DNA of 64,000 bases from an uncultured Verrucomicrobiota bacterium (GTDB taxonomy: Bacteria > Verrucomicrobiota > Verrucomicrobiia > Opitutales > Opitutaceae): assembly GCA_903960515.1 (NCBI GenBank), contig CAJCBL010000302.1:28820-92819 (forward strand), read 5' to 3'. The translations under genes and the position numbers were made by a program. Under the pieces are notes generated by a model. The model worked only from the letters and a program-made list of their open reading frames with translations. It had not been told where the DNA came from and did not search any database. Within the stretch, counting starts at the first letter, position 1, and every line of letters starts with the position of its first letter. Positions 1-64,000 of this stretch are shown one piece after another.

Positions 1-89
1 CGGTCGTAATAGACCCACAACCCGAGAAGCAGCGCAACGGCCACGCCGACTGGGAGGACCACAAAGGAAGTGAAGTCGAACGCGGGCAC
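1..89 (-). CDS. Partial N-terminus of a small membrane protein (runs off window edge)
   Basis: Minus strand from GTG at 89 reads (V/M)PAFDFTSFVVLPVGVAVALLLGLWVYYDR, a single TM-like segment with no stop before the window edge. Confidence 0.4.
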   Translation of the reverse strand, partial: MPAFDFTSFVVLPVGVAVALLLGLWVYYD

Positions 90-120
90 AGTTGCGGGTG
101 AAGCGAGCTGGGAAAGCGCA

Positions 121-150
121 AGACGCGCCCCGGGGAATCGGGACGCGTCT
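121..150 (-). terminator. Stem-loop downstream of rplQ (possible terminator, no clear U-tract)
   Basis: AGACGCGYCCC...GGGRCGCGTCT inverted repeat just 3' of the rplQ stop on the minus strand. Confidence 0.45.
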
Positions 151-200
151 TGGTAAACTGGACCTAAACGGGCGGAAGAGCCCTAAGGCAACACGAGGAC

Positions 201-710
201 TCAGGCCTGGGGCTGCTCAGCGGCGGGGGCCGCAGCGGCAGGAGCCTCGGCAGCTACCGCAGCCTTCTTGGCAGCTTTGCGGGGGCGGCTGGTCTTCTTA
301 TAGCCGGGATCGTCGGCGCTGACGAACTCGATGAGAGCCATCTCGGCGGCATCACCCAAGCGCTGGTTGCCCAGCTTGTAGATGCGGGAGTAGCCACCGT
401 TGCGCTTGGCGAACTGCGCAACCTTCTCGTTGAAAAGAAGGCTGATGGCGTCCTCGTTGCGCACCTCGGCCATGGCGAGACGGCGCAGATGCAGAGCGGC
501 GGGCTGAACCTTGCCGTCCTTGCGCTCGATGGCCGCGGCCTTCTTGGCCTTGGTGATGATCTTCTCGATGAACGGACGCAGCGCGCGGGCTTTCGCGAGG
601 GTGGTCTTGATACGACCACTCGTGATGAGCGACGCGGCGAGGTTGGCAAGGAGCGCCGAGCGATGCTCCTTGGTGAGTCCGAGCTGGTGATTGTGTTTGC
701 AGTGACGCAT
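201..710 (-). CDS. rplQ: 50S ribosomal protein L17 with Ala/Lys-rich C-terminal tail
   Basis: MRHCKHNHQLGLTKEHRSALLANLAASLI... typical L17; last gene of alpha operon. Confidence 0.97.
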   Translation of the reverse strand: MRHCKHNHQLGLTKEHRSALLANLAASLITSGRIKTTLAKARALRPFIEKIITKAKKAAAIERKDGKVQPAALHLRRLAMAEVRNEDAISLLFNEKVAQFAKRNGGYSRIYKLGNQRLGDAAEMALIEFVSADDPGYKKTSRPRKAAKKAAVAAEAPAAAAPAAEQPQA

Positions 711-811
711 TGTCGTAAAACTTAGATTGGGGGCCGGGCTCCGGGTAGCTCAACGGGCGGCGCGAGTGGCGCGCTGCCCGTGGAAGCGGGAATCGGGGGG
801 CCGGAGTCGGT

Positions 812-1813
812 TCAGGCTTCCTTCTTGGAGTCGAGGAGGCGTTCGTCGAACTTCATGCCCAGCGACAGGCCGAGTGCTTCGAGCTTCTCCTTGATTTCGT
901 TGAGCGACTTCTTGCCGAAGTTGCGGTACTTGAGCATCTCCTGCTCGGTCTTCATAGCCAACTCGCCCACGGTGGTGATGTTGGCGTTGTTGAGGCAGTT
1001 GGCGGCGCGCACCGAGAGTTCGATCTCGTTGACGGACATGTTGAGCAGCTTGCGCAACTTGTTCTGCTCTTCGCTGACCTCAGGCTGGATGCTCTCGAAC
1101 TCGAAGTGCTCCTGCGACACACGGTCGAAGACGTCGAGGTGGTGCTTGAGGATCGAGGCGGACTGCTTGAGGGCGTCGTCCGGGTTGATGCGCCCGTCGG
1201 TCCAGACTTCGAGTACGAGTTTGTCGTAATCGGTGATCTGGCCCACGCGGGTAGCTTCGACCGAATACTTCACCAAGCGCACGGGAGAGAAGAGGGAATC
1301 GATCGGAATAACGCCGATGGGTTGGTCCTCCTTCTTGTTCTCGGAGCCGGGGCAGTAACCGCGACCAGTCTTGATCTCGATCTCGGCCTCGAAGGTGCGA
1401 ACACGGTCGAGGGTGCAGATGAGCTGCTCGGGATTGATGATCTCGATGTTGGAGTCGGCACTGATGTCGGCGGCGGTGATCGCCCCCTCCTTGTGCACCT
1501 TGATACTGAGAGCGATCGGCTCGCGTTTATGCGAGATGATCAGGATCTTCTTGAGGTTGAGCACGACGTCGGTGACGTCCTCGACGACTCCGTCGATGCT
1601 CTGGAACTCGTGGTTGACGCCATCAATCCGGATGGAGGAGATGGCGGCTCCCTCGATGGAGCTGAGGAGGACACGGCGCAGCGAATTGCCAACGGTGTGT
1701 CCATAGCCGGCCTCGAACGGTTCGGCGATGAATTTGGCGTAGGTGGGCGTGGAGCCTTCCTCGACCTTCACCAGCTTGTTGGGCAGTTCGAACTTACCGA
1801 GACGCTTGGGCAT
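812..1813 (-). CDS. rpoA: DNA-directed RNA polymerase subunit alpha
   Basis: GYGHTVGNSLRRVLLSS and alpha-CTD motifs; alpha operon position. Confidence 0.98.
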   Translation of the reverse strand: MPKRLGKFELPNKLVKVEEGSTPTYAKFIAEPFEAGYGHTVGNSLRRVLLSSIEGAAISSIRIDGVNHEFQSIDGVVEDVTDVVLNLKKILIISHKREPIALSIKVHKEGAITAADISADSNIEIINPEQLICTLDRVRTFEAEIEIKTGRGYCPGSENKKEDQPIGVIPIDSLFSPVRLVKYSVEATRVGQITDYDKLVLEVWTDGRINPDDALKQSASILKHHLDVFDRVSQEHFEFESIQPEVSEEQNKLRKLLNMSVNEIELSVRAANCLNNANITTVGELAMKTEQEMLKYRNFGKKSLNEIKEKLEALGLSLGMKFDERLLDSKKEA

Positions 1814-1880
1814 GGCGCAAAAAGATGAGGGTTGCGATAGGTAATGAGGTTGATCAGCGGAGGCGGGTTCAACGAGCCGA

Positions 1881-2492
1881 TTAGCGGCTGTAGAACTCGA
1901 CGATCAACTGCTCATTGATGCTCGGGTCCATCTCCTCACGGGTGGGGAGGCGGACGACGCCGGCCTTAAGGCCCTCGGCGTTGAGGGTGAGCCACGGCGG
2001 GGGCGTGCGCAGGCGGTTCTCCTCGAGATTGCGCACGACGACCTGGCGGGAGCCGGGGTTGGCGCGCACCTCGATCTCGTCGCCAGCAGCCAAGGTGTAG
2101 GACGGGATGTCCACCTTGTGTCCGTTGATACGGATATGGCCGTGGTTTACGAACTGGCGTGCTGCGCGGCGGGTCTTGGCGAAGCCGAGCAGGTACACCA
2201 CGCTGTCGAGACGGGTTTCCAGCAATTGCAGGAAACGCGAGCCGGTGACGCCGCGCTCGTGCTTGGCGATGGCGAAGATGCGGCGGAACTGGCGCTCGAG
2301 CAGGCCGTAGGTGTAACGGAGCTTCTGCTTCTCGATGAGGCCTTTGGAGTACTCGCTCGTCTTGCGACGGGCGGCTTTGGGGCCGTGCTGGCCAGGGGGG
2401 AAGTTGCGTTTCTCAAGCGCCTTGGTGAAGCCCATGATGGGCGCACCGAAACGGCGGTTAATTCTGGCAACAGGACCGGTATAACGAGCCAT
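1881..2492 (-). CDS. rpsD: 30S ribosomal protein S4
   Basis: MARYTGPVARINRRFG..., S4 domain RRAARQFVNHGHIRING. Confidence 0.98.
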   Translation of the reverse strand: MARYTGPVARINRRFGAPIMGFTKALEKRNFPPGQHGPKAARRKTSEYSKGLIEKQKLRYTYGLLERQFRRIFAIAKHERGVTGSRFLQLLETRLDSVVYLLGFAKTRRAARQFVNHGHIRINGHKVDIPSYTLAAGDEIEVRANPGSRQVVVRNLEENRLRTPPPWLTLNAEGLKAGVVRLPTREEMDPSINEQLIVEFYSR

Positions 2493-2540
2493 GGAAAAGG
2501 AACGGTCGAAAGTGAAAAGTGGTGGTGATGGCGCGCGCGA

Positions 2541-3113
2541 TTAGACGCGGCGTGCCTTGCGGGGACGGCACCCGTTGTGCGGGATGGGCGTCACGTCGAT
2601 GATGGCGGTCACTTCCAAGCCTACGGCCTGGAGGGCGCGCACTGCGGAATCACGACCGAGGCCGGGACCGGCCACGCGGATGGTGATGTCCTTGAGACCG
2701 TGGGCCATGGCGCCGCGAGCGGCTTCCTGGGCTACGATCTGGGCAGCATAGGCGGTGGACTTGCGCGAACCGCGGAAATTGCACTTCCCGGCGCTGGCCC
2801 AGGAGATGACATTACCCTTCAGATCGGTGATCGAAACGATCGTGTTGTTGAAGGAGGCGGTCACGAAGGCGATGCCTGTCGTGATATTCTTGGCGCCCTT
2901 GGCCTTGCGGACCTTGAGGGCGACAATCTCGTCCTTAAGGAGGTCGGCACCGGTCGCAACCTTGGGAGCTTCGGCCACAGCGGCTTCGGCGCCGGCAGCG
3001 GCGGATTTATCGGCGGCGGGTGCGCCCTTGGTCTTGGTCTCCTCAACGGAAGCCTCGACGGGTTTGGCCTCTTTCTTCGGGGCCTTCTTGGAAACGGATT
3101 TCTCTTCAGCCAT
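2541..3113 (-). CDS. rpsK: 30S ribosomal protein S11 with N-terminal extension
   Basis: [30 protein letters not shown]...[15 protein letters not shown] preceded by a low-complexity Ala/Lys/Glu extension of roughly 70 aa. Confidence 0.96.
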
Positions 3114-3124
3114 GGTGGTACGTG

Positions 3125-3502
3125 TTACTCGGCTTTCTTAGCGACACCAACGGTCTTGCGGGGGCCCTTACGGGTACGCGCGTTGGTCTTGGTGCGCTGG
3201 CCGCGCACGGGCAGGCTGCGACGATGACGCATGCCTCGGTAGCAGTTGATCGCCTGGAGGCGGCGGATGTTGGTGGTGATCTCACGACGGAGATCGCCCT
3301 CAACCACCCACTTCTTCTCAGCAATGAGGGTCATGATCTTGTTGAGCTGCTCTTCCGAAAGGTCGGAAGCGCGCATGTTGGGATCGATGCCGATTTGTGC
3401 GACGATCAGGTCGGCCCGGTCGGGACCGATACCGTAGATGTAGCGCAAGGCGTACGGGACTTTTTTCTTAGCGGGGATTTCCACCCCAAGGAGGCGAGGC
3501 AT
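3125..3502 (-). CDS. rpsM: 30S ribosomal protein S13
   Basis: [26 protein letters not shown]...[14 protein letters not shown]. Confidence 0.98.
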
Positions 3503-3540
3503 GGTATGAGTTTAGATTATTAGGAAAGGGAAGATGGAGC

Positions 3541-4314
3541 TTAGGCACCCTGGATCGTGAGGATCTCGGGGCCGTTCTCTGTGGTGAGCACGGTATGTTC
3601 GAAGTGGGCGGAAGGGCGGCGGTCGGCGCTGACGACGGTCCATCCGTCGGAGAGAGTCTCTATGCGGTGAGTGCCCGTGTTGACCATCGGTTCGATTGCG
3701 AGTGTCATGCCGGGGCGGATCTTGTCGCCGGTGCCTTTGCGTCCGAAGTTTGGAATCTGCGGTTCCTCATGCATCGAGCGGCCGACCCCGTGGCCAACCA
3801 TGTCGCGCACCACGCTGAAACCCTCGGCTTCTACGAAGCTTTGGACTGCGTGGGAGATGTCGCCTATGCGATTCCCTACCTTGGCGAAGCTGATCCCGTG
3901 GTAAAGCGCTGCTTCGGTCACCTTGAGGAGTCGCTCGACGGCCGGTGAAACCGGGTCGATGCGCACCGTGGTGGCGTTGTCGCCTATCCAACCTTCGTAT
4001 TCGAGAACAACGTCTAGCGAGACGATGTCGCCGGGGCGAAGGATGCGCTTGATCGTGCCGATCCCGTGAACGACCTCCTCGTTGACCGAGATACAGGTGT
4101 AAGCGGGATAGGCGCGATGGCTGCGGCTAGGGCGATAGTTGAAGCAGGCACTGCGGGCTCCGAACGACTCCATGAGTCGCTTCGCTTCCTGGTCGAGGTC
4201 GTAGGTGCTCACACCCGGGAGGGCTAGCGTGCGCATCTTGGCCAACACAGTGGCGGCGATGCGGCAAGCTTCGCGCATTCCAGCAATCCCCTCCTGGTTC
4301 TTGATCGGAATCAT
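3541..4314 (-). CDS. map: Methionine aminopeptidase type I
   Basis: AYPAYTCISVNEEVVHGIG, GHGVGRSMHEEPQIPNFG, FEHTVLTTENGPEILT. Confidence 0.97.
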   Translation of the reverse strand: MIPIKNQEGIAGMREACRIAATVLAKMRTLALPGVSTYDLDQEAKRLMESFGARSACFNYRPSRSHRAYPAYTCISVNEEVVHGIGTIKRILRPGDIVSLDVVLEYEGWIGDNATTVRIDPVSPAVERLLKVTEAALYHGISFAKVGNRIGDISHAVQSFVEAEGFSVVRDMVGHGVGRSMHEEPQIPNFGRKGTGDKIRPGMTLAIEPMVNTGTHRIETLSDGWTVVSADRRPSAHFEHTVLTTENGPEILTIQGA

Positions 4315-4796
4315 GATTGGGTGGGGATCGTTTCGATGCCAGCATCGACAGTCAGCAGCACTCCCATTGAACGGTAGTGATCGGCGACCGGCGAGGCCTG
4401 TGGGTTCGGTACTCCAAACAGCACACAGGCGTCGAGTGATTCACCGCGAGCTTCGAGCCACTCGTCAAAGACGAGCGACTGGCGCAGATTGCGGGGGAAT
4501 CCCAGGAGCCGGAAGCCGGAGTCGGAGCGGCGGGCGAAGTACCAGCGGCGCAGAAGCGCGAGGAGCGTGTCATCGGCGGGCGGAGTTAGCGCCTTGGCCG
4601 AGCGGCGCAGCGCAGCGCCCAAGGGCGTCTGGCGGGCCGACTCATCGCGGAGAAGAGCTTCGGTTGATACGTGCTCAGAAATCAAAGAACGGACAAATGC
4701 GGGAACCGAACCTGAGCATTCGGCTCCCGATTGGAGAATCAGGAGTTTGGATTTGTCGGATCCAAGGAGGGAAAAGAGTTCAGCAATGGCAACCAT
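4311..4796 (-). CDS. Degenerate adenylate-kinase-like protein (no P-loop, no LID) in the secY-adk-map slot
   Basis: GFRLLGFPRNLRQSLVFDEWLEARGESLDACVLFGVPN resembles Adk GFxLDGFPRTxxQ; P-loop position reads LLILQSGAECSGSV; ATGA overlap with map start. Confidence 0.75.
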   Translation of the reverse strand: MVAIAELFSLLGSDKSKLLILQSGAECSGSVPAFVRSLISEHVSTEALLRDESARQTPLGAALRRSAKALTPPADDTLLALLRRWYFARRSDSGFRLLGFPRNLRQSLVFDEWLEARGESLDACVLFGVPNPQASPVADHYRSMGVLLTVDAGIETIPTQS

Positions 4797-4813
4797 CCCA
4801 ACAAAGTAAAGAA

Positions 4814-6316
4814 CTATGTTTGGGAAAAGTAGCGCACGGCCCAAGCGACCAGTCCGATGAGCAGCAAACTGCCGCAAGCCAAGAGCAAGGGCTGGATGTT
4901 GCGCGCCTCTGCCGCATCCGAGAATCCGGGGAGCGAGGTGCTACGGGAGCGCAGACGACCCTTCTTGAGGAAACCGTCGTAGTGGCGCTGAAGCAGGAAA
5001 GTCTCGAGCTGGCGCATCGTGTCGAGCATTACGCCCACGGTGATCAGCATGCCGGTGCCGCCGAAGAAGTAGGCCACGCGCGGGGCCACCTTCATGTTAT
5101 AGAGCAACAGATCGGGCATTACGGCGATGGCGGTGAGCGCGAGGGCTCCGAAGAGCGTCAGGCGCGTCATAATGAAATCAAGGAACTTGGCGGTGGGTTC
5201 GCCGGGGCGCACTCCGGGGATGTAGCCACCGTACTTCTTGAGGTCATCGGCGATCTGGATGGGCTTGAACATTACAGACACCCAGAAGTAGCTGAAGAAG
5301 AGGATCAGCACGCCGTCCAAGGTGTAGTAGATCCAGTCGCCGCGCAGCAGCTTGCCGGCGAGATCTGAGAGGAAGGGCAAGTTGAAGGTCGCTCCCACCC
5401 AAGCCAAGATCTGCTGGGGGAAAAGGAGGATGGCGCTGGCGAAGATCACGGGCATGACGCCCGAGTAATTGATCTTCAAGGGCAGGAAGGAGCTCTGGCC
5501 GCCGTAGACGCGCTGGCCGATCACGCGCTTGGCGTACTGGACCGGAATCTTGCGCTGCGCCTGGGTGATGGCGACGATGAAGGCCGTGACGCCGAAGAAC
5601 AGGGTGAGCATCACCACCGCATGGATCAGGCCGAAGCTCTGGCCCGTGCCGACAGGAGCGAAGAACAACTGCCAGGTCTGCACTGCTGCGTTGGGGATAT
5701 CGGCGAGAATGCCGATGGTGATCAGGATCGAGATACCGTTGCCGATACCGCGCTGGGTGATCTGCTCGCCCAACCACATCATCAAGAGTGTTCCGGCGGT
5801 GAGGAAAATCGTGGAGGTGACCAGGAACCAGCCCTTGCTGGCGATCACGATGCTGCCGTACTGGGCCTCGTTGTATCCAGGGAAGAGGCGGCTGGGGTTC
5901 TCAAGGGCGCCCAAGAGCAGCAGGCCCTGGACGATGCAGATCACCACAGTGAGATACCGGGTGTACTGCTGCACCTTCTGGCGGCCCACGTCGCCCTCCT
6001 GCTGGAGGCGGGCGAGCTGGGGCACCACGGCGACCATCAACTGCATGATGATCGAAGCGCTCACATTGGGCATGATGCCCATGGCGCAGATGGCGCCCTT
6101 GAGGAGCGCGCCACCGGTGAACATGTTGTACAGACCCATCACGGCTCCTGCCGCCGATCCCGACTGTTGCCGGAAGAATTCCTGCAACGGTGCCGGGTCG
6201 ATGCCCGGCAGCGGGATGTGGGCGCCAACGCGCGCCACGAAGATAAGGGCCAGCGTGAAGAAGATCCGTTGCCGGAGCTCCGGTATCTTCAGGCAGTTCG
6301 CAAAGGCGGAGAACAC
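4814..6316 (-). CDS. secY: Preprotein translocase subunit SecY
   Basis: FSAFANCLKIPELRQRIFFTLALIFVARVGAHIPLPGID, GIGNGISILI, multiple TM segments. Confidence 0.98.
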   Translation of the reverse strand: MFSAFANCLKIPELRQRIFFTLALIFVARVGAHIPLPGIDPAPLQEFFRQQSGSAAGAVMGLYNMFTGGALLKGAICAMGIMPNVSASIIMQLMVAVVPQLARLQQEGDVGRQKVQQYTRYLTVVICIVQGLLLLGALENPSRLFPGYNEAQYGSIVIASKGWFLVTSTIFLTAGTLLMMWLGEQITQRGIGNGISILITIGILADIPNAAVQTWQLFFAPVGTGQSFGLIHAVVMLTLFFGVTAFIVAITQAQRKIPVQYAKRVIGQRVYGGQSSFLPLKINYSGVMPVIFASAILLFPQQILAWVGATFNLPFLSDLAGKLLRGDWIYYTLDGVLILFFSYFWVSVMFKPIQIADDLKKYGGYIPGVRPGEPTAKFLDFIMTRLTLFGALALTAIAVMPDLLLYNMKVAPRVAYFFGGTGMLITVGVMLDTMRQLETFLLQRHYDGFLKKGRLRSRSTSLPGFSDAAEARNIQPLLLACGSLLLIGLVAWAVRYFSQT

Positions 6317-6381
6317 GGGATGGAGTGGTCGGGATGTAAAATGGGTAGGCGCGCCCGAAGGCGCGCCTGCTCAGGCAACGA

Positions 6382-6828
6382 TCAGGCTACGATAGCCTGG
6401 CCGCCAGCCTTCTCGATCTTCTCCTGGGCGGACCCGGAGAATTTCGAGGCGGTAATCTTGAAGATGCGGGTAACCTCACCCACACCGAGAATCTTCAACG
6501 GCAGTTCGGCGTAGCGGATAAGGCCAGCCTGGACCAGAACCTCGGAGTTCACTTCAACCACCGAATCCTCGAGGCAATCGAGATCGCCTACGTTGATGAT
6601 GGAGAATACCGTCTTGAAGTTCTTGTTGTTGAAACCGCGGTGCGGGAGCTTGCGGTACAGGGGCATCTGGCCGCCTTCGAAGCCGGGGCGAATGCCCGAG
6701 CCCGAACGGGCGGTCTGGCCCTTGCCTCCCCTACCCGAGGTTTTGCCATGTCCGCTGCCTTCGCCGCAACCCACGCGCTTGCGGCGGTGGACGGCTCCGG
6801 GAGTGTTCTTGAGATCGTGTAGCTTCAT
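6382..6828 (-). CDS. rplO: 50S ribosomal protein L15
   Basis: MKLHDLKNTPGAVHRRKRVGCGEGSGHGKTSGRGGKGQ; start set at internal ATG 6828. Confidence 0.97.
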   Translation of the reverse strand: MKLHDLKNTPGAVHRRKRVGCGEGSGHGKTSGRGGKGQTARSGSGIRPGFEGGQMPLYRKLPHRGFNNKNFKTVFSIINVGDLDCLEDSVVEVNSEVLVQAGLIRYAELPLKILGVGEVTRIFKITASKFSGSAQEKIEKAGGQAIVA

Positions 6829-6854
6829 ATGCGCTGTGTGGTTGGTGCCTGCGA

Positions 6855-7379
6855 TCAACCCTGAACCTGGCGGACTTGTTGGAACTGCTCGGCCGTGCGC
6901 AATTGGCGCAGACCGCTCAGGGTGGCATTGACAACCGCGATATGGTTGCTGGAGCCCATCGACTTGGAGAGCACGTTGTGGATGCCGGCCGCCTCGAGCA
7001 CAGCGCGCACGCCGCCACCAGCAATGATGCCGGTACCGGGGCTGGCTGGGCGCAGGAGAACCTTGCCGCCATCGCACACGCCAAGCACTTCATGGGGGAT
7101 GGTATCACCCTTGAGCTTGACGGGAACCATGTTCTTGCGGGCGTTTTCAGTGCCCTTCTTGATGGAATCGGGCACTTCGTTGGCCTTGCCGTAGCCGATG
7201 CCCACGCTGCCCTTACCGTCGCCTACGACGACGAGAGCGGAGAAGCTGAAGCGCCGGCCGCCCTTCACAACCTTGGAGCATCGGTTGATGAACACGACTT
7301 TTTCGATCAAGCCGGATTCTGGGGGCGGAGGGCCGCCGCGGCCGGAGGAGGAGGAACGGGAGTCTTTATAGGTCGCCAT
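6855..7379 (-). CDS. rpsE: 30S ribosomal protein S5
   Basis: [45 protein letters not shown]. Confidence 0.98.
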
Positions 7380-7389
7380 GGTCGCGGTG

Positions 7390-7752
7390 TTAGAACTTCA
7401 GGCCGGCCTCACGGACGGCTTCAGCGAAGATTTTGACCTTACCGTGGTAACGGAGGCCGTTGCGGTCGAAGACCACAGTGTTGATCCCGGCAGCGGTGGC
7501 TTTGGCGGCGAAAGTGCCGGCCAAGGTCTTGGCGCTGTTGCCGTTGGCGGCGAGCTTCTGGGCCCGCAGATCGGGGGTGAGCGTCGAGACGGCGACAAGG
7601 GTGGTGCCCAAGACGTCGTCGATGGCCTGGGCGTAAATGTGCTTGCCACTGAAGTGCACGCAGAGACGGGGGCGAACGGCGGTGCCGGTAACCTTCTTGC
7701 GGATGCGCCACTTGCGCTTCTGGAGCAGCTGGGCTTTGCGAATGGTGTTCAT
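7390..7752 (-). CDS. rplR: 50S ribosomal protein L18
   Basis: [20 protein letters not shown]... [22 protein letters not shown]. Confidence 0.97.
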
Positions 7753-7781
7753 CGCTGGATTGGTGTTCTGGTGTCGCGCGC

Positions 7782-8318
7782 TTAGGCGACAGTCTTGCCT
7801 TCCTTGCGGCGGACGCGTTCGCCAACAATGCGGACGCCTTTGCCCTTGTAGGGTTCCGGCGGATAATAGGCGCGAATTTCTGAGGCTACCTTGCCGACGA
7901 GTTGCTTGTCGCAGCCCTCGATCTTGACCTTGGTCTGGTCGGCGACCACGACCTTGATGCCTTCGGGGATCTCGTACTTGATGGGGTGCGAGTAGCCGAG
8001 AGCGAGGTCGACAAATTTGCCGACGACGGCGGCCTTGAAACCGACGCCTTGGATCTCGAGATCCTTGACGTAGGGGGCGACCACTCCGTTGACCATGCCG
8101 TTCACGATGGAACGGGCGGTGCCGTACATCGCCTTGGCGAAACGGCTCTCGGAGGTGGGGCTGAAGATCAGCTTGCCGTCGATCTGTTCGATCTTTACGG
8201 CGGAAGCGAAGGAGTGCTGGACCTTGCCCTTGGGGCCTTCCACCAGGACGTTGCCGTCCTTGATGGTAACCTTGACTTTGGCAGGGACAGGGATGGGAAG
8301 TTTTCCGATTCGGCTCAT
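7782..8318 (-). CDS. rplF: 50S ribosomal protein L6
   Basis: [31 protein letters not shown]...[16 protein letters not shown]. Confidence 0.98.
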
Positions 8319-8331
8319 GGTGGGCGGCTCC

Positions 8332-8724
8332 TTACCAGATGCTGCAGAGGAGTTCGCCGCCGAGCTTCTGGCGCCGGGCGTCCTGATCTTTCATCGGCCC
8401 CTTGGAGGTCGAGACGATCGAGATGCCCAGGCCATTGAGCACACGGGGAATTTCACGGTAGCCGTAGTAGAGACGGCAGCCGGGCGTGCTGTTGCGGCGG
8501 AGGTTGGTGATGGCGGGGGTGTTGTCGACGTACTTGAGCTTGAGAACGACGGTCTTGTGACCGGCCTCGTCGCGCCCTTCAGTGCTGTCGAGGATGTACC
8601 CCTCGTTCTTGAGGATGCCGGCGATGGCAGCCTTCAAAATGCTATGCGGCACAACGCACTCGGCCTGACCGGCCTTGAGTGAGTTGCGAACTCGCGTGAG
8701 AAAATCGCTGATTGGATCTGTCAT
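8332..8724 (-). CDS. rpsH: 30S ribosomal protein S8
   Basis: MTDPISDFLTRVRNSLKAGQ...GISIVSTSKGPMKDQDARRQKLGGELLCSIW. Confidence 0.98.
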   Translation of the reverse strand: MTDPISDFLTRVRNSLKAGQAECVVPHSILKAAIAGILKNEGYILDSTEGRDEAGHKTVVLKLKYVDNTPAITNLRRNSTPGCRLYYGYREIPRVLNGLGISIVSTSKGPMKDQDARRQKLGGELLCSIW

Positions 8725-8775
8725 GATGCTTGCTGTTGTGGGCCGACCGATATCCGACTGCCGGCCCGAAAATGT

Positions 8776-9081
8776 TTACCAGGAACTCTTAGTGACGCCG
8801 GGGATTTTTCCGTTCAGCGCGAGTTCACGGAAAGTGATACGCGAGACGCGGAAGCGGCGGAGGTAGCCACGGGGGCGACCACTTAGCAAGCAGCGATTGC
8901 GCACGCGAATCGCCGAAGCGTCGCGGGGCTGCTTGGCCAAGGCCTTCTGGGCCGCGAAGAACTCTTCGTCGGTGGCCTTCGGGTTGGCGAGGATGGCCTT
9001 GAGCTCAGCACGCTTGACCGCGAATTTCTCGACGGTGGCGATGCGGCGTTTGTTCTTCTCGATGGCGGAAGTTTTCGGCAT
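8776..9081 (-). CDS. rpsN: 30S ribosomal protein S14 (long, zinc-independent form)
   Basis: [20 protein letters not shown]...[28 protein letters not shown]; 101 aa from internal ATG 9081. Confidence 0.97.
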
Positions 9082-9088
9082 GGCAGTA

Positions 9089-9670
9089 TCAGGCGGCTGC
9101 GGTGGGAGTCTTGGCGTGGACCACTTCCACGCGGCGGAAGGGGAATCCGAGCAGCTTGAGCAGCTCGCGTCCTTCGTCGTCGGTGCCGGCGGTGGTGACC
9201 AGGGAAATATCGAGACCCATGGTGCGCTTGGTGTTCTCCAACGAGATCTCGGGGAAGATCGAGTAGTCGGAAACGCCCAAGTTGTAGTTGCCGTTGCCGT
9301 CAAACTTGGTGGGCACGCCGCGGAAATCGCGGATGGCCGGCAAAGCGACCACGAGCAGGCGGGAGAGGAAGTGCCACATATTGTCGCTGCGAAGAGTGAC
9401 GGTGGCACCCACGACCTGGCCGGCGCGGAGCTTGAAGTTGGCGATGTCCTTGCGGGCCTTCGTGAGCACGGCCTTCTGGCCGGCGATCGACGAGAGGTCG
9501 CGCTGGCTGTCGGCGATGACATTCTTGTCGGCGCCAGCATTGATGCCAGTGTTGAGAACCACCTTGACAATGCGAGGCAGTTGATGCGGGTTCGTGTATC
9601 CACGGCTCTGTTTAAGAGCGGGAATGACGACCTCGAGATAGTGTTTCTTAAGTTGCGGAACGTTCTTCAT
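9089..9670 (-). CDS. rplE: 50S ribosomal protein L5
   Basis: [40 protein letters not shown]. Confidence 0.98.
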
Positions 9671-9725
9671 GGGTGTGCGCCGGATTACCGACCCGGCAGC
9701 GTGGTAAGTTGGTCAGACTGACAAC

Positions 9726-10001
9726 TCAGGACGCAGCTTTACCAGCTTTTTTTGAAGCGGGTTTGTCGGCTGCGGTCACCACCTTAAGGTTGGAGACATG
9801 TACAGAGCCTTCGCGCTCTACGATACGGCCCTGGGGATTCGCCTGCGATTTCTTCTCGTGGCGCTTGATCATGGCGACTCCTTCAACAATGGCGCGCTGC
9901 TTGATGGGCAGGATATCGAGTACCTTGCCCTGCTTGCCAGTGTGGGAGCCGGAGATAACGGTGACAGCGTCGCCGCGTTTGATGTGGAATTTCTGCTTCA
10001 T
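9726..10001 (-). CDS. rplX: 50S ribosomal protein L24
   Basis: [30 protein letters not shown] (KOW motif). Confidence 0.97.
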   Translation of the reverse strand: MKQKFHIKRGDAVTVISGSHTGKQGKVLDILPIKQRAIVEGVAMIKRHEKKSQANPQGRIVEREGSVHVSNLKVVTAADKPASKKAGKAAS

Positions 10002-10366
10002 CAGAGAACCTCCGGAGCCAACGAGACGATCTTCATGAAATTTTTCGCACGCAGTTCGCGAGCGACGGGCCCGAAGATACGGGTGCCCTTCGGGTTGCCA
10101 TCGGCGTCGATGATGACGACGGCGTTGCTGTCGAAGCGCAGATAGCTGCCATCGGCGCGATGCAAGGCGGCGCGAGTGCGAACGATGACGGCCTTTACGA
10201 CCTCACCCTTCTTCACGGTCGCATCCGGAGTGCTTTCCTTGATGTGGATAGTGATGGTATCACCCACACCCGCAGTGCGGGTGTTTTGGCCCATGCGACT
10301 AATCATCATCGCCCTGCGGGCGCCGGTGTTGTCGGCAACATCTACCCATGAACGCATTTGGATCAT
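10001..10366 (-). CDS. rplN: 50S ribosomal protein L14
   Basis: [22 protein letters not shown]...[13 protein letters not shown]. Confidence 0.98.
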
Positions 10367-10372
10367 AGTATG

Positions 10373-10675
10373 TTACTCCTTGGGGGCTTCGAGGTTGGCT
10401 TCGACCGCGACGACTGCGTCGGTGTGGACGATCTTGATCAAGCGCCAGCGCTTGAGGCGGCTGAGCGGACGAGTCTCCATGATCTGGACCTGATCACCGA
10501 TCTTGGTCTCGTTCTTTTCGTCGTGCACGTGCAGAACGGTCTTGCGATTGATGACCTTCCGATAACGCGGGTGCGGGATCTTGTAGGCGATGGTGACCTT
10601 GACGGACTTGTCACCCATGCGGCTTGTGACAAAGCCCAGCAGGGTTTTCCGTTGGGTACGAATGGCGGCTTCCAT
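10373..10675 (-). CDS. rpsQ: 30S ribosomal protein S17
   Basis: RKTLLGFVTSRMGDKSVKVTIAYKIPHPRYRKVI. Confidence 0.97.
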   Translation of the reverse strand: MEAAIRTQRKTLLGFVTSRMGDKSVKVTIAYKIPHPRYRKVINRKTVLHVHDEKNETKIGDQVQIMETRPLSRLKRWRLIKIVHTDAVVAVEANLEAPKE

Positions 10676-10693
10676 AGTCTGGGGCGCTCCGGG

Positions 10694-10909
10694 TTATCGG
10701 GCGGCCGCGGGAGCCGCGGCGACCTGCTTCTTTTCGGTGAGGATGGTTTCCAGCCGGGCGATGTCCTTGCGATACGCCTTGAACGTATGCGGCTTCTCGA
10801 CCTGACCGGTGTGCTTGCGCAGGTTGGACTGCAGCAAAGTCTCGCGGGTCTCGCTGAGCTTTTTTTCAATCTCCTTTACGGAGAGCTCGCGGATGTCCTT
10901 GGGTTTCAT
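10694..10909 (-). CDS. rpmC: 50S ribosomal protein L29
   Basis: [36 protein letters not shown]...[11 protein letters not shown]. Confidence 0.96.
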
Positions 10910-10944
10910 GGCGTATCTATAGGTGGCTGCTGTGGGGGGCGCGC

Positions 10945-11367
10945 TTAGGCCGCAACGCCCTCACGGGCGATGAAACGGCAACGGCAGGGCAGCTTGGTGT
11001 CAGCCAAGCGCATGGCCTCGCGGGCGATGGTGAGAGAAACACCGGCGACCTCGAAGAGGATCGCGCCGGGCTTGATGAGGGCAACGTAGAACTCGACCGG
11101 GCCCTTACCGCGACCCATGCGGGTCTCGGCAGGCTTCTTGGTCACCGGAGTGTGCGGGAACACCCGGATCCAGACTTTGCCCTTACGCTTGAGGTGGCGG
11201 TTGATGGCCACACGAGCGGCTTCGAGTTGCTTGCCGTCCATACGGACGCGAGACATTGCCTGGATGCCGAATTCGCCGAAGGCGAGCGTGTTACCGCGTT
11301 TGGCATTGCCAGCGTTGCTACCCTTCTGGGCGCGACGGTATTTGGTGCGTGCAGGTTGGAGCGCCAT
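10945..11367 (-). CDS. rplP: 50S ribosomal protein L16
   Basis: [37 protein letters not shown]. Confidence 0.98.
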
Positions 11368-11374
11368 GGCGAAA

Positions 11375-12010
11375 TCAGTTGTTGTTGTCGGTATCCTTCT
11401 TGCAGATCCAGCACTTCACGCCGATCTTGCCATATACGGTGTGGGCCTCGGCGAAACCATAGTCAATGTTTTCGCGGAGGGTGTGGAGCGGCACGCGGCC
11501 GATGCGCTGAAGTTCGCGACGGGCGATTTCCGAACCGCCCAAGCGGCCGGAGGCCTGAATCTTGATGCCGTCGGCGCCGATGCTCATGGCCATCTGCATG
11601 GCCTTCTTCATGGCGCGGCGGTAGGAGATGCGGCGCTCGATTTGCAGAGCTACGTTCTCGGCCACGAGCTGCGCTTCGATCTCCGGCTTCTTGACCTCCT
11701 GAATGTCGAGGAGGATCTCCTTACCGGTGAGCTTGGCGAGGTCTTCTTTGATCTTCTCGACCTCCTGGCCCTTGCGTCCGATGACGATGCCGGGGCGGGC
11801 GGTGAAGATCTTGACACGCACGCGGTTTGCGGCGCGCTCGATAAAGATGCGCGGCACGGAGGCAAGCTTAAGCTTCTCCATGAGCTGAGCGCGGATCTTG
11901 TGGTCCTCAATGATGAGGAGGCCGAATTCCTTCTTGCGTGCGAACCAGCGCGACTGCCAGTTGCGGCGGACGGCCAGGCGGAACCCGATCGGATTGGTCT
12001 TTTGTCCCAT
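11375..12010 (-). CDS. rpsC: 30S ribosomal protein S3
   Basis: [26 protein letters not shown] domain [15 protein letters not shown]; start at internal ATG 12010. Confidence 0.98.
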
Positions 12011-12014
12011 GGCG

Positions 12015-12359
12015 TTACTTAGTTGCAGCGACTTCGGAGACGATGATGCGGATGTGCGACATCTTCTTACGGCGGGGCATCGCGGTACCGCGAGCTCCGG
12101 CCTTGAAGCGCTTAAGCACGGGGCCATTCTCAATCACGGCGCTGGACACGATGAGATTATCGGCGGAGAGGTTGTTGTTGTTTTCGGCATTGGCGATGGC
12201 CGACTTCAACGTCTTGGCAATGAGGCGGGCGGACTTGCGCGGGACCAGTGTCACCAGTGCGAGGGCCTCGGGCGCGGGCATTCCCTGGATTTCGCGAGCG
12301 ACCTCGCGCATCTTCTTGGGGGACATCCGGGCGAACCGGGTAATGGCTTGGACTTCCAT
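12015..12359 (-). CDS. rplV: 50S ribosomal protein L22
   Basis: [21 protein letters not shown]...[19 protein letters not shown]. Confidence 0.97.
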
Positions 12360-12426
12360 GTTTGTGGTGTTTTGGGGGTGGCCGCCGGGCCCGCTTTGGC
12401 GGGCTTAGGCGGCGCGTCCAGTTACA

Positions 12427-12702
12427 TCAGGCGACCTTGGCGGTGTGGGAGCCGTGCGCTTTGAAGAAGCGCGTCGGGGCGAATTCGCCAAGTTTGTGGC
12501 CGACCATGTTTTCCGTCACGAAGACGGGGACGAAGGCCTTGCCATTATGGACGTTGAAGGTGACACCGACAAAGTCGGGAGTAATGGTCGAGCGGCGCGA
12601 CCACGTCTGGATGGGCTTCTTGTTGCCCGACTTCTTCGCTTTCTCGAATTTCTCGAGAACGTGAGCATCTACGAAGAAGCCTTTCTTGATTGAACGAGCC
12701 AT
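12427..12702 (-). CDS. rpsS: 30S ribosomal protein S19
   Basis: [21 protein letters not shown]...[21 protein letters not shown]. Confidence 0.98.
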
Positions 12703-12737
12703 GGCGTGAAAACGTTTGGGTTACGCGGCGACGGGGT

Positions 12738-13601
12738 TTACTTTTTGCCGCGCGGCGGACGGCCGTTCTTGCGGGTGATAATTTGCGAACTGGTGGTCTT
12801 GGAGCGCTTGCGCGTCGGGAAACCCTTGCACAATTGACCCCACGGGGAGACGAGATGCTGGCGACCGCCACCACCCTTGGATTTGCCCTGGCCACCACCG
12901 TTGGGGTGATCGCAAGGATTCATCGCCACACCGCGAACGCGGGGGCGGATGCCCAGCCAACGAGCGCGGCCGGCCTTGCCGAGGGACTGGTTCATATGGT
13001 CACCGTTGCCGACTTCACCGATGGTGGCGCGGCAGCGTTTGTTGACCATGCGGATTTCACCGCTGGGGAGGCGAATGATGGCGTTGTCGCCTTCGATATT
13101 CACCAACTGAGCGCTATTGCCAGCCGAGCGGGCGAGCACAGCACGCTGGCCGGGCTTGAGCTCCACGCAGTGGATGTAGGTGGAAGCCGGGATCATCGAC
13201 AGCGGGTAGGAGCAGCCAACGAGAAACTCGTCGGGCACCTTGTTGCTGGAAATCACCTTGGCTCCGACCTTCAGCCCCTTGGGGGCGATGATGTAGCGCT
13301 TCTCGCCATCGACATAGGCGAGCAGGGCCAGATTGGCCGAGCGATTGGGATCGTACTCGAGCGCCTGGACGGCTGCCGGAATATCGAGCTTGTCGCGACG
13401 GAAATCGATGATGCGATAGCGGCGCTTGTGGCCACCGCCGCGGCGGAAGGAGGTCGCGCGACCGTGGCAGTTGCGACCGCCGGATTTGCGAGCTGCCTCG
13501 GTGAGGCGGGGCTCGGGGCGCTTCTTCGAGAGCTCCTGATCCACATTGAGGATCGTGAAGCGCAGCGAGGGCGTGAGAGGACGGAATGACTTGAGAGGCA
13601 T
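12738..13601 (-). CDS. rplB: 50S ribosomal protein L2
   Basis: [15 protein letters not shown]...NHPNGGGQ-like [26 protein letters not shown]. Confidence 0.98.
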
Positions 13602-13623
13602 GGTGGTGTCTCCAGGGTGCGGC

Positions 13624-13908
13624 TCAAATGAGCTCGATCTTGTCGCCCTGTTTGAGGGTCACGATAGCCTTCTTGTAGTCCGAGCGAACGCTGGGGCGAC
13701 CGGCGCGGGACTTCTTGGGCTTTCCTTTGATGTTCATGGTGTTCACCCGTGTGACGGTCACCTTGAACGTGGCTTCGACGGCGGAGCGGATGTGCTGCTT
13801 CGTGGCGTCGCGAAAGACCTCGAAAGTATATTGGCCAAAATCGGAAGAGAGCTTGTTGGTCTTCTCCGTGAGGCGAACGGTTTTAAGAACTTCGTAGGCG
13901 GGTTTCAT
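13624..13908 (-). CDS. rplW: 50S ribosomal protein L23
   Basis: [50 protein letters not shown]. Confidence 0.96.
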
Positions 13909-14543
13909 CAATTGCCTCCCTTTGTCATGCGGGCGAGGACGTTCTCGAGGGCCTTCTCGGAAAGAATCAACTTCCGGTATTGGCACAGATCGAGGGTGTT
14001 GAGCAACGCTGCGTCCTGGGTGGACACGCGGTCAATATTGCGGGCAGCCAAGCGTACTTCCTTGGCGAACGGGGCGTCGACGATGAGGATCTTGCCCTCG
14101 GGGGCGATCGCACCCATGAGTTGGCTGATCACCTTGGTCTTGGAGGCCTTGGCCTCAAAACGCTCGATGATCTCGATCTCGCCGGCTACGGCGCGATCGA
14201 AGAACGCGCGCTTCAGCGCGAGGCTCTTCACCTTCTCGTTAATCTTCTGGGAGAAGTCGCGGGGACGCGGGCCGAAAACGACGCCGCCACCCGACCAAAG
14301 CGGGGAACGAGTCGAGCCAGCACGAGCGCGGCCGGTGCCCTTCTGCTTGAAAGGCTTCTTGCCGCCGCCGCGCACTTCACCCTTGGTCTTGGTGCTGCGC
14401 GTGCCCTGACGGGCGTTGGCTCGGTGGGCAACGACGACCTGCTTGACTGCCTGCAGGCCCTTATCGCCTTCGAAAACCTCGATGCCGTCGAATTCCTTTT
14501 CGACCGACTGCGAGCCATCAACTGTATAAACTTTTAGCTTCAT
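13908..14543 (-). CDS. rplD: 50S ribosomal protein L4
   Basis: [56 protein letters not shown]. Confidence 0.98.
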
Positions 14544-14566
14544 GTCTTGGCGCTCCTTATAGCGGT

Positions 14567-15205
14567 TCAGGCTTTGACCGCCTTGATGGCGGAGCGGATG
14601 ATGACGTCGGAGCCATTGGCACCGGGAATCGCGCCGCGGACGAGCAGCAGATTCTTGTCGGCCAAGACCTTGACGACTTTGAGGTTTTGCACGGTACGGC
14701 TCACCGAGCCCATGTGTCCGGGCATCTTCTGGTTCTTGAAGACGCGGCCGGGGGTCTGGCGCATGCCGATGGCACCGATACGGCGATGGAACATCGAACC
14801 GTGGGAGGCGGGACCGCCTGCAACCCGGAAACGACGTACTACGCCTTGGAAGCCCTTGCCCTTGGTGACGCCGATGACGTCCACAAGCTGGCCTTCCTTG
14901 AAAATTTCGACGGTGACTACATCGCCGGCCTTGGCTGTGGGAGCGGCCGGGAGGCGCACTTCGGACAGACGGCTGACGGGTGCAACACCGGCCTTCTTAA
15001 GATGACCGAGCTCAGGCTGGCTGAGACGGCTCTCTTTTTGGGGGCCGAAACCGAGCTGGACGGCATTATAGCCATCGCTAGCCACGGTCTTGACCTGGAC
15101 TACCGGGCAGGGACCGGCTTCGACTACGGTGACGGGGATGAGGGCGTTGTCGCCATCATACACCTGCGTCATCCCTACTTTCTTACCTAGGAGTGTTTGG
15201 ATCAT
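14567..15205 (-). CDS. rplC: 50S ribosomal protein L3
   Basis: LLGKKVGMTQVYDGDNALIPVTVVEAGPC...GPASHGSMFHRRIGAIGMRQTPGRV. Confidence 0.98.
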   Translation of the reverse strand: MIQTLLGKKVGMTQVYDGDNALIPVTVVEAGPCPVVQVKTVASDGYNAVQLGFGPQKESRLSQPELGHLKKAGVAPVSRLSEVRLPAAPTAKAGDVVTVEIFKEGQLVDVIGVTKGKGFQGVVRRFRVAGGPASHGSMFHRRIGAIGMRQTPGRVFKNQKMPGHMGSVSRTVQNLKVVKVLADKNLLLVRGAIPGANGSDVIIRSAIKAVKA

Positions 15206-15306
15206 GTTTCTAAGCGGTAGGTGGAGGTTATCCGTTTACGTGACCTACATTAGACGCGGCGCCCGCGAGGGCGGGCCGTCGCCTAAAGATTGGAAGGTTC
15301 AGACCG

Positions 15307-15615
15307 TCATACGTTGATCGTGATGTCAACGCCAGAAGGGAGGTTTAATTTTTTAAGTTCGTCGACCGTCTGCGCCGTCGGCTCGATGATGTCGAGCAGA
15401 CGCTTGTGCGTACGGATTTCGAACTGCTCCATGGACTTCTTGTCCACGTGGGGCGAGCGATTGACCGAGAGCTTCTCGATGCGTGTGGGGAGCGGGATCG
15501 GGCCGGACACGCGGGCGCCGGAGCGCTTCGCGGTCTCTACGATCTCGGCGGCCGACTGATCGATGATACGATAGTCGTAGCCCTGAAGTTTGATGCGGAT
15601 GCGTTGACCTTTCAT
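15307..15615 (-). CDS. rpsJ: 30S ribosomal protein S10
   Basis: [73 protein letters not shown]. Confidence 0.98.
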
Positions 15616-15628
15616 GGGAGCGTCGGGC

Positions 15629-17830
15629 TTACGTGCGCGCAGGTGCGCGGGTGGACGTTTCAACGATGCGGGTAAGAACCTGGTTGGGCACTTGATCGAA
15701 GTGCGAAGGTTCCATCGAGTAAGAGGCACGGCCCTTGGACAGGGAGCGAATGTCGGTTGCGTAACCGAACATGGTTTCGAGCGGCACAATGGCGGTGATG
15801 ATGCAGGCGCCGTCGCGCATCTCTTGGCCTTGGATCTGGCCGCGGCGACGGTTGATGTCGCCCATGATGTCGCCCTGGTATTCTTCCGGGACGGTCACTT
15901 CGACCTTCATGTTGGGCTCGAGCAGGATGGGAGCAGCGGTCTTCATCGCCTCCTTGAAGGCGAAAATACCGGCCATCTTAAAGGCGATTTCCGAGCTATC
16001 AACCGGATGGAAGGAACCGTCGACCAAGCGGGCGCAGATATCGACCACCGGGTAACCGGCGATCGTGCCGTTCTTGGCACCTTCGTGGATGCCTTCGATC
16101 GAGGGCTTGATGAATTCCTTCGGGATAACGCCGCCTACGGTGTCGTTGACGACCTCGTTGCCCTTGCCCTTTTCGTTGGGCTCCAGCGTGATGCACACGT
16201 GTCCGTACTGGCCCTTACCACCGGTCTGGCGGATGAACTTTCCTTCGCCTTCGGCCTTCTTGGTAATGGTTTCGCGGTACGCGATCTGGGGCTTGCCGGC
16301 TTCGGCATCAACCTTGAATTCGCGCAACATACGATCGCGGATGATCTCCAGATGCAACTCGCCCATGCCGGCGATGATGGTCTGACCGGTTTCGGCATCG
16401 GTGGAGACGCGGAAGGTCGGATCCTCGGCGGCGAGGCGGGCCAACGCGGTACCCATCTTCTCCTGGTCGGCCTTGGTCTTGGGCTCGATCGACATGGAGA
16501 TAACGGTTTCCGGGAAGGACGGCGGCTCGAGGCGGATATCGACATCCTCGTCACGCAGCGTGTCGCCGGTGATGACATCCTTGATGCCAACCACCGCGCA
16601 GATGTCGCCGGCGTAGGCGATATCGATCTCTTCCTTGTCCATGGCGCGCATCAGCAGCAGGCGCGAAACGCGTTCGCTGCGGCGGGTGCGGGGGTTGTAC
16701 ATCGACTGCCCCTTCTTGAGCTGGCCCTGGTAGACGCGGCAGAAAACCAAACGTCCGACAAAGGGATCGCTCCAAAGCTTGAAGGCGATGGCCACGGTCT
16801 TCTCGCGATCGTCAGCCTTGGCAACAACGGGCTCGCCGTCGCTGTTCTGGGCCTTGCACTCAGGAATATCGGTGGGGGCCGGGAGATAGTTGACCACGCA
16901 GTCGAGGAGGCGCTGCACGCCCTTCTTCTTGAAAGCGGAGCCGGGGATCACACCGACGATCTTCATCGCAACGGTGGCCTTGCGGATACCGATGGCGAGC
17001 TCAGCGGCGCTGATTTCGCCGCCGGCGAGATACTTCTCGGCGATGGCGTCATCGCTGTCGGCCACGGCTTCGATCAGGGCATCGCGATATTGCTTCGCGT
17101 CGTCCTTCATATCGGCCGGGATCTCGACGATCTTCGGAATCATGCCCAGCGGGTCGGCGGCATTCTCTTCGAAGAGATAGGCGACACCGTGCACCAGATC
17201 GACCAAACCGGCGAAGTTTTCCTCGGCACCGATCGGCAAATAGAGCGGATGGGCGTTGGCCTTCAGCTTGGAACGCATCTCATCGACGCAAGCCAAGAAG
17301 TTGGCGCCCACGCGATCCATCTTATTGACGAACGCCAAACGCGGCACGCGGTACTTGTTGGCCTGGCGCCAGACCGTCTCGGACTGGGGCTGCACACGAC
17401 CTACGGCGCAGAAAACGGCAACTGCACCATCGAGCACGCGCAGGGAGCGCTCCACCTCGGCCGTGAAATCCACGTGTCCGGGGGTGTCGATGATATTGAT
17501 GCGGGTCTTGATGCCCTTGAAGGCGCCCACGGAGGGCACCCAAGCGCAGGAAATAGCGGCGGAGGTGATCGTGATACCACGCTCGCGCTCCTGCTCCATC
17601 CAGTCGGTTACGGTGCTACCTTCATGCACCTCGCCCATCTTGTGGACGGCGCCGGTGTAGAAAAGGATGCGCTCGGTGCAGGTGGTTTTACCTGCATCGA
17701 TGTGGGCCGCGATGCCGATATTGCGCGTCCACTCCATAGGAGCGGGACGAGCGGGGGCATTGACTGCGGACAGTTGGGATTTCTCCGTGACGATCGAGAG
17801 TGACATGTCGGTCGAGGGAGTGCGGCTCAC
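15629..17830 (-). CDS. fusA: Elongation factor G
   Basis: [50 protein letters not shown] start overlaps rpsG stop by 4 nt (alternative ATG at 17806). Confidence 0.98.
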
Positions 17831-18300
17831 CAGCGCAGGTGGGCGAAGGCGCGATTGGCCTGCGCCATCTTGTGGGTGTCTTCCTTCTTCTTCACCACGG
17901 TGCCCGTATTGTTATAGGCATCGACGATCTCGGCGGCCAAGGCGTCGCGCATCGTCGTGCCCTTGCGGGAGTAGGCGGCGTCGACCACCCAGCGAATCCC
18001 GAGGGATTCCTGGCGCTCGAAAGAAAGTTCTACCGGCACCTGGTAGGTGGCGCCACCAACGCGGCGGCTCTTCACCTCGATGCGGGGGCGGGCGTTTTCC
18101 AACGCACCGGTGAGAATTTCGACGGGGTTGCCCTTTTCGAGCTTCTCCGAGGCCTTCTCGAAGGCACCGTAAACGATGCGCTGCGCGAGGCTCTTCTTGC
18201 CGCTCACCATGATCGCGTTGATCAGGTGGGAGACGAGGGTATTCTGGTAGCGGATGTCCGGAGTTACCGGCCGCTTGGTTGCTCTACGACGGCGTGACAT
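17827..18300 (-). CDS. rpsG: 30S ribosomal protein S7
   Basis: MSRRRRATKRPVTPDIRYQNTLVSHLINAIMVSGKKSLAQRIVYGAF. Confidence 0.98.
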   Translation of the reverse strand: MSRRRRATKRPVTPDIRYQNTLVSHLINAIMVSGKKSLAQRIVYGAFEKASEKLEKGNPVEILTGALENARPRIEVKSRRVGGATYQVPVELSFERQESLGIRWVVDAAYSRKGTTMRDALAAEIVDAYNNTGTVVKKKEDTHKMAQANRAFAHLRW

Positions 18301-18308
18301 GGCGGAGG

Positions 18309-18695
18309 TTAGGCTTTCTTGGCTTCCTTGGGACGTTTCACGCCGTACTTGGAACGGCTGCGGCGGCGCTTCTCCACACCCACGGCATCAAGGGCGCCGC
18401 GGACGATATGGTAACGCACGCCAGGGAGATCCTTCACGCGGCCGCCGCGCACGAGCACAATTGAATGCTCCTGCAGGTTATGGCCCTCGTCAGGGATGTA
18501 GGAAATCACCTCGGTGCCGTTGGTGAGACGCACCTTCGCCACCTTACGGATGGCCGAATTCGGCTTCTTCGGGGTGCGGGTCATGACCTGCACGCAGACT
18601 CCACGGCGAAAAGGGTTACAGGCCAGAGCCGGCGACTTGGATTTCGCGCGGACTTTCTGGCGACCTTTTCTCACTAGTTGGTTGATCGTAGGCAT
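18309..18695 (-). CDS. rpsL: 30S ribosomal protein S12
   Basis: [24 protein letters not shown]...[21 protein letters not shown]; start at internal ATG 18695. Confidence 0.98.
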
Positions 18696-19074
18696 GGACG
18701 AAGAAGGAGGAGAATGATGGAAAAGAGGCAGAAGCTGGGGAAGGCCCCAAACCCGTGCAAGCAGTTTTTTGGCAACCTGCACTAATTGTTGTTTTCAGAG
18801 GTGAAATACCCGTCCGGGGCACTGGTCTGGACTGGGGCCCCGGCGCCGAAAACAGGCTACGAGGTCGAAAAATACGAAGCCGGCAGATACGCCAGCGCCC
18901 GGGGGTGTTGTCAACACCGCTGTCGGGACTTTTTTGTGCGCGGCCCGTTTTCCCCTATGAAACGCGCCACAAACACCCGGTAATCCGATACACTCACCGG
19001 GGCCCTCCCGGCCGTGGCCAGCCGTGTCTCCGCAAGCTGCCCACACTCCCCGCCCCTCCCGCCCGCACCCGCGC

Positions 19075-19980
19075 TCACCACGGGCGTCCACAAACGGTAA
19101 GCACAATTCCGGCGAGCACGCCCAGCACCGCCGGCAGCTTGCGCAGGCCGTTGCCCTCTGCGAAGAGCAGCAGCCCCCCGGCGAAGGCCACCAGCGTGCT
19201 GCCGCGGCGCAGGCTCGACACCAGCGACACCAGAGAATGGGGATCGCGCAGCGCCCCGAAGTACAGGTAGTCGGATACCAACAGCATCAGCGCTATGCAC
19301 GGTATGCTCCAGCGCCAGTGGAACTCGTTGCGCACCCACCAGCGCCGCTTCCACCCCAGGGCCAGCGGCAGGAACAGCACCGCCAGGTAGATGGAGAACC
19401 ACGCCTGCACCGTGGGCACCGTGAAGCCGGCCCGGGCGAGCAGGAACTTGTCGTAGAGCGAGCTCACCGCCCCCAGCAGCGTGCCGCCCACCATGTAGCC
19501 GATCCACCGATCCCGGTGAAAACGGATACCCTCCGCCCTTCCCGCCAGCGAGAGCCCCACAAACGACGCCAGCGTGGTGGCTATGCCCGCCCACTCCAGC
19601 GCCGTGGGCCGCTCGGCCAGCACCACCAGCGCCCCCGCCAGCGTCCAGATCGGCCCCGTGGCCCGGATGGGCGAGGTGATGGAGAGAGGCAGGTGCTTCA
19701 TGGCGAAGTAGGTGAACATCCACGAACTTGCGACGATGGCCGACTTCAGCGCCAGCAGCAGGTGCTCGCCCCAGGTGAGCGGTGCCACCCGCAGCCCTGC
19801 CGGCAGCGCCCCCGGGGCCGCGGCATCCAGCGCCATCAGCGCCAGCCACACGCTGGCCGCGCACACCGTGCTCAGGCACAGCACAGGCACCACGGCATTC
19901 TCGCGCACCGCGTGTTTGGTGCAGAGCTCATAGATGCCGAGGAACACTGCCGCTAGCAGGCTGGCTGCGATCCAGTTCAT
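19075..19980 (-). CDS. EamA/DMT-family transporter
   Basis: MNWIAASLLAAVFLGIYELCTKHAV..., ~10 TM segments, EamA-like duplicated halves. Confidence 0.8.
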   Translation of the reverse strand: MNWIAASLLAAVFLGIYELCTKHAVRENAVVPVLCLSTVCAASVWLALMALDAAAPGALPAGLRVAPLTWGEHLLLALKSAIVASSWMFTYFAMKHLPLSITSPIRATGPIWTLAGALVVLAERPTALEWAGIATTLASFVGLSLAGRAEGIRFHRDRWIGYMVGGTLLGAVSSLYDKFLLARAGFTVPTVQAWFSIYLAVLFLPLALGWKRRWWVRNEFHWRWSIPCIALMLLVSDYLYFGALRDPHSLVSLVSSLRRGSTLVAFAGGLLLFAEGNGLRKLPAVLGVLAGIVLTVCGRPW

Positions 19981-20038
19981 GGAGGCATGTGTTGTGCCCC
20001 ACCGTGGGCCCCGTAGCGAGTGGGGATTGTCCCCGCCC

Positions 20039-20105
20039 GTCGGACCTGTCGGACCCGTCGGACCTGTCCGACTCGTCCGACCCGTCCGACTCGTCCGACC
20101 CGTCC
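20039..20105. repeat. 9-bp minisatellite GTCSGACYN, three units in one orientation then four in the other
   Basis: GTCGGACCT GTCGGACCC GTCGGACCT GTCCGACTC GTCCGACCC GTCCGACTC GTCCGACCC GTCC. Confidence 0.93.
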
Positions 20106-20216
20106 CCCTCCCCTCAAAAATCCGTTTGCTTGTCCCCCACCCCGCATCCGGGTTTGCACGCCACTGCACCACAGCCGATCCTGCCCGCATCCCCATCTCG
20201 GGTACCCCAGGCTCCA

Positions 20217-21101
20217 ATGAACACACTACTTACAGGCATCTTCGGCTACGGGCTGCTGCTCTCCACGGCCAGCGCAGCCCTCTTTCATTGGCGGATCCGC
20301 TCGCGGCACCGCCGGCCACCGGTGGAGTTCAGGCTCCTGCGCGGCCCCGGCGAGCTCACCCTGCGCACCCTGCGCGGCCTTGAGGCCCAAATGCCCGTTC
20401 TCCTGCTGGGCAGCGTAGCCCTGCCCCTCTTCACCGGGCTGGCCCTTATCCTTTACGTGGGCGCCCTCTCCGGCCCCACCTTTGTCACCACCGCGCTGCT
20501 CGGCAGCCTGCTTACCCTCGCCCTCATCTTCCTCTGCGGCCGACACCTGCTCAAGCAGCTCAACCTGCGCCGCGACCTCGAACTGCGCTACCTGGGCGAG
20601 CGCGCCGTGGCCGAAGAGCTCGCCCCGCTCATCCCCTTGGGCTATCGAATGTTCCACGACGTCGCCATCCACGGCGTGGACTCCCACCTCGACCTCGACC
20701 ACGTGCTCGTAGGCCCCAACGGCGTAACCGTAATCGAGGCCGAAACCCGCCGCCGCGAGACCAAGAAGGCCACCGCCCACCAGCACGAGGTCTCCTTCGA
20801 CGGCAAACAGTTGTTCTGGCCGTGGGGCCCCGACCGCGACAGCGTGGCCGACGTGGAGACCGAGGCGGTCCACTTCACCAGGTGGCTCATGCAGACCACC
20901 GGCTTCCGGGTGCAGGCGATGGCGGTGCTCACCCTGCCGGGCTGGTGGATCAACATCACCGGCCGTGGCCTCGTCACCGTGGTCAACCACAAGCAGGTGT
21001 TCTCCGCGGTCACCGAGCGCAGCACAGCGATGCTCACCGCCGAGCAGGTTGAAAAGATCTGCAAGGAGCTCGAGTCGCACTGCCGCGACGTCGAGGCCTG
21101 A
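20217..21101 (+). CDS. NERD-domain membrane protein
   Basis: TM segments then GERAVAEELAPLIPLGYRMFHDVAIHGVDSHLDLDHVLVGPNGVTVIEAETRR (NERD-like). Confidence 0.75.
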   Translation: MNTLLTGIFGYGLLLSTASAALFHWRIRSRHRRPPVEFRLLRGPGELTLRTLRGLEAQMPVLLLGSVALPLFTGLALILYVGALSGPTFVTTALLGSLLTLALIFLCGRHLLKQLNLRRDLELRYLGERAVAEELAPLIPLGYRMFHDVAIHGVDSHLDLDHVLVGPNGVTVIEAETRRRETKKATAHQHEVSFDGKQLFWPWGPDRDSVADVETEAVHFTRWLMQTTGFRVQAMAVLTLPGWWINITGRGLVTVVNHKQVFSAVTERSTAMLTAEQVEKICKELESHCRDVEA

Positions 21102-21386
21102 GCCGGCGGCGTTCACTCTCGCTGGTCTTCGCCCCGCTACCCGCCCCTCCACCCGGCGCCCCCGTTGTAGGCGCCGGGGGCACCCGCTCAACCCGCACCG
21201 GCTTGGGGGCTCCCGGTACCATCAATTTTCACACCAGGGCTCGCGATTTGTGTCGCACTTCGGGCGTTACCGTTTCACCGTCCCAGCGCTCCGAAACGTC
21301 ATCGAAGGTGCCCGGGCTGCGGGGGAAAATGGATGTGAGCGTAACTTAGCCGGGCATACAACAAACCCCAAGGGACCACTATCGCC

Positions 21387-24300
21387 ATGCCCCGGAAAAA
21401 GATCGCTGCCGCCGCGCCCAAGCGCCCACCGCTCCCCGCCTCCCCGGCGCCCGCCTCGCCCGCCCAGGATCCGACTTGCCCCGAAGCCGCCTGCGTGTCG
21501 CCCGATGCCCCTTCCCTTTGCGCGGCCGCCCCTTCGCCCCCTTCCGCTTTCCCCGCTCTCGACCCCGACTCTTTTCCTCCCCCGACCGGCTTCCCCATCG
21601 TGGGTATCGGCGCCTCCGCTGGAGGGTTGGCGGCCTTCGAGGCCTTCTTCTCCGGCATGCCGGCGGTCACCGATACTGACATGGCCTTCGTGCTGGTGCA
21701 GCACCTGGCTCCGGACCACAAAAGCATCCTCGCCGAGCTCATCCGCCGCTACACCCGCATGCAGGTCTTCGAGGTCGAGGACGGCATGGTGGTGAAACCC
21801 AACTGCGCCTACATCATCCCGCCGGGCCACGACATGGCCTTCCTCAACGGCGCCCTGCAGTTGCTGGATCCTTCCGAGCCTCGAGGCCAGCGCCTGCCCA
21901 TCGACTTCTTCTTCCGCTCCCTCGCGCAGGACCAGCATGAGCGCGCCATCGGTATCATACTTTCCGGCACCGGCAGCGACGGCACCCTGGGCGTGCGCGC
22001 CATCAAGGGCGAGGGCGGCATGGTCATGGCCCAGAACCCCGTCACCACCGAGTTCGGCGGCATGCCCCGCAGCGCCATCGCCACCGGCATGGTCGACTTC
22101 CAACTGCCTCCGGCCGAGATGCCCGCCCAGCTCGTAGCCTACGCCATCCACGCCTTCGGCAAGCCGCCCAAGCCGGGCACTGTGCAACCACCCAAGAGCG
22201 AGAACGCCCTCAAGAAGGTCTTCATCCTCCTGCGCGACCATACCGGCCACGATTTCTCCCAATACAAGCCCAGCACCATCCACCGCCGTATCGATCGGCG
22301 CATGGCCGTGCACCAGATCGAGTCGCTGGAGAGCTATGTGCGCTACCTCCAGCAGACTCCCGCCGAGGTGGAGGCGCTCTTCCGCGACCTGTTGATCGGC
22401 GTCACCAACTTCTTCCGCGACCCGGCTGTCTACACGGTGCTGGTGGAGCGGGCGATCCCAAGGCTCTTCGATGGCCGGCCCACCGGCGCTCCGGTGCGCG
22501 TGTGGTCGGCGGGCTGTTCCACCGGCGAGGAGGCCTACTCCCTCGCCATCCTGCTGGTGGAGCACATGGAGCTGCTCAAACGCAACTACGCCGTGCAGGT
22601 GTTCGCCACCGACATCGACAGCGCAGCCATCGCCTCTGCCCGCACCGGACTCTACCCGGCCAGCATCGCAGCCGACATCTCCCCCGAGCGCCTGGCTCGC
22701 TTCTTCACCCCCGAGGCCGACGGCAGCGCCTACCGCATCCACAAAAGCATCCGCGATCTGTTGATCTTCTCCGAGCAGGATGTGATCAAGGACCCGCCCT
22801 TCTCCAGGCTCGACCTGATCAGTTGCCGCAACCTGCTCATCTACATGGGCGCGGATCTGCAGAAGAAACTCATTCCGCTCTTCCACTACGCCCTGAGGCC
22901 CGGCGGCATGCTCCTCCTGGGCACCTCCGAGGGCGTGAGCGAGTTTGGCGAACTCTTCACCGTGCTCGACCGCAAGGCCAAGCTGTACTCCCGCCAGGAC
23001 GATTTCCATGGTCGCCAGCGCGCGGCCCTGGGGCGCTTCCTGCCGCTGATGGCCGAGGGCGAGGTAACGCTGCCGCGCGGCAGCACCAAACCGGCAGGCC
23101 CCGGCGGCAAGTCGCTGCGCGAGCTCACTGAGCAAGCGTTGCTGGCACACGTCGTGGCCACCGGCGCGCTGGTCAATGCCCACGGCGACATCCTTTACCT
23201 CTACGGCCGTACCGGGATGTTCCTGGAGCCGGCCCCGGGCGAGGCAGGCATCAACAACATCCTCAAGATGGCCCGCCAAGGACTGCGCCGTGAACTCGCC
23301 ACTCTCCTGCGCGAAGCGGCCACCAGCAAGGACACTGTGCACTGTCCGGGCGTGAGCGTGAAGACCAACGGCCACTTTACCCTCGTCAACCTCACGGTGC
23401 GGCCGTTGGCCAGCGGCTTGGCCGCTCAAGTCGCTGCCAGCACCGAGCCGGGCCGCAGGGCCGCCCCGGGCGAATCGCCGCTCTATCTGGTGATCATGGA
23501 GGAGATACCCGCCTCGGCCGGGGCCGCAGCGGGCCAAGGCGAAGCCCTACCGGGCCCGAAGGGCGCTCGCACTTTGCCCGGCCCCGATTCCGATGCCGGC
23601 GTGGCCGCGCTCAAGCAGGAGCTGCACGCCAAGGAGGAATACCTCCAGAGCCTCAACGAGGAGCTGGAGAGCTCCTCCGAAGAGCTCAAATCCTCCAACG
23701 AGGAGATGCAGTCCGTAAACGAGGAGCTCCAGTCCACCAACGAGGAACTGGAGACATCCAAGGAGGAGCTGCAGTCGGTTAACGAGGAACTGGCCACAGT
23801 AAACACCGAGCTGCAGACTAAGGTGGCCGACCTCACGCGTGCCAACAACGACATGAACAACCTGCTCGCCGGCACCGGCATCGGCACCGTGTTTGTGGAC
23901 CACCAGTTGAGCATCCTGCGCTTCACCCCTGCCGCCAGCCAGATCATCAATCTGATCTTGAGCGACGTGGGCCGCCCCGTGTCCCATCTGGTCTCCAATC
24001 TGGTGGGCTACGACCGCCTGGTTCTCGACGTGCAATCGGTGCTCGACACCCTGGTAGCCAAGGAGGTGACCGTGCAGACTCGGGATGGCCGCTGGTACAC
24101 GATGCGTATCCTGCCCTACCGCACTCTGGATAACATGATCGAGGGTGCGGTGATCACCTTCGTGGATATCACCGAGATGCATCAATCGCAGGAGGCTCTG
24201 CGCAAGGCCAACGAGGGGCTGCGCCTGGCGGTGGTAGTGCGCGATGCCAGCGATGCCATCACCGTGCAGGACCTGGAGGGGCGCACCATCGCCTGGAATC

Positions 24301-24578
24301 CGGGCGCGGCACGCCTCTACGGCTGGAGCGAGCCTGAGGCCCTCGTGCTCAACGTGAGCGACCGCATCCCGGAGGCGCTGAGGGAAGGGGCGCTCGCCAA
24401 GCTGCGCCACCTCGCCCGGGCGGAGGTACTGGAGCCGTATCGCACCCAACGCCTCACCAAGGCGGGTGCCGTGGTGGAGGTATCGATCACCTCCACCGCG
24501 CTGGTCAACGAAGCCGGCCAGTGCTACGCGATCGCGACTACGGAAAGGGTTCTAGAAACAAGGAGGGTGCATCCATGA
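21387..24578 (+). CDS. CheB-CheR fusion with coiled coil and PAS domains (chemotaxis methylesterase/methyltransferase type sensor)
   Basis: GIGASAGGLAAFEAFF...LSGTGSDGTLG (CheB); LLIGVTNFFRDP...RVWSAGCSTGEEAYSLA (CheR); NEELESSSEELKSSNEEMQSVNEELQSTNEEL coiled coil; two PAS-like segments. Confidence 0.93.
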   Translation: MPRKKIAAAAPKRPPLPASPAPASPAQDPTCPEAACVSPDAPSLCAAAPSPPSAFPALDPDSFPPPTGFPIVGIGASAGGLAAFEAFFSGMPAVTDTDMAFVLVQHLAPDHKSILAELIRRYTRMQVFEVEDGMVVKPNCAYIIPPGHDMAFLNGALQLLDPSEPRGQRLPIDFFFRSLAQDQHERAIGIILSGTGSDGTLGVRAIKGEGGMVMAQNPVTTEFGGMPRSAIATGMVDFQLPPAEMPAQLVAYAIHAFGKPPKPGTVQPPKSENALKKVFILLRDHTGHDFSQYKPSTIHRRIDRRMAVHQIESLESYVRYLQQTPAEVEALFRDLLIGVTNFFRDPAVYTVLVERAIPRLFDGRPTGAPVRVWSAGCSTGEEAYSLAILLVEHMELLKRNYAVQVFATDIDSAAIASARTGLYPASIAADISPERLARFFTPEADGSAYRIHKSIRDLLIFSEQDVIKDPPFSRLDLISCRNLLIYMGADLQKKLIPLFHYALRPGGMLLLGTSEGVSEFGELFTVLDRKAKLYSRQDDFHGRQRAALGRFLPLMAEGEVTLPRGSTKPAGPGGKSLRELTEQALLAHVVATGALVNAHGDILYLYGRTGMFLEPAPGEAGINNILKMARQGLRRELATLLREAATSKDTVHCPGVSVKTNGHFTLVNLTVRPLASGLAAQVAASTEPGRRAAPGESPLYLVIMEEIPASAGAAAGQGEALPGPKGARTLPGPDSDAGVAALKQELHAKEEYLQSLNEELESSSEELKSSNEEMQSVNEELQSTNEELETSKEELQSVNEELATVNTELQTKVADLTRANNDMNNLLAGTGIGTVFVDHQLSILRFTPAASQIINLILSDVGRPVSHLVSNLVGYDRLVLDVQSVLDTLVAKEVTVQTRDGRWYTMRILPYRTLDNMIEGAVITFVDITEMHQSQEALRKANEGLRLAVVVRDASDAITVQDLEGRTIAWNPGAARLYGWSEPEALVLNVSDRIPEALREGALAKLRHLARAEVLEPYRTQRLTKAGAVVEVSITSTALVNEAGQCYAIATTERVLETRRVHP

Positions 24579-26539
24579 AACCAGAAACCGGGCACGAGTC
24601 GGACAGGTCCGACCAGTCAGCCCTGTCGGACCCGTCCGACTCGTCCCACGCCCGCACCGCGGAACTGCGCCGGCGGGCAGAGGCCCTCGCCGGTGAACTT
24701 GCGGCTGCAGCTACCGCTGCCCCCCTCTCTCCGGAGGCCATGCAACGGGTGCTCCACGAACTGCGCGTCCACCAGATCGAGTTGGAAATGCAAAACGAGG
24801 AACTGCGCCGAACGCAGGAGGCGCTGGATGCATCCCGGGAGCGCTATTTCGACCTCTACGACTTGGCTCCCGTGGGCTACCTCACCGTGGGCGAGAAAGG
24901 GGTGATCCTGGAGGCCAACCTTGCAGCCGCCACCCTGCTGGGGGTGCCCCGTGGCGCGCTGGTCAACAGGGGGATGTTCTCCCAGTTCATCGCCACGGAG
25001 GACTTGGATAGCTACTACCTGCATCGCAACCGCCTGTTTGCCACCGGCCAGCCCCAGTCGTGGGAGGCACGTATGGTGGATATAACAGGCACGATTTTTT
25101 GGGCCCATCTGGCTGCGACCGCCGCCACCGATTCCACGAAGGGGATCCCTCAGGCGAAGCCTGAGCTAGAACAACAGCCCGAGCAGGGCGCGCCGGGTAG
25201 GCGGCGAGTGTGCCGGGTGGTGATTAGCGACATCACCGAACGCAAGCTGGTGGAGGCGGAGAAGGAGCGGCTGGAGTCCGAGAAACGCCAGTTGCGCAAG
25301 GCCGAAAGCCTCACCTGCATGGCCGGTGCGATCGCCCACAACTTCAACAATCTCCTACAGGGCGTGATGATGGGGCTGGAACTGGCCAAGGGCGATGTGC
25401 TCAGGCTGGAAAGCCCCGACGAAAGCCTAGACTTGGCCATGCAGTCGGCACGCAAGGCCGCCCGAGTCAGCGGCATGATGCTCACCTACCTCGGGCAGAC
25501 CACAGGCAAGCGAGAGAGGCTGGATCTGGCCGAAGTATGCCGGCAGAGCCTGCCTTTATTGAGAGCAGAATTACCGACGGCCTTCGATCCTACAGGAGAG
25601 CCCGGAGCAGGGCGGGCGGCGGTGCTGTTGGCGGCCGAGCTGCCCAGCCCCGGACCGGCGGTAGTGGCCGATTCCGGGCAGATCCAGCAGATCCTTTCCA
25701 GCCTGCTGGAGAACGCCTGGGAATCCATGGGAGCGGCAGGGGGCAGCGTGCGACTGAGCGTAAAGTCGGTAGAGGCGGCGGCGCTGCCGGTGACCAACCG
25801 TTTCCCCCTCGACTACCGGCCAAAGAGCGGCGCCTATGCGTGTATCGAGGTGGCGGACATAGGGTGCGGGATCTCGCGCCAGGACATGGAGAAGCTCTTC
25901 GATCCGTTCTTCACGCGAAAGTTTACCGGCCGCGGGCTGGGGTTGTCGGTGGTGCTGGGGATTGTGCGCGCCCATGGGGGGGCCATCGCTGTGGAGAGCG
26001 AACTGGGCCGAGGCAGCGTTTTCAGGGTGTATTTGCCGGTGGCGGGTAAAGCCGTAGGCCGGGTGGCGGTGGCCGGAGGCCTCGCACCGGTCGAGGGCTC
26101 GGGGCATGTGTCGGAGGCGGCAGCGGCTGCCGCGCTGGAGCACCGCGGCACTGTATTGGTGGTGGAGGACGATTCAGTGGAACGCAAAGCGACGGCGCTG
26201 GTGCTCAAGCGGGCCGGGTTTGGCGTGCTGGTGGCGGAGGACGGGGTGGCTGGCGTGGAGGTATTCCGGCAGTACGCCGAGCAGATCCGCTGTGTGCTGT
26301 GCGATGTGGCCCTGCCCCGGCTGGGCGGCTGGGAGACGATGGAGGCAGTGCGCAAGCTCTCCCCCGAAGTCCCGGTGATATTGACCAGTGGTTACAGCGA
26401 AGCGCAGACGCGGGAGCTGGCGAAGGTAAGCGCCGAGCCGCCGGAGGCCTTTCTGCGCAAGCCCTATGGGGCGGCGGTGCTGGTGGAGGTGGTCGGGCAA
26501 GCTCTGGCCCGGCAGCAGGAGCAGAAGAAGGCTTGGTGA
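24575..26539 (+). CDS. PAS-containing hybrid histidine kinase with C-terminal receiver domain
   Basis: AIAHNFNNLLQGV (HisKA-like H box), ADIGCGISRQDMEKLFDPFFTRKFTGRGLGLSVV (HATPase), VLVVEDDSVERKATALVL...LCDVALPRLGG (REC). Confidence 0.9.
   Translation: MKPETGHESDRSDQSALSDPSDSSHARTAELRRRAEALAGELAAAATAAPLSPEAMQRVLHELRVHQIELEMQNEELRRTQEALDASRERYFDLYDLAPVGYLTVGEKGVILEANLAAATLLGVPRGALVNRGMFSQFIATEDLDSYYLHRNRLFATGQPQSWEARMVDITGTIFWAHLAATAATDSTKGIPQAKPELEQQPEQGAPGRRRVCRVVISDITERKLVEAEKERLESEKRQLRKAESLTCMAGAIAHNFNNLLQGVMMGLELAKGDVLRLESPDESLDLAMQSARKAARVSGMMLTYLGQTTGKRERLDLAEVCRQSLPLLRAELPTAFDPTGEPGAGRAAVLLAAELPSPGPAVVADSGQIQQILSSLLENAWESMGAAGGSVRLSVKSVEAAALPVTNRFPLDYRPKSGAYACIEVADIGCGISRQDMEKLFDPFFTRKFTGRGLGLSVVLGIVRAHGGAIAVESELGRGSVFRVYLPVAGKAVGRVAVAGGLAPVEGSGHVSEAAAAAALEHRGTVLVVEDDSVERKATALVLKRAGFGVLVAEDGVAGVEVFRQYAEQIRCVLCDVALPRLGGWETMEAVRKLSPEVPVILTSGYSEAQTRELAKVSAEPPEAFLRKPYGAAVLVEVVGQALARQQEQKKAW
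24598..24651. repeat. In-frame 9-bp minisatellite encoding an SDx tripeptide repeat
   Basis: GTCGGACAG GTCCGACCA GTCAGCCCT GTCGGACCC GTCCGACTC GTCCCACGC; related to 20039-20105. Confidence 0.85.
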
Positions 26540-26700
26540 CGAAGCCGGAGAGCCGGGACCGGTATGGGCGAAAGCCGAAGGCTGAGCGCAGACCGAGGAA
26601 TGGGAAAGTGGAGCTCGTCCGCGCAGCTTCCCCTCCCCCGCAGCTCCGGCAGCCCCGGCAGCAATTCGCCGCCCCCCCCTCCCCTCGGGGCAACACCTTC

Positions 26701-27830
26701 CGCAAGAGACGAAAATCCCCCGGGAAATCGGATCGAGCGCAACCGTTTGGGTTCACGACCGTGAGGGCAAACGGTTTTGGAAGTGCCCACTCTTTTCATA
26801 CATGCCCCGCACCCAGGCTTCCCCCGGCTCCGGATAGCCTCCGGATGCTATGGTCCGCGGCCGCGGATGATAGCATCCCGGAGCATTCCCACCTTCCACC
26901 CGCACCACATCCCTGCCCCGGCAGCAATTCGCCGTTCCCCCACTCGGGGCCACACGTCGCTCAAGAGACGAAATCCCAGAAAGCGGATCGCGCGCAACCG
27001 TTCGGGCTCACGACCGTGAGGGCAAACGGTTTTGGTAGTGCCGAAGGGTGGGCATTCCGAGTGGGGAGAAATCCCCCAGAAACGGATCGTGTCAGCACAT
27101 CGCCCCCCGCGCACATTTCCAGGGGCGCACACACGGCACTGAATTACCTCCGGATGCTATCGTCCGCGGCCGCGAACGATAGCATCCGGAAGCAATTCCC
27201 GATCAGCACCGCCCCTGTGAGCGGCCAGTACCGCAAGTCGTCCCCTAATCACCACTTCCATTCGCCGTTTCCACTTCGTCCCCGGCAACACGTCGGGCGC
27301 GAAGAATTTCCCCAGAAAACGAGTCGCCCCCCAACCGTTTGGGTTCACGACCGTGAGGGTAAACGGTTTTGGTAGTGTAGGGTCGGTGGCGTTCCGCGAG
27401 GAGAAATCCCCGTCACAGCGGGTCGTTCGCGCAACCGTTTGGGCTCACGACCGTGAGCGCAAACGGTCTAGGATGCACCCACTATTTCCGTACACTCCCC
27501 GCACCCAGGCTTCCCCCGTCTCCGGATAACCTCCGGATGCTATGGTCCGCGGCCGCGGATGATAGCATCCCGGAGCATTCCCGCCCTCCACCCGCACCGC
27601 ATCCCTGCCCCGGCAGCAATTCGCCGTTCCCCCACTCGGGGCCACTCCTCGCTCAAGTGCCGAAAATCCCCAGAAAGCGGATCGCGCGCAACCGTTTGGG
27701 CTCACGACCGTGAGGTTAAACGGTTTTGTTAGTGTAGCGTCGGTTGCGTTCCGCGAGGAGAAATCCCCGTCACAGCGGGTCATTCGCGCAACCGTTTGGG
27801 TTCACGGCCGTGAGGGCAAACGGTTTTTGT
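26701..27830. repeat. Composite array of two palindrome families (A: AACCGTTTGGGYTCACGACCGTGAGGGCAAACGGTT, six copies; B: TCCGGATGCTATSGTCCGCGGCCGCGGAYGATAGCATCCGGA, three copies)
   Basis: A copies start at 26741, 26996, 27333, 27433, 27690, 27790; B copies at 26840, 27149, 27532; intervening sequence also partly duplicated. Confidence 0.93.
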
Positions 27831-27872
27831 AGTGCCGGCCCCGGGGCGTGGTAAGCTCCCGATTTCGGGAAA

Positions 27873-28571
27873 TCAGGCGCTCTTGCGGAGCTCTTCCACA
27901 GCGCGTTTCTCCACCGCTCTCCACTGTCTCCATTCCGCCGCTGGCACACCCGCCTCGTGCAGTTTCACTCGGGCGCGACTCAGCGCTGCGGCGAGATACT
28001 GGCGGTAGTCGTAGTCGCTGCCGTGGGCGCTGCGCTCCATTGCGGCCAGATCAAAATAGGGAGCCGCCACGGGAGGAGCCACCGCGATGGCAGCCTTGGG
28101 CGTAACTGCTGGCGCGCTGAAGATACGCGGCGGCACTGCCGGAACTGAAGGAGTGGCAGGGGCAACCGCCGAAACTGGGGCAACCGCCGCAATGGGTGCA
28201 ACAGGCGATACCGATCGAGCCGGAGTCGCCGGCTTAGCGGGCACCGCAAGTGCAACCGGCGCTACCCGAAGAACTGGTCCCACTGACGGCCCAGAAGGTG
28301 CCAGTGTCGCCACGGGCAGGGCCGCGCCCTCATTTGTGCCCGCAAGCCATTGGGGGGCCACGCCCAGCGCCTTCGCCAGCGCCTCCACTTCGCTCCATTC
28401 GGCGTCGGCATAGCCCGCCTCCAGCCGGGAGATACGGCTGGCCTTGCAGTCCGCCAACCCACTTGTCCGCGCCTTCTCGGCCAAACCAGTCTGCGATAGT
28501 GCCGGCTGAAAGCCTCGGCGCGCCTGGGCCAAGCGTTCAGCGATTCTGAATTTCTTCGTGGGGTATGCCAT
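27873..28571 (-). CDS. XRE-family helix-turn-helix protein with Ala/Pro/Val-rich linker
   Basis: RIAERLAQARRGFQPALSQTGLAEKARTSGLADCKASRISRLEAGYADAEWSEVEALAKALGVAPQWLAG. Confidence 0.75.
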   Translation of the reverse strand: MAYPTKKFRIAERLAQARRGFQPALSQTGLAEKARTSGLADCKASRISRLEAGYADAEWSEVEALAKALGVAPQWLAGTNEGAALPVATLAPSGPSVGPVLRVAPVALAVPAKPATPARSVSPVAPIAAVAPVSAVAPATPSVPAVPPRIFSAPAVTPKAAIAVAPPVAAPYFDLAAMERSAHGSDYDYRQYLAAALSRARVKLHEAGVPAAEWRQWRAVEKRAVEELRKSA

Positions 28572-28968
28572 GCCAGGAGCTGAAAACAGACTGTGTTCGG
28601 AGGAGTTGATCTGCGCTCCTCAGATCTAGAAGGCGGAATATCCCCGGGTGGCGAGGGTGTTTTCGCATTTTGGCGATTCACCTGGCGATTTGGCCGAATT
28701 GCGGCCTCCGAAGTGGCGCAACAGTGGGGCCTCAATGCCCTGCGCGATGCGCACACCAGGCTGCCCGCCCCTCCCCCTCGGGGTATTCACCCCAGCCGAC
28801 TTCTCGTACCCAACCCCAGTAGACAGGATTTGATCCCCCGATCACCCGCTTGCACTCAAGCGCCGCCTCCTCCCGCCCGAAGGGTCGCTGCGCGCCCGCC
28901 GGTCCCCCCCGGTTCAAACCCGCGCAATTCCGCCCCTTCCCTAGCCAACCGCGTCGCCCCGACCCGCC

Positions 28969-30165
28969 GTGTCCCACGATTTCGCCGCCCTCGCAGCCAA
29001 CCCTCTCTTCGTCGATCCCCAACTCGACGATACCAAGGTCCGCTCCGCCATGCCCCGCCTGCTCGCCGACTGTCAGGCCGCCGGCGTGAGCGACCTCCAC
29101 CTCAGCGCCCAGGCGCGACCCTTCGTGCGCCGTCATGGCCTGATCCACTACCTTACGGAGACTCCGCTGCCCTCCGATGTCGCCGAGGCCGCCAACCTCA
29201 CCCTGCTCGACGAGAAGCAGTTCGGCGCGCTCCAGAAGACCTCGGACCTCGAACTCGCCCTCGCGTTGGGCCCCGACCAGCGCTTCCGCGCCTGCATCAC
29301 CCTGCACAAATGGGGCGTATCCGGCGCCTACCGCATCGTGCCCCCCCGCGCCCTGCCCATGGCCGAACTCGGCTATCCCGACATCGCCGTGCTCCAGCGC
29401 CTGCTCGCCTACCACAACGGCCTCATTCTCATCACCGGGCCGGTCAACTCCGGCAAGACCGCCACCCTCACCGCCATGGTCGAGGAGGTGAACCGCTCCC
29501 GCAACGACCACATCATCACCGTAGAGGACCCGATCGAATACGTGGTAGCCTCAAAGAGCTGCAACGTCACCCAACGGCAGGTGGGCGACCACACCAAGAC
29601 CTTTGCCACCGCCCTGCGCGCCGCGCTGCGCCAGGACCCCGATGTGATGGCCATCGGCGAGCTCCGCGATCTGGAGACAATCAACATCGCCATCACCGCC
29701 GCCGAAACCGGACACCTCGTGCTGGGCACCATGCACACGGCCGACGTCACCTCCACGCTCAGCCGCCTGCTCGACGTCTTCCCTCCCTCACAACAGGCGC
29801 AGATCCGCGCGATGGTCTCGGAGTCGCTGCGGGGCATCGTCTGCCAGCGCCTCCTGCCCGCCATCGACGGCGGTACGGCCCTGGCCTGCGAGATCCTCGT
29901 GGGCAACCTGGCCGTTGGAAATCTCATCCGGGAGAACAAGCTGCAGAACCTCGCCAGCGTGCTCGAAACCGGGATGCGCGACGGGATGCTCTCGATGGAC
30001 TCCTCCGTGCTGGAGCTTTTCAAGGCCGGCCGCATCTCCGAGGAGGTCGCGCTGGCCAATATCGGCAACCGCGCCCTGCGCACCCTGCTGCAAAACACCA
30101 CTCACCCGCCCACCGAAGCCGCCGTCACCGCGCAAACCGCCCGCAAGCGTTTCGGGCTCTTCTAA
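28969..30165 (+). CDS. PilT/PilU-like type IV pilus retraction ATPase
   Basis: GLILITGPVNSGKTATLTAM, HIITVEDPIEYV, DPDVMAIGELRDLETI; GTG start. Confidence 0.88.
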   Translation: MSHDFAALAANPLFVDPQLDDTKVRSAMPRLLADCQAAGVSDLHLSAQARPFVRRHGLIHYLTETPLPSDVAEAANLTLLDEKQFGALQKTSDLELALALGPDQRFRACITLHKWGVSGAYRIVPPRALPMAELGYPDIAVLQRLLAYHNGLILITGPVNSGKTATLTAMVEEVNRSRNDHIITVEDPIEYVVASKSCNVTQRQVGDHTKTFATALRAALRQDPDVMAIGELRDLETINIAITAAETGHLVLGTMHTADVTSTLSRLLDVFPPSQQAQIRAMVSESLRGIVCQRLLPAIDGGTALACEILVGNLAVGNLIRENKLQNLASVLETGMRDGMLSMDSSVLELFKAGRISEEVALANIGNRALRTLLQNTTHPPTEAAVTAQTARKRFGLF

Positions 30166-30181
30166 ACCGTAACCAATCTAT

Positions 30182-30238
30182 GGCAGCAGCGTGCTTGCAC
30201 GCGATGCCCGGCGTCGGCCCAGTGCCAGCACGCGCCCA
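30182..30238. repeat. REPIN-like element (diverged)
   Basis: GCAGCAGCGTGCTTGCACGCGATGCCCGG...AGTGCCAGCACGCGCCC. Confidence 0.6.
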
Positions 30239-30354
30239 GCCCCCGAGTCGCTCGCCCCTAGCCCCGCCTTCCGGTCTCCGCATTCCGAATTCCGCCTTCC
30301 GCACTCCGGTCTCCGCCCTTCCGCACTCCGCCTTCCGAATTCCGCATTTCCCCG

Positions 30355-31446
30355 ATGCCCGCCCTCGACAAACTCCTCGCCGAACTGCTCCGCCTTGGCG
30401 GCTCCGACCTCCATCTCACCGTGGGCCTGCCTCCCCGCGGCCGAGTGTCGGGCGACCTGCAACCACTCGCTCCCGACGTGCTCACTGCCGAAACCCTTGA
30501 GCCCCTCCTTCAGGAGATCTGCCCCGAGCCCCGCTGGGCGCACTTCCGGGAACACTGCGACCTCGACTTCGCCTACGAGGTCCCCGGCCTTGCCCGCTTC
30601 CGCTGCAACTACCTTCACAACCATTGGGGCATGGCCGCCGTGCTGCGGCAGATCCCCTCCCGTATCCTGTCCTTCGAGCAACTCGCGCTCCCGGAGGCCT
30701 TGAAGAAGCTCTGCAACCTGCGCTCGGGTCTTGTCCTGGTCACCGGCCCCACCGGCTCCGGCAAGAGCACCACCCTGGCGGCGATGATCGACCACATCAA
30801 CGCCACCCAGACCCGCCACATCATCACCCTCGAGGACCCCGTGGAGTTCGTCCACCCCTGCCGGCGCTCCGTGATCGTGCACCGCGAGGTGGGCGACCAC
30901 ACCCAGTCCTTCGCCGCCGGGCTGCGCAGCGCGATGCGCTCCGACCCCGACCTCATCCTGCTCGGCGAGATGCGCGAACTGGAGACCATCAAGCTCGCCC
31001 TCAACGCCGCCTCCATGGGCATCCTCGTTTTCGGTACCCTCCACACCAACTCAGCCCCGAAGACAGTCGACCGCATCATCAACGCCTTCCCCTCCGAGGA
31101 ACAAAACCAGGTGCGTGTGCTCCTGGCCGGTTGCCTGGCCGGCATCGTCTCCCAACTCCTCTGCAAGAAGCAGGGCGGCGGCCGGGTGGCCGTGCACGAA
31201 ATCCTGCTCCAACACGAAGCCCTGCCCAACGTCATCCGCAGCGGTCGCATCTCCGACATCCGCTCGATCATCGAATCGGGCGCCGCCGATGGTATGTGCG
31301 GAATGGACAGCATGCTCATGCACCACTTGGACGCCGGCACGATCAACGCCCACGAGGCCTACATGAAGGCTCTCGACAAGAAACTTTTCGACTCCCGCCT
31401 GGCAGCCCCCCCAACGCCCGTCCTCGCCGAAGCAGCCGCCTCATAG
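30355..31446 (+). CDS. PilT-like type IV pilus retraction ATPase
   Basis: GLVLVTGPTGSGKSTTLAAMIDHIN, HIITLEDPVEFVH, DPDLILLGEMRELETI. Confidence 0.93.
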   Translation: MPALDKLLAELLRLGGSDLHLTVGLPPRGRVSGDLQPLAPDVLTAETLEPLLQEICPEPRWAHFREHCDLDFAYEVPGLARFRCNYLHNHWGMAAVLRQIPSRILSFEQLALPEALKKLCNLRSGLVLVTGPTGSGKSTTLAAMIDHINATQTRHIITLEDPVEFVHPCRRSVIVHREVGDHTQSFAAGLRSAMRSDPDLILLGEMRELETIKLALNAASMGILVFGTLHTNSAPKTVDRIINAFPSEEQNQVRVLLAGCLAGIVSQLLCKKQGGGRVAVHEILLQHEALPNVIRSGRISDIRSIIESGAADGMCGMDSMLMHHLDAGTINAHEAYMKALDKKLFDSRLAAPPTPVLAEAAAS

Positions 31447-31564
31447 GCGGCCGGCGGGGACGGGCCCTTCGATGCCCCTCCGCTGGGGGCGTTCGCTGGG
31501 CTGTAACCATCCACTTGCCACGGCTCTACTCGCTTGCGTTGGAAAGTGGCTTCGGTGTCCGGTC

Positions 31565-31618
31565 GTAGGAGCGCGCCTGCACGCGATCCGGGCTCTGAAT
31601 CGCGTGCACGCACGCTCC
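31565..31618. repeat. REPIN-like element
   Basis: GTAGGAGCGCGCCTGCACGCGATCCGGGCTCTGAATCGCGTGCACGCACGCTCC. Confidence 0.85.
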
Positions 31619-31869
31619 ACTGAATGGTTACACCCAAGCCGTTACCAACCCGGCCCCCGGTGGGCCCGGAGCCTGTGGCCGTACCACCGAGCAACGCCGG
31701 CTGGGAACCGGCGCTCCGCCTTCCGCCCTCCGGTTTCCCGTCTCCGCCTTCCGCCTTCAGCCTTCAAGTTTCAGCCTACCGCCCTTCCTCGCCGCCGCGG
31801 CCCCCCCCGCCCCAATTCTGCTGGTCACCCCGCCACCCTGAGGGCTTCATCAGCGTACTCCATTCCCCG

Positions 31870-33468
31870 ATGACTCTTCCTGCCTGCACCTCTGTTCGCC
31901 TCGCACTGCTTGGGCTCGCCGCCGCGCTGTCCTTGACTCCCTGCCACGCCGGCACCGAAGACACCCCTTTGGCGGTGGCCACACCAGCCCTTCCCTCCCT
32001 GCCCACTACGCCGCTGCCTGTCGCCGAGGCTCCTGGTCGGGTCGAAAACTCCGTGGTGAAGATCTTCTCCACCATGCGCTATCCGGATGCATTCCGACCG
32101 TGGACGAAACAAGCGCCCACCGAGGCCACCGGCAGTGGTGTGGTGATCGAGGGCAACCGCATCCTCACCAACGCCCACGTCGTGCGCTACGCCAGCCAGG
32201 TGCAGGTGCAGGCCAACCAGTCCGGCGAAAAGATTTCCGCCACCGTAGAGTACATCGCCTACGGCATCGACCTGGCCGTGCTCAAGCTCGACGACGAGAC
32301 GCTCTTCGCCACCCGCCCGCCCCTGCCCCGCGCCAACACCCTGCCCGACGTGAAGGACATCGTAATGGCCTATGGTTACCCGACAGGCGGTACCGAGCTC
32401 TCAATCACCAAGGGCATCGTCTCCCGCATCGAGTTCACCGGCTACAACGGCCCCACCTCCGGCCTGCGCATCCAGATCGACGCCGCAATCAATCCCGGCA
32501 ACTCAGGAGGCCCCGCCGTGGTCGGCGACAAGATGATCGGCCTCGCTTTCAGCGGCCTAGGCGGCGCCGACAACATCGGCTACATCATCCCCAGCGAGGA
32601 GATCGAGCTGTTCCTGGCCGATGTCGCCGACGGCACCTACGACGGCAAACCGGGACTCTTCGACGATCTCCAGACTTTGGAGAACCCGGCGCTGCGGGCC
32701 TTCCTCAAGCTCAGCCCCACGGCCAAGGGCATGGTGGTGCATAGCCCCTCCAGCGACTCCGCCAGCTACCCGCTGCGCGAATGGGACCTGATCACCCACA
32801 TCGGCACCACCCCCATCGACGAGGACGGCATGATCCGTATCGGCCCCAACTTGCGGGTACGCTTCGCCTATCTCGTCCAGAAGGCCGCGCGCAACGGCAC
32901 GGTGCCTCTCACAGTGGTTCGCGCAGGCAAGGAGCTCGCGATCGAGTTGCCCGTGGTTACAGAGCGGGTGCAGTTGCTCCCGGAGTTGCGCGGCGACTAC
33001 CCGCCGTACTTCATCTTTGGGCCCATGGTTTTTTCGCGGGCCACCTCGTCGTTCGTCTCCGGCGTCGCCGGCAACAAGGTGCAAATCCCGTTCCTGTACT
33101 GCTACGGTGCCAGCCCGCTGATGCTGCGCCTGGGCGACCAGCCCGCCTTCCCCGGCGAGGAGCTCGTCGTGGTGTGCTCCCCATTTTTCCCCCACAAGCT
33201 GTCCAAGGGCTACTCCAACCCGGTTACCTCCGTGGTGAAATCGGTCAATGGCATCGCCATCAAGAACCTCGCCCACCTTGTCGAGGTGCTGCGCGACAAC
33301 CGCGACGAGTTCATCGTGATCGAATCCGACCAGCGCGGCGGCGAAGGCCTCGTATTCAAGCGCAAGGAAATGCTCTCAGCCACCGACGAGATTCTCTCCG
33401 ACAACGGCGTGCGCGCCCAGGGTTCCGCCTCCATGCTGACAATCTGGAACGCCAAGCCGGCCCAGTAG
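31870..33468 (+). CDS. Deg/HtrA-like secreted trypsin-type serine protease with PDZ-like region
   Basis: N-terminal signal peptide; GSGVVIEGNRILTNAHVV, GIDLAVLKLDD, IQIDAAINPGNSGGPAV. Confidence 0.9.
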   Translation: MTLPACTSVRLALLGLAAALSLTPCHAGTEDTPLAVATPALPSLPTTPLPVAEAPGRVENSVVKIFSTMRYPDAFRPWTKQAPTEATGSGVVIEGNRILTNAHVVRYASQVQVQANQSGEKISATVEYIAYGIDLAVLKLDDETLFATRPPLPRANTLPDVKDIVMAYGYPTGGTELSITKGIVSRIEFTGYNGPTSGLRIQIDAAINPGNSGGPAVVGDKMIGLAFSGLGGADNIGYIIPSEEIELFLADVADGTYDGKPGLFDDLQTLENPALRAFLKLSPTAKGMVVHSPSSDSASYPLREWDLITHIGTTPIDEDGMIRIGPNLRVRFAYLVQKAARNGTVPLTVVRAGKELAIELPVVTERVQLLPELRGDYPPYFIFGPMVFSRATSSFVSGVAGNKVQIPFLYCYGASPLMLRLGDQPAFPGEELVVVCSPFFPHKLSKGYSNPVTSVVKSVNGIAIKNLAHLVEVLRDNRDEFIVIESDQRGGEGLVFKRKEMLSATDEILSDNGVRAQGSASMLTIWNAKPAQ

Positions 33469-33517
33469 TCACCGGACCAATTCGGTGCCGCTAATGCCCC
33501 AGGCAGGACTGTCCGTA

Positions 33518-33540
33518 GTAGGAGCGTGCCTGCACGCGAT
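33518..33540. repeat. REP-like half element
   Basis: GTAGGAGCGTGCCTGCACGCGAT. Confidence 0.8.
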
Positions 33541-33583
33541 AAGGCGCCATTCGCTTCCGCGATGAGCTGAATGCCGGATCCGT

Positions 33584-33640
33584 GTAGGAGCGTGCTTGCA
33601 CGCGATCTGCGCTCTGGATCGCGTGCCAGCACGCTCCTAC
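33584..33640. repeat. REPIN-like element (full)
   Basis: GTAGGAGCGTGCTTGCACGCGATCTGCGCTCTGGATCGCGTGCCAGCACGCTCCTAC. Confidence 0.92.
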
Positions 33641-33772
33641 GACAGAATGGTTACAGCCACGGCCTCGTCCCGCAGGCGCAGCCAAAGAGTGGAACAAGTG
33701 GAATAGCGTCCCCCAAACGCCGAACAACCGCCCATGGGATGCTCGACGCCTGGGGCCCGACCGACGGCAAAC

Positions 33773-34420
33773 TCAACGGGCCAGCGCCGCGCCCAGTTCC
33801 CGTCCGAGCTCGGCAACGGCCTCGCCCAGCTTGGCGGTGAGCGCGGCATAGTCGCCCGCGGCCCAGTCGGCCGGGGCGCTCTCGAAGGTGCCCGATGCCA
33901 GCACTGCGCCACTGTCGGCGGGGGAACGAATCTCCCACGTAGCCGCGAAGCGGGTCCGCTGGCCGCCCCCCCCAGTAAGGCCCTCGCAGGCCTGCACTGA
34001 TACCGAAATCTCGCGCTCCGGCGTAGCTGCCTGCGGGGCCGGATAGGAGACGACCGAGCGCACCGCCGGCTGGGCCTGCAAGGTTTCCTTGAGCACGCGG
34101 GCGATCCCCAGATCCAAAGGCTCGGCCCAGCGGGCGGCCGGCGCCTGGCGCAGCTCCGTGCCGCCGGGACGCAGCACCAGCGCCACCGACCTCAAATAGG
34201 CGGGCAGTTCAACACGACTCAACCCCACGGTGACAGCTTTCGAGGAGGCCCTCTCCGCCGCTGTGCCCGCGGCGGGCGTCGCCGCCACCGATGAGGGCAC
34301 CGACAACAGGTAGTAGCGGGTCGGATCCGGCTTGGCGGACGGGAACGAGCAACCGGCGAGCACGACCAGCGCGACCGGGGCAACCAAGCGGGCAAAAATG
34401 GAGAACGGGCAGGATTTCAT
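33773..34420 (-). CDS. ABC-type transport auxiliary lipoprotein (PqiC/MlaC-like context)
   Basis: MKSCPFSIFARLVAPVALVVLAGCSFP lipobox; ...DPTRYYLLSVPSS; downstream of MlaD-like gene. Confidence 0.75.
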   Translation of the reverse strand: MKSCPFSIFARLVAPVALVVLAGCSFPSAKPDPTRYYLLSVPSSVAATPAAGTAAERASSKAVTVGLSRVELPAYLRSVALVLRPGGTELRQAPAARWAEPLDLGIARVLKETLQAQPAVRSVVSYPAPQAATPEREISVSVQACEGLTGGGGQRTRFAATWEIRSPADSGAVLASGTFESAPADWAAGDYAALTAKLGEAVAELGRELGAALAR

Positions 34421-34434
34421 GGGGACACCGGGAT

Positions 34435-35460
34435 TCACTTACGCCTCTCGGCAGCTTCCGGGCCGGCCGAGGGCCGGCCGAGCAGCAGGGCGTTGGGATT
34501 GCGTTCGAGGAAGTCGACCAGCCGCTGCATCGCCTCGGCGGCGTGGCCCACCCGTTCAAAGGTGCGCAGCGCCTCCTCGCCAAGCCCGGTCTGTGGACCG
34601 GTAAAACGGCGCACCGAGGCTGCGGCGGCGTTGAGCTGCTCCATCGCGCCTCGGGCCTCGGCAAGGGTGCGGTGCAACTCGTCGCCGGCAGGCACCACCA
34701 CTCCGTCGATATGACCGATCGTGGTCTGCAACTGGGCGAGCGTGCGGTTCACGTTGCCAAAGGCCGCGACCAGTTGCGGGTCGGAGGCGAGCACACGCAC
34801 CGCCGCGGCTGCCGCCTTCACCTCGTCTACGGCGGGCTGCACCTGGAGCGCGTCGATCTTGGTGCGCGCGCCCACCAGCAACGCCTTGAGATCGGTCGAG
34901 ATCCCCGAGTAGTCGACCTGCCGCAGCTTTGCCAACAAATCGGTGATGCTCGCGGTGAACTCCGCGATCGCCGAGGGGACCGAGGGCACCACCGGGCAGT
35001 CCACCTGAGGCAGGTCGGAGCGCAACGGATACTCCTGCTCCTCATGGAAGCTCAGCTCCACGTAGAGCAGCCCGGTGGCCAAACCCATCACCGCCAACTC
35101 GGCTCGCATGCCGTCCTTGACCAACTGCGCGACCTGTCCTTGGGCGGCGAAGTCGATGCGCCGGCCGTCTGGTCCCACCAGCACATTCTTGGAAATCTCG
35201 CAGATGACCTCGACCTGGGACACGTGCTTGGCGGAGTCGAACCGCACGTTGACGTCGGCCACCCGGCCCACGCGCACGCCGCGCACCTTCACAGGAGCGC
35301 CGGGGTCGAGCCCGTGCACGGACTCGTCGAAGAACACGGCGAAGCGCTGGGGCTTGGTGAAGAGCGAGGAGCCGCCGAAGGCGAGCACGGCAACCAGCAT
35401 CAGCGCGAGGCCACCGATCACAAATACGCCGATGAGCGTGGGACTAATCTTTGTTTTCAC
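34435..35460 (-). CDS. MlaD/MCE-family protein
   Basis: SPTLIGVFVIGGLALMLVAVLAF...FFDESVHGLDPGAPVKVRGVRVGRVADV. Confidence 0.92.
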   Translation of the reverse strand: MKTKISPTLIGVFVIGGLALMLVAVLAFGGSSLFTKPQRFAVFFDESVHGLDPGAPVKVRGVRVGRVADVNVRFDSAKHVSQVEVICEISKNVLVGPDGRRIDFAAQGQVAQLVKDGMRAELAVMGLATGLLYVELSFHEEQEYPLRSDLPQVDCPVVPSVPSAIAEFTASITDLLAKLRQVDYSGISTDLKALLVGARTKIDALQVQPAVDEVKAAAAAVRVLASDPQLVAAFGNVNRTLAQLQTTIGHIDGVVVPAGDELHRTLAEARGAMEQLNAAAASVRRFTGPQTGLGEEALRTFERVGHAAEAMQRLVDFLERNPNALLLGRPSAGPEAAERRK

Positions 35461-36248
35461 GGGGAACTTGGGGCGGCGAGCACATCTTCGGGTGCCAGGA
35501 ACTCGCGTACGCGTGGGTCGGCCGACTCGGCCAGCAACCGGCGGGGCGGGCCCTCGGCAAGAATGCCCTGCACGTCACGGTGCAGGAGGATCGCACGGTC
35601 GGCAATGCCGAGGATGCTCGGCAGTTCGTGCGAGACGATGACCATGGTCGTATGCAGATTGTCGCGGATCTCGAGGATGGTCCGGTCGAGCGAACGCGCG
35701 GTGATCGGGTCGAGGCCGGCGGCCGGTTCGTCGAAGAAGAGGATCTGCGGGTCCAGCGCCAGTGCCCGTGCGATGGCGGCGCGCTTGCGCATGCCTCCAC
35801 TCACCTCGGACGGATACTGGTCCTCGCAACCACCCAGGCCCACCTGTGCCAGCTTCCAGCGCACGATCTCGCCGCGCTCCACGGCGGTGAGCTTGGTGTG
35901 CTCCTGCAGCGGCAGGGCCACATTCTCGGCCAGCGTCATCGAACTCCAGAGCGCTCCGTATTGGTAGGATACACCGAAAGCCTTCTGCATCTCGCGCCGC
36001 GCCGCCGGGTCCGCACTGGTGAAGTCGCGCCCGAAATAGGCCACGCGCCCGGCAGCCACCGGCAGCAGGCCGATGAGGTGCTTGAGCAGCGTGCTCTTGC
36101 CGCAGCCGCTGCCTCCGATGACAAAGAACAGCTCCCCCGGCGCCACCGAGAAAGTGACATCGTGCAGGATGGTGCGCTCACCCTGGCGACACTCCAGTCC
36201 CTGCACCTCGATCGCGTTGGCGGTAGTTGAATTCATCGGGCGCGTCAC
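35457..36248 (-). CDS. Mla-type ABC transporter ATP-binding protein
   Basis: FFVIGGSGCGKSTLLKHLIGLL, EVSGGMRKRAAIARALALDPQILFFDEPAAGLDPI. Confidence 0.93.
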   Translation of the reverse strand: MTRPMNSTTANAIEVQGLECRQGERTILHDVTFSVAPGELFFVIGGSGCGKSTLLKHLIGLLPVAAGRVAYFGRDFTSADPAARREMQKAFGVSYQYGALWSSMTLAENVALPLQEHTKLTAVERGEIVRWKLAQVGLGGCEDQYPSEVSGGMRKRAAIARALALDPQILFFDEPAAGLDPITARSLDRTILEIRDNLHTTMVIVSHELPSILGIADRAILLHRDVQGILAEGPPRRLLAESADPRVREFLAPEDVLAAPSSP

Positions 36249-37360
36249 AGTCCGAGGATGTTGAAGACCACCGCGAACACCGCGTCGGACACGATGACAC
36301 AGAGGATGCTGGTGACGACCGCGGAGGTCGCCGCCTTGCCCACCCCCGCCGCGCTGCGGTCGGCCTGCAACCCGCGCAGGCAGCCCGCGAAGCCGATCAG
36401 CGCACCGAATACCACGCTCTTGAACAAACCGGTGCCCAGATCGGAGAGGTCGAGCACTCCCTTGGTCTCGATCCAGTAGGTGACCGGGGGCAGGTCGAGC
36501 AGGCCCCAGGCCACGAGCAGTCCTCCAAGCACGCCCAGCGCATTGGCGTAGAGCGCCAGCAGGGGCATCATCAGTTGCAGGGCGAGCAACCGCGGCAGCA
36601 CCAGGAAACGCACCGGGCTCAGGCCCAGCGTCTCCAGTGCGTCGATCTCCTCGTTGGCCTTCATGTTGCCGAGCTCGGCGGCGAAGGCCGCCCCGGTGCG
36701 CCCGGCCACCACCACCGCGGCCATCATCGGTCCCATCTCTCGCACCACACCAAGCCCCACAAGGTCGGCCACATAGATGTCGGCCCCGAACTGCCGCAGC
36801 AGCACGGCCGACTGGTACGCCATGATCACTCCCACCAGAAAGCTGATCAGCCCGATGATGGGCAGTCCCTGGGCACCGCAGAGCTGCATCTGCTCAAGGC
36901 AGTCGCCCCAGCGGAAGTGCACCGGGTTCCGCAGGAACTGGGCGCAGGCGATCGCGCAATTGCCCACGAAGCGCGCGTAGTCCACCAGATCGGCACCGAC
37001 CTTTCGCGTGGCCAGCCCCAGGTAGGCCACCCAAGGCCACGCGTAGCCGCCGGCTGCGGCGGGGCCGGTAGGCACCAGCACCAGTGCCGGCGGTATCCCC
37101 GCGGGCAGGCCATGGACTGCCAACGTCCAGCCACGTTTCCCGCACAGCCGCCGCACCTCGCCCAAAAAGAGCACCAGCGAGCTGTCCCAGCGCTCCAGCG
37201 GCGTCACCACGATTTCAACCTGCCGGAAGGCCGCAGCCTTCGCCGGAGTCCAGCGCGGACGAGAGGCGGAGCTGTCCCAGCGGCCGCCGACGGTGAGGCG
37301 GCAGAGCTCCGGGGTCTCCTCGACCGACACGGTGGCGGCGGTGGCTGGCTGGGTTGACAT
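36245..37360 (-). CDS. MlaE-family permease with N-terminal STAS-like domain
   Basis: LERWDSSLVLFLGEVRRLC (STAS-like) followed by GVVREMGPMMAAVVVAGRTGAAFAAELGNMKANEEIDALETLGLSPVRFLVLPR. Confidence 0.9.
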   Translation of the reverse strand: MSTQPATAATVSVEETPELCRLTVGGRWDSSASRPRWTPAKAAAFRQVEIVVTPLERWDSSLVLFLGEVRRLCGKRGWTLAVHGLPAGIPPALVLVPTGPAAAGGYAWPWVAYLGLATRKVGADLVDYARFVGNCAIACAQFLRNPVHFRWGDCLEQMQLCGAQGLPIIGLISFLVGVIMAYQSAVLLRQFGADIYVADLVGLGVVREMGPMMAAVVVAGRTGAAFAAELGNMKANEEIDALETLGLSPVRFLVLPRLLALQLMMPLLALYANALGVLGGLLVAWGLLDLPPVTYWIETKGVLDLSDLGTGLFKSVVFGALIGFAGCLRGLQADRSAAGVGKAATSAVVTSILCVIVSDAVFAVVFNILGL

Positions 37361-37522
37361 GGCGCGCAGCATCCAAAGTGCCGCCCACCCCGAGCCGTTG
37401 CGATGATAATTTGGGGGCAGCAGCGCAGGGTTGGAGAAAGGGCGCCAGCCCCGCTGTGCCGGCGCAGGTCCGCATGCTTGGCGGTTGCCCTCGCTCCCCC
37501 TCCCCGGGAGAAAGGCCGGCGC

Positions 37523-38179
37523 ATGGCCGCCTTCCGCACTGTTCTCTTCGACCTCGACGGCACTCTGGTGGACGCCTTCACCACGATCCACCGCGCCTAC
37601 TGCCACACCCTGCCCCAGTTCGGCCTGCCCGCCCCCTCCGCCGAGCAAGTACGCCGCGCGGTCGGCGGCGGGTTGGAGAACGCTATGTCCCATTTCCTGC
37701 CGCCCGAGCACATCGCCGAAGCCTGCCGCTCGCATGTGGCCTACACCGAGCAGATCCAACTCGAGGATCCCACCGTGTACCCCGGCGGGCGTGAGATCAT
37801 CACCGCGCTACGAGCACAGGGTATCCGCACCGGAGTACTCACCAACAAGATCGGCGACCACGCGCGCCTCATCCTCGCCCACCTCGGCCTCGCACCGCAG
37901 CTCGACCTCATCCTGGGCGCGCGCGACTGCCCCTGGCGCAAGCCCGCCGCCGAATTCACCGCCGAGGCGCTGCGCCTGCTCGGCGCCGAAGCTGAATCCA
38001 CTTGCCTGATAGGCGATTCGCCCTTCGACCTGGCCACCGCCGCCAACGCCGCATTCCCCTGCTTCTGCGTAACCACCGGCACACACGACGAGGCCTCGCT
38101 TCGCGCGGCCGGAGCCGGCGCGGTATTCCCCGATCTGCACAGCCTGGCCGCCGCTGTATTCCGGCTCACACTGAGCTGA
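37523..38179 (+). CDS. HAD-superfamily hydrolase, phosphoglycolate phosphatase-like
   Basis: FRTVLFDLDGTLVDAFTTI...GVLTNK...CLIGDSPFDLATAANA. Confidence 0.88.
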   Translation: MAAFRTVLFDLDGTLVDAFTTIHRAYCHTLPQFGLPAPSAEQVRRAVGGGLENAMSHFLPPEHIAEACRSHVAYTEQIQLEDPTVYPGGREIITALRAQGIRTGVLTNKIGDHARLILAHLGLAPQLDLILGARDCPWRKPAAEFTAEALRLLGAEAESTCLIGDSPFDLATAANAAFPCFCVTTGTHDEASLRAAGAGAVFPDLHSLAAAVFRLTLS

Positions 38180-38228
38180 TCGCATCGGGGGGCGGCTCCC
38201 CGCAGGTGGGAGCAGAGTTCCTCAGCCC

Positions 38229-38291
38229 GTAGCAGATGCGTGCTTGCACGCGATCTGCGCCCCTGATCACGCGCAAGGACGTTCCTGCTAC
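38229..38291. repeat. REPIN-like element (diverged)
   Basis: GTAGCAGATGCGTGCTTGCACGCGATCTGCGCCCCTGATCACGCGCAAGGACGTTCCTGCTAC. Confidence 0.75.
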
Positions 38292-38315
38292 AAATTGCCT
38301 AGCGGGTGCCAGGCT

Positions 38316-40334
38316 CTATCGCTGCCGCGGGGAGGCGAGCGCCGCCTTAGCCGCCTCCATCACCCCCGCAAACGGGGCCTCTGCTGCGGATCCAAACCTC
38401 GGATGCCTCGTGAGCTTCCCCGCCACCAAAGCGGGCGAGGCGATCCCGCAGAGGAAACGCGCCAGCTGGCGCGCCCCGCCCAGTGCGCGCGGATTCTCGG
38501 CGCTTAGGGCGGCCAGCTCCCCCGACGCCAGATCGACGTTCGCCGGGGCGCGCTCCAGCACCACCCTGCGGTCGCCGGCACAGGGCCCGCAATGCCCGCA
38601 GTCGTGCCCAAGCTCCTCTCCGAAGTATCCAAGCAGTCGGCGCACCAGGCAGCCCTCGCCTGCGACGAGTGCGGCCACGCCGGCCACTCGCGCGATGTCT
38701 CCGGATTCCCGGGCGGCGAAGCGCCGGCGCAGGTCATGCCACACTGCAGAATGATCGGCGGGCACACGCACCACGCGGTAGCCCTGCCGCACGCCGGCCA
38801 CCTGAAGCTCCAGATCGCCCTTCTCCTCGAGGTAGGTGAGCGCCTTCACCACCCGTTCGCGCTGGTTGCCGGGCACCTCGGCGCCACGCTCGTGATCGCC
38901 GCCCTGCGCCGGTATCTCGGGTTCGCGGATGCTCTCGAGCGCTTGTACCGCATCCGCGAGCACCACCGAATTCCAGATCCGGCCCACCTTCGCCAGCCCG
39001 AACAGCCGCCCGAGAAACGCGCGCCGCTGCGCATCGAAGCGCGCGAGGATGGTTTCGGGCTCCCTCAGGAATTTCCACTGGTAGGTGGTGTAGAAGGGCG
39101 CCGTGGCCTCGATCAGCCCCTCAAGCTCCAGATAGGTGAGCGCCGTGGATACCACGAGCTGGCGGATGTCGTGGCGCGCCGACAGCTCGTAGCCGGAGAT
39201 GTCGAAGGTCTCGCCCTGCGCCCGGCCCTGCAGCAGCTCTTTGAGCAGATCTCGCAGCGCCTCGGCGGTTGGGGTGTCCCCGTAGGTGAAGTTTTCCAAC
39301 ACCGTAAGGTCCGCCGCCGCCGCGAGAATCTCGCAGTGCGCAGGGGCGCCGTCGCGGCCGGCGCGGCCGATCTCCTGGGCGTAGTTCTCCTGGCTCTTGG
39401 GGAGGTTGTAGTGGAAAACGGCGCGAATGTTGGCCTTGTCGATACCCATGCCGAAGGCGATGGTGGCGACCACGATGGCGTCGTCGGCCGCCATGAACCG
39501 GTTCTGCACCGCCTCGCGTGCCTCCGCCTCCATGCCCGCATGATAGGCCTCGGCCGGGAAACCGGCGGAGGCCAGCGCGGTGGCGACCTGCTCGGCAGTC
39601 TTCTGCAAGGTCACATAGACGATGGTCGGGCCAGGCGGCCTGGCCTTCAACCGCGCCAGCAACACTCCGATACGCTCGCCCGCTGCGCAGGCGGTGGCTC
39701 GCAGGAAGAGGTTGGGCCTGTAAAAACCGGTGTTCACATGCGCCTCGGGTGCGATGGCGAATTCGCGGCAGATGTCAGCGGCCACCGCCGGGGTCGCCGT
39801 AGCTGTGAGCGCCAGCACCCGGCCCACCTTCAACTCCCTCGCGTAGCGGGCGAGCTTGAGGTAGTCGGGCCGGAAGTTGTGCCCCCACTCCGAGATGCAG
39901 TGAGCCTCGTCGATCACCAACAAGTCGATGCGCAGCGACTTGAGCCGGGCCAGGAAGCGCTCGTTGGAGAATCGCTCGGGTGCCACGTAGAGCAGCTTGA
40001 GCCGGTGCGTGCGCAGCGCGTCCTGGATTTCCTCAAACACCTCGCGGCTCACCGAGGAATCCAGCCGCGCCGCCTCGATGCCTCGCCCCCGCAGGAAGTC
40101 GACCTGATCCTTCATCAGTGCGATCAACGGGGACACCACGACCGTGAGCCCTTCCAGCAGCAGCGCCGGCAATTGGTAGCACAGGCTCTTGCCGCTGCCG
40201 GTGGGGCACACCGCCAGCGCGGAATTTCCAGCGAGCAGTTGCCCGATCACCGCCTCCTGCCCCGGGCGGAAGCCGGCAAAACCAAAGCGTTCGCTGAGAA
40301 GGGTACGGGCGGCGTTAAGAGGAGGCATCGTCAA
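38316..40334 (-). CDS. recQ: ATP-dependent DNA helicase RecQ
   Basis: GFRPGQEAVIGQLLAGNSALAVCPTGSGKSLCYQLPALLLEG, DEAHCISEWGHNFRPDY, zinc-site CGHCGPC. Confidence 0.92.
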   Translation of the reverse strand: MTMPPLNAARTLLSERFGFAGFRPGQEAVIGQLLAGNSALAVCPTGSGKSLCYQLPALLLEGLTVVVSPLIALMKDQVDFLRGRGIEAARLDSSVSREVFEEIQDALRTHRLKLLYVAPERFSNERFLARLKSLRIDLLVIDEAHCISEWGHNFRPDYLKLARYARELKVGRVLALTATATPAVAADICREFAIAPEAHVNTGFYRPNLFLRATACAAGERIGVLLARLKARPPGPTIVYVTLQKTAEQVATALASAGFPAEAYHAGMEAEAREAVQNRFMAADDAIVVATIAFGMGIDKANIRAVFHYNLPKSQENYAQEIGRAGRDGAPAHCEILAAAADLTVLENFTYGDTPTAEALRDLLKELLQGRAQGETFDISGYELSARHDIRQLVVSTALTYLELEGLIEATAPFYTTYQWKFLREPETILARFDAQRRAFLGRLFGLAKVGRIWNSVVLADAVQALESIREPEIPAQGGDHERGAEVPGNQRERVVKALTYLEEKGDLELQVAGVRQGYRVVRVPADHSAVWHDLRRRFAARESGDIARVAGVAALVAGEGCLVRRLLGYFGEELGHDCGHCGPCAGDRRVVLERAPANVDLASGELAALSAENPRALGGARQLARFLCGIASPALVAGKLTRHPRFGSAAEAPFAGVMEAAKAALASPRQR

Positions 40335-40572
40335 GCCAGGAGAATGGTCCCCGCGCAGGGATGCCGCAACCGAAGTTCCGTCGACGAAATACCGCTCGCG
40401 ACGACGGCAGTCTCGCTATCCACCCCGGCCCCGACTGCCAGCCCGACCCCAATAGCAGGGGAATCGGTACATAACGGGACAAGCCAACCGATAGCTGGAG
40501 TCGCTACGGGAACGCATGCAGGGCAGGTCCCCTCGCCCACCGTTTCCCCCGTTAGCAAAGGAATTTCCATTT

Positions 40573-42432
40573 ATGAAATACTCCGTCGCCATCGGATTGT
40601 TCTCTTCCGCCGCCCTCCTCGCTTGCAGCGCCTCCCACGCGGCCGAGTTCAACCAGTTCATCGGGCTTGGGGACAGCACCCTCGACAGCGGGTATTTCCG
40701 CTACAACTCAATCGGCAACGCCGAAGATGATCAGGCCATCGCGCTCGCTATCACCCAAGGAGCCAAGGGTGGCTATGCCGGTCCCGGGACAATGGATTCC
40801 ACGCTGCTGGCCGAGCGCTTTGGTCTGAGCGCCGCCCCGCTGGGCAATGGCGGCACCAACTTTGCCAACGGCGGCGCCCATACCCTCACCGAAGTCCTCG
40901 GCCATGTCGCCACCATCGATCAGATCCAGCACTACCTGGCCTCCGTCAACGGAGCCGCCAACCCCCGCGGTCTCTACCTAATCAGCACCGGCAACAACGA
41001 CCTGATCTGGGTCCAGCAACAGGGTGAAGCTTGGATGGCCGCGAATCCCAACTACTTGGCCGGGTTGTCCGCCTCCCTCGCACCGGAGGTCGCCGCACTC
41101 CAAGCGGCCGGTGCCCGCACCATCGTGGTGCCGAATTCGTACATGTATGCCACCATGGCTGATCTTGGGGGAACGCTTCCCACTAGCAAAGCCGCCAACG
41201 ACGAGCGTAGGGCCGCGTTCAATTCGGCCCTATGGTCGCGCCTCACTGCGGCCGGGGTGAACTACATCCCGGCCGACATGGACAGCGTCTTCAAGTACGT
41301 GGTGCGCCATCCCGTCGCGTTCGGATTCACCGCCGAATCCGTATTGGCGGCCAATGCGCCGAGCCACGCCAGTGCCCTTTTGACAACCTCAGCCATGCTC
41401 AGCCCGGAGCAGGAACACACGTATCTCTTCATCGACGGAGCGCACGTGACCACCGCAGGCCAACAGATCGAGGCTGACTATATCTACAGCCTGCTCACCG
41501 CACCCAGCTTGGTCTCCTTGGTCGCGAAAAGTGCAGTACAGGAGGGCTTGGCTCACCTGACCAGCCTCCTAGCGCAGCTCAAACATTCCGGACCGCCACG
41601 CGAGCCGGGCACTATCGGCACCTGGTTCGCCGCCGGCACCGGCTCTATGCATCTCCAAAACGCCCCCGGCTTTCCGCACATCTCCGTCACCCCGTTCGGC
41701 AGCACCGTCGGCCTGGACTACACGACCGACGGAAAACTACTCCTCGGTGCCGCCCTCTCCGTGGGCGGCCAACACCAGCAGTTCTCCACCGGAGGCCACG
41801 GCAACCAGACCGATGAGGCAGCGAGCCTCCTCGTTAGCTACAATTCAGAACGCTGGTGGGTCGACGCGGTGTCCACCTTCGGCGTGCTGCAGAATCGCAT
41901 CGATCGGCCGGTACCACTCGGCCTCTTCACCGACCAAAACCACGCCAACACCAGCGGGCAATCCAGCGCCTTCGCGTTGCGCGGCGGTCGCGATTTCAGT
42001 CTCGGCTCACTCACCACCGGCCCGGTGGTTGGCGTAGTGCTGCAGCAGATCCACCTCGACGGCTTCACCGAAACCGGCACCAGCGTCGTCACCGCCCTCT
42101 CCTTCGCCGGCCAGACGCGCAACGCGTCCATCGGCCAGCTCGGCTGGCGCGCCATGACCAACATGGGCGACTGGCAACTTTCCGTCGAGGCGGCATGGAA
42201 CCACGACTGGGCCGGCCGGAACCGCGAGGTCACCGCCGCGCTCACCTCGGTGGCCGCCGCCCCATTCACCGCAGCCGTCACGCCGACATCGGCCGATTGG
42301 GCTATCGGCTCGCTCGGAGCCTCCTGCCGTCTCAATTCACGTATCATACTCCATGCGACCGGCTCGGTGATGATCGGCAATCCACAGGTCACCCGTTTCG
42401 GCGGCGAGGTAAGCCTGGATATAGGATTCTGA
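40573..42432 (+). CDS. Autotransporter with SGNH/GDSL esterase passenger
   Basis: Signal peptide; FIGLGDSTLDSG, STGNNDLIW, FIDGAHVTTAGQQ; C-terminal barrel-like segment ending ...DIGF. Confidence 0.82.
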   Translation: MKYSVAIGLFSSAALLACSASHAAEFNQFIGLGDSTLDSGYFRYNSIGNAEDDQAIALAITQGAKGGYAGPGTMDSTLLAERFGLSAAPLGNGGTNFANGGAHTLTEVLGHVATIDQIQHYLASVNGAANPRGLYLISTGNNDLIWVQQQGEAWMAANPNYLAGLSASLAPEVAALQAAGARTIVVPNSYMYATMADLGGTLPTSKAANDERRAAFNSALWSRLTAAGVNYIPADMDSVFKYVVRHPVAFGFTAESVLAANAPSHASALLTTSAMLSPEQEHTYLFIDGAHVTTAGQQIEADYIYSLLTAPSLVSLVAKSAVQEGLAHLTSLLAQLKHSGPPREPGTIGTWFAAGTGSMHLQNAPGFPHISVTPFGSTVGLDYTTDGKLLLGAALSVGGQHQQFSTGGHGNQTDEAASLLVSYNSERWWVDAVSTFGVLQNRIDRPVPLGLFTDQNHANTSGQSSAFALRGGRDFSLGSLTTGPVVGVVLQQIHLDGFTETGTSVVTALSFAGQTRNASIGQLGWRAMTNMGDWQLSVEAAWNHDWAGRNREVTAALTSVAAAPFTAAVTPTSADWAIGSLGASCRLNSRIILHATGSVMIGNPQVTRFGGEVSLDIGF

Positions 42433-42840
42433 AGACCCGATTCAGCCCGGCCACTCCCCCACGACAGCCATGCCCGCCCCTTCTCACCGGCTCCGTATCG
42501 TTGCCCGCCACCGCCCTCCTCGTACGCGGTCGGGTTTCCGCGATTTGCACCGATCTGGGCTAGGGTTTCCGACCTCTACCCGCTAGCCGCAGCACTTCGC
42601 CAAATGCGGTCGGCGCGATGAAGGCTCCGTAGTGGCGCGGGGCCGCCCCGGTGCCAAACAGGCCGATACGGTGGGCGGCGCGGGCTTGTTGCCATTTCAC
42701 GCTGTCTAAGATTTTCGACCTGTCCCTTATTGAGGTGGGAATCCTCCGAAACTCTTCGCTCGCCCGCTCGGAGCGCATGAGCTGCACAGCAGCGCGCTCC
42801 AGCTACACGGCTGGAACGCGCGGCATACCTCCAACTCCGC

Positions 42841-45303
42841 CTACTTGCGGATGGCGTAGGCGGCGTTCTTGGCGATCTCGTCCTGGGTCTTCAGGAAGGC
42901 CCCATTCACCTCGTCGTCGGTGAGCGTGCGATCCTCAGCCCGATACACCAGCGAGAAGGCGAAGCTCTTCTTCCCCTCGGGCAGCCCGGCCCCGCGGTAG
43001 ACGTCGAAGAGGCGCACGTTCTCCAGTACGAATTTCCCGGCGACGACTGCCGCTCGCGCAGCCTTCGCCACATCGCGGCGCACCGCCTCGGCGGCGGCGC
43101 CCTCATCGACCACCAGCGCCAGATCGCGCAGCGCGGGCGGGAATACACTGAAGGGCTTGAACTTCGCCCGGGGACGCGCCGTGGCTACGCGCTCCGGCAG
43201 CAGGTGCAGGATACCGGCCACCACCCCGCCGGTGATGCCGAGCTTGCGCAGCATCTCCAAGTTGAGGAGACCGCAGCGGGCCTCGAAGCCCTCGGTCAAC
43301 CGCCCGAACGTTGCCGAGTGCCCGGCCTGCCAGCCGGCGTTGGCGGCGGCCACGGCCTCCACTCGAAGGTTCTCCAACGATACGCCTGCATTGGCCGCCA
43401 CCACTGCGAGGTGACGCTTGGCAGTGTAGAAATCGCCCGGAGCACGGGCGAGCCACTGCGTATCCTCGGAGCCGGTGGCGATGACAAAGCCCACGGAGAG
43501 GCACTCGAAGATCTTGCCGTCCTGCTCGCGGAAGGTGCGCCCGCACTCGAAGAGCTTGGTGGCGCCGGTGCGGCGGTCCTGGTTGAGGCGCAGGTTGTCG
43601 AGCAAGCCGTTGATCAGCGAGGCTCGCAGATGCGAATACTCCTCGGTAAACGGGTTCGCCAGCGCCAAGGCTTGCGCGGCGGCCTCGGAAACCCAGGCGG
43701 CGGTCTCGGGCCCCGGGCGCTGCGAGTAATTCACGCACTCGTTGAAATGCTGGCCCACCAGATACGCGGTGGCCGCGCGGTTGAACTCGGTGATCGGATC
43801 GTCGGCCTCGGGCAAGGCCACAGCGACCACAGGGGCGGGAGGGATCTTCTCGCAGCCGTAGAGGCGCACAACCTCCTCGACCAGATCCACCGGGCGGTCG
43901 AGATCGCCGCGCCAGCTGGGGACCTTCACCGTCCAGAAGAAGCCAGGGGCCTCGGAGGAGAGGCGCTGCTCGATGTCGAGTTCGAGCGACTCGAGTATCC
44001 CACGCATGGCGTCGTCGGGGATGTCGTAGCCCGCACGGCGGCGGATGAACTCCGGGGTCACCTCGATGGCGGTCTCGGTGGCGGGCTCGCCGCCCACCTT
44101 GAAGAGCGGGCCCACGAGCTGGCCGCCGGCAGTCTCCAGAATGAGATCGAGCGCTCGGCGGGCTCCGTCCAATACGCCACAGGGATCGATGCCGCGCTCG
44201 AAACGGTAGGCGCTGTCCGAGGACAGGCCGAGCTTCTTCGAGGTCCAGCGGATGCCGGTGGGCCTGAAATAGGCCGACTCGAGCACGAGGTCGGTGGTGG
44301 TGGAGTCGACCTCGGCGCTGGCCCCGCCCATGATGCCGGCGATGACGAGGGGCTTCTCGGCGTCGGCGATCACGAGCATGCGGCCGTTGAGGCTGCGCTC
44401 CTTGTTGTCGAGCGTGACGAGCTTCTCGCCATCGCCCGCACGGCGGATCACCAGGCGGTGGCCGGCGATCTTGGCGGCGTCGAAGGCGTGCAGGGGCTGG
44501 CCGGTCTCGTGCAGGACAAAGTTGGTGACATCTACGACGTTGTTGATCGGACGCAGGCCCACGGCCTGGAGCGCCTCCTGCAACCACGCGGGGCTGGGAC
44601 CGATCTTCACTCCGGCGATGACGTGGGCGGTGTAGTGCGGGCAGTCCTCCTCGGCGGTGACTGCGACCGACTCCAACAACTGCGCCACGACGGGGGCGCC
44701 GACGGCGGGCGACTTGGCCCGAATCTCAGGATACCGTAGCGGCAGGCGGAACCACGCGGCGAGCTCGCGGGCCAGGCCGAGGTGGGAGAGGCAGTCGGGG
44801 CGGTTGGGCGTAATCTCCAGGTCGAATACAACATCGCCGGCGCCCAGCGCCTCATGTATGGGCGTGCCAAGCGGGAGGCTGGAGGCGAGCACGAGCAGGC
44901 CGCCGGTGTCCTCGCCCAGGCCGAGCTCGCGCGCCGAACACATCATGCCGTTGGACTCCACGCCCCGGATCTTGGACACCTTGATCTTGAAGTCGCCGGG
45001 CATCACCGCGCCGGGCAACGCGACGGGCACCCGGTGGCCGGCATCGCAGTTGGGCGCGCCGCAGACGATCTGCGTGGGGGCGCCGTCGGGGGCGATGCGC
45101 ACGGTGCACACGGAGAGCTTGTCGGCGCCGGGGTGCTTGTCGCGGGTGAGTATCTCACCCACCACCACGTTGGCCATCGGCGCCAGCCCGGTGCGGGCGA
45201 TGCCCTCGACCTCGAAACCGATCATGGTGAGGGCGTGGGCGATTTCCTCGACCGGGCGATCGAGGGCGAGATAGCGGCGGAGCCAATTGAGGGAGAGTTT
45301 CAT
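42841..45303 (-). CDS. pheT: Phenylalanyl-tRNA synthetase beta subunit
   Basis: MKLSLNWLRRYLALDRPVEEIAHALTMIGFEVEG, tRNA-binding domain, FDX-ACB C-terminus. Confidence 0.97.
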   Translation of the reverse strand: MKLSLNWLRRYLALDRPVEEIAHALTMIGFEVEGIARTGLAPMANVVVGEILTRDKHPGADKLSVCTVRIAPDGAPTQIVCGAPNCDAGHRVPVALPGAVMPGDFKIKVSKIRGVESNGMMCSARELGLGEDTGGLLVLASSLPLGTPIHEALGAGDVVFDLEITPNRPDCLSHLGLARELAAWFRLPLRYPEIRAKSPAVGAPVVAQLLESVAVTAEEDCPHYTAHVIAGVKIGPSPAWLQEALQAVGLRPINNVVDVTNFVLHETGQPLHAFDAAKIAGHRLVIRRAGDGEKLVTLDNKERSLNGRMLVIADAEKPLVIAGIMGGASAEVDSTTTDLVLESAYFRPTGIRWTSKKLGLSSDSAYRFERGIDPCGVLDGARRALDLILETAGGQLVGPLFKVGGEPATETAIEVTPEFIRRRAGYDIPDDAMRGILESLELDIEQRLSSEAPGFFWTVKVPSWRGDLDRPVDLVEEVVRLYGCEKIPPAPVVAVALPEADDPITEFNRAATAYLVGQHFNECVNYSQRPGPETAAWVSEAAAQALALANPFTEEYSHLRASLINGLLDNLRLNQDRRTGATKLFECGRTFREQDGKIFECLSVGFVIATGSEDTQWLARAPGDFYTAKRHLAVVAANAGVSLENLRVEAVAAANAGWQAGHSATFGRLTEGFEARCGLLNLEMLRKLGITGGVVAGILHLLPERVATARPRAKFKPFSVFPPALRDLALVVDEGAAAEAVRRDVAKAARAAVVAGKFVLENVRLFDVYRGAGLPEGKKSFAFSLVYRAEDRTLTDDEVNGAFLKTQDEIAKNAAYAIRK

Positions 45304-45374
45304 GACGGAAAAGTAGCGAGAAGCGAGTAGCGGGGAGCGGGGAGGTCGGAACTCGAAGCGTGGGGTGATCGGGC

Positions 45375-45740
45375 CTACCCCTGATTGCGCTCGAGTCCGT
45401 TGATGTAGCCTTGGAGCAGCCGGCTCACCTCCTCGGTGGCGGCTTGGAGTTCCTGAGTATCGGGATAGCCGAGATCATGGGCGAGTATCAGGTGGTAAAG
45501 CGTCTCGTCGGCGGAGGACTGGGCGAGGTTGTAGAAGCGAAGCTTGTCGGCCGTGGTGCGTGGTCGAAACCCCTCGACGACGTTCGCAGGAATACTGCCA
45601 GCGGAGCGGCGAACCTGTGAAGTGAGGCCATAGGTTTCGGTTTTCGGGAATGAGTCGGTGGCTCGATAGACGGCGAGGGTGAACGCGTGCGCCTTCTGCC
45701 AGACCAGTAGGTCGCGGAATGATTTGGATGGTCCGTCCAT
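45375..45740 (-). CDS. Four-helix-bundle protein (S23/IVP-type family)
   Basis: SFRDLLVWQKAHAFTLAVYRATDSFPKTETYGLTSQVRRSAGSIPANVVEGFRPRTTADKLRFYNLAQSSADETLYHLILA. Confidence 0.9.
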   Translation of the reverse strand: MDGPSKSFRDLLVWQKAHAFTLAVYRATDSFPKTETYGLTSQVRRSAGSIPANVVEGFRPRTTADKLRFYNLAQSSADETLYHLILAHDLGYPDTQELQAATEEVSRLLQGYINGLERNQG

Positions 45741-45792
45741 GCTCACTACTGGCCTTGGCCCCTCGCTACACACTACTCACCACTCGCTACTG

Positions 45793-46833
45793 CTAGGCAA
45801 ACTGCCGCAGGAAGCGCGCGTCGTTCTGGTAGAAGTAGCGGATGTCGTCCACCCCGTAGAGCATCATGGCGATGCGCTCGATGCCCAGACCGAAGGCGTA
45901 GCCAGTCCACTCTTTGGAGTCGTAGCCCACGGTCTCGAACACGGCCGGGTCGACCATGCCGCAGCCCATGATCTCGATCCACTCCTTGCCCACCTTGCCC
46001 AGATGCTTGGCGGAGAGGTCGACCTCGAAGCTGGGCTCGGTGTAGCCGAAATAGTGGGGGCGGAAGCGGGTCTTCACGTCCTTGCCGAGCAGAGACTGGA
46101 AGAGGTAGTCGAGCATCGCCTTGAGGTCCTTCACGGTGACGTTGCGGTCCACGTAGAGCCCCTCGAGCTGGTGGAAGTTGGCGCTGTGGGTGGCGTCTAC
46201 AGTATCGCGGCGAAACACACGGCCGGGGGAGATGATGCGGATCGGCGGCGGCTGCTTGAGCATCGTGCGGATCTGCACCGAGGAGGTGTGGGTGCGCAGC
46301 AGGTAGCGCTCCTTGGTGCGTTGGGAAACGTTGGCTACAAGCGCGTTCTCCTGCAGGTAAAAAGTATCCTGAAGATCGCGCGCTGGGTGGTCGGGCGGCG
46401 TGTTCAGCGCGTCGAAGCAAAACCACTCCGTCTCGACCTCAGGGCCCTCGACCACGGCGAAGCCGGCCTTGCGGAAGATGCGGCACAGCTCCTCGCGCAC
46501 GAGTGTGAGCGGATGGGTGGCGCCGGGGCCGGAGTCGGGCGAGGGCAGAGTGGGGTCGATGGCCGGCCCGAGCTGGGCGGCTATCTCAGCCTGTTCGATA
46601 CGCACGAGGGCGGCGTCGAGCAGGGGCTGGAGCTGGCCCTTGGCCTCGTTGATGAGCTTGCCCAGGATGGGCTTCTGCTCCTTGGGGGCGGCACCGAGCT
46701 GCTTCATCAGCGCGGTGAGCTCGCCGTTGGGGCCGACATAGCGGGCCTTGGCGGCCTCAAATTCGGGGCGGGCGCGGAGTGCGGCCAGTTCACCGCGGGC
46801 TTTCTCTACGAGGGCTTGGAGGGCGGCTTGCAT
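45793..46833 (-). CDS. pheS: Phenylalanyl-tRNA synthetase alpha subunit
   Basis: HPLTLVREELCRIFRKAGFAVVEGPEVETEWFCFDALNTPPDHPARDLQDTFYL. Confidence 0.97.
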   Translation of the reverse strand: MQAALQALVEKARGELAALRARPEFEAAKARYVGPNGELTALMKQLGAAPKEQKPILGKLINEAKGQLQPLLDAALVRIEQAEIAAQLGPAIDPTLPSPDSGPGATHPLTLVREELCRIFRKAGFAVVEGPEVETEWFCFDALNTPPDHPARDLQDTFYLQENALVANVSQRTKERYLLRTHTSSVQIRTMLKQPPPIRIISPGRVFRRDTVDATHSANFHQLEGLYVDRNVTVKDLKAMLDYLFQSLLGKDVKTRFRPHYFGYTEPSFEVDLSAKHLGKVGKEWIEIMGCGMVDPAVFETVGYDSKEWTGYAFGLGIERIAMMLYGVDDIRYFYQNDARFLRQFA

Positions 46834-46931
46834 GATGAAAGTGGAAAGTGGAGCACAAGTGCGGGCGGGAAACGAAGGAAATGTTGGAGAAACCGACCGG
46901 CCGGCGACGATCCCGGCCCCGCCCCTCCCCC

Positions 46932-47079
46932 AACTGGATGATCTAGCCCTTCAGGCGCCTCACCCCTTGCAGGATGGCGAGGTCGTTTGGCCGGGCCGAA
47001 CCGTAGCCGGATGGCGGAGCCGTTCGGACAGCCCCTTCCGTAGCAGGATGGCGCAACCATTCAGCCCGCCTGAAGCGTG
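46932..47079. repeat. Degenerate ~37-bp tandem repeat, three clear units plus one diverged
   Basis: GCAGGATGGCG / GCCGGATGGCG / GCAGGATGGCG motifs at 46969, 47006, 47043 with 37-bp spacing. Confidence 0.6.
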
Positions 47080-47276
47080 ACACACCGCGCGGGGGCTGGG
47101 GCGATCCCAGGGCGAGGCACTCCACAGCTCCACATTCCAGCGCCACACGCCTCCCCGTCGCCATCCGATGGCCACCTGCCCGGGAGAGCGGTAGAAATAC
47201 CAAGGCGGATGTCCTTGCGCGTTGGGCACAGGGCGGGCCGGGACCCTGTCGCCCTCCCAGTGCGGCAGCGCAGGGC

Positions 47277-47309
47277 ACAAAAAAGGCCGGGCGCTAAGCG
47301 CCCGGCCTT
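47277..47309 (-). terminator. Rho-independent terminator downstream of rplT
   Basis: Minus strand AAGGCCGGGCGCTTAGCGCCCGGCC followed by TTTTTTT. Confidence 0.9.
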
Positions 47310-47334
47310 GGAGAGATCGATACAGTATCCGGCT

Positions 47335-47712
47335 TTAGACCTTCGCGGCCGACTTGGTCACGAGGGCGGCGCGGACCTGCGCAACGATGGCGCCGAAAGC
47401 AGCCTCATCGCGGATGGCGATGTCGGAAAGGACCTTGCGGTCGAGCCCGATATTGGCGGCCTTGAGGCCTTCGATGAAGCGGCTGTAGCTGATGCCGGCG
47501 CTGCGGCAGGCTGCGTTCAGACGCACGATCCAAAGCCCGCGGGCGTTGGACTTCTTCTTCTTGCGATCCCGGTAGGCATACTGGAGCGCATGATCGAGCG
47601 CTTCGTTGGCGTACCGGTAGAGCTTGGACTTGTTTCCGAAGTAGCCCCTGGCTTGCTTCAGAACCTTTTTCCGCCGTTTGCGGGAGGCGGGACCGTTTGT
47701 GACACGAGGCAT
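47335..47712 (-). CDS. rplT: 50S ribosomal protein L20
   Basis: MPRVTNGPASRKRRKKVLKQARGYFGNKSKLYRYANEALDHALQYAYRDRKKKK. Confidence 0.98.
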   Translation of the reverse strand: MPRVTNGPASRKRRKKVLKQARGYFGNKSKLYRYANEALDHALQYAYRDRKKKKSNARGLWIVRLNAACRSAGISYSRFIEGLKAANIGLDRKVLSDIAIRDEAAFGAIVAQVRAALVTKSAAKV

Positions 47713-47791
47713 GTTGTGTGGTGTGTTTGGGGACCGGCGGGTCGCCTGTGATGGGAGTTACCCGCCGAGTCAGTTGTTCTTGGTTCCGGGT

Positions 47792-47989
47792 TCAGCCCAG
47801 ACCGTGCGGGAGTCCGCGCATGAGCGCGGCCGCATGGCCGGGAGACACGAGCTTGTCCTTGGAGGCGCGACGCTTCTGCTTCGAGCTCTTCGTGGAAAGC
47901 AGGTGACGGAAGCCCGGAGTGCGGCGGATCAGCTTTCCGGTGCCGGAAATCTTGAACCGCTTGGCGATGGACTTCTTTGTCTTCTGCAT
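47792..47989 (-). CDS. rpmI: 50S ribosomal protein L35
   Basis: MQKTKKSIAKRFKISGTGKLIRRTPGFRHLLSTKSSKQKRRASKDKLV; start at internal ATG 47989. Confidence 0.97.
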   Translation of the reverse strand: MQKTKKSIAKRFKISGTGKLIRRTPGFRHLLSTKSSKQKRRASKDKLVSPGHAAALMRGLPHGLG

Positions 47990-48095
47990 GGTGAGTTGGG
48001 CAGAAAGAGGACCGCCCCGGTCGAACGCAAGGGAGAATTTTCGGCTCATCGTTGGGCGCGCCGCCGATTTCGGCACGCCAGCGCCGGAACGAGTG

Positions 48096-48422
48096 CCGGA
48101 TGCTATCGTCCGCGGCCGCGGATGATAGCGTCCGGCGCGCTGCAGCGTTGCTCGCCACCGATCTCCAACGACAACACTCCCCCATTCGGGCATAGACCCA
48201 GGGTCCGCCCCCTCCGTCGGGGCCCTGCGCACTAAAACCTCCGGATGCTATCGTCCGCGGCCGCGGACGATAACGTCCGGAACGCGACATCGCGGCCCGC
48301 CACCACGCCCTAGCGGCAACGCTCCCCCGCTCGGGGGCCAGCCCCAATTCGCCCCCCCAGGGATTCTGCCCCCCCGAACCTCCGGATGCTATCGTCCGCG
48401 GCCGCGGACGATAGCGTCCGGA
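48096..48422. repeat. Array of three B-family palindromes (NotI-centred) upstream of rpmI
   Basis: TCCGGATGCTATCGTCCGCGGCCGCGGACGATAGCGTCCGGA-type copies at 48096, 48240, 48381; same family as 26840/27149/27532. Confidence 0.95.
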
Positions 48423-48728
48423 ACCGGGCGCCGGCCTGGACCGACTACCAGCCCAACAGGGCCATGATAGCGACTCCACAGGACCAGCACACTGGCTGCA
48501 CTCGCCCGCCCGCGCACCGCTGGACCGCCGCCCCTCGGCCGGACGCCCCGCAAAAACGGGGTGCCCGTATCGCGGGGCGCGATGCGAACTCGCCGCCAGC
48601 GATCTTGCGCCACGCGTCGCAGACGGTCCACCACATGTTTGGGGTATTCACACATTGAAACAACCGCCCCATTGCCCGCGTTTGCGCTCGCCGCCCGCCC
48701 TCCCCGGCCCGACAACGCCCCGCCGCCC

Positions 48729-49955
48729 ATGCAACGCTTCCTCACCATCGCCCGAACCATCCTCGCCCGCCGCGACTTCATGGCGTTGCTGGGCTGCAAC
48801 GTCCTGCTGGGCCTCGCCTACTCCTTCGTGGGGCCGTTCATGTCGATGTTCGGCACCCAGGAGGTGAAGATGAGCAACTTCACCTTCGGAGTATTCATGA
48901 CCTTCACCTCCATCTCCTCCATCGTGCTCAGCACCCTGCTCGCCCATTGGTCGGACACCCGCATCTCGCGCCGCTCGATGCTCGTGCTGGGCGCAGCCTG
49001 CGGCACGGCCGGCTACGCCGCCTACGCCATGGTGCGCGACGTGGTGGCGTTGACACTGATCGGCTCTCTCGTGCTCGGCATCGCCTCGATCACCTTCTCC
49101 CAACTCTTCGCCCACGCCCGCGAGATGCTCAGCCGCTCCGATATCCCGGCGGGCGACACACCGCTCTACATGAACGTATTCAGGCTCTTCTTCGCCCTGG
49201 CATGGACGGTGGGCCCGGCCACGGCGGCATGGTGCCTTTCACTGTATTCGTATCGCGGCACCTTCCTGGTGGCTGCACTGGTCTTCTTCCTCTTCCTGCT
49301 GGCGGTGCTGCGCTACGTGCCCTACGCGCCGCCTTTCGCCCGGAGCCAATCCACCCCGCCGATGCCCCTGCGCCAGGCCTTGGTGCGCCCCGTGGTGCTG
49401 GCGCACTTCATCGCCTTCTCGCTGGTGTTCACCGCGGCTACGATCTGCATGAGCAACCTGCCGCTGCTGGTCCTGAACACCCTCGCGGGCACCGAGCGCC
49501 AGGTGGGCATCGTCTACAGCGTGGCCCCTGTATTCGAACTTCCGTTTATGTTCATCGCCGGCATGCTCGCCACCAAGGGCGACCAGGCCCGGCTCATCCG
49601 CCTCGCCGTCATCCTCTCCGTGGTCTACTACGCCGGCCTCTCGGTGGTTGGATCCCCATGGCACATCTATCCGCTGCAGGTCATCAGCGCCGCGATCGTC
49701 GCCGTCACCTCGGGCATCGCGATCACCTTCTTCCAGAACTTCCTCCCCGACCAGGTGGGCACGGCAACCAATCTCTACTCAACGTCCATGCGCCTGGGCG
49801 GCATCGCTGGATACCTCTCCTACGCCGGACTCGCCGATCGCATCGGCCACCGCTGGGTCTTCGTCTTCTGCACTGCGATCTGCGTACTGGCGCTGGCGAT
49901 TCTCTCCGCCTACAGGCGGCCCCTGCACGACACCATTCCAGCCCGGCCAGCCTGA
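48729..49955 (+). CDS. MFS transporter, SetA-like sugar efflux type
   Basis: 12-TM-like protein; GLAYSFVGPFMSMFGTQEVKMSNFTFGVFMTFTSISSIVLSTLLAHWSDTRISRR. Confidence 0.8.
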   Translation: MQRFLTIARTILARRDFMALLGCNVLLGLAYSFVGPFMSMFGTQEVKMSNFTFGVFMTFTSISSIVLSTLLAHWSDTRISRRSMLVLGAACGTAGYAAYAMVRDVVALTLIGSLVLGIASITFSQLFAHAREMLSRSDIPAGDTPLYMNVFRLFFALAWTVGPATAAWCLSLYSYRGTFLVAALVFFLFLLAVLRYVPYAPPFARSQSTPPMPLRQALVRPVVLAHFIAFSLVFTAATICMSNLPLLVLNTLAGTERQVGIVYSVAPVFELPFMFIAGMLATKGDQARLIRLAVILSVVYYAGLSVVGSPWHIYPLQVISAAIVAVTSGIAITFFQNFLPDQVGTATNLYSTSMRLGGIAGYLSYAGLADRIGHRWVFVFCTAICVLALAILSAYRRPLHDTIPARPA

Positions 49956-50158
49956 GCCGCGGAGGCACCGCCCGGACCCGATGCAATATCCCGGCGTATC
50001 CGCCATTTTGGCGTACTCGCAAATCATGCCGCGCATTGGCCAAGCCATGCGGCGTGCCCGAGCCGGCGAAACAATAGACTGCCATCTCCTCCAATCCAGT
50101 TGCTGGTCCCCGCCCCCGCTTTCCACGCCGACTCCGCAATTTTCCCGCCCCCCCAGCC

Positions 50159-51124
50159 ATGAACAACCGTCGCGACTTCCTCAAAACCGGCCTCGCCCTC
50201 GGCGCCACCGCCTCGCTCCTCGACCTGGGCGGCCTCTTCGCCGCCGATCTCACCACCACGGTCCCCTCCGGTGCCGCGGCGTCCCCAGCCCCCGAAGCCC
50301 CGCCCACCGGGCCGCGCCCCGTGCTCGTGGCGGTCAAGGACGGCGACCGCATCGCCATGCTCGACAAGGCCCTCGCCTCCCTGGGCGGCATCGGCGCCTT
50401 CGTGAAACCCGGCCAGACGGTACTCATCAAGCCGAACATCGGCTGGGACGCCTCGCCCGAGCGCGGGGCCAACACCCACCCCTCCCTCGTGGGCCGGCTC
50501 GTGGAGCTCTGCCTTGGGGCCGGCGCGAAGTCGGTGAGCATCTTCGACAACACCTGCGACCAGTGGCAGCTCACCTACGCCAACAGCGGTATCGAGAAAG
50601 CTGCTCGCGACGCCGGCGCCCGCATCGTCAACGGCAAGGACGAGTCCCTCTACCGCGAAACCGCCATCCCCAAGGGCCTCAAGCTCAAGCATGCCAGGGT
50701 CCATGACCTGGTGCTCGACAGCGATGTATTCATCAACGTCCCCGTCCTCAAGCACCACGGCGGCGCCCAGATGTCGGCCGCGATGAAAAACCTCATGGGC
50801 TGCGTCTGGGACCGCGGGATCTACCACAACACCGACCTCCAGCAGACCATCGCCGACTTCCTCACCCTGCGGAAACCCGACCTCAACATCATCGACGCCT
50901 ACCACCCGATGGTGCGCAACGGCCCGCGCGGCAAATCCGTGGAGGACTGCGTGGAGATGCGCGCCCTGCTCGCCTCCACCGACCCGGTGCTCATCGATGC
51001 CGCCGCCGCCAAGATGCTTGGATACACCGCCGACAAGGTCACCCATGTGAAGATCGGCGCCGAGATGAAGCTCGGCTCCATGGACTTGGCCACCGCCGAC
51101 GTGCGCCGCTTCAAGCTCACCTGA
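50159..51124 (+). CDS. DUF362 domain protein with Tat-type signal
   Basis: MNNRRDFLKTGLALGATASLL; VLIKPNIGWDASPERGANTHPSLVGRLVELCLGAGAKSVSIFDNT...VPVLKHHGGAQMSAAMKNLMG. Confidence 0.85.
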   Translation: MNNRRDFLKTGLALGATASLLDLGGLFAADLTTTVPSGAAASPAPEAPPTGPRPVLVAVKDGDRIAMLDKALASLGGIGAFVKPGQTVLIKPNIGWDASPERGANTHPSLVGRLVELCLGAGAKSVSIFDNTCDQWQLTYANSGIEKAARDAGARIVNGKDESLYRETAIPKGLKLKHARVHDLVLDSDVFINVPVLKHHGGAQMSAAMKNLMGCVWDRGIYHNTDLQQTIADFLTLRKPDLNIIDAYHPMVRNGPRGKSVEDCVEMRALLASTDPVLIDAAAAKMLGYTADKVTHVKIGAEMKLGSMDLATADVRRFKLT

Positions 51125-51203
51125 GGCTCGGCGCCTCCCGGCGGTTACGCCCTCCACCTCGCCCGCTAGCTGAATGGCGAATTGCCTCGCCCGCCCCCAC
51201 CCC

Positions 51204-52853
51204 ATGCCCCGCCACTGGTTGAAACTCAGCCGCGCCGCCCTCGCCATCGCGGTGCTCGCCCTCGCCACGGCCGCCTTCGTCGATTTCCGCGGCTCCGTAC
51301 CCACTCGGCTAGGGCACGCACTGGCCTCCGTGCAGTTCGTGCCCGCCGCGCTCGCCCTGGCCACCGGGGCCTCCGCCACCCTGGCCGCCGCCGCCATCCT
51401 CGTGGCCACCCTCGCCATCGGGCGTATCTACTGTTCGGTGCTCTGCCCGCTCGGCCTGCTGCAGGACGCCGTTGCCCGCCTGGCCGGCTGGCTGCGCCGC
51501 AAGCCGCTCCTGCTGCGCTTCGCCCGCCCGGCCACCTGGGTGCGGCAGCTCTTCCTCTGGTCCACAGTGGCCGGCATCGCCGCCGGCTGGAGCGGGCTCA
51601 CCTTGGCGCTGCTCGATCCGTACAGCATCTTTGGACGCATCGGCTCGATGCTCTTCCGCCCCCTGGTCACCGTAGTGAACAACTGGTTGGTGGGGCCGGC
51701 CAACGCCGCCGGCATCGACGCGCTCTACCGGGTGCCTCCACAGTGGGCCGCCGTAGGCGCCCTCGCCCTGCCCGCCGCGCTGGCGCTTCTTATCGCCATC
51801 CTCGCCGCCAGCCGCGGCCGGCTCTACTGCAACAGTATCTGCCCGGTGGGCACCCTCCTAGGCCTCCTCTCGGCCCGCAGCGCGTGGCGGCTGGAGATCG
51901 ACCGGGCGCTCTGCCGCAAGTGCGGCGACTGCCTGCGCGTGTGCAAGGCCCAGTGTATCGACCTGCGCACCGCCACCATCGACCACTCCCGCTGCGTGGC
52001 CTGCTACAACTGCATCGGCGCCTGCGACGAGTTGGGCATCCACCACCGTTTCAAGTGGAGACCGGAAGGCGGGCACCGGAAACCGGAGACAGGTTGCCAG
52101 CAGCCGGCGGCCCCCGCCACGCCGGCCACCGTAGTCAAGAACCTCGCGAGCCAAACCACTCCCCCTCCCGACGCCTCCCGCCGCGCCTTCATCACCGGCA
52201 CAGCCGCCGCGCTCACAGCGGCCGCCGGCGCCAGTGTAGCCGCTGCAGTAGGACTCGCCGACAAGTCGCCGCCCACCCTCCCTGTCGCCTCCGGCCCGGT
52301 CTGCCCGCCCGGCTCCGGCGGAGTCGCCCGCTTTCTCGACCGTTGCACCGCCTGCCAGCTCTGCGTGAGCGCCTGCCCCACCCACGTCCTCCAGCCCGCG
52401 TTCCTGCACTACGGATGGTCCGGCGTCATGAAGCCGCGCTTGGATTTCAACCTCTCGTTCTGCAACTTCGAGTGCCACCGCTGCGCGGAGGTCTGCCCCG
52501 ACGGCGCCATCCTGCCGATGGACCTCGCCGAGAAGAAGCGCACCCGCCTGGGCCTGGCCCACATCGACTACGAGAAATGCGTGGTGAAGGCCAACGGCAC
52601 CGACTGCGCCGCCTGCTCCGAACACTGCCCCACCCAGGCCGTAAGCACCGAGCCCTACGGCAACAACCTGCGCCTGCCCAGGATGCACGACGAACTCTGC
52701 ATCGGCTGCGGCGCCTGCGAATACGCCTGCCCGGTGCGCCCCACGCGCGCCATCACCGTGAAGGCCGACTCCGTGCACAGCAAAGCCGCCCTCAAGATCG
52801 AAGCCCCCGCCGCCGCCCCCACTCCAGCGCCGGGCGAGGAGTTTCCTTTTTAG
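51204..52853 (+). CDS. Membrane polyferredoxin (NapH-like fused to NapG-like 4Fe-4S domains)
   Basis: GRIYCSVLCPLGLLQD, LYCNSICPVGTLLG, CRKCGDCLRVCKAQCID, CVACYNCIGAC, internal SRRAFITGTAAALTAAAG, CTACQLCVSACP, CIGCGACEYACP. Confidence 0.85.
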   Translation: MPRHWLKLSRAALAIAVLALATAAFVDFRGSVPTRLGHALASVQFVPAALALATGASATLAAAAILVATLAIGRIYCSVLCPLGLLQDAVARLAGWLRRKPLLLRFARPATWVRQLFLWSTVAGIAAGWSGLTLALLDPYSIFGRIGSMLFRPLVTVVNNWLVGPANAAGIDALYRVPPQWAAVGALALPAALALLIAILAASRGRLYCNSICPVGTLLGLLSARSAWRLEIDRALCRKCGDCLRVCKAQCIDLRTATIDHSRCVACYNCIGACDELGIHHRFKWRPEGGHRKPETGCQQPAAPATPATVVKNLASQTTPPPDASRRAFITGTAAALTAAAGASVAAAVGLADKSPPTLPVASGPVCPPGSGGVARFLDRCTACQLCVSACPTHVLQPAFLHYGWSGVMKPRLDFNLSFCNFECHRCAEVCPDGAILPMDLAEKKRTRLGLAHIDYEKCVVKANGTDCAACSEHCPTQAVSTEPYGNNLRLPRMHDELCIGCGACEYACPVRPTRAITVKADSVHSKAALKIEAPAAAPTPAPGEEFPF

Positions 52854-52916
52854 CCAGTTAACGGTATCCGCGCCTCGGTCACCGGCTCCGATTCCGCCCA
52901 GGCAAACCCCTGCCCC

Positions 52917-53918
52917 ATGCACGCCCAACTCGTCGCCCGCGACTGCTGCGCCTGGCCGGTGCTCACCCGTTGGCCCGACGCCACCCTCGGGCTGGTCCAC
53001 TTCGACCGTCCCACCCACGGCCGCACCGAGGGCAACCTCGCCGCTCTGGTCAGCCGCGACAACGGCGCCACCTGGGAATCCGCCGGGCTGGCCGCCCGCC
53101 ACGAGCCCGACTCCAACCGCATGCATCAGGCCTCCGGGCTCGACCACTCGGGCCGCTGGCTGGTGCTCTCCACCGGCTTCCGCTTCGCCGGCGGCGAGTG
53201 GGCCGGCCTGGCGCCCCTCCGGCTCTCCGTAGCCGATGCTCCGGGACAACCATGGGCCACCGAGCACGAGGTATCCGTAGCCCTACCATCTCCCTCGCTG
53301 ATCCCCCATGGGCGCATCTGCCCGCTGCCCGACGGGAGGTTGGCGGCCACGTTCTATTGGTCCGAGGGCCGCGACCACCCCAGCCGCGCCTGGCTGGCCT
53401 TCAGCCGCGACGGCGGACGCAGCTGGGGCGACGCCGTAGAACTGGGCAACGGCGACGCCAACGAAGTCGTCCTCCTGTCGCGCCCTGCCGGAGACTGGCT
53501 GGCGGTCGTGCGCACGCACCTCGACCACCACCTGCGCCTCCTGCGCTCGGCCGACAGCGGCGCGAGTTGGGCGGCCCCCATCGATCTCACCCTGCCGATG
53601 CAACACCCCGGCGACCTCACCGACCTGGGCGAGGGCCGTATCCTGCTCACCTACGGTATCCGCAACCGCGGACTGATGGCGATCGGCACCCGGCTCACCC
53701 GCGATGGGGGCCGCACCTGGGGGGCGCCGGCCGTACTGTATCAGTTCGGTGAAGCGCGCGATTGCGGTTATCCCTCCACCGTGACCTGCGCCGACGGGCT
53801 GCTGCTCACCGCCGCCTACGCCGACCGCTCCCCGCTACACGAGGGCTACCACCTGCTCACGCTCAAGTGGTCGCTGGACGAGTGCTTCGGGCCGCGCCCA
53901 GCCGCCACCGGAGTCTGA
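52917..53918 (+). CDS. BNR-repeat exo-alpha-sialidase-like protein
   Basis: Asp-box-like SRDNGATWESAG, SRDGGRSWGDA, SADSGASWAAP, TRDGGRTWGAP. Confidence 0.8.
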   Translation: MHAQLVARDCCAWPVLTRWPDATLGLVHFDRPTHGRTEGNLAALVSRDNGATWESAGLAARHEPDSNRMHQASGLDHSGRWLVLSTGFRFAGGEWAGLAPLRLSVADAPGQPWATEHEVSVALPSPSLIPHGRICPLPDGRLAATFYWSEGRDHPSRAWLAFSRDGGRSWGDAVELGNGDANEVVLLSRPAGDWLAVVRTHLDHHLRLLRSADSGASWAAPIDLTLPMQHPGDLTDLGEGRILLTYGIRNRGLMAIGTRLTRDGGRTWGAPAVLYQFGEARDCGYPSTVTCADGLLLTAAYADRSPLHEGYHLLTLKWSLDECFGPRPAATGV

Positions 53919-54077
53919 ACACGGGGCGCGCCTGCCCCCAGGATTCGGCATCCGCCCCCCCGGCCGTCCCCGGTCGCCGCAGTGGGCTGTGCCCTCCGCC
54001 CGGCAGCAGTCCGCAGCTCTGCCCGCCGGCGAAACCTGTAGTTGCCCAACCTGGGCACGCAGCACCGCGCGCCACGC

Positions 54078-55154
54078 TCACCCCAGCGCCGGCGGCCCAG
54101 CCTTGGTCTTGAACAGTGGCGACAGTATCACCGCCACCAACCCGCCCAGGACCAGCCACGCCGCGCTCTTCAGCGCCGCGCCCAGCACCACCTGAGCAAC
54201 CGCCATCACCAGACCGAGCACCGCCTCCACCGCCAGCACCGGCGCCTCCGGCGGCAACAGCGGCGCGATCACGATACGGAAAAACCAGCCGCCCATCGCC
54301 GCACCAGGCAGGGCAAACACCGCCGCCACCACCCCGGCGATCAGGCACGGGAGGCCCCACCACAGCAGCAACCCTCGCACCGAGCGCACCCCAAACACCC
54401 CCACGCCCGCCAGCAGCACCACCGCCAACACCCAGCTCCAGCGCGCGACCAGGGCGGAAGTCCGGAGCCTGGCCCGGAATGCATCCATCCCCCGGTACAC
54501 CCTCTCGGCTTGGGCGCCGTCCTTCGCCGCAAACAAGTCCACCGAGTCCGCCAGCTCCTTCGCCGCCGGCTCGACCATCGCGCGAAACTGCGCCCGTACC
54601 TCCGGCAGTCGCTCCTCCGGCGGGCAGCAGCCCACGGGCAGCGCAGCAGCCGTTCCCTGGTCGCCAACACAGGGCGGCTTGCCCTGCAGCAGCTTCACAT
54701 ACGCATCCTCCAGCACCCCACCGGAGAGCCGCTGCTTGAGATCGACCAGCGAAATCTTCACCGAGGGCCTGGGGGCCGCCGAGTTCACGTACCCGAAAAG
54801 CTGATCGATCACGCTGTCGAACTGGCCGTTCACATAGTCGGCCGGCACCATGGCGGAGATCAGCGTCTGCGTATCCTGGGTGGAGAACGCCTGCAACCAG
54901 CCCCCGAAATCGCCCGCGCCCGCCGTGGTTGCCCGCTCCGGCTTCTTCCCCGCGGAGGTCAGCGCACGGCCGATGGTGTCGGCTGCCAACTCCGGCAACC
55001 TCTCGCCTATGCGCTGGTCGCGCACCACATCCTTGTAGGTTCGCGGTTCGAGCAATTGGGTAGCCACAGGCCGGAGAAAGACGACGGCGACTGCCGTGCA
55101 CACAAACAGGGCGGCCAACACCACCGCAAGGAAACGGGCGAGGAAGCTCAGCAT
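54078..55154 (-). CDS. Predicted membrane protein of unknown function
   Basis: 358-aa ORF with N-terminal TM and four C-terminal TM-like segments; no family recognised. Confidence 0.6.
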   Translation of the reverse strand: MLSFLARFLAVVLAALFVCTAVAVVFLRPVATQLLEPRTYKDVVRDQRIGERLPELAADTIGRALTSAGKKPERATTAGAGDFGGWLQAFSTQDTQTLISAMVPADYVNGQFDSVIDQLFGYVNSAAPRPSVKISLVDLKQRLSGGVLEDAYVKLLQGKPPCVGDQGTAAALPVGCCPPEERLPEVRAQFRAMVEPAAKELADSVDLFAAKDGAQAERVYRGMDAFRARLRTSALVARWSWVLAVVLLAGVGVFGVRSVRGLLLWWGLPCLIAGVVAAVFALPGAAMGGWFFRIVIAPLLPPEAPVLAVEAVLGLVMAVAQVVLGAALKSAAWLVLGGLVAVILSPLFKTKAGPPALG

Positions 55155-55302
55155 GATTGCAGTGTCCTAACCTCCACCACGCGCGGCGTCCAGCCCGGCA
55201 GTGGACCGCGTTTTCCAGGATTCCCGTTCAGCCCTGGCCGGTCGGTAGGATCTGACGGTTCACCTCGATTCCTGCCCCGCTTCGCCCACCGATCCCGCCC
55301 CC

Positions 55303-55600
55303 CGACATCCGCCTTCCGCATTCGTCTTTCCGCCCTCCGACATCAGCCTTCAGCCCTCATCTTTCCGCCCTCCGACATCAGCCTTCAGCCCTCATCTTTC
55401 CGCCCTCCGCCTTCTTCACTCCGTCTCCCTCCCTCGGACTCCCGCCCTCCGCCTCCTCCCTCGGCCTTCTGCCCGCCAGCCTTCCGCCTTCAGCCTTCAG
55501 CCCTCCGCACTCCCCCAGCCCTCTGCCTTCCTCCTTCAGCCATCAGCCTTCCGCCTTCAGCCTTCCGCCTTCAGCCTTCTCCCTTAGGCCTCCGTATTCC
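55303..55600. repeat. Degenerate heptameric TTCMGCC tandem array
   Basis: Repeated ATCAGCC TTCAGCC / TTCCGCC CTCCGCC units over ~300 bp. Confidence 0.9.
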
Positions 55601-55664
55601 GGCTTCCCATCCGCCCGCTCATCCTTCTCAATTCCCGCTTCAGCCAACCCCAACTTTCTCCTCG

Positions 55665-56477
55665 ATGAGCAATCCGTATCACATCGTCGTCTGTGGCAGC
55701 ATCGTCCCCGATCCGCTGCAGACCCTCGAACCCGTCGCCACGCCCACCGGCCCGGCGCTGAAAAACGAGCTCATGCTCCCCGCCGTGCTCGACCCCTGGG
55801 CCGGCCACGCCCTCTTCGAAGCTGCCAACCTCGCCAAGCAGCTCCCCGGCTCCAAGGTCTGGCTCGTCGCCCTCGGCCCGAAGGCCAAGCTCCAGCAAGT
55901 GCTCATGACCATCGCCCAGAAGGTGCCCTTCGAGCTGGTGGCCATCGACGGCCCCTCCGGCGGCTTCACCGAGTCGGCCGAGGTCGCCGCCGCCTTGGCC
56001 GAGGCCATCAACGCCATCCCCGCCCTCGACAAGTCCAAGCTCCTCGTATTCGGCGGCTGGGAATCCGCCTCCCGCGGCACCGGCTCGACCATGCAGATGG
56101 TGGGCGAGCGCCTGGGAGTCATCGACCAGTTTCAGGGAGTCGACCAGCTCAGCGTGAAGGCCGACGGCTCCATCGAAATCCTCGAGCGCGTCGAGGGCGG
56201 CAAACACCAGGTATCCGTGTGCTCCGGCGCCCCGGCCCTCCTGGGCTGGGCCACGGGCAACCTCCCCGAGCCCGCCAACAACCCGCAGGTGGGCATGCTC
56301 AACATGCGCACCGCCATGCCCGCCCTCCAGCGCGCCAAGCCCGCCAAGATCGCCAACGACGGCCTCGCCTTCGCCAGCGTCTCCCTCCCCAAGCAACGCC
56401 GCGAGACCCGTATCGTAAAAGACCTCTCGGCCGACGCCATCGCCCAGGAGATCGTCGCCTGGATCAAGCAGGACTGA
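55665..56477 (+). CDS. Electron transfer flavoprotein beta subunit-like
   Basis: MSNPYHIVVCGSIVPDPLQTLEP...LDPWAGHALFEAANLAKQ...SRGTGSTMQMVGERLG. Confidence 0.75.
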   Translation: MSNPYHIVVCGSIVPDPLQTLEPVATPTGPALKNELMLPAVLDPWAGHALFEAANLAKQLPGSKVWLVALGPKAKLQQVLMTIAQKVPFELVAIDGPSGGFTESAEVAAALAEAINAIPALDKSKLLVFGGWESASRGTGSTMQMVGERLGVIDQFQGVDQLSVKADGSIEILERVEGGKHQVSVCSGAPALLGWATGNLPEPANNPQVGMLNMRTAMPALQRAKPAKIANDGLAFASVSLPKQRRETRIVKDLSADAIAQEIVAWIKQD

Positions 56478-56479
56478 GC

Positions 56480-56585
56480 AAGCAGTAGCGCAGAGTGAGT
56501 AGCGGCCAGCGAGCATCCGGAACTCGAAGACCAAACGCCCGCCCGCCGTCCGCCCCTCCCCTCGCTACTCCCCGCTCCCATCGCT
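56480..56585. repeat. Short inverted-repeat element resembling the borders of the four-helix-bundle cassette
   Basis: GTAGCGCAGAGTGAGTAGCGGCCAGCGAG...CGGAACTCGAAG...CCCTCGCTACTCCCCGCTCC. Confidence 0.6.
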
Positions 56586-56649
56586 CCGTCTCCTCTCTTA
56601 AACTTTATACTTTCCACTTAAACTGGCGGCGCTCGCGCCGCCCTCCGCC

Positions 56650-57681
56650 ATGGAAACCATCCTCTTTCTCGCCTTCACCGAAGCCGACGGCTCCCTGAGC
56701 AAGCTCGCTCTCGAAACCCTCGCCTCCGCCCAGTCCCTGGCCGCCTCCCTGCCCGGCTCCAAGCTCCTCGCCGGCCTCGTAGGGGCCACCATCCAGCCCG
56801 CCGCCGACTCCATCGCCGCCTGCGGTGCCTCCCGCATCCTCGGCGTCTGCGGGGCCGAGTTCGCCCAGTCCCGCTATTCCACCGACGCCGCTGCCTCCGA
56901 GGCCATCGCCAAGGCCGCCGCGGCCTCCATCATCCTCGCACCCGCCGGCTCACGCGCCAACCGCACCCTCGCCGGCGTCGCCCAGCGCCTGGGCGGCCGT
57001 ATCGACACCCATGTCACCGCCCTCGCCGCCGCCGAAGGCAAGCTCGCCGTCACCCGCTGGTACTACCGCCAGCGCATGGAAGGCACCCTCTCCCGCACCT
57101 CCCGCCCTTGGGTAGTGTTGTTGGAATCCGGTTGCGCCGAGGCCTACGCCGGCCCCTCCGGCTCCGCCACCGTCGAAGGCGTTCTCGTGGCCCTGCCTGC
57201 GATCCGCACCGAAGTCACCGGCCTCAAGTCCCCGCCCGCCGACCAGCAGACCATCCGCCCCGACGCCAAGCTGCTCTTCGTGGCCGGCGCCGGCTGGACC
57301 AAGAAGCAGCCCGACGGCCAGGCCCATCCCGCCGAGGCCGAGCAGCTCATCCTCGGTTTCCTCAGCCGCGCACAAGCCTCGCTGGGCAGCACCAAGTCGC
57401 TGGTCGACCTCAGCGGCGAGGGCCAGGAGGTGCTCAAGTTCATGACCCACCTCAACCAGATCGGGCAGACCGGCGCCACCCCGCGTCACCAGAAAGGTCT
57501 GGCCACCTGCTGCCATGGCGAGGAGCCGCACACGGTGGGCTGGCGTTTCATCAACGAGCGCCGCGCCATCAATCTCAATGCCGCCTGCAGTTGGGCGCAG
57601 GGCAAGGCCGACGTGCTCTACGTGGCCGACTCCTTCGAGGTGATGCGCAAGGTCAACGCGCTCCTGGGCGCCTCCTCTTGA
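56650..57681 (+). CDS. Electron transfer flavoprotein alpha subunit-like, divergent FAD domain
   Basis: METILFLAFTEADGSLSKLALETLASAQSLA...APAGSRANRTLAGVAQRLGGRIDTHVTAL...LNQIGQTGATP. Confidence 0.75.
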   Translation: METILFLAFTEADGSLSKLALETLASAQSLAASLPGSKLLAGLVGATIQPAADSIAACGASRILGVCGAEFAQSRYSTDAAASEAIAKAAAASIILAPAGSRANRTLAGVAQRLGGRIDTHVTALAAAEGKLAVTRWYYRQRMEGTLSRTSRPWVVLLESGCAEAYAGPSGSATVEGVLVALPAIRTEVTGLKSPPADQQTIRPDAKLLFVAGAGWTKKQPDGQAHPAEAEQLILGFLSRAQASLGSTKSLVDLSGEGQEVLKFMTHLNQIGQTGATPRHQKGLATCCHGEEPHTVGWRFINERRAINLNAACSWAQGKADVLYVADSFEVMRKVNALLGASS

Positions 57682-57718
57682 TTCACTCCCCGGCGGCGCG
57701 CACAAACGCGACGCCCAA

Positions 57719-57756
57719 GGCGGCGGCTGCCCCGGCGGCCGCCGCCCTTTTTTTGC
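57719..57756 (+). terminator. Rho-independent terminator downstream of the etf pair
   Basis: GGCGGCGGCTGCCCCGGCGGCCGCCGCCCTTTTTTT. Confidence 0.85.
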
Positions 57757-57799
57757 CTCCACCGCGGCTAAGGCATTGCCCTGCAGTCCGTGGTAGGGG

Positions 57800-57888
57800 C
57801 GGACCTTGAGTCCGGACCGCTGCCTGAGTTCAGCCTTCGGCATTCCGCTTTCAGTCTTCGCTTCCCGTAGAGTCGGACCTTGAGTCCG
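57800..57888. repeat. Two copies of CGGACCTTGAGTCCG hairpin
   Basis: Identical 15-mers at 57800-57814 and 57874-57888. Confidence 0.85.
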
Positions 57889-58081
57889 TACCGGTTCGAT
57901 CGCGGACGGTGCGTCGTGCCAGCGTTCTTCGCGGCGAAGAATGCGGGGGCTACGGCCCTACACCACCGCTGGAGAACTGACCTGAGTGCAAATGCCGTCG
58001 AACTGCTTGATCACGGCTCAGCCGCCACCATGCATTCGTACCACTTTGCGCTCTGGCAGTGCGCAAACTCCGGTGTCCGCC

Positions 58082-58140
58082 GTAGGAGCGCGCTTGCACG
58101 CGATCTGCGATCCGAATTGCGTGCCAGCACGGCCCCGCGA
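58082..58140. repeat. REPIN-like element (one arm degenerate)
   Basis: GTAGGAGCGCGCTTGCACGCGATCTGCGATCCGAATTGCGTGCCAGCACGGCC. Confidence 0.75.
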
Positions 58141-58498
58141 AGGAATTGTTGCGGCTAAGCCTTAACCATTCGGTCGAGAGCCCAGCGCAGAGTGCCGAGA
58201 GCCTGATCACCGAGCCAGCCCTCGGAATCAGGCCCGCTTCTGAGCCGATCACTGGTGGTTCGCTCTCGCTACTCGACTCGGGGCCGCATCGTTACGGCTC
58301 AGGCAAAAGGCGGGATTAAAACTCTCGATTGGCTCAAGCGCGGTTTTGCGGGGCCGATAGGAGCAGCAGTCGGAAACATTGCTCCCCCTGCCTTCTCCAA
58401 GACCCACTGCCAGCGCACCACTCGCTTCATCCACTTAGCCGCAACCATGCAATCGTACCGCTTTGCGCTCTGGCAGTGCACGACCTCCGGTGTCCGCC

Positions 58499-58555
58499 GT
58501 AGGAGCGTGCGTGCACGCGAACTGCGCTCTGAATCGCGTGCCAGCACCCTTCTAC
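58499..58555. repeat. REPIN-like element
   Basis: GTAGGAGCGTGCGTGCACGCGAACTGCGCTCTGAATCGCGTGCCAGCACCCTTCTAC. Confidence 0.85.
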
Positions 58556-58672
58556 GCCTGAATCGTTACACCTTAGTGACCCACCTTCCCGACCGTTGCC
58601 CCGCAGATTTCACCTGAGCTTGGGGCAAAGATCCCGCAGTTCCCAAATTCCACGCCCTGCATAGTCGTTACC

Positions 58673-59152
58673 ATGAACAAAACCTTCCGCGCCTCTTTCT
58701 CGGCCTTCGTCGGCCTGCTAATTTTCGTCCTGCCGGCTCTGGCCATCCCGGCCTCCGACAATCCCCAGGCGAAAATCGCCGTGGATCTCATCGCTCAAGC
58801 CCAGGCACTCATCAAAGAGCAGGGCTTGGAAAAGACCGTCCCGCTCATCAATGACCCCAAAGGCAGTTTCGTACAGGGCGATATTTACGTTTTCGTCTTC
58901 AACCTGAGCAATGTATGCCAGGCCCATGGCGCCAACAGCAAGATGGCAGGCAAGGATATGAGCGACCTGAAAGACCCAAATGGGGTTTATATAATTCGCT
59001 CCTTTACCCAGACCGTCAAGGATTCCACCCGCGGCTGGGTTGACTATTCCTGGACCAACCCGGTAACCAAGAAGCTCGGATCAAAGTCCTCCTATGTAGA
59101 ACGAATCCCTGGCACAGACTATTATGTGGGTGCCGGTATTTACAATCCCTGA
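58673..59152 (+). CDS. Secreted single-Cache-domain protein
   Basis: Signal peptide; KDMSDLKDPNGVYIIRSFTQTVKDSTRGWVDYSWTNPVTKKLGSKSSYVERIPGTDYYVGAGIY. Confidence 0.85.
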   Translation: MNKTFRASFSAFVGLLIFVLPALAIPASDNPQAKIAVDLIAQAQALIKEQGLEKTVPLINDPKGSFVQGDIYVFVFNLSNVCQAHGANSKMAGKDMSDLKDPNGVYIIRSFTQTVKDSTRGWVDYSWTNPVTKKLGSKSSYVERIPGTDYYVGAGIYNP

Positions 59153-59160
59153 TTCAACGC

Positions 59161-59235
59161 CGCGTTCAAGATGACACTTATGCCACCCCAGTCTACGAGC
59201 GTGCTTGCACGCGCTAGGGCATCATTTTGAACGCG
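59161..59235. repeat. Long hairpin element enclosing a REP half-site
   Basis: CGCGTTCAAGATGA...GAGCGTGCTTGCACGCG...TCATTTTGAACGCG. Confidence 0.85.
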
Positions 59236-59333
59236 AGCGTGAATAGCAAATCGGATTCCCCGGCTCGGGCGGCCGCCACCTCACCATGGCGGCCCTGTGT
59301 TTACTGACGATACGTTAATAGGTTCGTACTTTT

Positions 59334-60848
59334 ATGCTCCGCCGCCTCCTGCTAAGTCTAGTCGCAGCCCTGTTTTGTGGTGTGATTTCGCTTGGCCTAT
59401 TGGCGCTATTAACCCACCGCAATATCATCGAAGCCAAAGACATGTTCCGCGATTTGGCCGCTGTAAACCAGTTGCTTGCGCGGGATGTCGAAATTGTACA
59501 AAAGTACCAAGGCGGCAACGTCCTACTATACAAAGCACTCGTATGGTCGTCCGCAGGCTACGATGCGGCCAAGGTTAATGCGCTTATCCAAGAGCAGAAG
59601 CAGGTAGGGGAATCGTTGACCAAACTCCTTGAGGCCCAAGTGCTCCTTACGAGTGGGGATGAAAAGGCGTATTTCGCCGCACTGGTGACCGACCTTAAAA
59701 GCTATCAGAACAACGTGGCTACAGCCTTTGATATGTTGTCGGTAGATTTCAATGCCGCAGCCATTATGCTCTCCTCGGCCGAGGATCAGAGCAAGAGCCT
59801 GGATTTGCGCGTTAATATCTCATTGGAAAAGAGATCGGCAAGCATGGCCGCTGATTGCGCCACGGCCCTGCACCAAATGGAGCGCATGGCCTCGCGCTTC
59901 TTGCTTATCACCTGTTGCTTGATCGGGTCCGCACTGGCGGGCACCGGTGTAATGGGTTGGATGACGCGCCATATTGCCTTAAACAAAGTCCGCCCCATCA
60001 CCGACAACCTCGGGGCCTGCGCCCAGGATACCTGGCAAGCCGCCCGCGAAATCGCCCAAAGCAGCCTCACCCTCGCCGAAGTCACCAATCAACAGTCCGT
60101 ATCCTTGAAGCACATCAGCCAGTCGGTGGGGATAATGGCCAGCCAAACCGGCGCCAATGCAGCCAATGCCAACGAGGCTCGCGAACTATCCAAAAAGGCC
60201 CGAACTTCCGCCGACGCCGGCCAAGACGACATGCAGCGCATGACCAATTCCATGCAGGCCATCGGCCAATCCAGCCGCGATGTCGCCAATATCCTCAAGA
60301 CCATCGACGAAATCGCTTTTCAAACCAATATCCTTGCCCTCAATGCCGCGGTGGAGGCCGCCCGAGCTGGGAGCGTTGGCGCAGGCTTTGCGATAGTCGC
60401 TGAAGAGGTCCGCAATCTCGCGCAGCGCTCTGCCTCCGCCGCCCGGGAAACCGCCGACAAAATCGCCTCCTCCGTAACCAATAGCACCATCGGTTTACAA
60501 GTCACGGAGATCGTCGCCAATCGCCTCACCGAAATCCGCCGGCAATCGCAAGCGGTGGATGATTTGGTGGCGAAGATTGCACAGTCCTCAACCGAACAGG
60601 TTCAGGGCATCAGCCAAATCAATGCCTCACTTTCCGAGGTAGAGAATTCAACGGGTACAGCGGCAGCCATGGCTGAACAAACAGCCAGTGCCGCCGAGGA
60701 ATTGAACTCTCAGGCACAGCTATTGAATGAAAATTCCCGAGACATCAGCGGTCTATTTGGGTCCATCGATACCGCCGTGCACGGTGCCGCCGCCCACAGG
60801 GCAACCTCGCCAGCGCAGCCCGCACTTGGTGCACAAACTTGGGTGTAG
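59334..60848 (+). CDS. Methyl-accepting chemotaxis protein
   Basis: Two TM segments; IDEIAFQTNILALNAAVEAARAGSVGAGFAIVAEEVRNLAQRSASAARETADKI. Confidence 0.93.
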   Translation: MLRRLLLSLVAALFCGVISLGLLALLTHRNIIEAKDMFRDLAAVNQLLARDVEIVQKYQGGNVLLYKALVWSSAGYDAAKVNALIQEQKQVGESLTKLLEAQVLLTSGDEKAYFAALVTDLKSYQNNVATAFDMLSVDFNAAAIMLSSAEDQSKSLDLRVNISLEKRSASMAADCATALHQMERMASRFLLITCCLIGSALAGTGVMGWMTRHIALNKVRPITDNLGACAQDTWQAAREIAQSSLTLAEVTNQQSVSLKHISQSVGIMASQTGANAANANEARELSKKARTSADAGQDDMQRMTNSMQAIGQSSRDVANILKTIDEIAFQTNILALNAAVEAARAGSVGAGFAIVAEEVRNLAQRSASAARETADKIASSVTNSTIGLQVTEIVANRLTEIRRQSQAVDDLVAKIAQSSTEQVQGISQINASLSEVENSTGTAAAMAEQTASAAEELNSQAQLLNENSRDISGLFGSIDTAVHGAAAHRATSPAQPALGAQTWV

Positions 60849-60881
60849 CAGGTAGCTTGGATGCTTGGCGATGTTCCACGT

Positions 60882-60955
60882 CGCGTTCATAATGAGACTA
60901 ATGCCGATCCTATGCCGGAGCGTGCTTGCAGGCGCTAGGGCCTCACCTTAACCCG
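60882..60955. repeat. Long hairpin element enclosing a REP half-site (diverged)
   Basis: CGCGTTCATAATGAGACTAATGCC...GGAGCGTGCTTGCAGGCGCTAGGG. Confidence 0.65.
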
Positions 60956-61008
60956 CCCCATTTATTCGCGCCGCGTTACCCGCGTACAGTGCCCGAACTT
61001 GTCCGCCA

Positions 61009-61067
61009 TAGACGGAGCGTGCTTGCACGCGATGTGCACACTAAATCGCGTCCAAGCACGCTCCCAC
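61009..61067. repeat. REPIN-like element
   Basis: TAGACGGAGCGTGCTTGCACGCGATGTGCACACTAAATCGCGTCCAAGCACGCTCCCAC. Confidence 0.8.
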
Positions 61068-61361
61068 AACTGCATGGTCATGGCTTGCGAGCGAACAGGA
61101 ATCTAGGGTAGCCGCAAATTGTAACCATCCCTGAATGGCCCCGTCCGGTGCCCCCGCCAGCAGTGGCCGTTTCTTATCGCAACTTTTCCCCTTATTTTCC
61201 TCCATCAGCGGCCGAAGCATAGGACCCCCACGGTAACCATCCCCACGCACTCGCCGCATTTGAAACGCTTCAGTTCGGACTCACCGCCACGCCCGCGCAT
61301 GTCAGTCGGTCCATTACCGACCGATTAGTGAAAGAGATCAACCCAGCTACTATCGACACCT

Positions 61362-62711
61362 ATGACCTCCGATCGTTTGCACAACCCGCCGTCCGCCTTG
61401 GACGTTTCGCTTCACCATCGAATTGCCCGGCTCCCCCGCCTGCTTGCCCTCGCAGCCAGCGTGGGTTTGGCGGCCTCCAGCTTCGCCGAGAAGCCTGCGG
61501 CGCTCTCCGAACTCTCCATCACCATCAAAGAGACCTACGACACGAACGTCTTCGGCACGGAGTACAACCCCGTCCTCGCCGGCCGCCCCGAGATCGCCGA
61601 CCTCGAATCTTGGGTCACCACCGTGAGCCCCAAGGTCGGAGTGAACCTGATGCCCGTCTTCGGCCTCGGTAAAGACTCCGCCATCACTGCGCTCAGCCTC
61701 GGCTACCAGGGCGACTACGCCTTCTACCATTCCGCCTCCACCGAGACCAACCAGCGCCACAACTTCACCCAGCAGATCAAGACTAAGTCTGGCGACATCT
61801 CCTTCGCCCTCGACAACTCCTTCATCTATGTCGACGGCAAGACCACCACCCCGTTCTACAGCCTCTACAACGCCTACGGCACCCCCGCCGCCCGGGAGCG
61901 CCGCGAGCAGTTCCAGGACCGCGCCAAGTTCGTCTACCGCCAGAACTTCGACTCCGTGTTCGTGCGCTGCGTGGGCAGCCTACTCTACTACGACCTCAAG
62001 ACCCGGCTCAACCGCCCGGTGGGCAACTACCTCGGGTATCAGAACTTTGTAGATCGCAAGGACCTCAACGCCGGCTTGGATCTCGGCGAGAAGATCACCA
62101 AGGATGTCGCCGTGTGGGCCGGCTACCGTGTGGGCGCCCAGCAGCAGGACCGCCTGCCTTGGGCAGGCACCTTACACTGCAACAGCACCTACCAGCGGGT
62201 CCTCGTCGGTCTCGAAGGCAAGGTCGCTCCGTGGCTCAAGGTCGACCTGCAGGGCGGCCCCGACTACCGCAGCTACAGCGACGTCGCCCACCTCGGCCTT
62301 ATAGGCAAGCACCACACCTGGATCTATACCGAGGGCTCCATCACTGCCGACGTCTCCAAGAACGACTCGCTCGTCTTCACCAACAAGATCTGGCATTGGG
62401 TCTCCAGCACCAGCACCGCCGCCTATCGCGACAGCTCGTACACCCTCAACTACAAGCATAAGTTCTCCAGTGCCCTCTCCGGCACGATCGGCGCTCGCGC
62501 CCTGGGCTCCGAATACGACAAGCCCACCCTACGCAAGGATTGGCTCTTCGGCTACTCGCTAGGCCTGCGCTACGACATCACCAAGCAGTACGCGCTCACC
62601 CTGGACTACGCCCACAACGCCGCCCGCAACAAGTTCGACGACCACGTGAAGTATCCGGGCCGCGAGTTCAATCAGGACCTTATCTCCCTCGGGCTGCGCG
62701 CCGCCTTCTGA
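61362..62711 (+). CDS. Outer-membrane beta-barrel protein
   Basis: Signal peptide; alternating beta-strand pattern; C-terminal ...ISLGLRAAF. Confidence 0.75.
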   Translation: MTSDRLHNPPSALDVSLHHRIARLPRLLALAASVGLAASSFAEKPAALSELSITIKETYDTNVFGTEYNPVLAGRPEIADLESWVTTVSPKVGVNLMPVFGLGKDSAITALSLGYQGDYAFYHSASTETNQRHNFTQQIKTKSGDISFALDNSFIYVDGKTTTPFYSLYNAYGTPAARERREQFQDRAKFVYRQNFDSVFVRCVGSLLYYDLKTRLNRPVGNYLGYQNFVDRKDLNAGLDLGEKITKDVAVWAGYRVGAQQQDRLPWAGTLHCNSTYQRVLVGLEGKVAPWLKVDLQGGPDYRSYSDVAHLGLIGKHHTWIYTEGSITADVSKNDSLVFTNKIWHWVSSTSTAAYRDSSYTLNYKHKFSSALSGTIGARALGSEYDKPTLRKDWLFGYSLGLRYDITKQYALTLDYAHNAARNKFDDHVKYPGREFNQDLISLGLRAAF

Positions 62712-62719
62712 TGCTAATT

Positions 62720-62796
62720 CGCGTTCAATGATGAGGCCCATGCCACGCCAGAGTAGGAGCGTGCTTGCACGCGATAGAGCATCACGTTGAAAGCGA
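62720..62796. repeat. Long hairpin element enclosing a REP half-site
   Basis: CGCGTTCAATGATGAGG...GTAGGAGCGTGCTTGCACGCGATAGAGCATCACGTTGAAAGCGA. Confidence 0.8.
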
Positions 62797-62849
62797 ACCA
62801 AGTATCGCATTATTATCCGCGCTGACGACGTCAGCGAAACCGCCTCCTC

Positions 62850-62883
62850 AGCGCGGCTGCCTCCCCGGTAGCCGCGCTTTTTA
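62850..62883 (+). terminator. Rho-independent terminator
   Basis: AGCGCGGCTGCCTCCCCGGTAGCCGCGCTTTTT. Confidence 0.85.
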
Positions 62884-62932
62884 TTGCCCCTCCGGAAGGG
62901 CCCTTTGCCAGCCACTGACCTCAATTCTAAGT

Positions 62933-63000
62933 CGCGTTCAAGATCACCAAGTCCGTGTAGGAGCGTGCTTGCACGCGATAGAGCATCATCTTGAAAGCGA
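62933..63000. repeat. Long hairpin element enclosing a REP half-site
   Basis: CGCGTTCAAGATCACC...GTAGGAGCGTGCTTGCACGCGATAGAGCATCATCTTGAAAGCGA. Confidence 0.85.
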
Positions 63001-63168
63001 ACTGGAATGCGCAGGGCCCATTTTGCCTCCACCTCGCCCGGCACCGAGATATCGTCGAGGCCGGTTTCAAACGAATTCCCGCCCACCCAGCGACGACAGA
63101 TTTCCTGCTCCCGCACCCGCTCGTGTCAGTATTCTAAGTCGAGCTCAAGAGACCGATGCCGAATCCGT

Positions 63169-63225
63169 GTAGGAGCGTGCTTGCACGCGATTCAGAGCGC
63201 AGATCGCGTGCAAGCACGCTCCTAC
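63169..63225. repeat. REPIN-like element (full)
   Basis: GTAGGAGCGTGCTTGCACGCGATTCAGAGCGCAGATCGCGTGCAAGCACGCTCCTAC. Confidence 0.93.
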
Positions 63226-63496
63226 GGCGGACACCGGAGTTCGTGCACCGCCAGAGCGCAAAGCGGTACGACTGCATGGTCACAGCGAGGCCGTGGCGAT
63301 TCAGTCCACTTGTAGGGGCGAACCTTGCGACCAGTTGCCGGAGCGCCACTTATGCAAGCGGCCTACTTCGCGCGGACCAAGCCCAACCGGCACTTGATAA
63401 GTGCCGCTGCATGTCGAGCCGATAGCCCCCGGGCAAGGATCGCTCCCGCTATTTCAGCCTTCAGCATTCAGCCTTCTCCGTGCCCTCCTCCGCCTC

Positions 63497-63583
63497 TGTG
63501 CCCTCTGTGACCGGTTCGAAATCTTTGTGCCCTCTGTGACCGGTTCGAGTTCCTTGTGCGCTCTGTGTTCCTTGCGGTTAATA
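63497..63583. repeat. 29-bp tandem repeat, three units
   Basis: TGTGCCCTCTGTGACCGGTTCGARNTCCT units start at 63497, 63526, 63555. Confidence 0.88.
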
Positions 63584-63718
63584 TGGTCAACCCTACTGCA
63601 AGCCTGTAGCCATGTATAGATTCCATGCAGCCTCGCGCAAAAACGCCGCAATATCTCAGGTTCAGCGTTCAGCCTTCAGCATTCAGGGTTCCGCCTTCTC
63701 TGTGCCCTCCTCCGCCTC

Positions 63719-63834
63719 TGTGTTCTCTGTGACCGGTTCGGGTTCCTTGTGCCCTCTGTGACCGGGTCGGGCTCCTTGGGCCCTCTGTTCCCGGTTCGAA
63801 TTCTTTGTGTTCTATGCGTTCATTGCTGTAAAAT
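63719..63834. repeat. 29-bp tandem repeat, four units (same family)
   Basis: Units start at 63719, 63748, 63777, 63806. Confidence 0.88.
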
Positions 63835-64000
63835 GCCCCATCGCTTGTCCCCTTCCGGTCTTTCCGGGTAGTGCCGGCGGTTGCCCGCCGACACCCCCAC
63901 AGACCCGGACTAGCGCAATTCACGCATCCGGTTCTTCAAGGAGAGGATTCGCTACGCGCAGAACGTCCACGCGGTTTGCTGACTCTTGGCTATATGTACG

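Follow-up and report, generated by a model that had tools for sequence, protein, structure and literature searches.

The near-perfect palindromes in the window (the whole 64,000-nucleotide stretch of Verrucomicrobiota DNA analysed here) belong to a family that is dispersed through the genome and that also brackets a gene for a PaaX/Cas2-like protein, and homologues of this gene in other Verrucomicrobiota are paired with palindromes of their own. The association and the cognate specificity of the protein/palindrome pairs are nearly certain. On balance, we favour the reading that the palindrome is the cognate DNA site of the protein in a gene-plus-palindrome dispersal system. Binding of the palindrome by the protein is very likely, and mobilisation of the palindromes by the protein is a matter of even chances. 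Somewhat more tentatively, the system may be a new class of prokaryotic palindrome replicator, in which a PaaX/Cas2-like protein recognises, cuts and spreads its own symmetric palindrome, with many paralog-specific pairs across the Verrucomicrobiota.

A pairing scan of the window found six copies of the palindrome, referred to here as family A:

26840..26881, unstranded, family A palindrome
27149..27190, unstranded, family A palindrome
27532..27573, unstranded, family A palindrome
48095..48136, unstranded, family A palindrome, upstream of rpmI
48240..48281, unstranded, family A palindrome, upstream of rpmI
48381..48422, unstranded, family A palindrome, best copy (20/21 pairs), upstream of rpmI

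All six of the near-perfect 42-nt palindromes described in the initial annotation are present, and the positions agree to within one base (48095 here, 48096 there). The spacing of the last three, described as regular, measures 145 and 141 nt, and the one arm mismatch at 48381, which had been read as a wobble, leaves 20 of 21 positions paired plus one G-T. Across the six copies 17–20 of 21 positions are paired, while in eight random 64-kb sequences of the same dinucleotide composition the best pairing was only 15–16 of 21. The 27-kb trio lies in a repeat-rich stretch past a histidine kinase gene. The 48-kb trio lies 106–392 nt upstream of rpmI, between the divergent L35 (rpmI) and MFS transporter genes; its neighbours are:

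47335-47712, (-) strand, L20/rplT
47792-47989, (-) strand, L35/rpmI
from 48729, (+) strand, MFS transporter

The location upstream of rpmI is incidental, because family A copies adjoin convergent, divergent and co-directional genes alike. No indication was found that the palindrome regulates rpmI/rplT, and a search of Rfam with it matched no family. A composite module of the palindrome and a second small hairpin (CCCCC..TCGGGG) had also been suggested. This hairpin is indeed present at both window loci, but it is missing within 200 nt of 15 family A copies checked elsewhere, and the module is therefore local only. A better companion of family A is a second palindrome family, B (AACCGTTTG...CAAACGGTT; repeat D4), which has six copies in the 26.7–27.8 kb cluster:

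26741..26776, unstranded, family B palindrome
26996..27031, unstranded, family B palindrome
27333..27368, unstranded, family B palindrome
27433..27468, unstranded, family B palindrome
27690..27725, unstranded, family B palindrome
27790..27825, unstranded, family B palindrome

Beside this cluster, the gene at 27873-28571 (-) encodes a protein combining a helix-turn-helix at the N-terminus with a long linker rich in Ala, Pro and Val; it was considered as the partner of the palindromes and ruled out, not being PaaX-like.

Genome-wide, family A has about 26 copies after removal of overlapping contig ends, a count that includes degenerate and contig-end copies. With up to 3 mismatches, 22 palindromic places were found, versus 0 with the reversed pattern. 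The consensus is TCCGGATGCTATCGTYCGCGGCCGCGRACGATAGCATCCGGA, which is strand-symmetric (TCCGGATGC...GCATCCGGA). None of 28 listed family A places overlaps a gene predicted by a simple codon-based gene finder (which misses some genes), and no solo unpaired arms occur away from contig ends. Four contigs – C209, C298, C326 and C365 (L079–L082) – end inside a family A palindrome. Since the assembly breaks at these palindromes, the copy count is a lower bound. One locus (L069 5969-6670) has three tandem copies of a unit of ca. 330 bp, each made of a REP-like pair and a family A palindrome. Among 57 genomes searched, no other had family A at 3 or fewer mismatches.

Arm changes that preserve pairing, which the initial annotation had noticed among the window copies, recur across the family. 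Pair 16/27 is T-A in 13 copies and C-G in 8, with one T-G and one C-A, and there are 12 compensated cells versus a shuffled mean of 6.5 and a shuffled maximum of 12. Neutral duplication limited to six copies, with no paired variation, thus fails to describe a family that is genome-wide and keeps its pairing. Within single genomes, G000, G081 and G005 show modest covariation and G308 shows none, and for this reason covariation is left out of the main evidence.

The partner gene lies outside the window. On contig C160, two family A copies bracket an ORF of 260 amino acids, with a third copy adjoining. The central part of this ORF gave a match to PaaX_M (E 2e-20), which is the domain of PaaX that resembles Cas2. 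Three paralogs occur in the genome (on C160, C12 and C171), and a separate palindrome family goes with each; a fragment is present on C335. The C12 gene is flanked by AACCGTTTGCCCTCACGGCCGTGAAGGCAAACGGTT, which is family B of the window, and the C171 gene is frameshifted and lies among copies of ACCGTATAGACTGACGACCGTCAGTCTATACGGT. Both of these families are dispersed as well, with copy counts that are lower bounds, only part of the candidates having been scored. The C335 sequence – two palindromes and the end of a gene of the C160 type – is 85% identical over 355 nt, and its likeness to the C160 unit ends 49 nt beyond the outer palindrome; it is a partial second (relic) copy of the gene-palindrome unit. 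The window copies of families A and B are solo palindromes; the gene-bearing units of these families are on C160 and C12.

Homologues of the gene were present in 34 of 385 genomes of the class. In a scan of the species collection, 50 homologue loci were chosen by protein alone, and a palindrome was called at an arm score of 12 or more. In the 50-nt intervals adjoining the gene, palindrome density was 10.2 per kb on the upstream side and 8.9 per kb on the downstream side, and beyond 400 nt it was 0–0.05 per kb. A palindrome lay within 100 nt at 37 of the 50 loci, on both sides at 17; the other 13 had none at the threshold used, several of them having degraded ones. The upstream palindrome is typically 31–41 nt before the start codon, and the second copy follows the stop codon. 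The two flanks match at 23.1 of 26 positions within a locus versus 14.9 of 26 between loci (0 of 2000 permutations). These palindromes are 36–44 bp long, and nearly all of their centres fit C-R-N-N-Y-G; the CGGCCG of the window fits as well. A sample across the phylum chosen by PF20803 gave the same gene-palindrome association. No homologue was found in phages. Six plasmid records had distant matches, four of them annotated as PaaX-type regulators, and none of these four had flanking palindromes; nor did ten RAYT loci.

The palindromes differ from gene to gene. In the congener G002, at least six distinct palindromes accompany the seven paralogs, the clearest cases having the same palindrome on both sides. 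The palindrome of the G002 gene nearest to that of C12 (79%) differs from the C12 palindrome at paired positions in both arms (GTTTGCCC/GGGCAAAC to GTTTACCC/GGGTAAAC). Protein distance and palindrome distance are correlated (Mantel r 0.65, 0 of 2000), a correlation to which shared ancestry contributes. We had considered that family A was missing from congeners through absence of the gene, which was wrong – congeners have the gene, with other palindromes. When ten palindromes were compared with twelve genomes, every match, among the matches listed, was to the genome's own palindrome.

Dispersal is likewise general. In 9 of 10 further genomes, copies of the gene's palindrome occurred at a distance from the gene as well. 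The palindrome places per genome, among the matches listed, ranged from 2 (G083, both beside the gene) to about 68 (G308). In G005, a complete genome of 5,957,605 bp from the same family, a single gene and eight palindromes are present. G308 (L209–L225) has sixteen palindrome pairs 74–78 nt apart, almost all of them 76. The palindromes of these pairs are 89% identical on average and the spacers 50% (shuffled 43%). With their diverged 40-nt spacers, the pairs resemble REPIN-like units.

Three copies in G388 have identical palindromes and left flanks of ca. 56% identity (shuffled 41%). One of the three lies in a block of ca. 320 nt where the congener G249 has 17 nt; this present/absent block is longer than the palindrome and is not polarised. 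At another G388 site the same palindrome is found in G249, as far as it is readable. No target-site duplication was obvious by eye in the flanks examined, and no base-precise empty site was found. The comparison of G388 with G249 and the preservation figures together indicate that copies come or go and that palindromes are far better preserved than the adjoining DNA. The better keeping of palindromes than of linked DNA may reflect selection, conversion or continuing activity, and would not be predicted for a purely selfish relic.

In an AlphaFold model of the protein (pLDDT 79, pTM 0.77), the N-terminal region contains winged-helix-like elements and is weakly predicted, with parts below 50; after it come a ferredoxin-like domain and a helical part at the C-terminus. 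Among solved structures the model is most like Rv0674 and E. coli PaaX (top folds 3kfw and 8a39), with many Cas2 structures next. In the favoured reading, the protein consists of an N-terminal winged-helix-like region, a Cas2-like domain and a PaaX-type C-terminal region. PF20803 (PaaX_M) was matched by all 31 proteins compared, and the PadR DNA-binding family by 5 of the 31. The scores of L156 are below the cut-offs of both TIGR02277 (PaaX; 58, cut-off 264.55) and TIGR01573 (Cas2; 18.6, cut-off 24.5), and by these curated cut-offs the protein does not count as a canonical PaaX or as a CRISPR Cas2. Aspartate D99, at the end of the first strand (93–98 in the model), is invariant in 31 of 31. 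By profile alignment it matches the Cas2 catalytic aspartate. This aspartate is absent from the six PaaX-type proteins compared (four plasmid regulators, E. coli PaaX and Rv0674).

In the proposed system, the full unit would be palindrome-gene-palindrome. The protein, probably as a dimer, would recognise the two-fold symmetric palindrome; dimer binding is suggested because E. coli PaaX binds a TGATTC(N27)GAATCA inverted repeat 39 bp across (PMC9493321), near the 36–44 bp seen here. The copies dispersed by the protein, or by its ancestors, would be solo palindromes, pairs of the form palindrome-spacer-palindrome and, occasionally, units that carry the gene; the palindrome would probably have been cut or copied in the process.

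Several known systems share some of these features. REP sequences with TnpA-REP/RAYT (REPtrons, REPINs) are dispersed short intergenic palindromes that flank a cognate gene (PMC8266576, PMC3733652, PMC3116915). Like them, the palindromes described here have dispersed intergenic copies, a single flanked cognate gene, lineage-specific sequences and some short-spacer pairs. Unlike them, the partner is PaaX/Cas2-like and not an HUH Y1 transposase, and the palindromes are strand-symmetric and lack a GTAG foot, while TnpA-REP needs strand-specific features. The system operates like REP/RAYT yet fails the defining tests of that family. The PaaX repressor (8a39, 3l09; PF20803, PF08223, TIGR02277) has the same domain order and the closest fold, but here the Cas2 aspartate is kept, the palindromes are on both sides and dispersed, TIGR02277 is below its cut-off, and no PAA-operon context was noticed. 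CRISPR Cas2 (PF09827, TIGR01573) shares the Cas2-like domain and an aspartate at the matching position; here, however, the domain is fused to winged-helix-like and PaaX C-terminal regions, the repeats are solitary palindromes and the score is below the cut-off. MITEs and terminal-inverted-repeat transposons also have short non-autonomous repeats beside a gene-bearing copy, but each end here is a whole palindrome and not half of one, and no target duplication was seen. No earlier description of a palindrome plus PaaX/Cas2-like gene system was found in the literature searched, which covered few preprints or subscription papers.

If the proposed system is real, dispersed bacterial palindromes would have partner proteins of a second kind, unrelated to RAYTs, and the PaaX/Cas2 fold would be tied to DNA that is mobile or spreads itself, with implications for the origin of Cas2. 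The many natural protein/palindrome pairs are also on offer for the study of how DNA recognition evolves.

The protein could instead be a PaaX-type repressor, with the palindromes as operators for autoregulation and a dispersed regulon and with no mobilisation by the protein. The system would then be a variation on something already known and not a new class. The upstream copy is at the normal place of an autoregulatory operator (31–41 nt before the start codon), the E. coli PaaX site of 39 bp is close to the lengths found here (PMC9493321), and palindromes are kept while linked DNA decays. We nevertheless consider this unlikely, given the second copy past the stop codon, the solo copies after stop codons and between convergent genes, the clusters, fixed-spacing pairs and tandem units, and the four PaaX regulators checked, which have neither palindromes nor the aspartate.

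Spread of the palindromes by other machinery – RAYTs, other transposases or hairpin replication slippage – would make the gene a passenger or a dependent resolver. The Y1 transposase family is matched 19 times in the window's genome, and the repeats are often nested with REP-like sequences. A passenger, however, would not need matched, different palindromes for each paralog, as the seven paralogs of one genome have, and the ten RAYT loci lack such palindromes, making this explanation quite improbable.

A function at the RNA level, with transcribed hairpins as terminators, stability elements or substrates of a Cas2-like ribonuclease, is very improbable. Some Cas2 proteins are ribonucleases, the copies would form strong RNA hairpins and several directly follow stop codons; but the strict, loopless two-fold symmetry, with copies on both sides of genes and between divergent genes, fits a dimer site in duplex DNA better, and 5 of the 31 proteins match a DNA-binding family (PadR). 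A local rpmI-rplT regulatory element or neutral duplication is hardly credible: three copies do lie close upstream of rpmI, but the majority adjoin unrelated genes, and in other species this system has palindromes of unrelated sequence.

The window also contains other repeats. A separate REP-like family (GTAGGAGCGTGCTTGCACGCGAT...) occurs between 30183 and 63240 (e.g. at 33584, 58499 and 63169) and has a GTAG foot, which is typical of RAYT-linked REPs. Tandem 9-bp repeats of the GTCCGACCC type lie near gene ends at 20021-20126 and 24580-24667, and arrays of 7-bp-based repeats (CCGCCTTCCG/CAGCCTTCAG) are found at 55295-55599 and also at 30250 and 31709.
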